Positions 1 through 40,758 of a stretch of 40,758 bases of DNA are shown piece after piece. The notes beneath the pieces are model-generated. The model did not search any database. It saw only the letters and a list, made by a program, of their open reading frames with translations, and had not been told where the DNA came from. Numbering within the stretch: position 1 is the first letter of the stretch; every line of letters begins with the position of its first letter. Source of the DNA: an uncultured Granulosicoccaceae bacterium (lineage in GTDB: Bacteria > Pseudomonadota > Gammaproteobacteria > CALCKW01); the NCBI GenBank assembly GCA_937925815.1, contig CALAMQ010000091.1:1-40758 (forward strand), in the 5' to 3' direction. Both the position numbers and the translations under genes were made by a program.

Positions 1-641
<641 letters not shown>

Positions 642-642
642 G

Positions 643-2814
643 TCAGCGTGCGACGCGGCGCGGCAGTGGCGCCTGACTGCACTGGCCACAGCGCCGGTGG
701 TAGTGCGCGACCACCGCGTGCCGTTCTTGTTCGCGCCGTGCGGTGTTGTTTTCGTCGTCAAGCTCTAGCCGACGACGCAATTCACGCCTGAAGAGGTGGC
801 TCTCTCGGTAGTCGAGCAAGGTGCCTTCATCGCGTGTGTAGGGCGCTGCGCAATCGCGCGAGAACAACGCCACGTGGCCAAAGCTCGGCACCTCGCCGCG
901 CGAGACGCGCGCGCCGAGTTTGTTGTCGTCGAGCAAGCTGCCAAGAACCTCGTTGCAGAAGGTTGCAGCCGAGGTGTCCGGGTCAATAAATCGCGTGATC
1001 AGCTCGCGCTCGCCGTCGCTGTCGAGGCCGTATTCGCTTGCGAGAATGGCGAGGTTTTGAGCCATGTAGCGGTCTGCCGCGTCGAGCGTCTCGTCGACCA
1101 GCGACACCATGCCTTGCATCATTGCTTCGGGCAGGCCGAGTTGGTCGCGGTAGTGGGGGTCGTGCCGGCTCTGCGCAATTTCATCACTGAGCTTTGCAAT
1201 CAACGGCCGCATGATCGGCCCGCGCACACGCTCCGCCCAGTAGACACGGATGCCGCTGTGGCGCCACCAGCCCTCGAGGCTGTCTGGGTCGCGCACGCTT
1301 TCGTTGAAGGTCGTCATGGTGTCGACGAGTTTGGTGATGATGCCGGCCACGGTGTAAGGCGTGCGCGAGTCTGTCGGGCGGATCCGCATGGTGGTGTAGC
1401 GACCGACGTCGTAGGCAGTGCGCACGGTGCGGAATCCCGGAGATTCGAGCGTCTGGTTGGCTTTGAGCGTGCCTTGGTTTGCGTCGCGCGCGTCGGTGAC
1501 TTCGCCAACCATCGCGGCAATCGGCGCGCCGAAGCGCTTGCGCAGCAAACGCAGCGAGTGATAGTAACCGGCCACCGCACTGGAGCCGTCTTCGACCACG
1601 TCGTGCATCATCGCCGCCGCGGCGGTGCTGACATCGAGGTTCTCGCCAAACTCGCGCCAGGCCGCGTTGGCGAGTCCAAAGGCGTGCGAGACCATGGTCA
1701 CGCGTGATTTGCGCCGGCACTTGTCGAGGTGGCGGGTCACTTCGAGCGCCGCAAGGTGCAGGGTGTTGATGTCGTTTGGCCAGGCGGCGGCGTCGAAATA
1801 CTCCATCAGCGGTAAGTTGTTGTGCACTTCGTGCACGGCACGACCACGTCGCCCGACGAGGCGGTGGCGTTTTTGCGGGTCGGTCAGCGTGTCGCGAACC
1901 GCTTGCAAGAGCGTGTTCTCTAGCGGTTCGCACAGCGCGTGGTAGTCCACGCCCGGCAGTGAAAACGCAGACAAGGTGAGTTTGTAATCGATCTCAAGCT
2001 GGGTGCGCTCAGGGAAATCTCCACGCGTGTCAACACCTGCCGCCTGCAGCTCGGCCAGTTTGTCCGGGCACAGGGTTGCAATAATTTGTTCGCCAGCCGC
2101 GCGCGCAGACAGCCGGAGTTTGGACACGGTGATTGCGGCAATGGCGTTGGCGTAGCGCGGCGTGATCGATAACTGATCGGTCGCACCGAGCTTCCAGGCG
2201 TCGAGGAAGTCTGCGTGTTGCTGGCGCAGGTTGCGAACGTGCACCGCCACTTGTCTGCCAAAGTGCGCTTCGATATAGGCGTTATCTACAACGGGCGCGT
2301 CTTCGAGTTCAAGCGTTGCAAGCCGGTCGGGTTTGTCGAGGCAGCTGTGAATCAGGGTTGCGACGACAAGGTTCAAGGTCACGCTTCGGTCGCCACCGCC
2401 GTTGCGGCCAAAGCGGCGGATGCCCTGCATGATGACGCCGCTGAGCACCACGGCGTTGATGCTCGGCTCGAGTTTTGGCAGACGGTTGCTGTTGACGACC
2501 TGATCCCAGCCAGAATCGGTCACCGCGATCTGATCGGGGTGAATGTCGAAGGGATCGATTGGCAGGTTGGGGCGGAAGACGCTGGCGAGGATCTCGCGCC
2601 CGCGCACGGTGGCGAGCGTTGCGCGCGGGATATCTCGCACCCGCACCAAGGTCTCGATTTCAGCGTTCTGCCAGGCTTCGGAAATCGGACCGATCAGCGC
2701 GCGCTCGTTGTCGAGCGTGCTCGCAATCAGCCGGTAGGCTTTGATCAATTTGCCAAGCTTGGTCGGTTCAGCTGCAATAGCGCCGGTCACGGTGTTTCGA
2801 CCAACCCGGCTCAT
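643..2814 (-). CDS. Large protein with a RelA/SpoT-like HD hydrolase domain; otherwise unrecognised
   Basis: A 723-aa soluble protein. Residues 370-500 look like the HD hydrolase domain of RelA/SpoT enzymes: H377 in VSHAFGLA, then AAAAMMHDVVEDG with H404-D405 and E408-D409, then FGAPIAAMVGEVTDAR, then KLVDTM with D498 where SpoT has KLADRL. This gives the full metal-binding set. The lysine- and arginine-rich (p)ppGpp synthetase motifs, TGS and ACT domains are not visible. I do not recognise the first 360 residues or the C-terminal 200. Hydrolysis of a nucleotide or alarmone is an inference from the HD motifs alone. The gene lies 43 bp downstream of the HTH/shikimate-kinase regulator on the same strand, so the two probably form one operon. 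A weak AGGGA ribosome site precedes the ATG. Confidence 0.6.
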   Translation of the reverse strand: MSRVGRNTVTGAIAAEPTKLGKLIKAYRLIASTLDNERALIGPISEAWQNAEIETLVRVRDIPRATLATVRGREILASVFRPNLPIDPFDIHPDQIAVTDSGWDQVVNSNRLPKLEPSINAVVLSGVIMQGIRRFGRNGGGDRSVTLNLVVATLIHSCLDKPDRLATLELEDAPVVDNAYIEAHFGRQVAVHVRNLRQQHADFLDAWKLGATDQLSITPRYANAIAAITVSKLRLSARAAGEQIIATLCPDKLAELQAAGVDTRGDFPERTQLEIDYKLTLSAFSLPGVDYHALCEPLENTLLQAVRDTLTDPQKRHRLVGRRGRAVHEVHNNLPLMEYFDAAAWPNDINTLHLAALEVTRHLDKCRRKSRVTMVSHAFGLANAAWREFGENLDVSTAAAAMMHDVVEDGSSAVAGYYHSLRLLRKRFGAPIAAMVGEVTDARDANQGTLKANQTLESPGFRTVRTAYDVGRYTTMRIRPTDSRTPYTVAGIITKLVDTMTTFNESVRDPDSLEGWWRHSGIRVYWAERVRGPIMRPLIAKLSDEIAQSRHDPHYRDQLGLPEAMMQGMVSLVDETLDAADRYMAQNLAILASEYGLDSDGERELITRFIDPDTSAATFCNEVLGSLLDDNKLGARVSRGEVPSFGHVALFSRDCAAPYTRDEGTLLDYRESHLFRRELRRRLELDDENNTARREQERHAVVAHYHRRCGQCSQAPLPRRVAR

Positions 2815-2857
2815 GAGCGTCAGTCCCTACGCAACGGGGAGTGCAATTTGGCGCCTG

Positions 2858-3718
2858 TCACGAATCGCTCGCGTGATCCTCGATGATCCGGCACAAGGTG
2901 CTCGTGGCGGTATCGGACGTGATGGTGCTGGTGTCGATCTGGTAGTCGGCCTGGCTGTAGAAGGTTTCGCGCTCTTGCAACATGAGCTTGAGGTCGTCGA
3001 GCGATTGTTTGTGGCTGTCAAAGGGGCGCATGTCGCCCTGTTGCATCACGCGGTTCATGTGTTGCTCGGGTTGGGCTTGCACCCACACCAAGGTGCAGCG
3101 CTCGCGCAAGAGGTTGTAGGTGGGGGCTTCTGCCACCAAGCTGCCGCCGGTCTCTATCAGGCAACGGTCAGTTTTCTCGATGATGTCGTGGAGCGCGGCT
3201 GATTCCCAGCGGCGGTAGGCGTTCTGGCCACCGAGGTCCATGATCTCGGCAAGCGACATACCGGCTAGTTCTACGATGCGGTCACTGATGCGGATGAACG
3301 GCATCTTGAGCTGGTCAGCCGCCGCACGTCCGATGGTGGACTTGCCTGCACCTCGCAGCCCCAAGAGGGCGAAGCGGTTAGAAGTCTCGCGTCGAGCGGT
3401 GCCAACGACGGTCTGCACGTGTGCGAGCAGCTTGTGTTTTTGGTCGTTGTCCATGCGGTTGATCAGCGCGTGGAGTTCGGCGTCTTCAGGTCCGTGTCGG
3501 TCGAGATCGATCAGATCGAGCAGATTGACGTCGAGCGCGCGCGAAATCTTGTAGAGCATCGCGAAGGACAAGTTGGCCTGGCCGCTTTCGACCTGAGCGA
3601 GGTAGCGCTCTGAAATCTCAGAGTGATTGGACAGGTGCTTGCGCGAGACACCGCGCTGGGCACGCAGCGACCGGACCCGTCGACCAATCTCTGCCAACCA
3701 ATTGTTCATCGCTTCCAT
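2858..3718 (-). CDS. XRE-family regulator with C-terminal shikimate kinase-like domain (BoxR/BzdR type)
   Basis: A 286-aa two-domain protein. Residues 9-70 form an XRE-type helix-turn-helix (IGRRVRSLRAQRGVSRKHLS, then SERYLAQVESGQANLS). Residues 115-280 have a shikimate kinase fold with Walker A GLRGAGKST (120-128), ETGGSL (189-194) and a lid-like QGDMRPF segment. This architecture is that of BoxR and BzdR, repressors whose kinase-like domain senses benzoyl-CoA rather than phosphorylating shikimate. The GLRGAGKST and GDMRP signatures are typical of that group. No benzoyl-CoA pathway genes are in this window, so the effector here may be another acyl-CoA or metabolite. It heads the operon with the HD-domain gene and is divergent from the aminotransferase gene. 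The start may be ATG 3718 or ATG 3709; the latter has GGAAG three bases upstream. Confidence 0.82.
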   Translation of the reverse strand: MEAMNNWLAEIGRRVRSLRAQRGVSRKHLSNHSEISERYLAQVESGQANLSFAMLYKISRALDVNLLDLIDLDRHGPEDAELHALINRMDNDQKHKLLAHVQTVVGTARRETSNRFALLGLRGAGKSTIGRAAADQLKMPFIRISDRIVELAGMSLAEIMDLGGQNAYRRWESAALHDIIEKTDRCLIETGGSLVAEAPTYNLLRERCTLVWVQAQPEQHMNRVMQQGDMRPFDSHKQSLDDLKLMLQERETFYSQADYQIDTSTITSDTATSTLCRIIEDHASDS

Positions 3719-3848
3719 AGGTGTCTGTCTCTACCGCGCGACGCGCGTTGCACGTGGCGTCGGCCCTTGGCCTGTTGTGAATCTGAATGCGGCCGCCAGG
3801 GGTTTAAGGGCGTGGCGACACGGCTTAAGGCTTAAATCATAGCGCTTT

Positions 3849-3861
3849 ACAACACAGTTGT
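3849..3861. promoter_or_regulatory. 13-bp dyad between divergent regulator and aminotransferase genes
   Basis: ACAAC-ACA-GTTGT is a perfect 5-bp-arm dyad in the 240-bp gap between the BoxR-type regulator (start 3718, minus) and aspC-like gene (start 3959, plus). Three GGYTTAA words lie just to its left (around 3799-3835). The position suits an operator for either promoter. The protein that binds it is unknown, and arms this short can arise by chance. Confidence 0.3.
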
Positions 3862-3893
3862 CGGGCGGAATCGCCGGTTTCTTGACCGGCATT

Positions 3894-3902
3894 TGATAGA
3901 AT
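3894..3902 (+). promoter_or_regulatory. Probable extended -10 promoter element of the aspC-like gene
   Basis: TGATAGAAT is a TGn extended -10 followed by TAGAAT, 57 bases before the GTG start at 3959. No -35 box sits at the normal spacing: TTGACC at 3882-3887 is only nine bases away. An extended -10 promoter is therefore the simplest reading. The same TAGAAT hexamer occurs upstream of argC, metR and cobS. Confidence 0.35.
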
Positions 3903-3958
3903 GCACCGATTCTCGGCCGTCAGCGGCCCGCCACCCGAACTTTCGCTGGAGTCCTTCT

Positions 3959-5143
3959 GTGTTTAGCCAACTTTCCGCCCCCACACCCGATGCAATCCTC
4001 GCGCTGATGACGGCCTTTCGCGCCGACACGCGAACGGACAAAGTGGATTTGGGGGTCGGCGTGTACCGCGACGCGAGCGGCGACACCCCGGTGCTCGACG
4101 CCGTGCGCGAAGCCGAGCAGCGCGTGTTCCAGGCACAGCAAACCAAGGCCTATGTTGGCGTCGCGGGTGACGCTGTGTTCTGTGAAGAAATGATCGGCAT
4201 GACGCTCGGTTCTTCGGTGCCCGCTGAGCGGGTGCGCTGCCTGCAAGCTCCGGGTGGCTCGGGGGCGTTGCGGTTGGTCGGGGAACTCATGAACCAGGCC
4301 AAGCACGGTGCCCGCGTGTTCATCAGTGACCCAAGCTGGCCCAACCACGTGCCATTGCTTGAAGCCGCCGGGTTGGAGATTCACTCCTATCCGTATTTCG
4401 ATCCCGACACGCGCGACGTGAACATTGAAGGCATGCTCGAGGGTATCGCCGAGGCGGGACCTGGCGACTTGGTGCTGCTGCACGGCTGCTGCCACAACCC
4501 AACTGGCGCAAGCTTTAGCGCTGAGCACTGGGCGGCAATTGCCGAGCGCGCCGTGGCGCAGGGATTCGTGCCCTTCGTCGACTTCGCCTATCAGGGTTTC
4601 GGCGAGGGACTGGAAGAAGACGCAGCCGGCGTGCGCGCACTCGCAGCCGTGGTGCCGGAAATGGTGCTGGCAGCATCTTGCTCAAAGAACTTTGGTCTCT
4701 ACCGCGAGCGCGTGGGCGCGGCGATTGTCGTCGCCGAGAACGCCACCTTGGCAGACCTTGCCTTCCGCAACGCGATGTCTGTCGCGCGCGGCAGTTACTC
4801 CATGCCGCCGGACCACGGTGCGGCGGTGGTGCGCGCAATCATGCAAGACCCCTCGCTCAAATCACGTTGGATCACTGAACTCGACACCATGCGCAAGCGC
4901 ATGCTCGATACCCGCAGTGAATTGGTGACGGAGTTGCGTAATGCCACGGGCAGCGAACGCTTTGATTTCATTGGCCGTCACAGCGGGATGTTCTCGCGCC
5001 TAGGTATTCCAGGTGCGCAGATCGAGCGCATGCGTGAGGAGCACGGCATTTACATCGTCGGTGACAGCCGAATAAACGTCGCGGGCTTCAAGACGGGCCA
5101 GGCGGCGAAATTTGCGCAAGCACTGGTGGCCACTGAAGCCTGA
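3959..5143 (+). CDS. aspC: Aspartate/aromatic amino acid aminotransferase, class I PLP enzyme
   Basis: The start GTG at 3959 has GGAG seven bases upstream and gives 394 aa, matching the length and N-terminus of E. coli AspC (about 396 aa). An upstream ATG at 3893 would add 22 residues unlike the family. Conserved blocks follow the AspC/TyrB order: KVDLGVGVYRD, PGGSGALR, ISDPSWPNH, LLHGCCHNPTGA, FVDFAYQGF, SCSKNFGLYRERVG (PLP lysine in SKNFG), and a closing arginine-containing RINVAGF. The enzyme moves the amino group between aspartate or an aromatic amino acid and 2-oxoglutarate in the cytoplasm. Sequence reading alone does not separate aspartate from aromatic preference. The glutamine amidotransferase gene begins 11 bases after its stop, so the two are probably one transcription unit. 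Confidence 0.9.
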   Translation: MFSQLSAPTPDAILALMTAFRADTRTDKVDLGVGVYRDASGDTPVLDAVREAEQRVFQAQQTKAYVGVAGDAVFCEEMIGMTLGSSVPAERVRCLQAPGGSGALRLVGELMNQAKHGARVFISDPSWPNHVPLLEAAGLEIHSYPYFDPDTRDVNIEGMLEGIAEAGPGDLVLLHGCCHNPTGASFSAEHWAAIAERAVAQGFVPFVDFAYQGFGEGLEEDAAGVRALAAVVPEMVLAASCSKNFGLYRERVGAAIVVAENATLADLAFRNAMSVARGSYSMPPDHGAAVVRAIMQDPSLKSRWITELDTMRKRMLDTRSELVTELRNATGSERFDFIGRHSGMFSRLGIPGAQIERMREEHGIYIVGDSRINVAGFKTGQAAKFAQALVATEA

Positions 5144-5154
5144 GGGGCATCGTC

Positions 5155-5868
5155 ATGCAGCTCGGTATTCTCGAAACAGGCCGGCCGCCAGAAGATTTGC
5201 AAGGGCGGTTTGAAGATTATCCCGGCATGATGCGCACCATGCTGGGCGCCGTCGGTGCGAGCTGCGAGTACCGCCACTATGCGGCGCTAGATGGCGAGCT
5301 GCCAGGCGCGTCCGGCGAGTGCGATGCCTGGCTGATCACCGGCTCGCGCTTTGCCGCCTACGACCCCGATCCCTGGATTGCAGAACTCAAGGGCTTTGTG
5401 CGGGCCGCATACGAAAGCGGCGCGCCGATGCTCGGCGTGTGCTTTGGCCACCAGATCATGGCGGCAGCACTCGGTGGGCGGGTGGAGAAATCCGACAAGG
5501 GCTGGGGTGTGGGCGTGCATCGATACACCTTAGACGCGGTGCCAGAGTGGTTGCCCGACGCGCCTGAATCGCTCTCCATCCAGGCGTTTCACCAAGACCA
5601 AGTCGTGGTCGTGCCACCCGACGCCACGGTGCTTGCGCACTCGGATTTTTGCGAGGTAGCGGCGCTCGGCTACGGCGATCAAGCTTTGTCGGTGCAGGCG
5701 CACCCGGAGTTTCGCGCGGATTACACCGGCGCCTTGCTCGGCACCCGGCGCGAGCTGATTGGTGATGAGCGTGTAGACGCCGCGCTGGCAACGCTCGAAG
5801 ACCCGCTCGACAGCCCCTTTGTTGCGCGTTGGTTCAGCGGCCTAGCCGGTCTCAGCGCTCAGAGTTGA
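5155..5868 (+). CDS. Class I glutamine amidotransferase-like protein
   Basis: A 237-aa single-domain protein with the class I amidotransferase triad. The nucleophile is C96 in MLGVCFGHQI, with H183 and E185 in VQAHPEF. ITGSRFAAYDPDPWI near residue 61 is the loop of the stand-alone 'GMP synthase-like' group, which lacks any fused synthase. Such proteins release ammonia from glutamine or hydrolyse gamma-glutamyl compounds. No partner synthetase subunit is adjacent, so the acceptor is unknown. It follows the aminotransferase by 11 bases on the same strand and probably shares its message. The 3' end runs into a short tandem repeat and then converges on the decarboxylase gene. Confidence 0.85.
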   Translation: MQLGILETGRPPEDLQGRFEDYPGMMRTMLGAVGASCEYRHYAALDGELPGASGECDAWLITGSRFAAYDPDPWIAELKGFVRAAYESGAPMLGVCFGHQIMAAALGGRVEKSDKGWGVGVHRYTLDAVPEWLPDAPESLSIQAFHQDQVVVVPPDATVLAHSDFCEVAALGYGDQALSVQAHPEFRADYTGALLGTRRELIGDERVDAALATLEDPLDSPFVARWFSGLAGLSAQS

Positions 5869-5870
5869 AG

Positions 5871-5912
5871 GGTGCGGCCGGCTAGGTGCGGCCGGCGAGG
5901 TGCGGTCGGCGA
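5871..5912 (+). repeat. Three tandem copies of a 14-bp GC-rich unit
   Basis: GGTGCGGCCGGCTA, GGTGCGGCCGGCGA and GGTGCGGTCGGCGA follow one another without gaps, starting two bases after the amidotransferase stop. The array sits between two convergent genes. The core GTGCGGCCGGC recurs inside the MITE near 21626. No terminator-like T run follows. It may be slipped-strand expansion or the remnant of a mobile repeat. Confidence 0.8.
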
Positions 5913-5923
5913 GGCGTCCCCAA

Positions 5924-7354
5924 CTAGGCATCCTGAACACTGGCTTGCATCAACGTCCAGAGCGCTTCGACGTGCTCGCGTTCGGTGCGTTCGACGCCGA
6001 CCGACACGCGCACAAACCAACGGCCATCGAGCGTCGCCGGTGACAGGAACGCTTGACCGGAATCGTTGATACGCCGGACCCAATCAAGCGTGTGGCTGTC
6101 GAGGGCGTCTCCACTGAGGGGCGCGCCTGCGTGGTCGCCGAGGTGGCGCACGCACACGGTTTGCAGCGTGAGCGGCGCCACCAGCTCCCAGTCTGGGTGC
6201 GCCGAGACGGTCTCTGCCAGCCAGCGTGCGTTGTCCAGATCGCGGCGAAGGCGGGACTGAATCGCTTCGATTCCGTCGAGCGACAAATGAAACCACAGCT
6301 TCAATGCGCGAAACCGCCGGCCCAGAGGTATGCCCCAGTCGCGGTACTGCGTGACTTGGCCGTCGGCGCCACTTTGTAAGTAGCTTGGGTTGGTCGAGAG
6401 CACGCGCACCAAAGTCTCTGTGTCGCGCACGTAACACAGCGCGCAGTCGAGCACGGTGCCGAACCACTTGTGCGGGTTCCACGCCACGGAATCCGCCCGT
6501 TCCACGCCGTGCCACAAGTGGCGGCATTCGGACAGCAGCATGGCGCTGCCGGCCATGGCCGCGTCAACGTGCAACCACACGCCACGGGCTTCGGTCACCG
6601 TGGCGATGTCATCAATCGGGTCAAAGGCGGTGATGCCGGTCGAGCCGCTGGAGGTGACAACCAACGCCGGTTGCAAGCCATTGCGGATGTCAGAGTCGAT
6701 TGCCTCGGCGAGGGCGGCTGGGTCCATGCTGCGGTGCACGGGATCGCAGTCCACCATGCGCAAATTGGCGTCGCCAAAGCCCGCCAATTGCACGGCTTTG
6801 GCAACCGATGAATGTGCTTGTTCAGTGGTGTAGACCGTCAGTGCCGAAGGTGTCGCTTGCAGGCCACCGCGCAGTTTGCAGAAGTCGGATGCGCGTTCGC
6901 GCGCGACCAACGCCATGACCACCATTGCGCTCGAGGCGGTGTCATGGATTGAGCCGTGCCAGGCATCACTTAGCCCGGTCAGTTGACGCAGCCAGTCACA
7001 AGTGACTTCTTCAACTTCGGTCAACGCCGGACAGCTCTCCCAGGAAATGCCCAAGCTCCCGATGCCGCTGCTCGCGATGTCGCCAAGCACAGACGCCAGA
7101 CTCGCGTTAGACGGGAACCAACCAAAGTGCATTGGGTGTTGCATGTGGGTTAAGCCTGGGACCACACGTTGATCGAGCTGCTGTAACAGCGCGTCAAAGG
7201 CCACGGTGTCCTGCGGTGCGGTCGCTGGAAACTGGTTGCGTACATCGCCAGGCGAAACCTGTGCCCGCACGGGCATTTCGTTCAAGTGCTCGCGGTAATC
7301 TGCAATCCAATCGATGAGCGCGTGGCCTGCGTCGCGAAATTCATCTGGTGTCAT
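5924..7354 (-). CDS. PLP-dependent amino acid decarboxylase, group II (aromatic-L-amino-acid decarboxylase-like)
   Basis: A 476-aa protein, the usual size for the group. It starts FRDAGHALIDWIADY, like aromatic amino acid decarboxylases. It then shows HMQHPMHFGWFPS (about 70-82) for substrate binding, H181 in QAHSS that would stack on the cofactor ring, HVDAA with D264 binding the pyridine nitrogen, and WNPHKWFGT with the Schiff-base lysine K296. The chemistry would be removal of CO2 from an aromatic or similar amino acid to give an amine. The substrate (Tyr, Trp, Dopa, Phe, Glu or Asp) cannot be chosen from the sequence alone. It converges with the aminotransferase/amidotransferase pair and is divergent from cobS. 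No amine transporter sits beside it. Confidence 0.88.
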   Translation of the reverse strand: MTPDEFRDAGHALIDWIADYREHLNEMPVRAQVSPGDVRNQFPATAPQDTVAFDALLQQLDQRVVPGLTHMQHPMHFGWFPSNASLASVLGDIASSGIGSLGISWESCPALTEVEEVTCDWLRQLTGLSDAWHGSIHDTASSAMVVMALVARERASDFCKLRGGLQATPSALTVYTTEQAHSSVAKAVQLAGFGDANLRMVDCDPVHRSMDPAALAEAIDSDIRNGLQPALVVTSSGSTGITAFDPIDDIATVTEARGVWLHVDAAMAGSAMLLSECRHLWHGVERADSVAWNPHKWFGTVLDCALCYVRDTETLVRVLSTNPSYLQSGADGQVTQYRDWGIPLGRRFRALKLWFHLSLDGIEAIQSRLRRDLDNARWLAETVSAHPDWELVAPLTLQTVCVRHLGDHAGAPLSGDALDSHTLDWVRRINDSGQAFLSPATLDGRWFVRVSVGVERTEREHVEALWTLMQASVQDA

Positions 7355-7506
7355 GGTGAGTCTGCGGGTGTTGGATGCGCAGAGTGTACCGCGTGCTCCC
7401 TATTGCCGCGTCTGGACCCAGCAGCTGCCCCGGCATGGTGGGCAAAAGGGGAGTAGAATGGGGGATTGCGCCTACCTTGCCCACCAGATTCAAACGACCG
7501 CCCGCC

Positions 7507-8472
7507 ATGATCAAGCAGACTCAAGCAGATAACCTGTTGCCCGACACCGCTGTGGCGGTACAAGACGTTTTTGGTTTCGACAGCGCATTGACTGTGCCGG
7601 CCTACAGTGCTGCCACTGAGCACGTGCCCGCAATCGACCCTGATTACCTTTTTGACCCAACCACAACCCGGGCGATCCTCGCGGGCTTTTCTCACAACCG
7701 TCGTGTGCTGGTGTCAGGCTTGCACGGCACCGGTAAGTCAACTCACATCGAGCAAGTCGCCGCGCGGCTCAATTGGCCCTGCCTGCGCATCAACCTCGAC
7801 AGCCACGTCAGCCGACTGGATTTGATTGGCAAAGACGCCATTGTGTTGCGCGAAGGCGTGCAGGTGACAGAATTTCAGGACGGCATTCTGCCGTGGTCAA
7901 TTCAGAACAACATCGCGCTGGTGTTTGATGAATACGACGCCGGTCGACCGGACGTGATGTTTGTGATTCAGCGCGTTCTCGAGACCGCAGGACGGCTCAC
8001 GCTGCTCGACCAATCGCGTGTGCTTGAACCGCACCCCGGTTTTCGCCTGTTTGCCACGGCCAACACGGTGGGTCTTGGCGACGCAACCGGTCTGTATCAC
8101 GGCACCCAACCTCTCAATCAGGCGCAGCTCGACCGCTGGTCAATCGCGACCACACTCAATTACCTGCCACACGAGCAAGAGTGCGGCATTGTCATGGCCA
8201 AGGCACCATCACTGCACGACGACGAAGGACGAAACATGGTCGACCGCATGGTGAAGCTCGCAGACTTGACCCGCGCGGCCTTTCGCTCTGGTGACCTGTC
8301 AACGGTGATGTCACCGCGCACCGTGATCACGTGGACCGAGAACCTCGCAATTTTCGAAGACGTTTGTGAGGCTTTCCGGTTTACCTTTTTGAATAAATGC
8401 GATCCCTTTGAACGCCCGCTGGTGGCGGAGTTGTATCAACGGGCCTTCGGCGTCGACCTAGACGTCGGTTAA
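7507..8472 (+). CDS. cobS: Aerobic cobaltochelatase subunit CobS (AAA+ ATPase)
   Basis: Starting at ATG 7507 the protein is 321 aa, close to the usual 325-332 of CobS. The upstream in-frame extension to 7375 is unlike the family. Walker A is GLHGTGKST (71-79), Walker [11 protein letters not shown] (137-146). Family blocks include [45 protein letters not shown] (arginine finger region) and [12 protein letters not shown]. CobS forms a hexamer with CobT, and this AAA+/VWA chaperone pair drives ATP-dependent cobalt insertion by CobN into hydrogenobyrinic acid diamide. cobT starts four bases after the stop. No cobN or other cobalamin biosynthesis gene is in the window. A TAGAAT hexamer at 7454-7459 could be the -10 element. 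Confidence 0.93.
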
Positions 8473-8476
8473 GGGC

Positions 8477-10303
8477 ATGGCTGTCCCCCCTCGGTCGCGA
8501 GGCCACAACCGGCGAAAAGCGCAGGCCATGGGCCCGCGCGAAGCGGCGCAATTGGCGCAATCGGGTTGTGTGCGCTCGCTTGCCGACGCTGAAAAGCTGA
8601 GCGTGCACTTTGGCAACAGCGCGCCGTCATTAGACGGCGACACCGCAACTTTGCCCGCGGCTGCCACCGACATGACTCCTGAGAAGCGGCGGTTGTGGCG
8701 CGGGCAGGCGGATTCGGTGGCGTTGGAGAAACGCTACCACGACGCAGCCAAACACCGACGTCTTGCACCGGGAAGCGGGCCGTCCAAGGCGGTGTTTGAT
8801 CGGCTCGAGGCGGTGCGGCTCGAAGCGCGCGGTTGCGCCGAGTACGCGGGTGTTGGAGACAACCTCGACGCGGCGCTGAGCGACCGCTTTCAATACTTGC
8901 TCGACAACCCCGATAGCGGCTACTCGCCGCTCGCCGAAGCACTCGCGCTGCATGCGCGCGAGCAACTCACTGGTCGCGCCACACCGGACGTCGCGAGCGA
9001 CATCCACGCCAAATACCGCACGTGGCTCGACCAACACGTCAAGCTCGACGTCAGTCGGCTTTCGCAGGCCCTCGACGACCAAGAAGCCTTCGCGATGGCG
9101 GTCTCAGACTTGCTCGCCGGGCTCAAGCTTGGGGACGGCGACAGCGAAAACGCCGAGAGTGGCTCAGCGTCAAGCGAACCACCACCGGACAGCGAGGGTG
9201 ACGACACGCCGCCCGAAGACGGTGGAGAGGCCGATGACGACGACGGTGGGGAGGCCGATGACGGCGACTCCGACCCGGACGCCGACAGCGATGACGAGCT
9301 CGCTGACCCCGGTGACGAGGACCAGGATGGCGAGGCGCCCAATGCCCCAGACCGCGCCAGGGCGGACAAAAAGCCCGAGACCTACGCGGTCTACTGCGCT
9401 GATTTTGACGAAGTGGTACCGGCTGAAAAGCTCGCGCACGGTTTTGAACTCGACGAATTGCGTGAACAGCTAGACCGCCTGCTCGGTGATCAGCAAGTTG
9501 CCATCGGTCGAGTGGCCAACCGCTTGCAGCGGCGCTTGCTCGCGCAGCAAGAACACGCGTGGCAGGTTGATTTGGAAGAAGGTGTGCTCAACACCGCGCG
9601 GCTCACGCGTGTGATCACGCGGCCGGAGCGGCCACTTGCGTTCAAGCAGGCCCACGCAGTGCCCTACCGCGACACGGTTGTGACCTTGCTGCTCGACAAC
9701 TCGGGATCGATGCGTGGCCGGCCGATTGCCATGGCGGCATCGTGCGCTGACATACTCGCGCGCACGCTAGAGCGCTGCGGCGTGCGCACCGAGGTGCTCG
9801 GCTTCACCACCCGTGCATGGAAGGGCGGGCAGAGTCGTGAGCGCTGGCAGCAAGAGGGCTCACCGCGCAACCCTGGCCGGCTCAATGACCTGAGACACAT
9901 CATCTACAAATCGGCAGATGCCCCGTGGCGTCGATCACGCCGCAATCTTGGGCTGATGTTGCAAAAAGGTCTGCTCAAAGAAAACATCGACGGTGAAGCG
10001 TTGAACTGGGCGCACAATCGCTTGCTCGCGCGGCCGGAGCGGCGGCGCATCTTGATGATGATTTCAGACGGCGCCCCGATAGATGACAGCACACTGTCGG
10101 TAAACGCTGGCAAATACCTCGACCGCCACTTGCGCGAGGTCATAACCCGAGTGGAGCAACAGTCTCCGGTGGAGCTGGTGGCCATTGGTATTGGCCATGA
10201 CGTGACCCAGTACTACCAGCGCGCGGTTACCATCATCAATGTCGATGAACTCGCCGACGTCATGACCCAGGAACTCGCGTCATTATTTGACGCGCCGGTC
10301 TGA
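8477..10303 (+). CDS. cobT: Aerobic cobaltochelatase subunit CobT (VWA protein)
   Basis: A 608-aa protein with the CobT architecture. An N-terminal helical domain is followed by a very acidic, low-complexity linker (about residues 210-300, runs of D/E/G/S) and a C-terminal von Willebrand A domain. The VWA MIDAS motif DNSGSM is at 407-412. [23 protein letters not shown] and [15 protein letters not shown] are typical CobT blocks. It pairs with CobS, whose gene ends four bases before this start. In the cobaltochelatase the pair works on CobN. The acidic linker produces a long serine-rich open frame on the other strand, which is an artefact. A role as a general MoxR/VWA-like chaperone pair is possible if the genome lacks CobN. 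Confidence 0.93.
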
Positions 10304-10369
10304 GCAGGTCAAGAGGCGACCAAATCGGACGCTAGCGGTGGGAACTGTGATCCCAACTGGAGTGAGTCC

Positions 10370-10462
10370 GTGTCTGATACAGCTATCACCACCGCCTGGT
10401 TTTTCGTTGCTGTTTTGTGCGTTGCGGGCGCTTGGGCAATCGAATACGCCCCGCACGTCTGA
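10370..10462 (+). CDS. Possible 30-aa single-span membrane peptide
   Basis: GTG at 10370 has GGAG seven bases upstream (10359-10362) and opens a 30-codon frame ending in TGA. The peptide starts MSDTAITTAW, followed by FFVAVLCVAGAWAIEYAPHV. It has one hydrophobic stretch of about 18 residues, long enough to cross the membrane. It sits in the 270-bp gap between cobT and the HAMP protein gene, on the same strand. The good ribosome site and clean hydrophobic profile support a real small gene. Conservation cannot be checked here, and a frame this short can be chance. Confidence 0.35.
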   Translation: MSDTAITTAWFFVAVLCVAGAWAIEYAPHV

Positions 10463-10497
10463 GGCTGTCGCCTGAGCCCCAACGACCGTGAGTCTGT

Positions 10498-10523
10498 CGC
10501 GGTCGCGATCAAGATCGACCGCG
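10498..10523 (+). other. Strong hairpin upstream of the HAMP gene
   Basis: CGCGGTCG(CG)ATC and GATCGACCGCG pair across an AA loop, with a two-base bulge in the left arm. No T run follows, so it is not a standard intrinsic terminator. It may be an RNA processing or stabilising element, or a protein site, between cobT and the HAMP/protease pair. Confidence 0.4.
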
Positions 10524-10573
10524 CGGCGCCGACATAGAGCGAACCAGCCCGGCGATACCGTGAGCCACGAGCC

Positions 10574-11182
10574 ATGAGCCAGAACCGCTCCAGTGATGCG
10601 TTTTATATCAAAGCGCTTCTGACCGACAAGACCTTTCAAGCGCGCGAAATACGCCGTGTACTGGTGTTTGCGGTGGTGTATGCGGTGATCACAACGGCGC
10701 TGCTTGGCGTTTTTTACCATTACATGATCGGCGGCCTTGTCGCTGGCGTGTCGCCGTTGTTGTTTGCGGCCGAAGACATGGACAAGCTCGACCAACAACT
10801 GCCGGGCATGGTGGAGACCTTGGCGCGCTGGTTGGTGATCATGTTGGTGCTGAATCTGTCCATGACCGTCGCTGTCGGTGTGTACATCGTGCGCCGGCTC
10901 GGCGGTCCGCTGCTCGCGATCAAGCGCGTTGTGCGTCAGATTGGCGAGGGTGACATGACCACCCGTTTGCGTCGCGGCAGCGATGAGAAATTTGGTGATC
11001 TATTCGACACACTGACCCGCACAGTCGAAACGCTGCACGAGCGAATTGCTTCAGCAAAAGATCACCTCAACGACCTTGAAGCGCAAGATGTCAACGCTTC
11101 AACCCGCGCTTCGATTGAAGCGCTCGCAAACGATTTGCGTCATTTCAAGACGGCCGCCGACGATGGCGCGCCCAAGACCTGA
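10574..11182 (+). CDS. Two-span membrane protein with HAMP domain and no output domain
   Basis: A 202-aa protein with two predicted membrane spans. The first is near residues 29-53 (VLVFAVVYAVITTALLGVFY) and the second near 85-107 (WLVIMLVLNLSMTVAVGVYIV). A HAMP-like segment follows (RRLGGPLLAIKRVVRQIGEGD, about 108-160) and then a short helical tail. The loop between the spans, about 30 residues, would face the periplasm. There is no kinase, cyclase or chemoreceptor signalling domain, so it would need a partner to pass on a signal. Its stop lies three bases before the start of the zinc protease gene, which makes co-transcription nearly certain. A link to export, processing or control of that protease is an inference. 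Confidence 0.75.
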   Translation: MSQNRSSDAFYIKALLTDKTFQAREIRRVLVFAVVYAVITTALLGVFYHYMIGGLVAGVSPLLFAAEDMDKLDQQLPGMVETLARWLVIMLVLNLSMTVAVGVYIVRRLGGPLLAIKRVVRQIGEGDMTTRLRRGSDEKFGDLFDTLTRTVETLHERIASAKDHLNDLEAQDVNASTRASIEALANDLRHFKTAADDGAPKT

Positions 11183-11185
11183 GTC

Positions 11186-13360
11186 ATGTCTGTTTCATTG
11201 CGTCTGCTGAGAATAGGCGCCGCCTGTGTCTTGTGCGTTGTGGCCGCAGGGCAGGCTGTGCTCGCCAATGACCAAATTTACCACCAGGCCAAAGTGCTTG
11301 AAGGTCTCGCCGACTACGACGGCGCGCGCTCGCTCTACTCAGACTTTTTGAGCACACAGGGCGACGAGGACTTTCAACGCCGCGTGCGCGTTAAGTTGCC
11401 GGTGTTGCAAGAGGCGATCAAGATTGGCATCGACGGGGCGTTGCCGCTTTATCTCGACGCGCTCGACGCGCGCGACCAAAGTCGCAACAGCGAAGCGATT
11501 TTGGCCCTGACAGAGATCGGTGAGCGCTTCCCGAGCAGCCACCTCGCCGACGACGCGCTGTACCTTACCGGCTACATCCTGCTTATGGATAAGTTTGATT
11601 TTCGTGCGGCCCGCACGCAAATGATTAGATTGCGTGAGCAGTACCCCGACAGCAGCTATGTTGATTCCTCTCTGTACATTGAAGCAATCGCGCTTGAGCA
11701 GTCTGGTGAGACAGACGCGGCCAGGCGTGCCTTCAAGGCACTGCGCGACCGTCACGCATTGGTCTCTCTCGACAGTGTCAATTTCGTGTTGCCCAAGACC
11801 TCATTGCAGTCGCGTCTGTGGTTTGACCGAGCGGCGAGCCGTTTAGAGCATTTGGATCAACAGTTGCTCGAATCCAGCCGGATTGTGGCCCAGTCGTTTT
11901 TGAACAACGGCAAGTATGAGCGGCGCGTGGTCATTCGTGTGGCCGGCACCAAGCTGCCACTTTTGCTCAACCCCAGCCTTGTCTTTCGAAATACACGCTT
12001 CGTCAACGAATTCAACGAACCAATATCCACGGGACGGTTGCAGGCGTTTGACGGTGTGATCGAAAACCGCCCCGGCTCGTGGGCGCGAGTGGTGTTTGAC
12101 GGAGATGACGTTCAAGGCGTCATCCGCGATGGCAGCCGCCAATTCGATCTAAAGACCGATACCGCGACCGGCACGCTCGTCGAATACAATTCTTTGCTCG
12201 CTGACAGCGACAAAATTGCCACCGGAGAGGGCGCCGCTGACCACGCGCATGCGCCGCTCGCGTCCTCGCGTAAACCCGGGATCACACTCGACAGCGCAGT
12301 ACCGGGTGGTGGTGTGGTGGACCGTGTTGTCAGGATGTCGCTGGTGATTGACAGCCAGTACGACGACTACACTAATGGCCAGGGCCTGTTTGAAGCGATG
12401 ACCGTGACCGCAATTGCAGACGGGCTCTATCGCGATGAGCTCGGGCTTGCGTTGCAGACAGATTCAGTGGTGCTGGTCACGGCCGCTGGCGATGATCCGA
12501 TGAATGTCGGTGATGCGAGCATGGATGAGATCCTTCACAATTTCCGCAACTACAGACGCACAACCGACGCAATTTCGAAAGACTCAAGCTTGGTGTATTT
12601 GCTCTCGGGCAACCGCAGTAACGACAACCAAGTCGGGCTTGCATTTATCAATGTCGCGTGCCGCACAGACGGTTATGACGTCAGCGCCGCGACCCCCTAT
12701 CGCCAAAACTACCTGTTGGCCGCGCACGAGATGGCGCACAATCTTGGCGCAGAGCACGACACTGACACCCAGTGCGCCTCAGACAATTCCAAAATCATGT
12801 CGCCATTTTTCAGCGCCGACACCACACAAGAATTCTCGAGTTGTTCACGCATTGCGATCAGTCAAAATATGCAGGGCAGTTGCCATGCCCCGGCGATTGA
12901 TTTTCAAGCCACGGTCAGTCAAGCGAGTGATTCCCACCTGACCGCGTGGGTGAGCAACAACGACCCGACTCGCCCGGCGAGTGCAGCGCTGCGGGTGTCA
13001 GTGCCAGAAGCAGAACTTGACGCGCTGCCGCCAGGGTGTACACAAGCGGCCGGTGGTGACATCGTGTGTGAGCTCGCAACCCTCGCCGCAGGTGACGTCA
13101 AGTCGATTGAATTTGCGTTGCACTACGATGACAACGCGCCGGCTGAACGCACCGTTGATGTCAACGTCGAACCGCTTTCAGTTGAAGACGCGCTGGTGTT
13201 CAACAACGCCGAGCGCGTGACCCGACAAGCGGGGAGCGCCTACCTCGGCGGTGAAGTGCCAACCGGTGCGCCGAACTCGGGTGGTGGGGCATTTTCACTC
13301 GCCGACGCCGCACTGTTGTTGCTGTTGCCGCGCGGATTGGGGTTGCGACTGCGCAAATGA
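11186..13360 (+). CDS. Secreted adamalysin/reprolysin-like zinc metalloprotease with GlyGly-CTERM-like tail
   Basis: A 724-aa exported protein. The signal peptide covers about residues 1-27 (ending AVLAND). Residues 30-210 look like TPR/Sel1-type helices (DGARSLYSDFL, DDALYLTGYILL). Residues 240-330 resemble an adamalysin propeptide (FDGVIENRPGSWARVVFDGD). The catalytic domain is about 380-565. Its zinc site is HEMAHNLGAEHD (H514, E515, H518, H524), with a Met-turn candidate in SKIMSPFF and an FSSCS block typical of M12B enzymes. A beta-sandwich-like region follows. The last 26 residues run from GGGAFSLADAA through a leucine stretch to a basic end, as in GlyGly-CTERM sorting tails cut by rhombosortase. 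It is the second gene of a pair with the HAMP protein. Substrate is unknown. Confidence 0.85.
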   Translation: MSVSLRLLRIGAACVLCVVAAGQAVLANDQIYHQAKVLEGLADYDGARSLYSDFLSTQGDEDFQRRVRVKLPVLQEAIKIGIDGALPLYLDALDARDQSRNSEAILALTEIGERFPSSHLADDALYLTGYILLMDKFDFRAARTQMIRLREQYPDSSYVDSSLYIEAIALEQSGETDAARRAFKALRDRHALVSLDSVNFVLPKTSLQSRLWFDRAASRLEHLDQQLLESSRIVAQSFLNNGKYERRVVIRVAGTKLPLLLNPSLVFRNTRFVNEFNEPISTGRLQAFDGVIENRPGSWARVVFDGDDVQGVIRDGSRQFDLKTDTATGTLVEYNSLLADSDKIATGEGAADHAHAPLASSRKPGITLDSAVPGGGVVDRVVRMSLVIDSQYDDYTNGQGLFEAMTVTAIADGLYRDELGLALQTDSVVLVTAAGDDPMNVGDASMDEILHNFRNYRRTTDAISKDSSLVYLLSGNRSNDNQVGLAFINVACRTDGYDVSAATPYRQNYLLAAHEMAHNLGAEHDTDTQCASDNSKIMSPFFSADTTQEFSSCSRIAISQNMQGSCHAPAIDFQATVSQASDSHLTAWVSNNDPTRPASAALRVSVPEAELDALPPGCTQAAGGDIVCELATLAAGDVKSIEFALHYDDNAPAERTVDVNVEPLSVEDALVFNNAERVTRQAGSAYLGGEVPTGAPNSGGGAFSLADAALLLLLPRGLGLRLRK

Positions 13361-13377
13361 TTCAGGCGTCAAGGTCC

Positions 13378-14064
13378 TCAGACGCCGATGTACTGCTGGC
13401 TGATATCGGGGGTCATTGCGGTTATTTCACCGGCCCAGACCGAGCGGCCTCGCTCTAGGATAACTGCGCGGTCAGAGACCCGGGCGAGTTCATTGAGCGA
13501 CTTGTCTATTAGCAAAATAGCGAGCCCAGATTCGCGTTTTAAGGTGTTGATTGCGGCCCAGATTTCCTGACGAATAATCGGAGCCAATCCCTCGGTCGCT
13601 TCGTCGAGCACCAGCAGCCGAGGGTTGGTCATCAAGGCCCGTCCAATCGCCAACATTTGCTGCTCACCGCCAGACAGCGTCGAGGCGCGTTGCGCCATGC
13701 GCTCACCGAGCCTGGGGAAGAGCGCCGTCACGCTGATGAGAGTCCAATCCCCTGGTCTTGCCGCAGCGATGAGGTTATCGCGCACATTTAAACTGGCAAA
13801 ACACCTGCGCCCCTCTGGCACCAGACCCACGCCCAAGCGCGCAACGCGGTGACTTGGGAGACAGTGCAGTGACTGGCCTGCAAAACGAAGCTCCCCGTGT
13901 GACGCGATCATCCGGCAAAGGGCCTTGACCGTGGTGGATTTGCCCATGCCATTGCGGCCCATCAGCGCGACCACTTCGCCTGCATTAACCGATAAGCTGA
14001 CGTCGAATAGCGCCTGACTTGGACCGTAGTGCGCGCTCAGTGACTCGACCTCAAGCAAGCTCAT
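13378..14064 (-). CDS. livF: Branched-chain amino acid-type ABC transporter ATP-binding protein LivF
   Basis: A 228-aa ATPase with Walker A GRNGMGKST (36-44), the LivF-type signature LSGGEQQMLAIGRALM and a Walker B segment LLVLDEATEGLAP. Most LivF proteins have LDEPSEGLAP, so the proline-serine to alanine-threonine change is a small variation. It is the last gene of the minus-strand operon (binding protein, LivH, LivM, LivG, LivF) and overlaps livG by four bases. It would sit on the cytoplasmic face and drive import with LivG. The 3' end converges with the protease gene 17 bases away, and no terminator is visible between them. Confidence 0.93.
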   Translation of the reverse strand: MSLLEVESLSAHYGPSQALFDVSLSVNAGEVVALMGRNGMGKSTTVKALCRMIASHGELRFAGQSLHCLPSHRVARLGVGLVPEGRRCFASLNVRDNLIAAARPGDWTLISVTALFPRLGERMAQRASTLSGGEQQMLAIGRALMTNPRLLVLDEATEGLAPIIRQEIWAAINTLKRESGLAILLIDKSLNELARVSDRAVILERGRSVWAGEITAMTPDISQQYIGV

Positions 14065-14810
14065 GTTGCGTCCCCGAGGTAGGCCTCGCGCACCGCAGCG
14101 CTGTTGCGGATTTCGGCGGCGCTGCCCGTGGCGATGACTTTTCCGTAGACCAACACACTGATGCGGTCGGCCAGTGCGAAAACCGCATCCATGTCGTGCT
14201 CGACCAGCAAAATGGGCGCCTCTAATCGCAGCCCGTCGAGGAACGCCGTCAGGGTTTTGGAACCCTCGGCGCCGAGGCCAGCCATGGGTTCATCCATGAT
14301 GAAGGCTTTGGGTTCTAGTGTGAGCGCCACGGCCACTTCGAGCTGGCGTCGTTGGCCGTGACTGAGATTTGCGCAGACGGTGTCGCGGTGCTCGATCAGG
14401 CCGACGCGTTCAAGCGCGGTGTCGGCGCGGGCAATCAGCGTTGGCGTTTGCTGCGCGTTGCGCCACATGCGCCAGCTGATGCCTCGCGAACCGATGGCGC
14501 CGAGCACGGCGTTTTGCAGCACCGTGTCTTCCATTGCCAACTGCGACACCTGAAAGGTGCGCGCAATGCCGGCGCGCGCACGCGCGGCGGTGTCAAAGAT
14601 CGAGATGTCACGGCCGAGCAATTCCACTCGGCCGCTGTCAGGTCGAAGCGAACCGCAGATCTGCTGAATCAAGGTTGATTTGCCGGCGCCGTTTGGCCCG
14701 ATCACGGCGTGGATTTCGTCTGGGAGCAGGGTGATCGAGACGTCGTCGGTTGCGCTCAGCGCACCGAAACGCTTGCACAGCTTATGCGTGGTGAGAACGG
14801 CCTCAGACAC
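14061..14810 (-). CDS. livG: Branched-chain amino acid-type ABC transporter ATP-binding protein LivG
   Basis: A GTG at 14810 gives 249 aa, beginning VSEAVLTTHKLCKRFGALSA, in line with LivG proteins of about 250-260 aa. The in-frame ATG at 14969 would add 53 residues that lie wholly over livM and look unlike the family. GTG 14816 is an alternative start. The protein has Walker A GPNGAGKST, the LivG-type signature LSHGQRRQLEVAVAL and Walker B KAFIMDEPMAGLG. The LSHGQ form is normal for LivG. It overlaps livM by eight bases and livF by four, consistent with translational coupling. It pairs with LivF to energise the LivHM channel. Confidence 0.92.
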   Translation of the reverse strand: MSEAVLTTHKLCKRFGALSATDDVSITLLPDEIHAVIGPNGAGKSTLIQQICGSLRPDSGRVELLGRDISIFDTAARARAGIARTFQVSQLAMEDTVLQNAVLGAIGSRGISWRMWRNAQQTPTLIARADTALERVGLIEHRDTVCANLSHGQRRQLEVAVALTLEPKAFIMDEPMAGLGAEGSKTLTAFLDGLRLEAPILLVEHDMDAVFALADRISVLVYGKVIATGSAAEIRNSAAVREAYLGDAT

Positions 14811-15789
14811 GCGCACCGTCCTGTCCGGTGAGCAAACCCAGCACGCCGCCGCGACCAAACAACACGATTCCAAGCAAAATTGCGCCAAGAGCGATGTGCC
14901 AGTACTCAGTGAGCCCGCCGAGTAAGTGTTCAAGGGCGACGAACACGCAGGCGCCAATAACCGGCCCAATCAGGCGCCCAACGCCGCCGATGATCACCAG
15001 TACGATCAGCTCGCCTGACAGCTGCCAGCTGAACATGGACGGTGAAACAAAGCGATTGAGGTCAGCGAAAAGCGCACCGGCGAGTCCTGTGATGGCGCCG
15101 GACAATGCAAAGGCCACCAGTTGCAATCGCACCGGGCGCAGGCCGACCGCCTCGGCACGAGCGCGGCTCTGACGTGTGGCGTTCAGTGCGACGCCAAAAG
15201 CGGAGCGCTGTACGCGGGCGGTGACAAACAGCGTGAAGCACAACAACCCGAAGCAGAGCAAGAAAAACTGGATTGGGTCGAGTGTGTTGAGGCCTGGAAA
15301 CTGGTTGCGAACGTAGATGGACACACCGTCCTCGCCGCCGTAGGTTGACCACGATATGGCGAAGTAATAAAACATTTGGCCAAAGGCGAGCGTGATCATG
15401 ATGAAGTAGACGCCGCTCGTTCGCAGTGAGAGCAAGCCAATCAAACACGCGGTGATGGCAGACACGATGATGGCGACCAGCCAGATAACCGGCATGGAAT
15501 TCGTGCCGTCAATCACGCCAATCCCGAGATTCAGTTCAGTGTAGTTCTGGGCGTGGAAGGCGAGGATTGCCATGGCGTAGCCGCCGAGCCCAAAAAACAC
15601 AGCGTGACCAAAGCTCACCAAACCGCCGATGCCGAGCAGAATGTTCAGCCCGACCGCAGCCAGCGCAAGCACCGCGGCGCGTGTGGCGAGCGTGATAGTG
15701 AAGGGTTCATCAGTCCACCATGCGAACGCCGGAACCGACAGAAGTGCGAGCAACACAGCTGTGTTGACAGCTGTTTCATGAATTCTCAT
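14803..15789 (-). CDS. livM: Branched-chain amino acid-type ABC transporter permease LivM
   Basis: A 328-aa inner-membrane protein rich in hydrophobic spans. It contains the LivM landmarks AAVGLNILLGIGGLVSFGHA near residue 40-60 and the coupling-loop region (RSAFGVALNATRQSRARAEA, about 190-215) that docks on the ATPases. LivM and LivH together form the translocation channel. It overlaps livH by four bases and livG by eight. The loop between spans near residues 80-100 (YTELNLGIGVIDGTNSMP) is periplasmic. Substrate specificity is set by the binding protein, so 'branched-chain' is a family label only. Confidence 0.92.
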   Translation of the reverse strand: MRIHETAVNTAVLLALLSVPAFAWWTDEPFTITLATRAAVLALAAVGLNILLGIGGLVSFGHAVFFGLGGYAMAILAFHAQNYTELNLGIGVIDGTNSMPVIWLVAIIVSAITACLIGLLSLRTSGVYFIMITLAFGQMFYYFAISWSTYGGEDGVSIYVRNQFPGLNTLDPIQFFLLCFGLLCFTLFVTARVQRSAFGVALNATRQSRARAEAVGLRPVRLQLVAFALSGAITGLAGALFADLNRFVSPSMFSWQLSGELIVLVIIGGVGRLIGPVIGACVFVALEHLLGGLTEYWHIALGAILLGIVLFGRGGVLGLLTGQDGARV

Positions 15790-16706
15790 GCGCGCGCCCC
15801 AAACAGCCCGGACGGCCGCCAGACCAGTACCGCCCCCATCAAGATGTAAATGCTCATCGAGGCGAGTGCCGAGCCGGTTCGCTGGGCGGCGCCGGGTTCG
15901 AGAAAGAGTGCGAAGAGTTCGGGTAAGAAGACACCGCCCAAGGTGTCCGTCAATCCAACCAATAGGGCGCCCACAAAGGCGCCGCGTATCGAACCGATGC
16001 CGCCGATCACGATCACCACAAACGCGAGGATCAACACCGGTTCGCCCATGCCCACTTGCACGGATTGAATGGCGCCGACAAGCGCGCCGGCGAGTCCGGC
16101 GAGGGCTGCGCCGAGTGCGAAGACGATGGTGTAGAGCTTTGAGATGTCCACCCCGAGTGCCGCGATCATCTCGCGGTCATTTTCGCCTGCTCGGATTTGC
16201 GTGCCGAGGCGGGTGCGCTCAATTAGGCACCACAAGCCGAGCGCAACCACCAGACCAATGACAATCAACGCCAGTCGGTACTTGGAATAGGCAATGCCAC
16301 CTGGAAGTGTGATGGGGCCTGCAAGTGCGCTCGGAATGTCGAGGTAGAGCGGGAAGGAGCCGAATACCAAGCGGGTGCCTTCGGAGAAAATCAGTATCAG
16401 CGCAAAGGTCGCGAGTACTTGATCAAGGTGCGGCGCACGATACAGCCGCCGAATGATGAGGGTCTCAACCAGTGCGCCAGCGAAGGCCGCAGCGGTCAGT
16501 GCTGCAACCAGGGCCGCGAGAAAAGATCCGGTCAGGTTTGCGACCGTTGAGGCGGCGAAGGCCCCAACCATGTAGAGCGAGCCATGCGCGAGGTTGATCA
16601 GGCCCATGACGCCAAAAATCAGTGTGAGCCCGGCGGCCATCAAGAACAACATGATGCCCAACTGCAGACCGTTCAGGATCTGTTCAATGATCAGGATGGT
16701 GGACAT
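15786..16706 (-). CDS. livH: Branched-chain amino acid-type ABC transporter permease LivH
   Basis: A 306-aa membrane protein. The opening EQILNGLQLGIMLFLMAAG and the block LTLIFGVMGLINLAHGSLYM are hallmarks of LivH permeases. The coupling segment (ERTRLGTQIRAGENDREMIA, about 164-183) faces the ATPases. It is the first permease of the operon. A strong hairpin separates it from the binding-protein gene upstream. It overlaps livM by four bases at its 3' end. The substrate is undefined by this subunit. Confidence 0.92.
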   Translation of the reverse strand: MSTILIIEQILNGLQLGIMLFLMAAGLTLIFGVMGLINLAHGSLYMVGAFAASTVANLTGSFLAALVAALTAAAFAGALVETLIIRRLYRAPHLDQVLATFALILIFSEGTRLVFGSFPLYLDIPSALAGPITLPGGIAYSKYRLALIVIGLVVALGLWCLIERTRLGTQIRAGENDREMIAALGVDISKLYTIVFALGAALAGLAGALVGAIQSVQVGMGEPVLILAFVVIVIGGIGSIRGAFVGALLVGLTDTLGGVFLPELFALFLEPGAAQRTGSALASMSIYILMGAVLVWRPSGLFGARA

Positions 16707-16724
16707 TGAAGTTGCCGCAGAGCG

Positions 16725-16757
16725 GCACTCGCCTCGGCCCAGTGCCGAGACGAGTGC
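16725..16757 (-). other. Strong intercistronic hairpin between binding-protein gene and livH
   Basis: A 14-bp stem pairs GCACTCGCCTCGGC with GCCGAGACGAGTGC, with one mismatch and a five-base loop. It fills most of the 59-bp gap between the substrate-binding protein gene and livH. The minus-strand sequence after it is not T-rich, so it is unlikely to be a full terminator. A hairpin in this place usually protects the upstream message, giving more binding protein than permease. Confidence 0.7.
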
Positions 16758-16765
16758 GCAGTTGC

Positions 16766-17896
16766 TTACATCATGCAGTCTGCGGCGTAGGCATCGCTGT
16801 GGTTTTCAAGCGCGAGGCCGAGGGTTTTGTTGGTAAAAACATCGCCCTCCTGAATCACTTCACGTGCGTAAATATTTTGCACAGGGTGGTGGTTCGGGCC
16901 GAAGGCGAAATCACCGCGTGTGCTGTCGAAGTTGGCCGCGCGCAAGGCTTCGCGAAACGCGTCCGCGTCCGATGGAGACGCGGTGTCCAATGCAGAGATC
17001 AGTAGGTTGGCGGTGTCGAAGCCCTGGCTCGCGTAGAGCGAGGGAAGGCGGCCGTACTCGGCTTCAAAACTCTCGACAAAGGCCGCATTGGTTGGGTTGT
17101 CGATGTCTTTGTTCCACTGTGATGTGTTGACCACGCCCAACGCCGCGCTGCCAACGGCTTGCAGTATGCCCTGATCAAAGCTGAACGCCGGGCCGACCAC
17201 GGGCAGGTCAATGCCGCTGTCGGCAAACTGCTTTAAGAAGGAGATGCCCATGCCGCCGGGCAAGAAAAAGAACACGCTGTCAGCGTCACTCGCGCGAATC
17301 TGTGCGATTTCGGCTGCGTAATCTGTCTGGCCGAGCTTGGTGAAAACTTCACCGGCGAGGTCACCTTCGAAAAAACGCTTGTAACCGGTCAGTGCATCGA
17401 TTCCCGCCGGGTAATTTGGCGCGAGAATGAAGCTGTTTTTGTGGCCTGCACTGTTCGCGTATGCACCTGCGGCTTCGTGTAGGTTGTCATTCTGCCAAGC
17501 GACGTTGAAGTAGTTGGCGTGACAGCCCTTGCCCGCCAGTGCCGAGGGACCCGCGTTGGGTGAGAGGTAAAAGACGTTCTGGCGCACGGCCGCTGGTACC
17601 ACCGCCATTGCGAGGTTTGACCAAATGATCCCGGTCATCACATCGACTCGCTCTGACTGGATCATCTTGTCTGACAACTGCACTGCGATGTCAGGCTTGC
17701 GTTGATCGTCTTCAATCACAACCTCAATGTCGTCGCGACCAGATTGCGCGATGGCCAGCATGAAGCCGTCTCGCACATCCAGACCGAGCCCAGCACCGCC
17801 GCCGGATAAGGTTGTGATCATGCCCACTTTGACTTGGGCAAACGCTGGGGTTGTGCTCATGGCTACAACCGCGGCGGCTATCAGCAATCTCTTCAA
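16766..17896 (-). CDS. ABC transporter periplasmic substrate-binding protein, LivJ/family 1-like type
   Basis: A 376-aa exported protein with a clear signal peptide (MKRLLIAAAVVAMSTTPAFA, cut before QVKVG). The mature part has the two-lobed fold of Leu/Ile/Val and amide-binding proteins: VGMITTLSGGGAGLGLDVRDG, VVIEDDQRKPDIAVQLSDKM and VFYLSPNAGPSALAG. It captures substrate in the periplasm for LivHMGF. The ligand is unknown. Members of this family bind branched-chain amino acids, urea, short amides, aromatic acids or amines. The divergent glutamine synthetase-like gene argues for a nitrogen-containing substrate. It heads the operon, and its leader shares a 294-bp control region with that gene. 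Confidence 0.9.
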   Translation of the reverse strand: MKRLLIAAAVVAMSTTPAFAQVKVGMITTLSGGGAGLGLDVRDGFMLAIAQSGRDDIEVVIEDDQRKPDIAVQLSDKMIQSERVDVMTGIIWSNLAMAVVPAAVRQNVFYLSPNAGPSALAGKGCHANYFNVAWQNDNLHEAAGAYANSAGHKNSFILAPNYPAGIDALTGYKRFFEGDLAGEVFTKLGQTDYAAEIAQIRASDADSVFFFLPGGMGISFLKQFADSGIDLPVVGPAFSFDQGILQAVGSAALGVVNTSQWNKDIDNPTNAAFVESFEAEYGRLPSLYASQGFDTANLLISALDTASPSDADAFREALRAANFDSTRGDFAFGPNHHPVQNIYAREVIQEGDVFTNKTLGLALENHSDAYAADCMM

Positions 17897-18023
17897 CTTC
17901 TCTCTCCTGTTTATCTGGCAAAGTCAGTCGCCGCAGCCAGGCGTCCCAGGCGTCGGACGCTCAACTCGTGGAAACCGGTTGTTATCGGTGCTCAGCATTA
18001 TCAAAGGTGCCTTTGGTTCGATG

Positions 18024-18045
18024 ATACGACTAAACACTGTCGTAT
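18024..18045. promoter_or_regulatory. Candidate operator between the Liv operon and the GS-like gene
   Basis: ATACGAC (18024-18030) and GTCGTAT (18039-18045) form a perfect 7-bp-arm dyad with an eight-base spacer, centred 128-139 bp from the divergent transporter start and about 156 bp before the ligase ATG. The spacing of the half sites, 15 bp centre to centre, suits a dimeric repressor. No regulator gene is adjacent. Otherwise the 294-bp gap (17897-18190) shows no clear sigma-70 or sigma-54 promoter. Confidence 0.45.
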
Positions 18046-18190
18046 GCAGCCAATGCCTGATTCACTCGCAGCAGTGCCCAGTCAGTGTGGCCAGTGATTG
18101 TGGACAGATCGATGGGGTACCGGCGCTTCAGCTATGATTGCGGGTTGAATTGCGGCGCTAGGCCGTGACGAGGCCAAGGTCAGGTTGATT

Positions 18191-19552
18191 ATGAATTCGG
18201 AATTTTCTGCGCAGTGCGACGCCTACCTCCACGCGCACCCTGACACTGAGACCGTGGATTTTCTGGTGGTGGATTTAAATGGCGTGTGCCGCGGCAAGCG
18301 CGCGCCGGTCGGCGCACTGTCCAAACTCGCCCAAGGCGAAATGGTTTTCCCGCGAGGCACAACGTTGCTCGACACCCTCGGCAGGGCGGCAGAAACTCTG
18401 CCGTGGGGCGTTGTCGACGGCGACCCAGATCGCCCTGTCGGGCCGGTACTGGGATCGCTCTCACCGGCGCCAGGTGGCAGCGGGCGAGAGGCGCAGGTGC
18501 TTGTCTTCCCACAAGAACGCGACGGCTCTGCGTGGTTTGCATGCCCTCGGCAAGTGTTGCAACGGCAGCTCGATGCACTCGAGCGCGCGGGCCTTGTTGC
18601 CACGGTTGCAGTTGAGCTTGAGTTCTACTTATTCGAAACCCGAGGCGACACTTCATTTGAAGCGGCCAAGGGCACCTCTGGTATGCCCCCATTTAGTGGG
18701 CCGCAGACCTACAACCTCGACCAGCTAGACGATCACCGTGAGTTCCTCGACGACGTACTGCGCGCTTGCGAGGCAAGTGCCGTCCCGGCCACCAGTGTGT
18801 TGTCTGAATACGGCAACGGGCAATTTGAGATCAATCTCAAGCACCTCAGCGACCCCATGCTGGCAGCTGATCACGCGGTTCTGATGCGCCGTATTGTCAA
18901 ACGCGTTGCAGCGCGCCACGGTCTGTTGGCGACCTTTATGGCCAAGCCACTAGCGGCGGATTCCGGCAACGGCCTGCACGTGCACTTGAGTTTGCACAAG
19001 CGAGATGGCAGTGCGGTGTTTGGTGGCACGTCCGAGGCCCCTGGTGAGGCATTGCAATACGCGGTCTCTGGGCTCTTGCAGACGCTTGCACCCTCGATGG
19101 CCTTGCTCGCACCAAACGCCAATTCGTGGCGCCGATTTGACAGCGGTTTTTATGCACCCACTACCGCGACATGGGGCATCAATCATCGCCAAGTGGCGTT
19201 GCGCGTGCCGTTCTCAGACGACGCCAATTTGCGCATTGAACACCGCGTTGCGGGCGCGGACGCGAATCCCTATCTGGTGCTCGCAGCATTGTTGGCTGGC
19301 GCACAACTGGGTTTGGATGGCAGCACCTTGCCACCTGAGCCTGTTGCCGACGGCGCGCGCCTGACATTGGGTGAGCCGTTGCCAATCCGCTGGCGAGAGG
19401 CGTTGCTCGCGCTGGCTGCAGCGAGCGACTTTAAAGCGCGTCTGGGTGAGGCCTTTGTCGACGCTTACGTCGGAATGAAACGCGAGGAAGAAGAGGTGTT
19501 TCACGCTCAAGTCAGCAATATCGACATTGAACATTACATCCGTACCTTGTAA
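18191..19552 (+). CDS. Glutamine synthetase family protein, probable gamma-glutamyl-amine ligase (PuuA-like)
   Basis: ATG 18191 gives 453 aa; a TTG two codons earlier is less likely. The order of blocks is that of the glutamine synthetase family: VAVELEFYLFE (E142, E144), LSEYGNGQFEINL (E206), SGNGLHVHLSL (about 258-267), APNANSWRRF, WGINHRQVALRVP and RIEHRVAGADANPYLVLAAL. The short N-terminal domain with FLVVDLNGVCRGKR resembles PuuA and related ligases rather than GlnA, which is also slightly longer and has an adenylylation loop. Such enzymes join glutamate to putrescine, other amines or amino acids using ATP. Divergence from a Liv-type importer suggests import and gamma-glutamylation of one nitrogen compound. 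The exact amine is unknown, and no PuuB, PuuC or PuuD is nearby. Confidence 0.88.
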   Translation: MNSEFSAQCDAYLHAHPDTETVDFLVVDLNGVCRGKRAPVGALSKLAQGEMVFPRGTTLLDTLGRAAETLPWGVVDGDPDRPVGPVLGSLSPAPGGSGREAQVLVFPQERDGSAWFACPRQVLQRQLDALERAGLVATVAVELEFYLFETRGDTSFEAAKGTSGMPPFSGPQTYNLDQLDDHREFLDDVLRACEASAVPATSVLSEYGNGQFEINLKHLSDPMLAADHAVLMRRIVKRVAARHGLLATFMAKPLAADSGNGLHVHLSLHKRDGSAVFGGTSEAPGEALQYAVSGLLQTLAPSMALLAPNANSWRRFDSGFYAPTTATWGINHRQVALRVPFSDDANLRIEHRVAGADANPYLVLAALLAGAQLGLDGSTLPPEPVADGARLTLGEPLPIRWREALLALAAASDFKARLGEAFVDAYVGMKREEEEVFHAQVSNIDIEHYIRTL

Positions 19553-19826
19553 GAACTGCCTCGGTGCCGCCGCTATTTTGGTAGCGCAGTAGGTGGTACG
19601 CTTTTATAACGAATTAACGACCGCATAGGTACTTTCCCGCACTCTGACAGACAAAATGTGACTGATTCCAGGTGTTGTCATATACCAATACAACATCGGT
19701 ATGATTGATATGGTCTGTTTGCGCGGCAGTATCAACCGCGCGCTGGATTTCGGCGCTATGCTGTGGCGATCTGTGCTAGTTGTGTGTGATTCGGCGCACA
19801 GCTAGATAGCCAATAGAGGTATTGTC
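19553..19826. other. 274-bp intergenic region with no confident gene
   Basis: This gap lies between the GS-like gene and the glycosyltransferase-like gene and looks more AT-rich than its surroundings. A weak hairpin CGCTA-TTTTGG-TAGCG lies shortly after the ligase stop but lacks a good T run. ATACC and GGTAT (19682-19686, 19698-19702) form a small dyad. A 34-codon frame at 19701-19805 has no ribosome site. I see no tRNA or confident promoter. Confidence 0.5.
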
Positions 19827-21431
19827 GTGCTGGTGAAGCTGCGTGGCACTGAAGATTTTGCCAATCCTGTGTCTCATCACAACACGTATTTGATCACTTT
19901 CCTGCTGGCATTGTGTTCAGCTGTGGGACTGTGGCTGACCCGCAGTCCACTGCCTGCCGATTTCGACGCCATCAATTACGTCATGGGCATTGAGCAGTTC
20001 AACCTCGAATTGCACCAACCACACCCGCCGGGTGCGCCGATATTCATTGCCTTGGGCAAACTGTTGGCCATGACCGGAATGAGTGCGGTCGATGCGTTGC
20101 AGGGGCTGTCGGTGCTCGGAGGCGTGTTGCTTGTTGTTGCCTGGTATCGCTTGTTTTTGTTGATGGTCACTGAAGAGGTCGCGCTCTTTGCAGCCATTTC
20201 ATTGGCGTTAACACCGTCGCTATGGCTGAGTGCGACGCAACCGATGTCAGACACCCTGGCGGCGGCGGGGGTGTCGATTACGCTGTGGTTGGTGGTGCTG
20301 TTTTGGCAGCAACGCCGTACCAGTTTGGTGATTTTTGCGGCGTTGAGTGCAGCCTTTGCACTCGGCATCCGACCCCAGCTCGGGGTCTTTGTTGTGCTGT
20401 TGCTGATGTCGGCTTCTGTCGCGGTCAGGTTGCCTTTGAAAACGGCTCTGTGTGCCGCCTTAGTGTTTGCCGTGGCCAACCTCGCATGGCTGTTGCCGGC
20501 TGTGTTGATCCAAGCGCAACTCGCTGACGGCGACCTGTTCGCGTATTTCAAGCTCTTGGCGTCCTTTGGTGACGAATTTTCTGTCGCCTCGGACTCGCCG
20601 ATGCTCTCCAGCAAATTTGAACTGCTGCAAGTCTGGAAGCGCATCGTTATGCATTTCGGTGCGATGGGGTATTTTGGCGCCGGTTTGGGGTTGTGGTATC
20701 CAGATGAGTTAGCGCAGCGGCTCGCGTCTTTCGGCACTCGGTTGACCCCCATCTTTGCGGATCTTAAAGAGTGGAGTGTTGCGGGCTCTGTGCTGTTTTG
20801 TTTTTTCAGCGTTGGGGTGGCTTTGAGCCTGCGTCGCGCGCACAAAGTGGTGTTTAAACGCAAAGCGCTTCTCTTGTTATTTTTTGCGCTGCTGTACGCG
20901 GCGACTGTGCTGATGTTGGTGCCACCACACACACGTTTTTATTTGGTGTTGATACCGCTCTTGATGGTGTGGCCGTTGATCGGATTCTCGCGCCTGAAAG
21001 CGAACCGATACTGGTGCATTGCATTTATAGCCGCGCAACTTGCATCGCTCGGCAGTGTTGCGATGGACAGCCGCCGCGCGCCGCCACCGCCGATGGCGCT
21101 GGCCATGCAGCTCGCTGAATATCGCAAGGTGTCTGATGTGAACATCCACGCATTGCTCGACTCAAACGGCAGCCGCCACGTGCAGTGGATGCTGCCCGAA
21201 GTGCATTTGCATCAGCATATGCCGGAGTCGACACAGAGTTGGATGGAGCTCTTGGAACGTGGTGAGCGGGTGTTTTCAAACACCGTGACCGACAGTCACT
21301 TTCTCGGTCCACAGTTTGAGTTGATTGAAGTTGGTGACTACCGCCGGCCCTTGCGAGTGTGGATGCGCCACACCGGCACAACACTCTACGAAATCAGGCC
21401 GTCAGACACGGCTGTGAGTTCAAAGAGCTGA
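19827..21431 (+). CDS. Multi-span membrane protein, GT-C-type glycosyltransferase-like
   Basis: A 534-aa protein with about ten hydrophobic spans and a soluble C-terminal tail of about 110 residues. The first periplasmic loop has the acidic motif PADFDAINYVMGIEQFNLEL followed by HQPHPPGAPIFIALGK. The D-x-x-N-x-x-x-G plus HQPHPPG pattern is what I recall for GT-C lipid-phosphosugar transferases of the protein mannosyltransferase/ArnT type. A second landmark is VPPHTRFYLVLIPLL. Such enzymes use undecaprenyl- or dolichyl-linked sugars on the outer face of the inner membrane. Acceptor and sugar are unknown. The start GTG 19827 has AGAGGT six bases before it. The gene stands alone between a 274-bp gap and a MITE, so it may be an acquired unit. 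Confidence 0.65.
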   Translation: MLVKLRGTEDFANPVSHHNTYLITFLLALCSAVGLWLTRSPLPADFDAINYVMGIEQFNLELHQPHPPGAPIFIALGKLLAMTGMSAVDALQGLSVLGGVLLVVAWYRLFLLMVTEEVALFAAISLALTPSLWLSATQPMSDTLAAAGVSITLWLVVLFWQQRRTSLVIFAALSAAFALGIRPQLGVFVVLLLMSASVAVRLPLKTALCAALVFAVANLAWLLPAVLIQAQLADGDLFAYFKLLASFGDEFSVASDSPMLSSKFELLQVWKRIVMHFGAMGYFGAGLGLWYPDELAQRLASFGTRLTPIFADLKEWSVAGSVLFCFFSVGVALSLRRAHKVVFKRKALLLLFFALLYAATVLMLVPPHTRFYLVLIPLLMVWPLIGFSRLKANRYWCIAFIAAQLASLGSVAMDSRRAPPPPMALAMQLAEYRKVSDVNIHALLDSNGSRHVQWMLPEVHLHQHMPESTQSWMELLERGERVFSNTVTDSHFLGPQFELIEVGDYRRPLRVWMRHTGTTLYEIRPSDTAVSSKS

Positions 21432-21513
21432 GCTGTTTGCGGCCGGTGTCAGGCTGCGCGGCGGTCTTAGGGAGGCTCCGAAAAAGTCCCAGCTGAGTGC
21501 GAGACAAGGCGAA

Positions 21514-21611
21514 GCCAACCGTGTGACGGAGCATCCAAAAAAGCGTACCGGGCCGGCGCACCGGGTTATACGCAGTAAATGAGCATTTTGATTGGCCGTC
21601 ACACGGTTGGC
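21514..21611. repeat. Perfect 16-bp inverted repeat inside the MITE
   Basis: GCCAACCGTGTGACGG at 21514-21529 is the exact reverse complement of CCGTCACACGGTTGGC at 21596-21611, with 66 bases between. A transcript would fold into a long stem. It is nested within the terminal repeats, as in many MITEs and in REP-like mobile units. Confidence 0.9.
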
Positions 21612-21628
21612 ATCAACGCAGTATCGTG

Positions 21629-21658
21629 CGGCCGGCGCTCCGGCGGCCGGCGCTCCGG
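21629..21658 (+). repeat. Two tandem copies of a 15-bp unit inside the MITE
   Basis: CGGCCGGCGCTCCGG occurs twice in direct succession. Together with the preceding GTG it contains GTGCGGCCGGC, the core of the 14-bp tandem repeat at 5871-5912. Confidence 0.9.
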
Positions 21659-21728
21659 GGGCAGGCCTTCCTGACTGATGGGGCTTGTTCGGAGGTTCCT
21701 TAGCCCGGTTTTTTGCACCGGGCTGCGG

Positions 21729-22076
21729 TCAGCCCAGCCGCTTTGCCCACGCGACAGGATCAAAACCCACGGTGATGGCGTCTCCCCAGTTGACAACCGG
21801 CCGCTTGACGATGGACGGCTCGGCCACGGCGAGTTCCACTGCGCGCGCGCTGTCCAGTGCCGCGCGCGCGGTTTCGGGCAGCTTGCGCCAAGTGGTGCCA
21901 CGCTTGTTGATCAGCGTGTCCGGCGGTACAGCGTCTGCCCACTCGACGGCGAGTTCGCGAGATAAACCGTCTTTTTTCACGTTGTGAAAGCGGTAGACAA
22001 CGCCGGCGTCGTCTAGAAACCGGCGGGCCTTTTTGACCGTGTCACAGTTGGGAATACCGTAGACCGTGATTGTCAT
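21729..22076 (-). CDS. ArsC/Spx-family thioredoxin-fold reductase-like protein (YffB type)
   Basis: A 115-aa protein that opens TVYGIPNCDTVKKARRFLDD. The single cysteine in GIPNCDTVKKA is the family hallmark. NVKKDGLSRE and INKRGTTWRKLP follow the YffB/ArsC pattern, ending with the IVKRPVV block that contains the conserved arginine. E. coli yffB lies next to dapE; here the gene is coupled to dapD. Despite the family name, arsenate reduction is unproven, and glutathione-dependent thiol reductase activity has been suggested for YffB. The start ATG shares a base with the dapD stop (TAATG), so translation is coupled. Confidence 0.88.
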   Translation of the reverse strand: MTITVYGIPNCDTVKKARRFLDDAGVVYRFHNVKKDGLSRELAVEWADAVPPDTLINKRGTTWRKLPETARAALDSARAVELAVAEPSIVKRPVVNWGDAITVGFDPVAWAKRLG

Positions 22077-22906
22077 TACTCGGCGTTTCTGAGCAGTTCG
22101 TTGATGCCGACTTTGGCGCGCGTTTTAGCGTCGACACGTTTCACGATCACGGCGCAGTACAAACTGTATTTGCCGTTTTCCGCAGGCAGGCTGCCCGAGA
22201 CCACGACGGACCCAGCCGGCACGCGGCCGTAGTGCACTTCATCACGCTCGCGGTCATAAATTTTTGTGCTCTGGCCGATGTACACACCCATCGACAACAC
22301 CGCGCCTTCTTCGACAACAACGCCCTCGACCACTTCGGATCGCGCACCAATGAAACAGTTGTCTTCAATGATGGTCGGGCCGGCTTGCAGCGGCTCGAGA
22401 ACGCCACCGATGCCAACGCCACCGGACAAGTGCACGTTCTTACCGATTTGGGCGCACGAGCCAACCGTGGCCCAGGTGTCGACCATGGTGCCGCTGTCGA
22501 CGTAAGCACCGATGTTGACGTAGCTTGGCATCAGTACCACGTTGGGCGCACAGTAGCTGCCCTTGCGTGCCATCGCAGGTGGCACCACACGCACGCCACA
22601 GGCGGCGAGTTCGCTGTCAGTCATCGTGCCAAATTTGCTTTCGACCTTGTCGTAAAAGCGGGTGAATCCACCGGCGTCAATTGGCGCGTTGTCGCGCAAC
22701 CTGAAGGACAGCAAAACAGCTTTCTTCAACCACTGGTTGACCACCCAATCACCCACGCCTTGGCGCTCTGCAACGCGTGCCTCGCCGGAGTCGAGCAAGC
22801 CGATGGCACGCTCGACAGCCTGGCGCACATCGGGGTCATGACTGCTCGGTGTGATGCTGTCGCGTTGTTCAAACGCCTGTTCTATGACTGTTTGCAAGTC
22901 GTTCAT
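22076..22906 (-). CDS. dapD: 2,3,4,5-tetrahydropyridine-2,6-dicarboxylate N-succinyltransferase
   Basis: ATG 22906, with GGAG a few bases upstream, gives 276 aa against 274 in E. coli DapD. An earlier ATG at 22999 would add 31 unrelated residues. The C-terminal two thirds is a left-handed parallel beta helix of hexapeptide repeats ([58 protein letters not shown]). It ends [20 protein letters not shown], typical of DapD. The enzyme transfers succinyl from succinyl-CoA in the lysine/diaminopimelate pathway in the cytoplasm, needed for peptidoglycan and lysine. It is divergent from the thiolase operon and coupled to the ArsC-like gene downstream. Confidence 0.96.
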
Positions 22907-23019
22907 GGTAGCTCCGCGTGCAAAACGGCCATTGTACCGTGCGTGTCTTGCGCGTGTGATGGCTTTGAATCGACTAGGCGGGTTGGCATCGATGACCAAG
23001 ACCGGGAACCTGGTCTAAG

Positions 23020-23035
23020 TTTACGTTAACGTAAA
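23020..23035. promoter_or_regulatory. Perfect 16-bp palindrome upstream of the thiolase operon (LiuR-like operator?)
   Basis: TTTACGTTAACGTAAA reads the same on both strands and ends 41 bases before the thiolase GTG. This is where a promoter operator would sit. From memory, MerR-family LiuR regulators of branched-chain amino acid and acyl-CoA catabolism recognise palindromes of the TTTACGTnnACGTAAA kind. The downstream genes fit. The palindrome is certain; the regulator identity is inference. Confidence 0.6.
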
Positions 23036-23076
23036 CGTCATTTAACATGACGTCTTCTCGAGCGAGGAGTGTCACT

Positions 23077-24264
23077 GTGGCTGAGACTGACCCAGTTGTT
23101 ATCGTCAGCGCGATCCGTACCCCAATGGGCGCATTTCAAGGTGCGCTGTCGCGCTGTACGGCGTCGCAACTCGGTGGCGCCGCAATCGCCGAGGCGATTC
23201 GAGCGTCGGTTGCTGATCCGGCGGAGGTCGACGAGCTGGTCATGGGCTGTGTGTTGCCGGCCGGTCAAGGGCAAGCGCCCGCTCGCCAAGCGGGGTTTCA
23301 TGGTGGGCTCGGTGTGTCTGTCCCCGCCACCACTGTCAATAAGATGTGTGGCTCTGGTTTAAAAGCGACCATGCAGGGCTGTGAGCAGCTGCTCGCAGGC
23401 GGTGCTCGTGTGATGGTTGTCGGTGGCATGGAGAGCATGACCAATGCGCCGTACTTGCTGCCATCCATGCGCGGCGGCGGCCGGCTCGGGCACCACACTG
23501 CGCAAGACCACATGTTCCTCGATGGCTTGGAAGACGCCTACGAGCGAGGGCGTCTGATGGGGAGTTTTGCCGAGGACTGTGCCGAGCACTACGGCTTTAG
23601 CCGGTCCGAGCAAGATGCTTATGCCCTCGAATCATTGGCGCGTGCCGTGAGCGCGCAGCGCGAAGGTCACTTTGAGCGCGAGATTTGCGCTGTCACCGTG
23701 AGCAACCGCTCGGGGGAAGTGCAGGTGATTGAGGACGAGCAGCCGTCACTCGCCAAGCCCGAGAAAATCCCAAACTTGAAGCCGGTTTTCCGCGACGGTG
23801 GCACGGTGACCGCAGCGAACGCGTCGTCCATTTCTGACGGTGCCGCCGCGCTCGTGCTCATGCGCGAGAGCGAGGCGCGGGCACGGGGATTGGAGATCCG
23901 CGCCCGGATCCTCGCGCAGGCAAGTCACGCGCAAGCGCCGGCTTGGTTTACCACCGCGCCCGTGCCGGCGGCGCGCAAGGCACTGGAGCGCGCGGGGCTG
24001 TCTGTTGCTGACATCGGATTGTTTGAAGTCAACGAGGCTTTTGCCGTGGTACCTATGGCGTTTATGCGCGAATTTGGTGTGCAACACGATCAACTCAATG
24101 TCAATGGCGGCGCCTGTGCCTTGGGACACCCGATAGGGGCAAGTGGCGCGAGGATTCTCGTGACGTTGTTGCACGCGATGGAGGCGCGAGGTGAATCACA
24201 TGGGCTCGCGTCGATTTGCATCGGTGGTGGCGAGGGCGCAGCGATGGTGTTGCAACGGCCATGA
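23077..24264 (+). CDS. Acetyl-CoA acetyltransferase (thiolase)
   Basis: GTG 23077 has GAGGAG seven bases upstream and gives 395 aa, the normal thiolase length. ATG 23047 has no ribosome site and adds ten residues. The nucleophile is C91 in TTVNKMCGSGLKA. The other active-site residues lie in NVNGGACALGHPIGASGA (His) and SICIGGGEGAA (Cys). EVNEAFAVVPMAF carries the conserved NEAF motif. The enzyme cleaves or forms acetoacetyl-CoA or 3-ketoacyl-CoA in the cytoplasm. ATGA overlap with the acyl-CoA dehydrogenase gene shows an operon, headed by the TTTACGTTAACGTAAA palindrome. This points to fatty acid, branched-chain amino acid or ketone body catabolism. Confidence 0.93.
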   Translation: MAETDPVVIVSAIRTPMGAFQGALSRCTASQLGGAAIAEAIRASVADPAEVDELVMGCVLPAGQGQAPARQAGFHGGLGVSVPATTVNKMCGSGLKATMQGCEQLLAGGARVMVVGGMESMTNAPYLLPSMRGGGRLGHHTAQDHMFLDGLEDAYERGRLMGSFAEDCAEHYGFSRSEQDAYALESLARAVSAQREGHFEREICAVTVSNRSGEVQVIEDEQPSLAKPEKIPNLKPVFRDGGTVTAANASSISDGAAALVLMRESEARARGLEIRARILAQASHAQAPAWFTTAPVPAARKALERAGLSVADIGLFEVNEAFAVVPMAFMREFGVQHDQLNVNGGACALGHPIGASGARILVTLLHAMEARGESHGLASICIGGGEGAAMVLQRP

Positions 24265-25403
24265 GCGTACTCACTGAAGAACACCGGCTGATTCAGAGCA
24301 CTGCGCGTCAATTTGCAAGTGACGTACTCGGCCCTGGCGCCCGTGCCCGCGAGGCGGCTGGGATCATTGAGCAGCCAGTGCTCGATCAACTCGCTGAACT
24401 GGGTTTTCTCGGCATCACAATTGATCCGGAGTGGGGTGGCGTTGGCGCGGACTACACCAGTTACGCCTTGGCACTGGAGGAAATCGCGCGCGGCGACGGC
24501 GCGGTTTCGACCTTGGTGTCGGTTCACAATGCACCCTTTCTCGCAATACTTGAACGTTTTGCAAACGACGAGCAAAAACAACAGTGGTTGATCGGTGCAG
24601 CAGCTGGGGAATGGGTCGGCTGTTTTGCTCTGACCGAGCCGCACGCAGGCTCTGACGCCTCAAAACTGCGCACAGTGGCGCGGCGCGAGGCAGATCACTA
24701 CGTGCTCAACGGGCGCAAACAGTTTATCTCGTCTGCTGTGCACGGCGGTGCCACCATTGTGTTTGCTGTCACCGACCCAGAAGCTGGAAAGCGCGGCATT
24801 AGCGCTTTTTATGTCGACAACACCAGTCCGGGTTTTGTCGTCGAGCGACAGGAGCACAAGTTGGGGCAACATGCCTCAGATACGAGCTCGTTGCGGTTTG
24901 ACGATTTGCGGGTGCCTGTGGAGAACCGCATTGGCGAGGAAGGGCAGGGCTACAAAATTGCGCTGTCGAGTTTGGAAGCGGGACGCATTGGAATCGCGGC
25001 TCAGGCCGTTGGCATGGCGCAAGCAGCGTTGGACGCAGCGCTTGTCTACGCACACGAGCGAGAGAGCTTCGGTCACGCCATTGTCCAGCACCAAGCTGTG
25101 CAGTTTCGACTTGCCGAGATGGACACTGATGTCGAGGCGGCGCGTCAATTGACTTACCACGCAGCGGCACTTAGATCTGCTGGCGTCCCGTGCCTGCGAG
25201 AAGCGGCAATGGCGAAGTTATTCAGTTCAGAGATGGCCGAACGCGTGTGTTCAGCTGCCATTCAAACGCTTGGCGGGGCCGGCTATACCGCCGACTATCC
25301 GGTTGAAAAAATCTACCGCGACGTTCGCGTGTGTCAAATTTATGAAGGCACATCTGATATCCAGAAAATGCTCATAGCACGGCATTTCACGCTGTCAGTG
25401 TGA
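24261..25403 (+). CDS. Acyl-CoA dehydrogenase
   Basis: ATG 24261 overlaps the thiolase stop as ATGA and gives 380 aa, the usual family size. FAD-binding and substrate blocks are visible: CFALTEPHAGSDASKL, YVLNGRKQFISSA, RIGIAAQAVGMAQAALDAA and AIQTLGGAGYTADYPVEKIY. The catalytic glutamate sits in QIYEGTSDIQ near the C-terminus, as in short-chain and isobutyryl/short-branched acyl-CoA dehydrogenases. The enzyme would oxidise an acyl-CoA to the 2-enoyl-CoA and pass electrons to ETF. Chain length cannot be read with confidence, but the position of the glutamate excludes isovaleryl-CoA dehydrogenase, which has it elsewhere. Co-transcribed with thiolase. Confidence 0.93.
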   Translation: MSVLTEEHRLIQSTARQFASDVLGPGARAREAAGIIEQPVLDQLAELGFLGITIDPEWGGVGADYTSYALALEEIARGDGAVSTLVSVHNAPFLAILERFANDEQKQQWLIGAAAGEWVGCFALTEPHAGSDASKLRTVARREADHYVLNGRKQFISSAVHGGATIVFAVTDPEAGKRGISAFYVDNTSPGFVVERQEHKLGQHASDTSSLRFDDLRVPVENRIGEEGQGYKIALSSLEAGRIGIAAQAVGMAQAALDAALVYAHERESFGHAIVQHQAVQFRLAEMDTDVEAARQLTYHAAALRSAGVPCLREAAMAKLFSSEMAERVCSAAIQTLGGAGYTADYPVEKIYRDVRVCQIYEGTSDIQKMLIARHFTLSV

Positions 25404-25540
25404 CGCCCATGGCGTCCGAATGCGTTGGCGTTAGCGTGCCGAGCGGTGAAACCTGTCACAGTTGGGCCGTGGAAAGTGTCTCCGACCCAATATGTGTACA
25501 GGCAAATAAGATTCACCATCCTGTCACAAAGGGGCCGGGG

Positions 25541-25555
25541 GCTTACGTGGTAAGC
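25541..25555. promoter_or_regulatory. 15-bp dyad upstream of the YidB-family gene
   Basis: GCTTAC-GTG-GTAAGC is a perfect dyad with 6-bp arms, 36 bases before the ATG at 25591. It lies inside the 187-bp gap after the acyl-CoA dehydrogenase and could be an operator or leader hairpin. No standard -35/-10 pair is evident near it. Confidence 0.35.
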
Positions 25556-25590
25556 TGTGGCCACTTGATCACAGTATTTGGGAGGTATTT

Positions 25591-26004
25591 ATGGATCTCA
25601 TGAAGTTGGGCACAGACATGCTTATGTCAAAATTGGGTGGCGGCGCTGACGCAGGTGGCGTGCAATCCGTTTTGGCCGGTTTGATCGGCGATGGCGATCA
25701 AATGGATATCGTTGGAATGATTGGCAAACTGCAAGGCCAGGGCGGCGGCGTTTCCGAGTTGCTCGGTTCGTGGTTGGGTGATGGCGATAACGCAGCGGTC
25801 TCCTCTGACCAAGTGCGTGACATGATTGGCGGCGACAAGATCGCCGCTGCAGCGCAGCAGCTCGGCACCGACGAAGGCTCTCTGCTTTCAGGTCTGCAAG
25901 AAGCCTTGCCGGAGATGGTCAATCAAGCAAGCAGCGGTGGCAGCTTGCTCGATTCTGTCGGCGGTTTGGGCGGTCTCGCAGGCATGGCCAAGAAGTTTCT
26001 CTGA
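25591..26004 (+). CDS. YidB/DUF937-family protein
   Basis: A 137-aa soluble protein rich in Gly, Leu and small residues, with an excellent GGGAGG ribosome site five bases before ATG. It shows the YidB layout: GMIGKLQGQGGGVSELLGSWLGD, then SSDQVRDMIGGDKIAAAAQQ, then a helical block ending LQEALPEMVNQASSGG. E. coli YidB has the matching GGLGAILSTWLSN and LGQKLGVD blocks. The function of the family is not established. There is no signal peptide or membrane span. It has its own intrinsic terminator and probably its own promoter, so it is an independent unit. The strong ribosome site suggests high expression. Confidence 0.82.
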   Translation: MDLMKLGTDMLMSKLGGGADAGGVQSVLAGLIGDGDQMDIVGMIGKLQGQGGGVSELLGSWLGDGDNAAVSSDQVRDMIGGDKIAAAAQQLGTDEGSLLSGLQEALPEMVNQASSGGSLLDSVGGLGGLAGMAKKFL

Positions 26005-26024
26005 TTGTCTGTGCGCAGTTAAGG

Positions 26025-26051
26025 AAAAGCGGGCTTCGGCCCGCTTTTTTT
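26025..26051 (+). terminator. Rho-independent terminator of the YidB-family gene
   Basis: AAAAGCGGGC-TTCG-GCCCGCTTTT is a perfect 10-bp stem with a stable TTCG tetraloop followed by three more T residues. It lies 20 bases after the stop codon. Confidence 0.95.
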
Positions 26052-26178
26052 GTGCGCAAGTTTCGTGTTGAGGAGGTGAATCATCGCGCTGGGTGCTGCG
26101 CATAACTCTGTGCATTACAACTGCGGCGTCATGTCTTGGTAGCATGTGGCTCAATGGCCACGTCAGGAGCCAATAACT

Positions 26179-27429
26179 GTGCAACAGCGTTCACCACAGC
26201 GCGCCGTGTGGGCTTGGAGTCTTTACGACTGGGCCAACTCAGCGTTTGCGCTCACCGTGATCTCGGGTTTTTTCCCGCTATTTTTTAAGCAGTACTGGAG
26301 TGACGACATCGCGGTCACCCAGAGCACCTTCTACCTTGGCCTTGCGACGTCCTTTGCGAGTCTGTTGATTTTCATCCTCGCGCCCTTGCTCGGTGCGATG
26401 GCGGATCACGGCAGCTTGCGAAAACGCATGTTGTTCTCCCTGGCGAGCATCGGCGCCTTTGCCACAGCCGCCTTGTTTTGGGTCGGGGAGGGCCAGTGGT
26501 TGCCTGCCGTCGTGCTCTACGTGCTCGGGCTATTGTGTTTTTCAGGTGCAAACGTCTTTTATGACGCGCTGCTTGTGGCTGTGTCCACCGAGCGCGACAG
26601 ACACCGGGTATCGGCCTTGGGCTACGCACTTGGCTATCTTGGCGGTGGGCTGTTGTTTGCGGTGAACGTTGCGATGACCCTGAAACCCGAATGGTTCGGT
26701 CTCGCTGACGCCGTTGAAGGTGTGCGTTGGTCTTTTGTCAGTGTGGCGGTGTGGTGGCTGGTATTCAGTGTGCCCATCATGTTGTTTGTCGATGAACCAG
26801 AGGTGTCGCGTGACACCAAGACCGGTTGGCGCGAAGCGGTGGCGGCGTTGCGCGAGACAGCCCGAGAGATCAAGAATTACCCTCAGGTATGGCTGTTTTT
26901 GATCGCTTTTTGGTTTTACATTGACGGCGTTCACACTGTGATTGTGATGGCCGTTGACTACGGTCTCTCCATTGGTTTGCCGCAAGACGCACTGATCAAA
27001 GCGCTGTTGTTGGTGCAGTTTGTGGGTTTTCCTGCGGCTATCGCATGGGGTCGCGTCGCTGAGCGCATTGGGCCAGTCCGCTGTTTGCATATCACCATTG
27101 TTGTGTACATGGGCGTGACAATTGTCGCGGTCAACATGGATTCGGCGGTTGAGTTTTACCTGATTGCCGCGGTGGTCGGCTTGGTTCAGGGTGGGATTCA
27201 GTCGGTCAGCCGCTCGGTATTCAGTCAGCTCATACCCGAACACAAATCGGCTGAGTTTTTTGGTTTCTACAACATGGCAGGCAAAGCTGCAGCGGTGGTT
27301 GGCCCGTTGATGGTCGGCGTGATCGCGGCGCTCACTGAGAACTCACGGCTTGGCTTGTTGAGCATCCTGATTTTATTCGTTGCCGGTATGTTGGTACTGC
27401 GAAAAGTCAAGGTGCCAAATACGCACTGA
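26179..27429 (+). CDS. MFS transporter, UMF1 (Atg22-like) family
   Basis: GTG 26179 with AGGAG nine bases upstream gives 416 aa; a GTG at 26146 would add 11 hydrophilic residues and has no ribosome site. The opening AVWAWSLYDWANSAFALTVI is the signature of the UMF1 family (yeast Atg22 relatives). About 12 hydrophobic spans follow. Other landmarks are GAMADHGSLRKRML (the MFS loop 2-3 motif) and GLVQGGIQSVSRSVFSQLIP. Atg22 exports amino acids from the vacuole, but bacterial substrates are unknown. The gene stands alone between the YidB terminator and the convergent phosphodiesterase, whose stop is seven bases away. Confidence 0.88.
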   Translation: MQQRSPQRAVWAWSLYDWANSAFALTVISGFFPLFFKQYWSDDIAVTQSTFYLGLATSFASLLIFILAPLLGAMADHGSLRKRMLFSLASIGAFATAALFWVGEGQWLPAVVLYVLGLLCFSGANVFYDALLVAVSTERDRHRVSALGYALGYLGGGLLFAVNVAMTLKPEWFGLADAVEGVRWSFVSVAVWWLVFSVPIMLFVDEPEVSRDTKTGWREAVAALRETAREIKNYPQVWLFLIAFWFYIDGVHTVIVMAVDYGLSIGLPQDALIKALLLVQFVGFPAAIAWGRVAERIGPVRCLHITIVVYMGVTIVAVNMDSAVEFYLIAAVVGLVQGGIQSVSRSVFSQLIPEHKSAEFFGFYNMAGKAAAVVGPLMVGVIAALTENSRLGLLSILILFVAGMLVLRKVKVPNTH

Positions 27430-27436
27430 GGCGCTC

Positions 27437-28216
27437 TCAGTGCCAGAGCCCGCGTTGTTTTAGCAGTGTCTTTAGACGTGTGGGGTAATCGGTCATGATG
27501 CCGTCAACACCGAGGTCCAACAGGCGGTTCATCTCGCGCTCGTCGTTGACGGTCCAGACATGGGTTTCGCGGCCATGTTCGCGCTGACTCTCGACAAAGC
27601 GCGCATCGACGATGGGTATACCCCATTGGCGTACTGGCACCTGGGCGCAGTCGGCGGCTATTCTCGGGGTGGGAATGTGCAAGCTTTGCAGCCGTGCCCA
27701 AGTGGTTTCAAGCGGTCCCATGGATGTGCAACAGCCGGGCAAGCTCGCGCGCACTGCTGCAATGCGGCGGCCGCTGAATGATCCAATGCAAACGCGCTCG
27801 ACGGCCGCTGCGGATTTGATCAGTGCAACCAAAGGCGCCACCGCTGAATCCGATTTCGGTTCTATGTTGAATCGGGTGTCTGGATAAGCGTCAAACAAGG
27901 CGGCGAGCGTCGGGATTCGGTGATCTCCCGCTGTCGCACCGAGCACCCGCGCGCGCGCTACACTGGCCGCGTCCAGTGTGTTGATGCGCCCGCGTTGATC
28001 GGTGACACGGTCGAGCGTGTCGTCGTGGAAGGCGAACAGTGTGCCGTCGGCGCTCAGATGGACATCGGTTTCGAGATACTGAAATCCGAGTTTGACAGCG
28101 CTTTCGAACGCGACAAAGGTATTCTCCGGTCCGGCGTCGTGATCGCCACGGTGCGCGAAAGCGCGAAATCCGGTTGGTTCGAAATAAGGGTGCAACGCCC
28201 GCGTCCTGCTTGTCAC
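27437..28216 (-). CDS. Glycerophosphodiester phosphodiesterase (UgpQ-like, cytoplasmic)
   Basis: A 259-aa protein without a signal peptide. The GDPD catalytic set is complete: AHRGDHDAGPENTFVAFESA with H22, R23, E31 and N32, then YLETDVHLSADGTLFAFHDD with E49, D51 and H64. HVWTVNDEREMNRLLDLGVD and GIMTDYP close the barrel in the standard way. It splits glycerophosphodiesters from phospholipid turnover into glycerol-3-phosphate and an alcohol. Lack of a leader suggests the cytoplasmic UgpQ type rather than periplasmic GlpQ. No ugp transport genes are adjacent. It is divergent from the small secreted protein at 28327. Confidence 0.92.
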   Translation of the reverse strand: MTSRTRALHPYFEPTGFRAFAHRGDHDAGPENTFVAFESAVKLGFQYLETDVHLSADGTLFAFHDDTLDRVTDQRGRINTLDAASVARARVLGATAGDHRIPTLAALFDAYPDTRFNIEPKSDSAVAPLVALIKSAAAVERVCIGSFSGRRIAAVRASLPGCCTSMGPLETTWARLQSLHIPTPRIAADCAQVPVRQWGIPIVDARFVESQREHGRETHVWTVNDEREMNRLLDLGVDGIMTDYPTRLKTLLKQRGLWH

Positions 28217-28326
28217 TCCGACAACACTACAATATGCTCGCGGTGCTGCGGCGGCAATTGCTTGCCGCTTGGGTCAATTTCACCGGGCGTGTGCCGCTAA
28301 CGGGGGAGAACCCCGAGGCTCAGACT

Positions 28327-28611
28327 ATGAAAAAGCAGATTACCCTTGCCGCCACTCTCGCCACTGGCCTGTTATTGAGCGGTATGTCGCACGCGGGCAT
28401 CGTCAAATTGGCTGATGGCTCGCTGCGCGCGCAAGTCGTCGAGGGCGCTCCCAAGCCCGGTCGCACCAAAGACGATGTATTGGCGCTGCTCGGTGAGCCA
28501 GTCAAGCGCATTGGAGAAGTGGGTGACCCGCCGATTTCAAGTTGGCGTTACGGTCAATTCCAGGTGTACTTTGAGCACAACTTGGTGCTCCACACAGTTA
28601 GCCTGCCGTGA
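28327..28611 (+). CDS. Small secreted protein with BamE/SmpA-like motif
   Basis: ATG 28327 has GAGG eight bases upstream and opens a 94-aa protein with a clear signal peptide (MKKQITLAATLATGLLLSGM, cut after SHA). The mature part reads GRTKDDVLALLGEPVKRIGE, then PPISSWRYGQFQVYFEHNLV. The 'T-x-x-x-V-x-x-x-L-G-x-P' helix followed by 'W-x-Y-x-x-x-x-V-Y-F' strands is the pattern of the SmpA/OmlA (BamE) fold. There is no lipobox, so it would be a soluble periplasmic protein. Function unknown. An upstream in-frame start at 28174 would overlap the divergent phosphodiesterase gene and lose the leader. It converges on metF three bases away. Confidence 0.7.
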   Translation: MKKQITLAATLATGLLLSGMSHAGIVKLADGSLRAQVVEGAPKPGRTKDDVLALLGEPVKRIGEVGDPPISSWRYGQFQVYFEHNLVLHTVSLP

Positions 28612-28614
28612 TAT

Positions 28615-29472
28615 TCAGGCGGCGCAGCCAACCGCTGTGTCCGCCTCACTGCTGAGCGTTGCCTTGTCGAGTAACTCGGGCACCAGTCCTGGCTCATTGA
28701 GGGCGTAGAGGTGAATGCCGTCGACGCCTTCGGCTGCCAAGGTTGCCAGAATGTCCTGCGCGAACTCGATTCCGATAAGCCGCTGCACCGCGTGATTGCC
28801 CTGTGTGCCCTCAAAAGCGTGGTGGTAGGCCTCGGGGATTGAGGTGCCGCAGAGACCAGCCATGCGCACCACGCGCTCAAATCTCAGCACCGGCAACACG
28901 CCGCAGTGCAGGGGCATCGTGATACCGGCGCTGTGCGCGCGGTCTCGAAATCTCAGAAATGACTCCGCTGAAAAGACCATTTGTGACAACGCGCGTGTCG
29001 CGCCGGCATCGCGTTTGGCTTTGAGTGCCTCGAGATCGCTCGTGGGGCTTGAAGCTTGTGGGTGGGTCTCGGGATAGCAAGCGACAGCTATGTCAAAGTC
29101 GGCGACGTCTCGTGCAACGGCAATCGCGCGCGCCACCGCATCCGGTCCAACTTCACTGCTGTCGGCATCGCCACGCAACACCACCAGCCGACGCAACCCG
29201 GATTCGTGAGCGGCGGTGACAGCGTCTACCCAGGCATCGCCTGGGAACGCTGACAAGGTCAGGTGCGCTGCAACGGACAATGATGTGTTGCGTGACAAGG
29301 AAGCTGAGGTCTCGATGGCACTTGCGGGACTCGAGGCGAATGCGCCACAGGTAACCGACACGAAGTCGGGGTCGATGCACTCCAATTGACCGACGCTACG
29401 CCAAAACCGGTGTTCGCCCTCAGCGTTTCGTGGTGGGAAGAGCTCAGCGGAAATGAGGGGTTGCGCGGGCAT
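28615..29472 (-). CDS. metF: 5,10-methylenetetrahydrofolate reductase
   Basis: ATG 29472 gives 285 aa, near the 296 of E. coli MetF. An earlier ATG at 29535 would put coding sequence over the promoter. SAELFPPRNAEGEHRFW carries the active-site glutamate of the FEFFPP-type motif. VSVTCGA, LVVLRGDADS, VACYPETHPQA, LKAKRDAGATRALSQMVF and GVLPVLR follow in family order. The enzyme reduces methylene-THF to methyl-THF with FAD and NADH for methionine synthesis. It is transcribed away from metR, with about 95 bp between the starts, the usual MetR target arrangement. Confidence 0.92.
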   Translation of the reverse strand: MPAQPLISAELFPPRNAEGEHRFWRSVGQLECIDPDFVSVTCGAFASSPASAIETSASLSRNTSLSVAAHLTLSAFPGDAWVDAVTAAHESGLRRLVVLRGDADSSEVGPDAVARAIAVARDVADFDIAVACYPETHPQASSPTSDLEALKAKRDAGATRALSQMVFSAESFLRFRDRAHSAGITMPLHCGVLPVLRFERVVRMAGLCGTSIPEAYHHAFEGTQGNHAVQRLIGIEFAQDILATLAAEGVDGIHLYALNEPGLVPELLDKATLSSEADTAVGCAA

Positions 29473-29518
29473 GTCTGTCTCAACTCGAGTGGTTGAGTGG
29501 AGTGTCGGCACTCTGTGG

Positions 29519-29526
29519 TATAGAAT
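29519..29526 (+). promoter_or_regulatory. Probable -10 element for metR
   Basis: TATAGAAT lies 41-48 bases before the metR ATG in the metF-metR gap. No -35 hexamer sits at 17 bases, which is common for activator-dependent or autoregulated LysR promoters. The TAGAAT core matches the elements before aspC and argC. Confidence 0.35.
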
Positions 29527-29552
29527 CAATTTCAATATTGGTTCAATTTGTG

Positions 29553-29565
29553 TGAAATAAATTCA
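29553..29565. promoter_or_regulatory. MetR-type binding site
   Basis: TGAA-ATAAA-TTCA matches the known MetR consensus TGAAN5TTCA exactly. It ends one base before the metR start codon, where binding would block metR expression (autorepression) and could activate metF on the other side. Nearby TTCA half sites occur at about 29531 and 29542. Confidence 0.7.
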
Positions 29566-29566
29566 A

Positions 29567-30505
29567 ATGAACATCCAGCGCAAGCATCTCGAGCTGGTTG
29601 CAGCAGTCAACCGCTCAGAGACCCTCGCTGAAGTGGCGGCCGCCTTGCACCTGACACCGTCTGCTTTGTCACACCAATTGCGTGAGCTTGAAGAGCGGGT
29701 TGAGGCCGAGGTGGTGCAGCGTCGGGCCAAACCCGTGAGCTTGACGGCAGTGGGTCAACGCATGCTCGACACCGCCGAGGATGTGCTGCCTCGGTTGGCT
29801 TCGTTGGAAGATGCCCTGAATCGCATCACTGTGGGTGAAACCGGGCGATTGCACCTCGCCATTGAGTGCCACAGTTGTTATTTGTGGTTGATGCCAACTT
29901 TTGAAGCTTATCGTCATGATTGGCCAGACGTCGAACTCGATATTCTCAGTGGCTTGAGCTTTGAAGGCTTGAACGCGCTCGTCGCCGGGGATTTGGATCT
30001 GGTCATCACTGCTGATCCGGAACCCATTGCCGGTGTCACCTACCTGCCGCTTTTTGAGTATGAGTGCGTGTTGGCGATGCATCCATCGCACAGCTTGAGC
30101 ACGTTGGAGCGTGTGACGCCCGAGGCGCTCGCTGACCAGACCATCATCACTTACCCCGTGCCGCGCCAAAAGCTGGATTTGTTCCGCTTGTTCCTCGGAC
30201 CGGCGGGTGTCGAGCCAAAGCGTGTCCGCACCAGTGAACTCACCGTCATGATGGTCGCACTGGTGGCCTCTGGCCGTGGCGTGACGCCATTGCCGAACTG
30301 GGCGGCTGAGGAATACACCGCGCGCGGTTCTGTGATCACCAAGCGACTTGGTGATGGGGTGTTCAACACACTTTATGCCGCTGTTCGGGATGACGCGCTG
30401 GCCATGCCCTACATGAGTGACTTCCTGCTCATGGCCAAGGACACACCTTTCTCAACGCTCAACGGTATTGCACGCCCGGTGACAACCACACACACCTCGC
30501 CGTGA
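29567..30505 (+). CDS. metR: LysR-family methionine regulator MetR
   Basis: A 312-aa LysR-type protein. The N-terminal winged helix covers residues 1-60 (RKHLELVAAVNRSETLAEVA, then HLTPSALSHQLRELEERV). The effector domain contains ECHSCYLWLMPTFEAYR, as in MetR, whose coactivator is homocysteine, and ASGRGVTPLPNWAAEEY. The gene is divergent from metF, with a consensus MetR box in front of its start. Both facts support MetR over other LysR members. It would activate metF and other methionine genes when homocysteine accumulates and repress itself. The DUF6122-like gene overlaps its stop (GTGA). Confidence 0.92.
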   Translation: MNIQRKHLELVAAVNRSETLAEVAAALHLTPSALSHQLRELEERVEAEVVQRRAKPVSLTAVGQRMLDTAEDVLPRLASLEDALNRITVGETGRLHLAIECHSCYLWLMPTFEAYRHDWPDVELDILSGLSFEGLNALVAGDLDLVITADPEPIAGVTYLPLFEYECVLAMHPSHSLSTLERVTPEALADQTIITYPVPRQKLDLFRLFLGPAGVEPKRVRTSELTVMMVALVASGRGVTPLPNWAAEEYTARGSVITKRLGDGVFNTLYAAVRDDALAMPYMSDFLLMAKDTPFSTLNGIARPVTTTHTSP

Positions 30506-30816
30506 TTTTGTCAGGATTGCATATCGTGTTGCATGTCGCGGTGCCCTTAGTTGTGGCCCGTCTCGCCGCGCCGCACACCAAGCGGCATTGGTGGGTGCTC
30601 TTTGTGACCATGATGGCCACCATGTTGGTTGATCTCGATCACTTGCTTGCGACACCCATTTACGATCCGCTTCGCTGCAGCATTGGCTTCCACCCGCTGC
30701 ACAGCCTGCCTGCGATAGCGGCATACGCAGTGATGGCGGTGGTGCCGCGTTCGCGCTGGGTAGGCATTGGACTGCTTATCCACATGGCGCTCGATGGCCT
30801 AGATTGCTTGGTTTAA
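30502..30816 (+). CDS. DUF6122-like small membrane protein
   Basis: A 104-aa protein that starts at GTG 30502, overlapping the metR stop by four bases. It has three or four hydrophobic spans and conserved charged and histidine residues within them: LHIVLHVAVP, MLVDLDHLLATPIYDP, IGFHPLHSLPA and IHMALDGLDC. The D-x-D-H and H-x-x-L-D-x-x-D pairs are reminiscent of the YdjM/DUF457 membrane hydrolase group, and a metal site inside the membrane is plausible. I recall similar proteins under DUF6122. Function is unknown. Coupling to metR suggests only shared transcription. Confidence 0.65.
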   Translation: MILSGLHIVLHVAVPLVVARLAAPHTKRHWWVLFVTMMATMLVDLDHLLATPIYDPLRCSIGFHPLHSLPAIAAYAVMAVVPRSRWVGIGLLIHMALDGLDCLV

Positions 30817-31086
30817 TTGAGCACGAATCCACGCTGAAATGTCGCAAAAACAGCGCGAGGTGTTCTCGTTGCGACCGTGGAGAGCAATATAGTGCCAGTC
30901 GTCATGCATCATTGCCGGTGTGAGACTTGTTAGACTGTGTCGCCATCGGAAGCGTGCTCACAAGTTGTACGGCTTTTTCGCGCTTTGAGAGCATGCCGTT
31001 GAGCTGACATGTCACGGTGTCTTTGCAACGAGATAGGTCTTAGATCGCCACCGATCAAATAAGAATTTGACCAACTGGAGAATGTT
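30817..31086. other. 270-bp leader region of the peptide ABC operon
   Basis: The gap before the binding-protein gene holds a GGAG ribosome site six bases before ATG 31087. I see no consensus -35/-10 pair and no believable small gene or RNA. Confidence 0.4.
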
Positions 31087-32757
31087 ATGACTTTTAAAAA
31101 AGATGGCAGTCCGCTGCCAGACCACGTTGTTGAGATGGCCGAATCGGCCAAGCAGAGTGGCGACGGCGTCAACCGTCGCGAATTCCTGGCAATTGCCAGT
31201 GTGTTCGGCGCCAGCGCCGCAACGGCCTACGGCATGCTCGGTCTGGCTGTGCCCACACCTGCCCACGCCGACAGCCACGCGAGCCCGAAAATGGGCGGCA
31301 CGTTGCGCATGGAAATGGAAGTGCGCCGGATTCCAGATCCGCGCGTCTTCGATTGGTCGCAGATGGCAACAGTGGCCCGCGGCTTCCTCGAGAATTTGGT
31401 GCGCTACGAACTCGACGGCACCTTCACCCCGTACCTGCTTGAAAGCTGGGACGTCAACGCGGACGCAACCCAATACACCCTCAACGTGCGCCCAGGTGTG
31501 ACATGGTCCAACGGTGATGACTTCAACGCCGATGACGTGGTTTTCAACCTCACGCGCTGGTGCGACAAGTCGGCCGAAGGTAACTCCATGGCGGGCCGTA
31601 TGGCGTCGATGATCGACGAAGAATCAGGTCAGGCTGCAGATGGCGTGATCGTGAAGGTTGATGACATGACCGTCCAAATCAACCTGCCACAACCTGATAT
31701 CTCCATCATCCCGGGCATGTGCGACTACCCCGCGCTCATCGTGCACCGCGACTACAACGGCAGCGATTTGACCGACGGCGCTTTGGGCACTGGCCCATTT
31801 GAAGTCGAGTCACACGAAGTCGGCGTCAAGAGTGTCATGGTCAAGCGCCCAGCCGGTTCGTGGTGGGGCGGCGAAGCCTACCTCGACCGTGTTGAGTTCA
31901 CTGACTACGGTACCGAGGGTTCGGCTTTTGCCGCGGCCTACGAGTCCGATGAAATCGACATGAACTGGGAGTCGAACGGCGAGTTCGTCGAGATCTTCGA
32001 TTCGCTTGATTTGGTCAAATCTGAGGCCATCACGGCCGCCACCATCGTCTGCCGTCCGAACCAGGTCGCGGAAGTGGATGGCAAGGTGCCCTACGGCGAC
32101 GCCCGCGTGCGACGCGCGCTGGCGCTCGCGGTGGACAACGCGGACATCTTGGAGCTCGGTGTTGCCGGTCTCGGGACCCCCGCAGAAAACCACCACGTCT
32201 GCCCGATCCACCCGGAATACGCAGAACTGCCGCCGATCAAGCGCGACCCGGAAGCCGCCATGGCGCTGATGAAAGAGGCGGGCATGGAAGACTACGAGCA
32301 CGAACTGCTCTCGATCGACGACGACTGGCGCCGTGCGACCACAGACGCCATCGCAGGGCAACTGCGCGACGCCGGCATCAAGGTCAAGCGCACCATTCTG
32401 CCGGGCTCGACTTTCTGGAACGACTGGGCCAAGTACCCGTTCTCAACCACCAACTGGAACATGCGTCCGCTCGGTGTGCAGGTGTTGGCACTGGCATACC
32501 GCTCTGGTGAGGCGTGGAATGAAGCTGGATTCAGCAACGAAGAGTTCGACGGGCTGCTCAGCCAGGCGCTGTCTATCGCCGATGCCGACAAGCGTCGCGA
32601 GGTGATGAAGCGCCTGCAGGAGATCATGCAGGAAGAGGGCGTGATCATTCAGCCGTACTGGCGTTCGATCTATCGCCACCACCGCGACTACGTCAAAGGG
32701 GCCGACAAGCACCCAACTTACGAGTTGCACTACGAGAAGATCTGGCTAGACGTCTGA
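31087..32757 (+). CDS. ABC transporter substrate-binding protein, family 5 (peptide/opine type), Tat-exported
   Basis: A 556-aa protein with a long twin-arginine leader: hydrophilic residues 1-28, NRREFL with R30-R31, a hydrophobic stretch, and cleavage after AHA near residue 61. The mature part follows the DppA/OppA family: [60 protein letters not shown] and [20 protein letters not shown]. Members bind di- and oligopeptides, nickel, opines or sugars, so the ligand is open. Tat export suggests folding in the cytoplasm before secretion. It heads the operon with two permeases and a fused ATPase. A strong terminator follows its stop, so it should be made in excess over the membrane subunits. Confidence 0.92.
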
Positions 32758-32771
32758 TTCAGTCAGTGAAT

Positions 32772-32808
32772 AGCCGGGGGAACACCGTGTTCCCCCGGCT
32801 TTTTTTTT
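32772..32808 (+). terminator. Rho-independent terminator inside the peptide ABC operon
   Basis: AGCCGGGGGAACA-CCG-TGTTCCCCCGGCT is a perfect 13-bp stem with a three-base loop, followed by a run of eight more T. It starts 14 bases after the binding-protein stop and ends 47 bases before the first permease. It should end most transcripts and set a high ratio of binding protein to channel. Confidence 0.95.
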
Positions 32809-32855
32809 GATCCCACCAAGCAGACTTGTCGGCTCCGTTTCGCCAGGAAGCACCC

Positions 32856-33806
32856 ATGACACTGTTTATCATCAAGCGCGTTGGCGTGATGGCCCTTTCG
32901 GTTATGTGCCTCACCTTTGTCGTGTTCTCACTAACCAACCTCGAACCCAATTTGCGCAAGCTTGCAAAAGAGCAAAACAACCTACGCATGACCGACGCAC
33001 AAGTCGAGAGCTGGCTTGAGAGAGAGGGATATCGTGAGCCGCTGGTGGCGCGCTACGGTGAATGGCTCGCGAATTTTGCGGTGGGCGATTGGGGCCACTC
33101 GACGCGCTTTCGTGAACCGGTGCTCGACATTGTCTCCAAGCGATTGGGTTACACCGGCAAGCTGATGTTCTGGGTCATGGTGGTGATGGTGCCGCTGGCG
33201 TTGATCATCGGGGTGTTGGCGGGGATGCGAGAGGGGTCAGTGACTGACCGAAGTCTCTCAACCTTTTCAATCACCACAACCGCCACACCGGAGTACGTGT
33301 CCGGCGTGATATTCACCGTGATTTTTGCCTCCAGTGCCGTTGGACTCAAGTGGATGAAAGGGTCTGCAACCTCGGCAACCGACGGCATCACGTTTGAGAA
33401 TTTTGCCCTGCCGGTTATGACCATGGCGCTCTACGGCATGGGCTACATCGCGCGGATGACACGCGCCTCGATGGCTGAAGTCATGACCGCGCAGTACATA
33501 CGAACCGCGCGCCTCAAAGGCGTGAGTTTTTCCGGCATCGTGCTTCGACACGCATTGCGCAACGCCCTGATTGCGCCCTTTACCGTCATCATGCTGCAGT
33601 TTCCGTGGCTGCTGACCGGCGTGGTTATCGTGGAGTCGCTGTTTAACTACAAGGGCTTCGGTTGGACGCTGGTTGAAGCGGCGAGCAACAACGACATCGA
33701 ACTCGCGCTTGGGTGTTCTGTGGTCGCGGTTGCGGTGGTGCTGATCACGCAACTGATCTCCGATATCGGTTACGTTTTTCTCAACCCACGCATTCGCGTC
33801 CAATAG
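32856..33806 (+). CDS. ABC transporter permease, DppB-like
   Basis: ATG 32856, with AGGAAG five bases before it, gives 316 aa; the in-frame ATG 32826 is less likely. MTLFIIKRVGVMALSVMCLT is the standard DppB start. The periplasmic loop (EREGYREPLVARYGEWLANF, GDWGHSTRF) and the coupling motif (AQYIRTARLKGVSFSGIVLR, HALRNALIAP) are typical. It forms the channel with the next gene's product. Twelve bases separate it from the second permease. It lies behind the strong terminator, so expression depends on read-through or a promoter in the 47-bp gap. Confidence 0.92.
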   Translation: MTLFIIKRVGVMALSVMCLTFVVFSLTNLEPNLRKLAKEQNNLRMTDAQVESWLEREGYREPLVARYGEWLANFAVGDWGHSTRFREPVLDIVSKRLGYTGKLMFWVMVVMVPLALIIGVLAGMREGSVTDRSLSTFSITTTATPEYVSGVIFTVIFASSAVGLKWMKGSATSATDGITFENFALPVMTMALYGMGYIARMTRASMAEVMTAQYIRTARLKGVSFSGIVLRHALRNALIAPFTVIMLQFPWLLTGVVIVESLFNYKGFGWTLVEAASNNDIELALGCSVVAVAVVLITQLISDIGYVFLNPRIRVQ

Positions 33807-33818
33807 GAGACTCACGGC

Positions 33819-34970
33819 ATGGAGCAATTGGGTTGGGGCAGTATCACGCTGCAAATTCTCGGTCACTTTTGGCCGGTGTGGGCGGCGTTGATTGCGGTGT
33901 TTGCGGTCTCCTGGGTCAACAAACAGCGGCTGGGGTTGTACGGCAAGCTGTTTGACAACTGGGTCGGATTAATTGGCCTGTGGTTGGTGTTGTTCTGGGT
34001 GTTCACAGCGCTCTTTGCACATTGGATCGCGCCGTTTGAGTCGCTCGATCAGATGGCGGCCATGAAGAATAAAAAGCCCGGTTGGCCTCTGCCTGATGGC
34101 ACGGGGCACTATTTACTCGGTGGCGACCGTTTGGGCCGGGACGTCTTCTCCCGCATGGTGTACGGCAGTCGCACAGTGATGTCTATCGCACCCGCGGCAA
34201 CGCTCTTTGCCTTCATGGTTGGCGTGACTTTGGGTCTGCCAGCTGGGTACTTAGGGGGGCGTTTCGATACCGCGCTGAGCTTTGTCGCCAACCTGGTGTT
34301 GGCCTTTCCGGTCATTTTGCTGTTCTACCTGTTGGTCACGCCCGAGATTCGCGAAACCATTATTCCAACCGCGCTTGCCGGTATTTTGTTTTTGATTCCG
34401 ATCGTCTTTTTCATTGTGCTGTTTTTCTCACGGTTCGAGCAGCAACCGCAAAAGCTCTGGATCTACCTGAGCGTGACTTTGGTGCTCGGGCTGTGGGCGT
34501 ATTCCGGGCTTGCGTTTAACGCCGATCCGCTCGGTGTCTTTTACATGGACCCGAACCTGCTGAATATCTTTGTGTCGGTGGTGTTTGTGAATTCACCCAC
34601 GGTGTTTCGCATCGTACGCGGCTTGACCATGGACATCCAGACGCGCGATTACGTCGCCGCAGCCCAAACCCGTGGCGAGCGGCCCTGGTACATCATGCTC
34701 TGGGAAATATTGCCCAACGCACGCGGCCCGCTGTTGGTCGATTTCTGTCTTCGCATCGGCTACACCACGATATTGCTTGGCACCTTGGGCTTCTTCGGGC
34801 TCGGCGTCAGTCCAGAGAGCCCGGACTGGGGGTTGACCATCAACGAAGGGCGCAAGCTGCTCTCGATCTACCCGCACCCGGCACTGCCACCAGCAATTGC
34901 GCTGATGTCACTTGTGCTTGGGCTCAATCTGCTCGCGGACGGTTTACGCGAACAGAGTCTCAAAGATTAA
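33819..34970 (+). CDS. ABC transporter permease, DppC-like, enlarged
   Basis: A 383-aa permease, longer than the usual ~300 of DppC. DppC landmarks are HYLLGGDRLGRDVFSRMVYG, SRTVMSIAPAA, LGLPAGYLGGRFDTALSFVA, the coupling segment RDYVAAAQTRGERPWYIMLW, and GLGVSPESPDWGLTINEGRK. Extra material comprises an N-terminal segment with an added span near residue 14-33 and an insertion near 185-255 (IPIVFFIVLFFSRFEQQPQK, then a further span). Enlarged DppC-like subunits of this kind occur in a distinct subgroup of family 5 transporters. The ATPase gene follows after 16 bases. Confidence 0.88.
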   Translation: MEQLGWGSITLQILGHFWPVWAALIAVFAVSWVNKQRLGLYGKLFDNWVGLIGLWLVLFWVFTALFAHWIAPFESLDQMAAMKNKKPGWPLPDGTGHYLLGGDRLGRDVFSRMVYGSRTVMSIAPAATLFAFMVGVTLGLPAGYLGGRFDTALSFVANLVLAFPVILLFYLLVTPEIRETIIPTALAGILFLIPIVFFIVLFFSRFEQQPQKLWIYLSVTLVLGLWAYSGLAFNADPLGVFYMDPNLLNIFVSVVFVNSPTVFRIVRGLTMDIQTRDYVAAAQTRGERPWYIMLWEILPNARGPLLVDFCLRIGYTTILLGTLGFFGLGVSPESPDWGLTINEGRKLLSIYPHPALPPAIALMSLVLGLNLLADGLREQSLKD

Positions 34971-34986
34971 GGGGGAGGGCAGAGTC

Positions 34987-37074
34987 ATGGCCAAGTGGGA
35001 TTACGACGGTCCGATTCTCGAGATCGACAACCTCAGCATCAGCTTTTTCACCCAGGCCGCAGGTGAAATACCGGCGGTGATGGATTTCAGTTGCAGCGTC
35101 GCCAAAGGCGAGGCGATGGGGCTCGTTGGCGAGTCGGGCTGCGGCAAATCAACTGTTGCGCTCGGGATCATGCAAGACCTCGGCGTCAACGGCCGCATTG
35201 TCGGCGGGTCGGTCAAGTACAAGGGCCGAGACCTCGGCGCCATGTCGCAAGCAGAACTCCGTCAACTTCGCGGCTCCGAGATCGCGATGATCTACCAGGA
35301 GCCGATGGCGAGCTTGAACCCGGCGATGCGAATCGGCCGGCAGCTCACCGAAGTGCCGATGATCCACGAGGGCGTGAGCGAATCGGAGGCGACCACTCGC
35401 GCGCTCAAGATGCTCGACGCGGTGCGGCTGCCAGACCCCAAACGGATCTTACAAGCCTACCCACACCAAATATCCGGCGGTCAGCAACAGCGCATCGTGA
35501 TCGCGATGGCGCTGCTCTCAAACCCCGACTTGTTGCTGCTCGACGAGCCCACAACCGCACTCGACGTCACGGTTGAAGCGGGCATCGTCGAGCTCGTCAA
35601 AGACCTCGGGCGTGAGTTCGGCATGTCGATGGTCTTCATCTCGCACAACCTTGGGCTGATTCTCGAGACCTGCGACCGCATCACCGTTATGTATTCAGGC
35701 GAGGCGGTTGAAACCGGGTCGGTGCATGATGTGTTCGACCGCATGCGCCACCCTTACACCCAGGGCCTGTTCCGGTCGATCCCCTTGCCTGGCACCGACA
35801 AGAACTCGCGCCCGCTGATGACCATACCGGGCCAGCTGCCGCTGCCGCATGAGCGCCCGACCGGCTGCAACTTCGGTCCGCGTTGCAGCTACTTCAGCGA
35901 CGGTGTGTGCAATACCAACGAGGTCGCGATGCAGCCCATCGAGGGCCACGGCGCACACCTCTCGCGCTGCAATCGCTTTGGCGAGATCGATTGGGACGCG
36001 CGCCCTGAGGCAAAGACCGGTAACGACAAGGTCAGCGTTGGCAACACCGTTCTCAAGGTCGATAACCTGAAAAAATATTACACCGTGTCAGCCAGTGCCT
36101 TCGGCGGGACTGGCGAGATGCGCACCGTCAAGGCCAATGAAACCATTTCCTTTGAAGCGCGTGAAGCTGAGACCGTGGCCATTGTTGGCGAGTCCGGCTG
36201 CGGCAAATCCACGCTTGCAAAAGTGTTGTTGGGCCTTGAGACCGCAACCGAAGGCGATGTGCTGCTCGGCGACGAGGCCATTGGCAATTTGCCAGTGCAA
36301 GCGCGCACGCCGAGCACGGTTGCGGCGGTTCAGATGGTGTTCCAGAACCCCTTTGACACCCTGAACCCAAGCCACACCGTGGGCAATCAGATTATCCGAA
36401 CACTGGAGAAATTTGATATCGGGGACACCCAGGCGGAGCGCGAAGAGCAGATGCTCAGCTTGCTGGATCTGGTGAAGCTGCCAAGGGCTTTTGCCACCCG
36501 CATACCGCGCCAGTTGTCCGGTGGCCAGAAACAGCGCATCGGTGTGGCGCGCGCCTTTGCTGGGCGGCCCAAAGTGGTGGTGGCCGACGAGCCGGTCTCA
36601 GCACTTGACGTCTCGGTGCAAGCGGCGGTGACCGAACTGCTGATGGATATCCAGCGTGAGTCGCGCACGACCATGCTGTTTATCAGCCACGATCTCTCGG
36701 TGGTGCGTTACATCGCGGACCGCGTTGTCGTGATGTACCTCGGCCACATTGTCGAGCAGGGCACAACTGACGAGATCTTCGCGCCGCCGTACCACCCTTA
36801 CACCGAAGCACTGCTTTCGGCGATCCCAATCGCAGACACCTCGGTCAAAAAGAAACGCATTGTGCTCGACGGCGATATCCCGTCCGCTGTGAACCCACCG
36901 CCCGGGTGCCCCTTCCAGACCCGCTGCCGATTCAAATCACAGGTTGCCAACGGCAAGTGTGAACGCGAGGTGCCGAGCGTTAAGACGCTCGCGGGTGGCC
37001 ATCAGATCAAGTGCCACCTTGATCAGTCGGTGTTTGACGAGATGGAACCGGTGATCAGCTTCGAGTCCGCTTAA
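34987..37074 (+). CDS. Fused peptide ABC transporter ATPase (DppD-DppF)
   Basis: ATG 34987 with a GGGGGAGG ribosome site gives 695 aa; an in-frame start at 34912 overlaps the permease gene. Two complete nucleotide-binding domains lie in tandem. The first has Walker A GESGCGKST (48-56), signature SGGQQQR (163-169) and Walker B LLLLDEPTTALD. The second has Walker A GESGCGKST (401-409), signature LSGGQKQR (510-517) and VVVADEPVSALD. Each ends with the oligopeptide/dipeptide C-terminal region containing clustered cysteines (GCNFGPRC, GCPFQTRC), as in DppD and DppF. One polypeptide thus replaces two. It would energise the two permeases on the cytoplasmic face. Confidence 0.95.
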   Translation: MAKWDYDGPILEIDNLSISFFTQAAGEIPAVMDFSCSVAKGEAMGLVGESGCGKSTVALGIMQDLGVNGRIVGGSVKYKGRDLGAMSQAELRQLRGSEIAMIYQEPMASLNPAMRIGRQLTEVPMIHEGVSESEATTRALKMLDAVRLPDPKRILQAYPHQISGGQQQRIVIAMALLSNPDLLLLDEPTTALDVTVEAGIVELVKDLGREFGMSMVFISHNLGLILETCDRITVMYSGEAVETGSVHDVFDRMRHPYTQGLFRSIPLPGTDKNSRPLMTIPGQLPLPHERPTGCNFGPRCSYFSDGVCNTNEVAMQPIEGHGAHLSRCNRFGEIDWDARPEAKTGNDKVSVGNTVLKVDNLKKYYTVSASAFGGTGEMRTVKANETISFEAREAETVAIVGESGCGKSTLAKVLLGLETATEGDVLLGDEAIGNLPVQARTPSTVAAVQMVFQNPFDTLNPSHTVGNQIIRTLEKFDIGDTQAEREEQMLSLLDLVKLPRAFATRIPRQLSGGQKQRIGVARAFAGRPKVVVADEPVSALDVSVQAAVTELLMDIQRESRTTMLFISHDLSVVRYIADRVVVMYLGHIVEQGTTDEIFAPPYHPYTEALLSAIPIADTSVKKKRIVLDGDIPSAVNPPPGCPFQTRCRFKSQVANGKCEREVPSVKTLAGGHQIKCHLDQSVFDEMEPVISFESA

Positions 37075-37125
37075 GCTCTGACTGGCATGCCAGCGACGCA
37101 CCGCGCGGCTTCGCTTGGTACTCTT

Positions 37126-37134
37126 TGCTAGAAT
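37126..37134 (+). promoter_or_regulatory. Probable extended -10 promoter of argC
   Basis: TGCTAGAAT is a TGn extended -10 with TAGAAT, 27 bases before the ATG at 37162. The likely start of transcription lies about 20 bases before the ATG. No -35 match is present at 17 bases. The gap after the ATPase gene is only 87 bp. Confidence 0.45.
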
Positions 37135-37161
37135 TCAGGGTTTTGGTGGAAGGTTAAGATC

Positions 37162-38202
37162 ATGTCGGAGAAGCTGCGCGTTGCCGTGATTGGCGCATCG
37201 GGGTACACAGGCGCCGATCTCATCCGACTGGCCCTGTGTCATCCCTCGATTGAGATCGTGGCCTTGACCGGCAACTCACACGCCGGGCAACCGATTGCGA
37301 GCGTCTACCCGCACCTCTCACACCACGGCTTGCCGGATCTCGTTGAGAACGCGGCGGTCGACTGGAGCCAAATTGATGCGGCATTTTGCGGTTTGCCGCA
37401 CGCAACCAGTGCGGATGTGATCGCGGCGTTGCCCTCACACATCAAAGTCATTGATATGTCGGCCGACTTTCGGTTGCGCGACCTCGACACCTACCAGCGC
37501 TGGTACGGCGAGCACCGCGCACCGGCACTCTTGCCCAAGGCCGTGTACGGCTTGACCGAACACTACCGCGACGCCATCTCAAACGCCTCTCTTGTTGCTT
37601 GTCCCGGGTGTTACCCAACAGCCGCGTTGATGGCGCTGATTCCCTTGTTGCGCGGCGGGCAGCTTCGGTCTGAAGACATCATCATTGACGCCAAGTCGGG
37701 GCTTACCGGTGCCGGGCGTTCACTCAAGCAAATGACACTGGGCGCAGAGGCGGGCGAGGGGCTCGCACCTTATGCGGTTGGGAGTCACCGCCACGCACCG
37801 GAAATTGAGCAGGAGCTGTCGGTGGCCTCGGGTGCCAACGTGACGGTGAATTTCACACCGCATTTGATCCCGATGTCTCGCGGTGAGCTTGTAACCTGTT
37901 ACGCCAAACTCGCAGATGGCGTGTCGGCGGAGGATTGTGACGCCGCCTTGCGCGCGCGCTACGCGCAAGAGAATTTTGTGTTCATGGCGCCTGAGGGCAG
38001 CTTGCCACAGACACAATTTGTGCGTGGCTCAAACCGCGTGATGCTCGGCGTGCGCCCGGATCGCATACCCGGCCGGGTGATTGTGATTGCCGCGCTCGAT
38101 AACTTGGTCAAGGGCTCAGCCGGCCAGGCACTGCAAAATTTCAACGTGATGTTTGGTTTGCCAGAGGACGCTGGTCTGTCGCAAGTCGCACTCTTCCCGT
38201 GA
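37162..38202 (+). CDS. argC: N-acetyl-gamma-glutamyl-phosphate reductase
   Basis: A 346-aa protein of the usual ArgC length. The NADPH site is VIGASGYTGADLIRL (10-24). The catalytic cysteine is C150 in SLVACPGCYPTAAL. SGLTGAGRSLKQ and the active-site histidine in VGSHRHAPEIEQEL follow, and GSAGQALQNFNVMFGL closes the protein. It reduces N-acetylglutamyl phosphate to the semialdehyde, the third step of arginine synthesis, in the cytoplasm. No other arg gene is adjacent, and the TAGAAT element indicates its own promoter. The AEC transporter gene follows after 61 bases and might be co-transcribed. Confidence 0.96.
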   Translation: MSEKLRVAVIGASGYTGADLIRLALCHPSIEIVALTGNSHAGQPIASVYPHLSHHGLPDLVENAAVDWSQIDAAFCGLPHATSADVIAALPSHIKVIDMSADFRLRDLDTYQRWYGEHRAPALLPKAVYGLTEHYRDAISNASLVACPGCYPTAALMALIPLLRGGQLRSEDIIIDAKSGLTGAGRSLKQMTLGAEAGEGLAPYAVGSHRHAPEIEQELSVASGANVTVNFTPHLIPMSRGELVTCYAKLADGVSAEDCDAALRARYAQENFVFMAPEGSLPQTQFVRGSNRVMLGVRPDRIPGRVIVIAALDNLVKGSAGQALQNFNVMFGLPEDAGLSQVALFP

Positions 38203-38263
38203 GTGTGGCCGCGCCCTCGTGGGTTCGCGGCATCGCTAACGTGCTCAGACGTGGTGTGCTGCA

Positions 38264-39202
38264 GTGATTGCCGAACTGATGGAGGTCGTGGCGCCCGTGT
38301 TCCTGTTGTTGGCAACAGGCTATGGCGCGGCGCGCTTTGCTGGCTTTAACACACAAACCGTCGACGCGATCATGCGCTTTGCGCAGAGCTTCGCGGTGCC
38401 GTGCTTGCTGTTTTTGTCTGTGCAACGCATGGACCTCGCAGCCGACTTTTCGCCCAGTCTGTTGGTCTCTTTCTACACCGGTTCCTTGAGTTGCTTCGCG
38501 CTCGGCATCATAGCCGCACGCGTGGTGTTCAAACGGCGGCCGGGGGAGGCTGTGGCGGTCGGGTTTGCAGCACTCTTTGCCAACTCGGTGTTACTCGGCT
38601 TGCCCATTACTGAGCGCGCCTACGGCACGGATGCCTTGACCGCCAACTTTGTGATCGTGTCGCTGCACGCGCCCGTGTGTTACCTCGTCGGCATGGTGAC
38701 GATGGAAATGGCACGCGCCGACGGGCGGAAGCTGTCACACACGTTGCTCATTGCAACCCAATCCCTGATCCGCAACCCGCTGATGATCGGTATTGCGCTT
38801 GGTTTTGCCGTCAATCTCTCCGGTATCGCGCTGGCAGAACCCATTGAGGCGGCGGCGGATATGGTGGCCAAGGCGGCGTTGCCGACGGCGCTCTTTGGGC
38901 TCGGTGCGGTGCTGACTCGATTTTCTCTCGGTGAACGCCTGGCCGAGGCGTCGGTGGTGGTGGGGCTGTCGCTGGTTGTGCACCCGGCCATCGTGTGGCT
39001 GCTCGGGGTTGGTGTGATTGCGCTCAGTGATGCGCAGCTTAAATCCGCGGTTGTCACAGCCGCCATGGCACCCGGCATCAACGCCTATCTGTTTGCGAAC
39101 CTCTATCAACGCGCGGTCGACACCGCGGCGACAGCGGTGTTGATCGGCACCGCGTTCTCGGTGTTGAGCGTCAGTTTCTGGCTGTGGGTGCTTGGCGTGT
39201 AA
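38264..39202 (+). CDS. AEC-family (auxin efflux carrier-like) transporter
   Basis: A 312-aa membrane protein with about ten hydrophobic spans in two halves. The start (VAPVFLLLATGYGAARFAGF) and the central FANSVLLGLPITERAYG (about residue 105-120) with its conserved N-x-x-x-L-G-x-P are typical of the family. The second half repeats the pattern in LIRNPLMIGIALGFAVNLSG and AMAPGINAYLFANLYQRA. Bacterial members export malate, malonate or amino acid-related compounds. The substrate here is unknown. The GTG 38264 start lacks a clear ribosome site, and ATG 38279 is a reasonable alternative. Position behind argC gives no firm hint of substrate. Confidence 0.85.
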   Translation: MIAELMEVVAPVFLLLATGYGAARFAGFNTQTVDAIMRFAQSFAVPCLLFLSVQRMDLAADFSPSLLVSFYTGSLSCFALGIIAARVVFKRRPGEAVAVGFAALFANSVLLGLPITERAYGTDALTANFVIVSLHAPVCYLVGMVTMEMARADGRKLSHTLLIATQSLIRNPLMIGIALGFAVNLSGIALAEPIEAAADMVAKAALPTALFGLGAVLTRFSLGERLAEASVVVGLSLVVHPAIVWLLGVGVIALSDAQLKSAVVTAAMAPGINAYLFANLYQRAVDTAATAVLIGTAFSVLSVSFWLWVLGV

Positions 39203-39215
39203 CGCGCATAACCGA

Positions 39216-39241
39216 GCGCGCTAACTGGCTTGTTAGGCGCG
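39216..39241. terminator. Hairpin between convergent AEC and MFS genes, possible terminator
   Basis: GCGCGCTAAC and GTTAGGCGCG pair across a TGGCTT loop, apart from one bulged base. An outer pair AACGCGC/GCGCGTT (39201-39207, 39237-39243) competes. It includes the MFS stop codon. There is no T run on either strand, so termination would be partial. Confidence 0.4.
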
Positions 39242-40462
39242 TTCTCGCAACGTCCAGCTGGCAAGCCAGGCAATACCCAGCAAGCCCAGTAAGGTACTGA
39301 ACGCCATGCGGTAGTTCGCCGCGTCAAACACTGGCACACCGTTGACGCTTTGCCCGTCCCACTGCCATTCGAGCAACCACCCGATCAACGGTTGCATCAC
39401 CGCGCCCGAACCGACGACACAGGTGTTGACCATGCCCATCGCCGCCGAGGCGTGTGCGCCGGGGTTGCCGTCGCGCACCAACGCAAAGGTCAACACCATG
39501 GTCGAGCCGCCGAGACCCGTGAGCAGAAACAGCGCGTTCATCACCAAGTGCGATGGGCTCGGCAGGGAAATCAACGTCGCGAAACCGAGTGCGCACAGGG
39601 TCGCGCCCCAGAGGATCACAGGGCGGCGACGCCCCAGGGCATCGCTGAGACTGCCGGCCGCAACGGAACCGATTGCCCAGCCGAGAAACATCAGTGACGC
39701 CGTGGCGGCAGCGACCGCTTCTGAATACCCGTGAACTTGCACCATCCACGGCACCGACCAGAGGCCGGCGAAGGCGAGCATGATTGGGGTCAGGGTGAAG
39801 CCAATCAGGGCGCAGCGCCAGGTGTGCCAGTTGCGCAAGACATCGCGCGCGTTGCCCTGAGTTTGTGTGGCCTCGGAGCTGGGTGCTGTGACGGCGGGGC
39901 GGCGTGGAATCACGCAATAGAGCAGTAATGCAAGTGTGGCGGCGAGGGCCGCCAGCCAGACAAAGGCCTCACGCCAGCCAACGCTATCAACCAACACGCG
40001 CAAAGGCGCTTGCCCGAGCATGGCGCCGAGCATGCCGGCACTTTGCACGGCGCCAGACAAGGTGCCGAAGCGCTCAGGCGGGAGCCACACACTGATGACC
40101 GTCAAACTGCCAACAAAACAAAAAGCCACCGCAGCACCGATCAAGGCGCGACTTGCAGCAGCACTGAACAATGTGTCACTGCTGGCGAACGCGAGCGACG
40201 CGCCGGCGCACACGAACATCGCGACGCTGAGGATGGTTCGCGGGCCAAAGCGGTCCAGCAACATGCCCACGGGGAACTGGATCAGGGCGTAGGTGTAGAA
40301 ATACATCGCCGACAGGGTGCCAAGGGCTGCCCCCCCCACACTGAGATCGCGCATGAGCTCACCGGTCATGACGCTCGGGGCAACGCGTTGCACAAAGGCG
40401 TAACCAAAACAGAGACTGCCGAGCGCAAACGCGGCCCACACGCGCTGGCGTGAGGGCGTCAT
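39233..40462 (-). CDS. MFS transporter
   Basis: A 409-aa protein with 12 hydrophobic spans in two groups of six. The loop 2-3 motif is present as GMLLDRFGPRTILSVAMFVC and its counterpart in the second half as GSLSDALGRRRPVILWG. VWAAFALGSLCFGYAFVQRV and YFYTYALIQFPVGMLLDRFG resemble MFS members of the anion/nitrate or sugar-phosphate type. That assignment is weak, and the substrate is unknown. The start ATG overlaps the stop of the upstream selD by four bases (ATGA), so it is probably co-translated with SelD. A link to selenium metabolism is tempting but unproven. Confidence 0.87.
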   Translation of the reverse strand: MTPSRQRVWAAFALGSLCFGYAFVQRVAPSVMTGELMRDLSVGGAALGTLSAMYFYTYALIQFPVGMLLDRFGPRTILSVAMFVCAGASLAFASSDTLFSAAASRALIGAAVAFCFVGSLTVISVWLPPERFGTLSGAVQSAGMLGAMLGQAPLRVLVDSVGWREAFVWLAALAATLALLLYCVIPRRPAVTAPSSEATQTQGNARDVLRNWHTWRCALIGFTLTPIMLAFAGLWSVPWMVQVHGYSEAVAAATASLMFLGWAIGSVAAGSLSDALGRRRPVILWGATLCALGFATLISLPSPSHLVMNALFLLTGLGGSTMVLTFALVRDGNPGAHASAAMGMVNTCVVGSGAVMQPLIGWLLEWQWDGQSVNGVPVFDAANYRMAFSTLLGLLGIAWLASWTLRERA

Positions 40463-40758
40463 GGGATGAAACGCACGCGCGCCCCACTCACGGTGTCATC
40501 GAGTGCGCGCACCCGGCCAATCTGTCGCCATTCGGGGTGTGTGTGCAGCAAGGCTGTCGCGTCAGCTTCTGACACCGCCGCGAGCAGTCCGCCACTGGTT
40601 TGCGGATCAAGGCAGAGCGCGGTGTCGGCGGTGTCGTCAGTGTGATCGGTGTGGTTGAGCTGCGGCAGCAGTGCAGGGTGCAGCGTGCTGCGGTAGCCGG
40701 CCGCCAGCAGCGCCATCGCGCCCGGTAACGCAGGCAGGGCAGATAGGTCGATGTCTGC
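40459..40758 (-). CDS. selD: Selenide, water dikinase, C-terminal part (partial)
   Basis: The minus-strand frame is open from the window edge to TGA at 40459-40461 and encodes 99 residues. LCLDPQTSGGLLAAVSEADA is the conserved C-terminal SelD motif. The preceding LSALPALPGAMALLAAGYRS also fits SelD. Closing strands read WRQIGRVRALDDTVSGARV. SelD makes selenophosphate from selenide and ATP for selenocysteine and selenouridine. The catalytic Cys/Sec and Walker-like regions, and any N-terminal fusion, lie outside the window. The stop overlaps the MFS start. Confidence 0.88.
   Translation of the reverse strand, partial: ADIDLSALPALPGAMALLAAGYRSTLHPALLPQLNHTDHTDDTADTALCLDPQTSGGLLAAVSEADATALLHTHPEWRQIGRVRALDDTVSGARVRFIP

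What the first reader, a model, noticed from the sequence alone, without database searches (positions are those of the whole stretch)
643..2814. 723-aa orphan protein with a SpoT-like HD domain and unknown flanking domains
All metal-site motifs of a RelA/SpoT-type HD hydrolase are present (H377, H404-D405, E408-D409, D498). The (p)ppGpp synthetase, TGS and ACT regions are not visible, and about 560 residues match nothing I recognise. It forms an operon with a BoxR-like sensor regulator. This could be a new type of nucleotide- or alarmone-processing enzyme under metabolite control.
Basis: partly seen in the sequence, partly recalled or inferred. Interest (0 to 1): 0.62.

Follow-up and report, generated by a model that had tools for sequence, protein, structure and literature searches.

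The report
Two-HD relative of SpoT hydrolases
This bacterial gene encodes a previously unnamed relative of the enzymes that break down the starvation signal ppGpp: it carries two copies of the same enzyme fold, one with an intact metal site and one decayed, and the intact copy has lost two contacts that ppGpp breakdown needs, so it probably acts on something else or in a different way.

Summary
The 723-aa gene is real, on the minus strand at 643-2814. It is not an orphan: relatives occur in all 4 genomes of its genus and in 46 of 48 genomes of a second family of the class (4 of these only split or partial at contig ends), and nowhere else sampled. In 46 aligned sequences every metal and catalytic HD residue is invariant. 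Most of the 'unknown' flank is explained: residues ~17-317 form a second, decayed HD domain of RelA/SpoT type (profile-profile P 6e-6; AlphaFold model pLDDT 88, Rel HD structures align there at Z ~10). Residues ~340-587 are the intact HD (MESH1-like, Z 12.6). No synthetase, TGS or ACT. Two residues that SpoT needs to hydrolyse ppGpp (Tyr51, Asn147), present in every canonical homologue sampled, are Met and Ser/Thr in all 46. RelA- and SpoT-type proteins coexist with it. The BoxR-like neighbour is linked only within this genus, and no boxB was found in the genome. Best reading: a pseudo-HD/HD metal phosphohydrolase with an altered pocket, probably regulated through its pseudo-HD. Substrate unknown. 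A new variant of a known kind.

The parts
643..2814 (-). 723-aa pseudo-HD/HD protein (coding region with stop codon)
   Evidence: ORF; Pfam HD_4; homologues in about 50 genomes
1864..2766 (-). residues 17-317: N-terminal pseudo-HD domain of RSH type, metal and catalytic residues lost (His-Asp replaced by Q/R/H + D/x; Glu-Asp replaced mostly by Gly-Lys; last Asp replaced by Leu)
   Evidence: profile-profile match to RSH HD domains P 6.3e-6, score 45.2 against a shuffle maximum of 23.1; VIA-align rows for Rel/RelA HD domains confined to model residues 16-346 at Z 6.5-10.3; column composition
1054..1797 (-). residues 340-587: intact HD domain with following helices, MESH1/SAH-like
   Evidence: Pfam HD_4; hhalign P 2.5e-16 to RSH HD profile; MESH1 3nr1 Z 12.6, 170 residues, 2.3 A
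1588..1695 (-). M374 (replaces catalytic Tyr51 of SpoT), metal His H377, H404-D405, catalytic E408-D409
   Evidence: invariant in 46 of 46
1309..1332 (-). K495, metal D498, T499, T502 (replaces essential Asn147 of SpoT)
   Evidence: K495, D498, T499 invariant; position 502 is Ser in 42, Thr in 4
646..1053 (-). residues 588-723: C-terminal helical extension of unknown relationship
   Evidence: helices at good pLDDT to about residue 709; no HD similarity in profile comparison
2858..3718 (-). BoxR-like regulator (Cro/C1-type HTH + shikimate kinase-like domain), 43 nt upstream, same direction; linked only within this genus
   Evidence: NF006015, SKI and HTH_3; synteny

Best explanation
The protein is a two-domain member of the RelA/SpoT-type HD phosphohydrolase superfamily. 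Its first half (about residues 17-317) is a second HD fold that has lost the metal ligands and catalytic residues (a pseudo-HD). Its second half (about 340-587) is an HD domain with a complete metal site and catalytic Glu-Asp pair, followed by a C-terminal helical extension. SHOWN (by sequence profile and structure model): the architecture; invariance of the metal and catalytic residues; their loss in the first half; absence of a synthetase; conservation as a near-universal gene of two related bacterial families alongside ordinary RelA- and SpoT-type proteins. INFERRED: the intact domain is a Mn2+-type hydrolase that removes phosphate or pyrophosphate from a nucleotide-like substrate; because the Tyr and Asn positions essential for ppGpp hydrolysis in SpoT are fixed as Met and Ser/Thr, the substrate is probably not (p)ppGpp in the usual binding mode; the pseudo-HD, which keeps its own invariant residues (K114, E116, R234, R238), regulates the active domain or binds an effector, as RelA's pseudo-HD and SpoT's pseudo-synthetase do for their partner domains.
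For: Pfam HD_4 E 3.7e-10. Active-half profile against RSH HD profile P 2.5e-16; N-half profile against the same P 6.3e-6, score 45.2 against a maximum of 23.1 in 100 column shuffles, 15.7 when reversed, 11.2 for the C-terminal extension. N-half against the protein's own HD: the best alignment falls in the same register, 24.5 against a maximum of 23.8 in 60 shuffles. AlphaFold model pLDDT 88.2, pTM 0.90. In VIA-align the top 25 entries are all RSH, SAH or related HD proteins (Z 6.5-12.6); MESH1/SAH rows include 340-676 and 345-587, Rel/RelA rows include nine confined to 16-346. All metal and catalytic residues invariant in 46; M374 46/46; Ser/Thr502 46/46; the canonical sample has Tyr 27/27 and Asn 26/26. 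In SpoTAb, substitution of Y51, E82, D83 or N147 abolishes hydrolysis (PMC9974481). Own genome and sister family also carry long RSHs. Homologues in 4/4 and 46/48 genomes.
Against: No biochemical evidence. Foldseek against the PDB gave no match at E <= 0.001 for the whole model; the structural support comes from a second aligner that re-ranks Foldseek candidates, and helical models can give middling Z by chance. The N-half profile score rests mainly on the HD-motif block: one of 100 block shuffles (12-column blocks) reached 46.8, and the 4-sequence genus-only profile scores only 22. A changed Tyr/Asn does not by itself exclude ppGpp, since invariant Tyr487 or Glu505 could substitute. The regulatory role of the pseudo-HD is by analogy.
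Confidence: 0.6

Rival explanations
1. It is simply a further (p)ppGpp hydrolase: the intact HD degrades (p)ppGpp, with other residues standing in for the lost Tyr and Asn, and the pseudo-HD senses (p)ppGpp or another effector.
For: Guanine-stacking Arg (R368), K369, catalytic E408-D409, K495 and the metal residues are invariant, as in SpoT; the best single-domain structural match is MESH1; the genome carries two long RSHs, so (p)ppGpp is presumably made.
Against: Y51 and N147 equivalents, each needed for ppGpp hydrolysis in SpoTAb and universal in the sampled RSH/SAH HD domains, are absent in 46 of 46; the R144 equivalent is Thr. The HD sits on a branch of 4.2 changes per site, apart from both long RSHs and SAHs (midpoint root only).
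Confidence: 0.25
2. The intact-looking HD is a metal-stabilised binding or scaffold domain rather than an enzyme; the whole protein is a ligand-sensing or protein-binding regulator.
For: Pocket positions normally needed for ppGpp turnover are replaced. HD domains used as non-catalytic pockets are known, e.g. the GlyRS beta subunit, where the HD doublet is Ser-Lys and cavity mutations affect aminoacylation (PMC8464048).
Against: The catalytic Glu-Asp pair, not only the metal ligands, is invariant in 46 of 46, whereas the first HD copy in the same protein shows what loss of constraint looks like.
Confidence: 0.1
3. The N-terminal half is an unrelated all-helical scaffold and the resemblance to HD is a common helical arrangement.
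For: Helical models often give middling Z scores (tool note); one of 100 block shuffles matched the real score.
Against: Two lines agree: sequence profiles (P 6.3e-6) and structure rows confined to residues 16-346 for nine Rel/RelA/RelSeq entries, most of them above unrelated folds, which start at Z 6.5. At the position of the HD-doublet Asp, 29 of 46 rows still have Asp.
Confidence: 0.07

Closest known systems
Small alarmone hydrolases / MESH1 (PF13328 HD_4; PDB 3nr1, 5vxa, 6yvc, 7qod)
   Same: Hydrolase type without synthetase; same HD fold (Z 11-12.6, 170-183 residues) and same metal/catalytic residues
   Different: [quoted passage not shown] this one is 723 aa with a second, decayed HD and a C-terminal extension, and lacks their Tyr and Asn
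Long RSHs SpoT and Rel (PDB 7qpr, 7ohg, 6s2t, 1vj7)
   Same: HD with the R-K-S loop spacing to the metal His, HDVVED motif and K-L-x-D motif; N-half aligns with Rel HD
   Different: No synthetase, TGS or ACT/RRM; partner domain is another HD; Y51, R144 and N147 of SpoTAb replaced
RelA (pseudo-HD that regulates a synthetase; PDB 5iqr)
   Same: A decayed HD beside an active catalytic domain; RelA aligns to the N-half at Z 7.9
   Different: In RelA the active partner is a synthetase; here it is an intact HD
GlyRS beta-subunit HD domain (PMC8464048)
   Same: An HD fold that lost its catalytic doublet and works as a conserved pocket
   Different: No active HD partner; part of a tRNA synthetase
BoxR / PRK08154 benzoate regulators (neighbour only)
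   Same: HTH plus shikimate kinase-like domain, NF006015 E 1.9e-96
   Different: No boxB match in this genome; adjacent to the HD gene instead

Membership tests
HD_4 / RSH-type HD superfamily | HD fold with His...His-Asp...Asp metal site | tested here: met
   H377, H404, D405, D498 invariant in 46; Pfam above cut-off; MESH1 Z 12.6
HD_4 / RSH-type HD superfamily | Catalytic Glu-Asp after the HD doublet and guanine-stacking Arg | tested here: met
   E408-D409 and R368 in 46/46
Functional (p)ppGpp hydrolase (SpoT/Rel/SAH) | Tyr (SpoTAb Y51) three residues before the metal His | tested here: not met
   Met in 46/46; Tyr in 27/27 canonical
Functional (p)ppGpp hydrolase (SpoT/Rel/SAH) | Asn (SpoTAb N147) four residues after the metal Asp | tested here: not met
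   Ser 42, Thr 4; Asn in 26/26 canonical
Functional (p)ppGpp hydrolase (SpoT/Rel/SAH) | Mn2+-dependent 3'-pyrophosphate release from (p)ppGpp | not testable with these tools
   needs an enzyme assay
Long RSH (Rel/RelA/SpoT) | RelA_SpoT synthetase or pseudo-synthetase domain, TGS, ACT/RRM | tested here: not met
   no Pfam or NCBIfam match beyond HD_4 and a weak TIGR00691 hit confined to the HD; none of 46 members hits a synthetase, TGS or ACT family
Small alarmone hydrolase | Small single-domain HD protein | tested here: not met
   723 aa with two HD folds
RelA-like pseudo-HD (N-terminal half) | HD fold with metal and catalytic residues lost | tested here: met
   residues 17-317: doublet Q/R/H + D/x, Glu-Asp replaced mostly by Gly-Lys, last Asp replaced by Leu
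BoxR benzoate regulon | Regulator linked to box pathway genes | tested here: not met
   no box genes among the window genes scanned; no boxB (TIGR03225) match in the genome

The most novel reading that the evidence does not exclude
A clade-wide core enzyme made by pairing two RSH-type HD domains, in which the first became a nucleotide-sensing regulatory domain and the second a metal hydrolase for a signal or cofactor nucleotide other than (p)ppGpp; that is, a new class of nucleotide hydrolase with a built-in HD sensor.
Probability: 0.35. Interest if true: 0.7.

Novelty: new variant of a known kind. Interest (0 to 1): 0.52.

Why it matters
Known RSH proteins pair an HD with a synthetase or stand as a lone HD. 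A pseudo-HD paired with an intact HD, kept as a near-universal gene beside ordinary RelA- and SpoT-type proteins in two bacterial families, is an arrangement I did not find described. Because the metal chemistry is fixed while two ppGpp-essential pocket residues are fixed as something else, it offers a direct test of how this fold changes substrate, and perhaps a route to an unrecognised nucleotide signal.

Tried and rejected
AlphaFold with only the 4 genus members gave an unusable model (pLDDT 49); 46 sequences fixed this. Foldseek on the full model gave no PDB match at E <= 0.001; the best viral match (HD protein of a giant virus, E 7e-3) was not pursued. No homologue in plasmids or viral contigs. 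Defence role: no PADLOC match. Constant BoxR partner: rejected outside the genus. Box-pathway regulation: no boxB match in the genome. Conserved neighbourhood in the sister family: none found beyond subgroups. The HD tree only shows this family as one distinct long branch, so it does not say whether it arose from an SAH or a long RSH. Literature: no paper holding both 'Granulosicoccus' and 'ppGpp', and none found on a tandem HD alarmone hydrolase in the searches made; the library lacks most subscription papers.

Full report
OBSERVATION. The reading frame 643-2814 on the minus strand encodes 723 aa from an ATG. The only Pfam family is HD_4, residues 361-449, E 3.7e-10, above its curated cut-off; NCBIfam gives only a weak TIGR00691 (RelA/SpoT) hit confined to 392-453. 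The gene ends 1 nt from a convergent flavodoxin/FMN-reductase-like gene (180-641, plus strand), and the BoxR-like gene (2858-3718) is 43 nt upstream in the same direction.

DISTRIBUTION. One copy occurs in the window's genome. All 4 genomes of the genus carry it (identity 81, 77 and 61%); this genus is the whole of its order in the held set. In a sample of 369 genomes of the class, full-length relatives appear only in one other family, where 46 of 48 genomes in 6 of 6 genera have it at about 40% identity; in three of these the gene is split or partial at contig ends (G375, G376, G400) and in one only about 220 bases are seen (G397). In 398 genomes of the phylum, no others were found. One genus member's public record calls the organism an uncultured Granulosicoccaceae bacterium. 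Plasmids and viral contigs gave nothing. So the gene is a near-universal gene of two related families, not an orphan and not mobile-looking.

ACTIVE HALF. In 46 aligned sequences (A4) all metal and catalytic residues are invariant. The profile of residues 340-560 matches a profile of 27 RSH/SAH HD domains at P 2.5e-16. In the model built from A4 (pLDDT 88.2, pTM 0.90), human MESH1 aligns with Z 12.6 over 170 residues at 2.3 A within model residues 340-676, and P. aeruginosa SAH with Z 11.6 within 345-587.

DECAYED HALF. By eye, residues 118-241 repeat the HD pattern (helix...FG..VATLIHSCLDK....AHFGRQVAVHVRNL..). The test: the profile of residues 1-345 against the RSH HD profile gives P 6.3e-6, score 45.2; 100 column shuffles reach at most 23.1, the reversed profile 15.7, and the C-terminal extension 11.2. 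Shuffling 12-column blocks, which keeps the local motif, gave a mean of 26.7 and one value of 46.8 in 100, so much of the score lies in the motif block. Against the protein's own HD the best alignment is 144-206 to 392-449 in the expected register, score 24.5 against a shuffle maximum of 23.8. In the structure, nine Rel, RelA or RelSeq entries align wholly within model residues 16-346 with Z 6.5-10.3 (T. thermophilus Rel 7ohg: 181 residues, 4.2 A), while unrelated folds start at Z 6.5. At the aligned positions the doublet is Gln/Arg/His followed mostly by Asp, the Glu-Asp pair is mostly Gly-Lys, and the last metal Asp is Leu/Ile. This is a pseudo-HD. It keeps invariant K114, E116, R234 and R238, which suggests a retained pocket (inference).

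POCKET. Anchored on the metal residues, SpoTAb R45, K46, H54, H78, D79, E82, D83, K140 and D143 correspond to R368, K369, H377, H404, D405, E408, D409, K495 and D498, all invariant. But Y51 corresponds to M374 (46/46), R144 to T499 (46/46) and N147 to Ser/Thr502 (42 + 4). In the 27 canonical HD domains collected here Tyr is 27/27 and Asn 26/26 (one sequence loses that region). In SpoTAb, substitution of Y51, E82, D83 or N147 gives a hydrolysis-inactive enzyme, and K140 or R144 to Ala cost five- to tenfold (PMC9974481); in RelSeq, Asn148 contacts the guanine and the 3'-phosphate (PMC13299517). So the metal machinery is kept and part of the ppGpp pocket is not. The HD also forms a single group on a long branch apart from long RSHs and SAHs (rooting is for drawing only).

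CONTEXT. The window's genome also has a SpoT-type protein with an intact HD and a RelA-type protein with a degenerate HD; most genomes of the sister family have two long RSHs. The protein is therefore an addition to a normal stringent-response set. The BoxR-like gene is adjacent in the three genus members where the contig reaches it. In the sister family full-length BoxR-like genes exist in many genomes but were not adjacent to the HD gene, and neighbours of the HD gene differ between subgroups. No boxB match was found in the window's genome.

MECHANISM. Shown: the two-HD architecture (by profile and model), with one intact and one decayed copy; invariance of metal and catalytic residues; changed ppGpp-contact residues; absence of synthetase, TGS and ACT. 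Inferred: Mn2+-type hydrolysis of a nucleotide-like phosphoanhydride or phosphoester; substrate probably not (p)ppGpp in the usual pose; regulation through the pseudo-HD, as RelA uses its pseudo-HD and A. baumannii SpoT its pseudo-synthetase (PMC9974481). The substrate is unknown.

VERDICT. A new variant of a known kind, moderately interesting, with clear bench tests.

Noticed in passing
window 7375-10303 (+): CobS-like and CobT-like genes side by side; no other cobalamin gene was recognised among the window genes scanned.
   Followed up: no
window 11186-13360 (+): 724-aa protein with TPR-like repeats followed by a reprolysin-like (M12B) metalloprotease domain, next to a 202-aa ORF (10574-11182) without any Pfam match.
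   Followed up: no
L031:1384-2256 (G361:C132): A small alarmone hydrolase-like gene whose frame loses the KLAD metal motif and continues in unrelated sequence, possibly a frameshift.
   Followed up: no
G384, G388, G391, G393, G401, G408 (sister family): Some sister-family genomes carry a third, weaker RelA_SpoT synthetase match in a 370-500-aa frame, possibly additional small synthetases.
   Followed up: no
window 2858-3718 (-): BoxR-like regulator (NF006015) in a genome with no boxB match; its ligand and targets are unclear.
   Followed up: partly

Follow-up and report, generated by a model that had tools for sequence, protein, structure and literature searches.

The stretch of DNA analysed here, called the window, is 40,758 bases long and holds a 229-bp element located between the stop codons of two convergent genes, one encoding a PMT_2 glycosyltransferase-like protein and the other a member of the ArsC family. 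The ends of the element match at 16 of 20 positions when 21471-21490 (GGAGGCTCCGAAAAAGTCCC) is compared to the reverse complement of 21680-21699 (GGAACCTCCGAACAAGCCCC), and both flanks of the 229 bp, 21467-21470 and 21700-21703, read TTAG. The parts of the locus are as follows:

19827-21431, plus strand: PMT_2 glycosyltransferase-like gene, ending 39 bp before the element
21467-21470, no strand: left copy of the target duplication, TTAG; the YTAG type is also found beside most other copies
21471-21490, plus strand: left terminal inverted repeat GGAGGCTCCGAAAAAGTCCC, IS5 type; a complete Pseudomonas insertion sequence has GGAATCTCCGAACAAGTCCC
21471-21699, plus strand: whole element, a foldback MITE of 229 bp, which folds into one long hairpin (z -6.55)
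21493-21632, plus strand: family-wide hairpin core (model R2), enlarged here by insertions; 39.9 bits, rough E 1.5e-10, the sole R2 match in the window
21515-21529, plus strand: 15-bp stem extension in the left arm (CCAACCGTGTGACGG), which compact copies mostly do not have
21551-21563, plus strand: GC-rich 13-mer GGCCGGCGCACCG, an insertion adjoining the hairpin tip
21596-21610, plus strand: 15-bp stem extension in the right arm (CCGTCACACGGTTGG), the perfect complement of 21515-21529
21630-21642, plus strand: GC-rich 13-mer GGCCGGCGCTCCG, first of the right-arm pair
21645-21657, plus strand: GC-rich 13-mer GGCCGGCGCTCCG, second of the right-arm pair
21680-21699, minus strand: right terminal inverted repeat
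21700-21703, no strand: right copy of the target duplication, TTAG
21729-22076, minus strand: ArsC family gene, convergent, with its stop codon 29 bp after the element

A first-pass annotation had described this element as a 229-bp MITE with 20-bp ends and a TTAG duplication, no transposase inside and IS5-like ends. This description holds: the 16 of 20 matches are present, the boundaries are confirmed by other copies, 229 bp is too short for a transposase and the ends match those of complete insertion sequences encoding an NF033581 protein. In the window as a whole, there are 45 inverted-repeat pairs with at least 16 of 20 matches at element lengths of 60-400, and two of the 45 have identical 4-bp flanks. 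Forty dinucleotide-preserving shuffles of the window produced a mean of 14.8 such pairs and none with identical flanks, which rules out a chance repeat as the origin of 21471-21699.

The same annotation had named a BLASTN search of the own genome (G000; 3.56 Mb in 183 contigs) among its checks. This search returned 25 pieces at 16 places, which comprise 15 two-ended copies, the window copy included, and one left-end fragment (L020) that, by reading, appears to start at a stop codon. When 56 related genomes were searched, matches were present in five: G000 itself, a sister species of the same genus with 12 pieces and further copies (G002), and G001, G008 and G046, each with a single weak piece. 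The piece in G001 (L027) lies in GC-rich DNA and resembles a chance match. The copies in the sister species, combined with the class-wide relatives described below, rule out a single-genome curiosity. Small, multicopy and without a transposase, the window element has the properties that define a MITE.

For MITEs of the IS5 family, a YTAR-type 4-bp target duplication is the group rule. The 22 two-ended copies (15 in G000, 7 in G002) have flanks that are mostly CTAG or TTAG, with one ATAG. The two flanks are identical at all four positions in 10 copies, all in G000, and at three of four in 7 more, so perfect identity is absent in 12 of the 22; the right ends of L010, L016 and L037 were placed by string search and may be off by one base. 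The left flank ends in G in nearly all copies, and the right flank is CTAA or CTAT in two (L006 and L012). Because of this, a duplication of 3 bp (YTA) next to a preferred G, instead of 4 bp, is conceivable.

Copy sizes range from 93 to 233 bp among the 22 two-ended copies, with none of 100 nt. The copies are modular, with a compact 141-bp form on the one hand and longer forms on the other. In the latter, both arms have the stem extension, and GC-rich 13-mers are found close to the tip as well as in the right arm. The window copy is a long form, and the three longest copies in G000 are 94-100% identical to it. Among 251 loci, the 13-mer GGCCGGCGCWCCG is confined to copies of this element, barring one match in G001 (L027).

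The terminal repeats connect the element to complete insertion sequences. When the left-end pattern was scanned against 84,980 species, each represented by one genome, 27 stretches were found, of which Pseudomonas accounts for 20. The stretch in Pseudomonas sp. M47T1 (L067) is part of a complete element of ~1.17 kb, whose ends are GGAATCTCCGAACAAGTCCC and GGATGCTCCGATCAACTTGC and which has CTAG on both sides. It encodes a 326-aa protein containing PF05598 and PF01609. This protein scores 359 bits as NCBIfam NF033581, "IS5 family transposase" (cut-off 140), and the imperfect 16/20 repeats of the window element match the ends of this complete insertion sequence, as is found in IS5-family MITEs. 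A second end type, CAGGCTGTTGAAAAAGTC, is present on transposase-bearing elements from Methylosinus and Microvirga plasmids. Here too the transposases are NF033581 proteins, and that of Microvirga is 24% identical to the L067 enzyme. A partner transposase in the same genome is usual for MITEs, not obligatory. In G000, neither PF05598 nor PF01609 gave a match. With the L067 transposase as query, no piece was found in G000, G002 or G003, and G001 had a single weak one (E 0.0117). As no IS5 transposase was detected in G000, the family is orphaned in its own genome, as far as these searches reach. One Pseudomonas-type IS5 element (L059) comes from a small contig that bears the title Streptomyces sp. 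IBSBF 2953, where contamination of the assembly is likely.

The interior of the element has a much wider distribution. A covariance model built from 10 compact copies (R1) was run on a sample of 369 genomes of the class and matched 119 of them at E <= 0.001, with two of the 119 having supplied the model and with E-values for R1 and R2 that are rough by the tool's own warning. Eight candidates were scored per genome, which makes the copy numbers lower bounds, and among the matches listed most cover the full model of ~140 bp. The 28 matches that were printed have like interiors and different ends. Most of them have CAGGCTGTTGAAAAAGTC with CTAG, TTAA or similar flanks, and the other end types include GGAACCTCTGATTAA, GGACACCTCTATAAATTCG and GCGCTTTGCACGAA. 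Of 397 Pseudomonadota genomes, 118 were matched by a model restricted to the core (R2); the listing places 66 of these in the same class and 52 outside it, and 23 of the 397 had at least 10 scored copies. In the outgroup control, 1 of 197 genomes had an R2 match (E 2.3e-4), in the phylum of a Streptomyces contig. The core is also present in 15 plasmid records, 13 of them from Pseudomonas. It was absent from E. coli by blastn, and a search of phages for the core found none. Rfam gave no match over the window element at E up to 1. For 20 loci, run at E up to 0.5, it listed two matches, both outside the element. The window element thus belongs to a Pseudomonadota-wide family in which the hairpin core is conserved and the ends differ.

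The difference between interior and ends can be expressed in numbers. When copies of the CAGGCTGTTGAA type are compared to those with other end types, agreement is 33% in the terminal columns and 72% in the core, where random letters would give 25%; 28 of the 30 aligned A2 rows were used, leaving out the reverse-strand copy of L014 and L096. Seven end-type patterns, written after inspection of the ends, were applied to 139 sites: both ends fit in 59, one end in 29 and neither in 51. Inspection of the 51 by eye reveals at least two further types, GAGACCTTTGCACG and GGGCCTGTTAACACT. Several end types can be present in one genome, as in G518, which has CAGGCTGTTGAA and GGGCnCCTCTAAAAA, and the core is common to at least seven end types. 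Counts of target duplications from automatic end-finding were left out as they are confounded, CTAG itself being palindromic.

As a single strand, the element is predicted to fold. The z score of the window element is -6.55 (as DNA) and that of the compact copy L014 is -7.56 (as RNA). In 110 core matches (A4; 108 distinct rows, all 110 counted), standard pairs occupy 97.1% of the pair cells, compared to 79.1% when partners were shuffled and 33-44% when slid. Double-change cells number 586 versus 159.5 in the shuffles and affect 28 of the 30 pairs, with the pair counts flattered in that the model chain R1 to A2/A3 to R2 to A4 aligns sequences to the hairpin. In the A1 set, which was aligned with MAFFT and without structure, 13 pairs have a double change versus 4.3 in shuffles, and therefore the covariation does not depend on the structure-fitted alignment alone. 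The unpaired columns of the internal loops are conserved at 1.68 bits and the paired columns at 1.21 bits (106 of the 110 A4 rows, with four weak opposite-strand matches left out). All 106 of 106 rows have the same GA on the 3' side across from GSA, and there is almost no variation in three further features of the A4 core rows: the GA/GA loop, a bulged A and AAG/AACGC. In the lineage of the window, A-T pairs partly replace the GA/GA loop. These patterns suggest that the middle hairpin, beyond the ends alone, may have an important role.

Sites with and without the element bear on its mobility. No pair among the 139 sampled sites has an insertion point in common, to which the small number of copies sampled per genome may contribute. 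In the genus of G518, the region around one core-bearing copy was matched in 79 of 79 genomes, and among 30 loci the core is present at this place in one, that of G518. Here, the element (L176, ~2461-2620) is inside the loop of a terminator-like hairpin: GGGCGGG-CTAA-[CAGACC...GGTTTG]-TAA-CCCGCCC. The sister species G947 has GGGCGGGTTAAACCCGCCC at the same place. If a single substitution and the lack of one base are allowed for, this is an empty site whose target is TAA or YTAA. For the window copy no empty site was found, and the sister species that have the neighbouring ArsC-like gene keep it at only 50-55% identity. The G001 ortholog at L003 (85% identical protein) is without the element but has a different downstream neighbour, and empty sites for two plasmid copies were sought and not found. 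The annotation had stated that its reading would fail if there were no second copy anywhere and no empty site in relatives; many copies exist, and the clean empty site is that of the core-bearing relative in G518, seen in G947.

The exact ends, YTAG flanks, many copies, near full-length hairpin and ends in common with IS5-transposase elements are established parts of the picture, together with the lack of a detected IS5 transposase in G000 and membership in the Pseudomonadota-wide family with its conserved core. With good confidence, we take the window element to be a non-autonomous IS5-type MITE. It would have been cut and inserted at YTAG in trans, by the IS5 transposase of an insertion sequence since lost or transferred in. 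Less certain is that the core would be maintained by selection for the spread of the element itself. This is, however, the most likely reason for its conservation, because copies come and go while the interior stays. In mechanistic terms, replication or transposition would expose a single strand of the element, and this strand would form a hairpin whose internal loops are fixed and non-Watson-Crick: GSA opposite GA, GA opposite GA, a bulged A, and AAG opposite AACGC. A host factor or the transposition machinery would then recognise this mismatched hairpin, and the ends would track whichever IS5 transposase is available. A bolder version, which we hold tentatively and with slightly less than even confidence, is that the unit of selection is the interior and not the ends. 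Here, a mismatch-looped hairpin of ~95 bases would switch its ends among many IS5-type transposases across Gammaproteobacteria and other Pseudomonadota, its folded strand being recognised by a widespread putative factor.

Several other explanations for the conserved core must be weighed, and the one that survives best does not involve selection at all. Quasipalindrome correction, in which the template switches between arms, produces compensatory changes in a neutral hairpin. Arm-to-arm copying is indeed suggested by the perfect 15-bp extension in both arms of the long copies, as in the window lineage, and by L031, in which CCGTCACACG is present three times within the right arm of the hairpin. 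Under such correction, mismatches would be expected to disappear. Instead, no positions are better conserved than the mismatched ones, and the GA opposite GSA is present in every row. In addition, the interior is far better kept than the ends. Since copying between arms should remove mismatches and these are kept, we read their retention as probable selection on the folded strand, and upkeep by mutation alone is unlikely.

A second explanation is that the MITEs carry an RNA element recruited by the host, such as a small RNA, a 3' UTR stabiliser or a terminator, with the folded RNA being used by host transcripts. G-A mismatches in conserved internal loops are a typical feature of functional RNA, and the core has such loops. 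In addition, 8 of the 22 copies in the window genus have as their target a stop codon that ends an ORF of at least 260 aa:

L003, L004, L009, L026, L030, L034, L036, L039: copies whose target is a stop codon

At these eight, the YTAG duplication regenerates the stop and leaves the ORF intact, and at L003 both convergent neighbours end at the target. As background, of the 62 YTAG-type sites in the window, 2 coincide with the stop of an ORF at least 250 aa long. Against a role in transcripts, the strand of insertion relative to codirectional genes is sense in 31 and antisense in 49 of 127 contexts, with 28 tail-tail and 19 head-head (127 of the 139 sites, with one side having no usable gene in the other 12; genes were called simply as longest ORFs). 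The lack of preference for the strand with the G-A loops disfavours an RNA role, to which the lack of common insertion sites and of an Rfam match can be added. We consider host recruitment quite improbable.

Third, the elements could be internal-deletion derivatives, in which the core is leftover DNA of one parent insertion sequence and is conserved through the youth of the copies. Coreless MITEs of the deletion kind do share these ends (L056, 86 bp), and the near-identity of the three longest G000 copies to the window copy agrees with youth. The R2 core is, however, absent from the five IS loci examined (L067, L059, L099, L100 and L101), and on this ground a simple deletion product of one insertion sequence was rejected. 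Moreover, the core is present with at least seven end types in more than 100 genomes and has its double changes in 28 of 30 pairs. Descent by deletion is therefore very unlikely. As MITEs with the same end types and without the core exist (L056 and L104), the core is not required for such ends. L104 is a Paracoccus plasmid element of ~155 bp (~2005-2160) with CAGGCTGCTGAAAAAGTC ends, located between gluconokinase and photolyase genes.

Finally, the family is palindromic, intergenic and abundant in Pseudomonas-like genomes, which might bring to mind a repeat of the REP/REPIN type with a RAYT (Y1 tyrosine) transposase as its mover. This reading is scarcely credible and was rejected on length and ends, as REPs are 20-40 bp in the source consulted in part (PMC3733652) and the present copies are 93-233 bp with duplicated YTAG flanks and ends that match IS5-transposase elements.

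With the reading as an IS5-type MITE preferred, its place among described elements can be considered. The nearest is MITEPsy1 of Pseudomonas syringae, an IS5-derived MITE of 100 nt with the TIR GGAAGGTCTGAAAAAGCC and a 4-nt duplication of CTAG or YTAA, which transposes in vivo and has related sequences in P. stutzeri, strain HdN1 and Marinobacter, according to the parts of the report consulted (PMC3189936). The window element resembles it in being an IS5-derived MITE with similar ends and target. The two are set apart by length (100 nt versus 93-233 bp) and by description, not by interior sequence; a class-wide conserved core does not appear in the portion of the MITEPsy1 description at hand, where in vivo transposition is demonstrated, whereas the window family is known here from sequence alone (PMC3189936). 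In the same partial source, the ISPsy19 end GAGGGTGTAGACAAAAT resembles the end type GAGGGTGTnTACAAA. The IS5-family insertion sequences themselves (NF033581; L067, L100 and L101) are like the window element in terminal repeats and YTAG target, but carry a transposase and no hairpin core.

Intergenic repeats of P. fluorescens, including R6, R30, R178 and others, some with inverted repeats and some MITE-like, are intergenic like the present family, and are described, in the text available to us, for one species group and not with a class-wide core (PMC2718517). It is conceivable, by description only, that R6, R30 and R178 already include members of the present family from Pseudomonas. QMITE1 of Coxiella burnetii also has variable ends and a conserved core, but is larger, 300-400 bp, with short variable direct repeats, and its authors report it in C. 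burnetii only, as far as the consulted part goes (PMC5896051). Keyword and core-string searches of the open literature, with subscription papers mostly outside and weak evidence to that extent, found no published name or description of the family, and this IS5-type MITE family is probably unnamed so far. The annotation's suggestion of an undescribed family thus stands as to the name and has to be widened otherwise, the element being part of a far larger family with a conserved core and the similar MITEPsy1 being published, as seen in the sections consulted (PMC3189936).

Novelty beyond an IS5-type MITE lies in a mismatch-bearing hairpin core that is common to end types across the class, which is a testable question. 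Bacterial MITEs are usually regarded as dead IS remnants with arbitrary interiors. The interior here is the best conserved part across the class, with mismatches as strict as pairs, and this points to a recognised folded form. If it is true that the interior is the selected unit, the usual picture of MITEs, in which the ends alone matter, would be inverted. The abundance of the family makes both recognition of the core and its effect on transposition directly testable in laboratory hosts, and the covariance model is ready for annotating a repeat family that is absent from Rfam. Elsewhere in the window, positions 15874-16090 hold the other 16/20 inverted repeat with identical 4-bp flanks (CGAG), of which the 40 shuffles contained 0.
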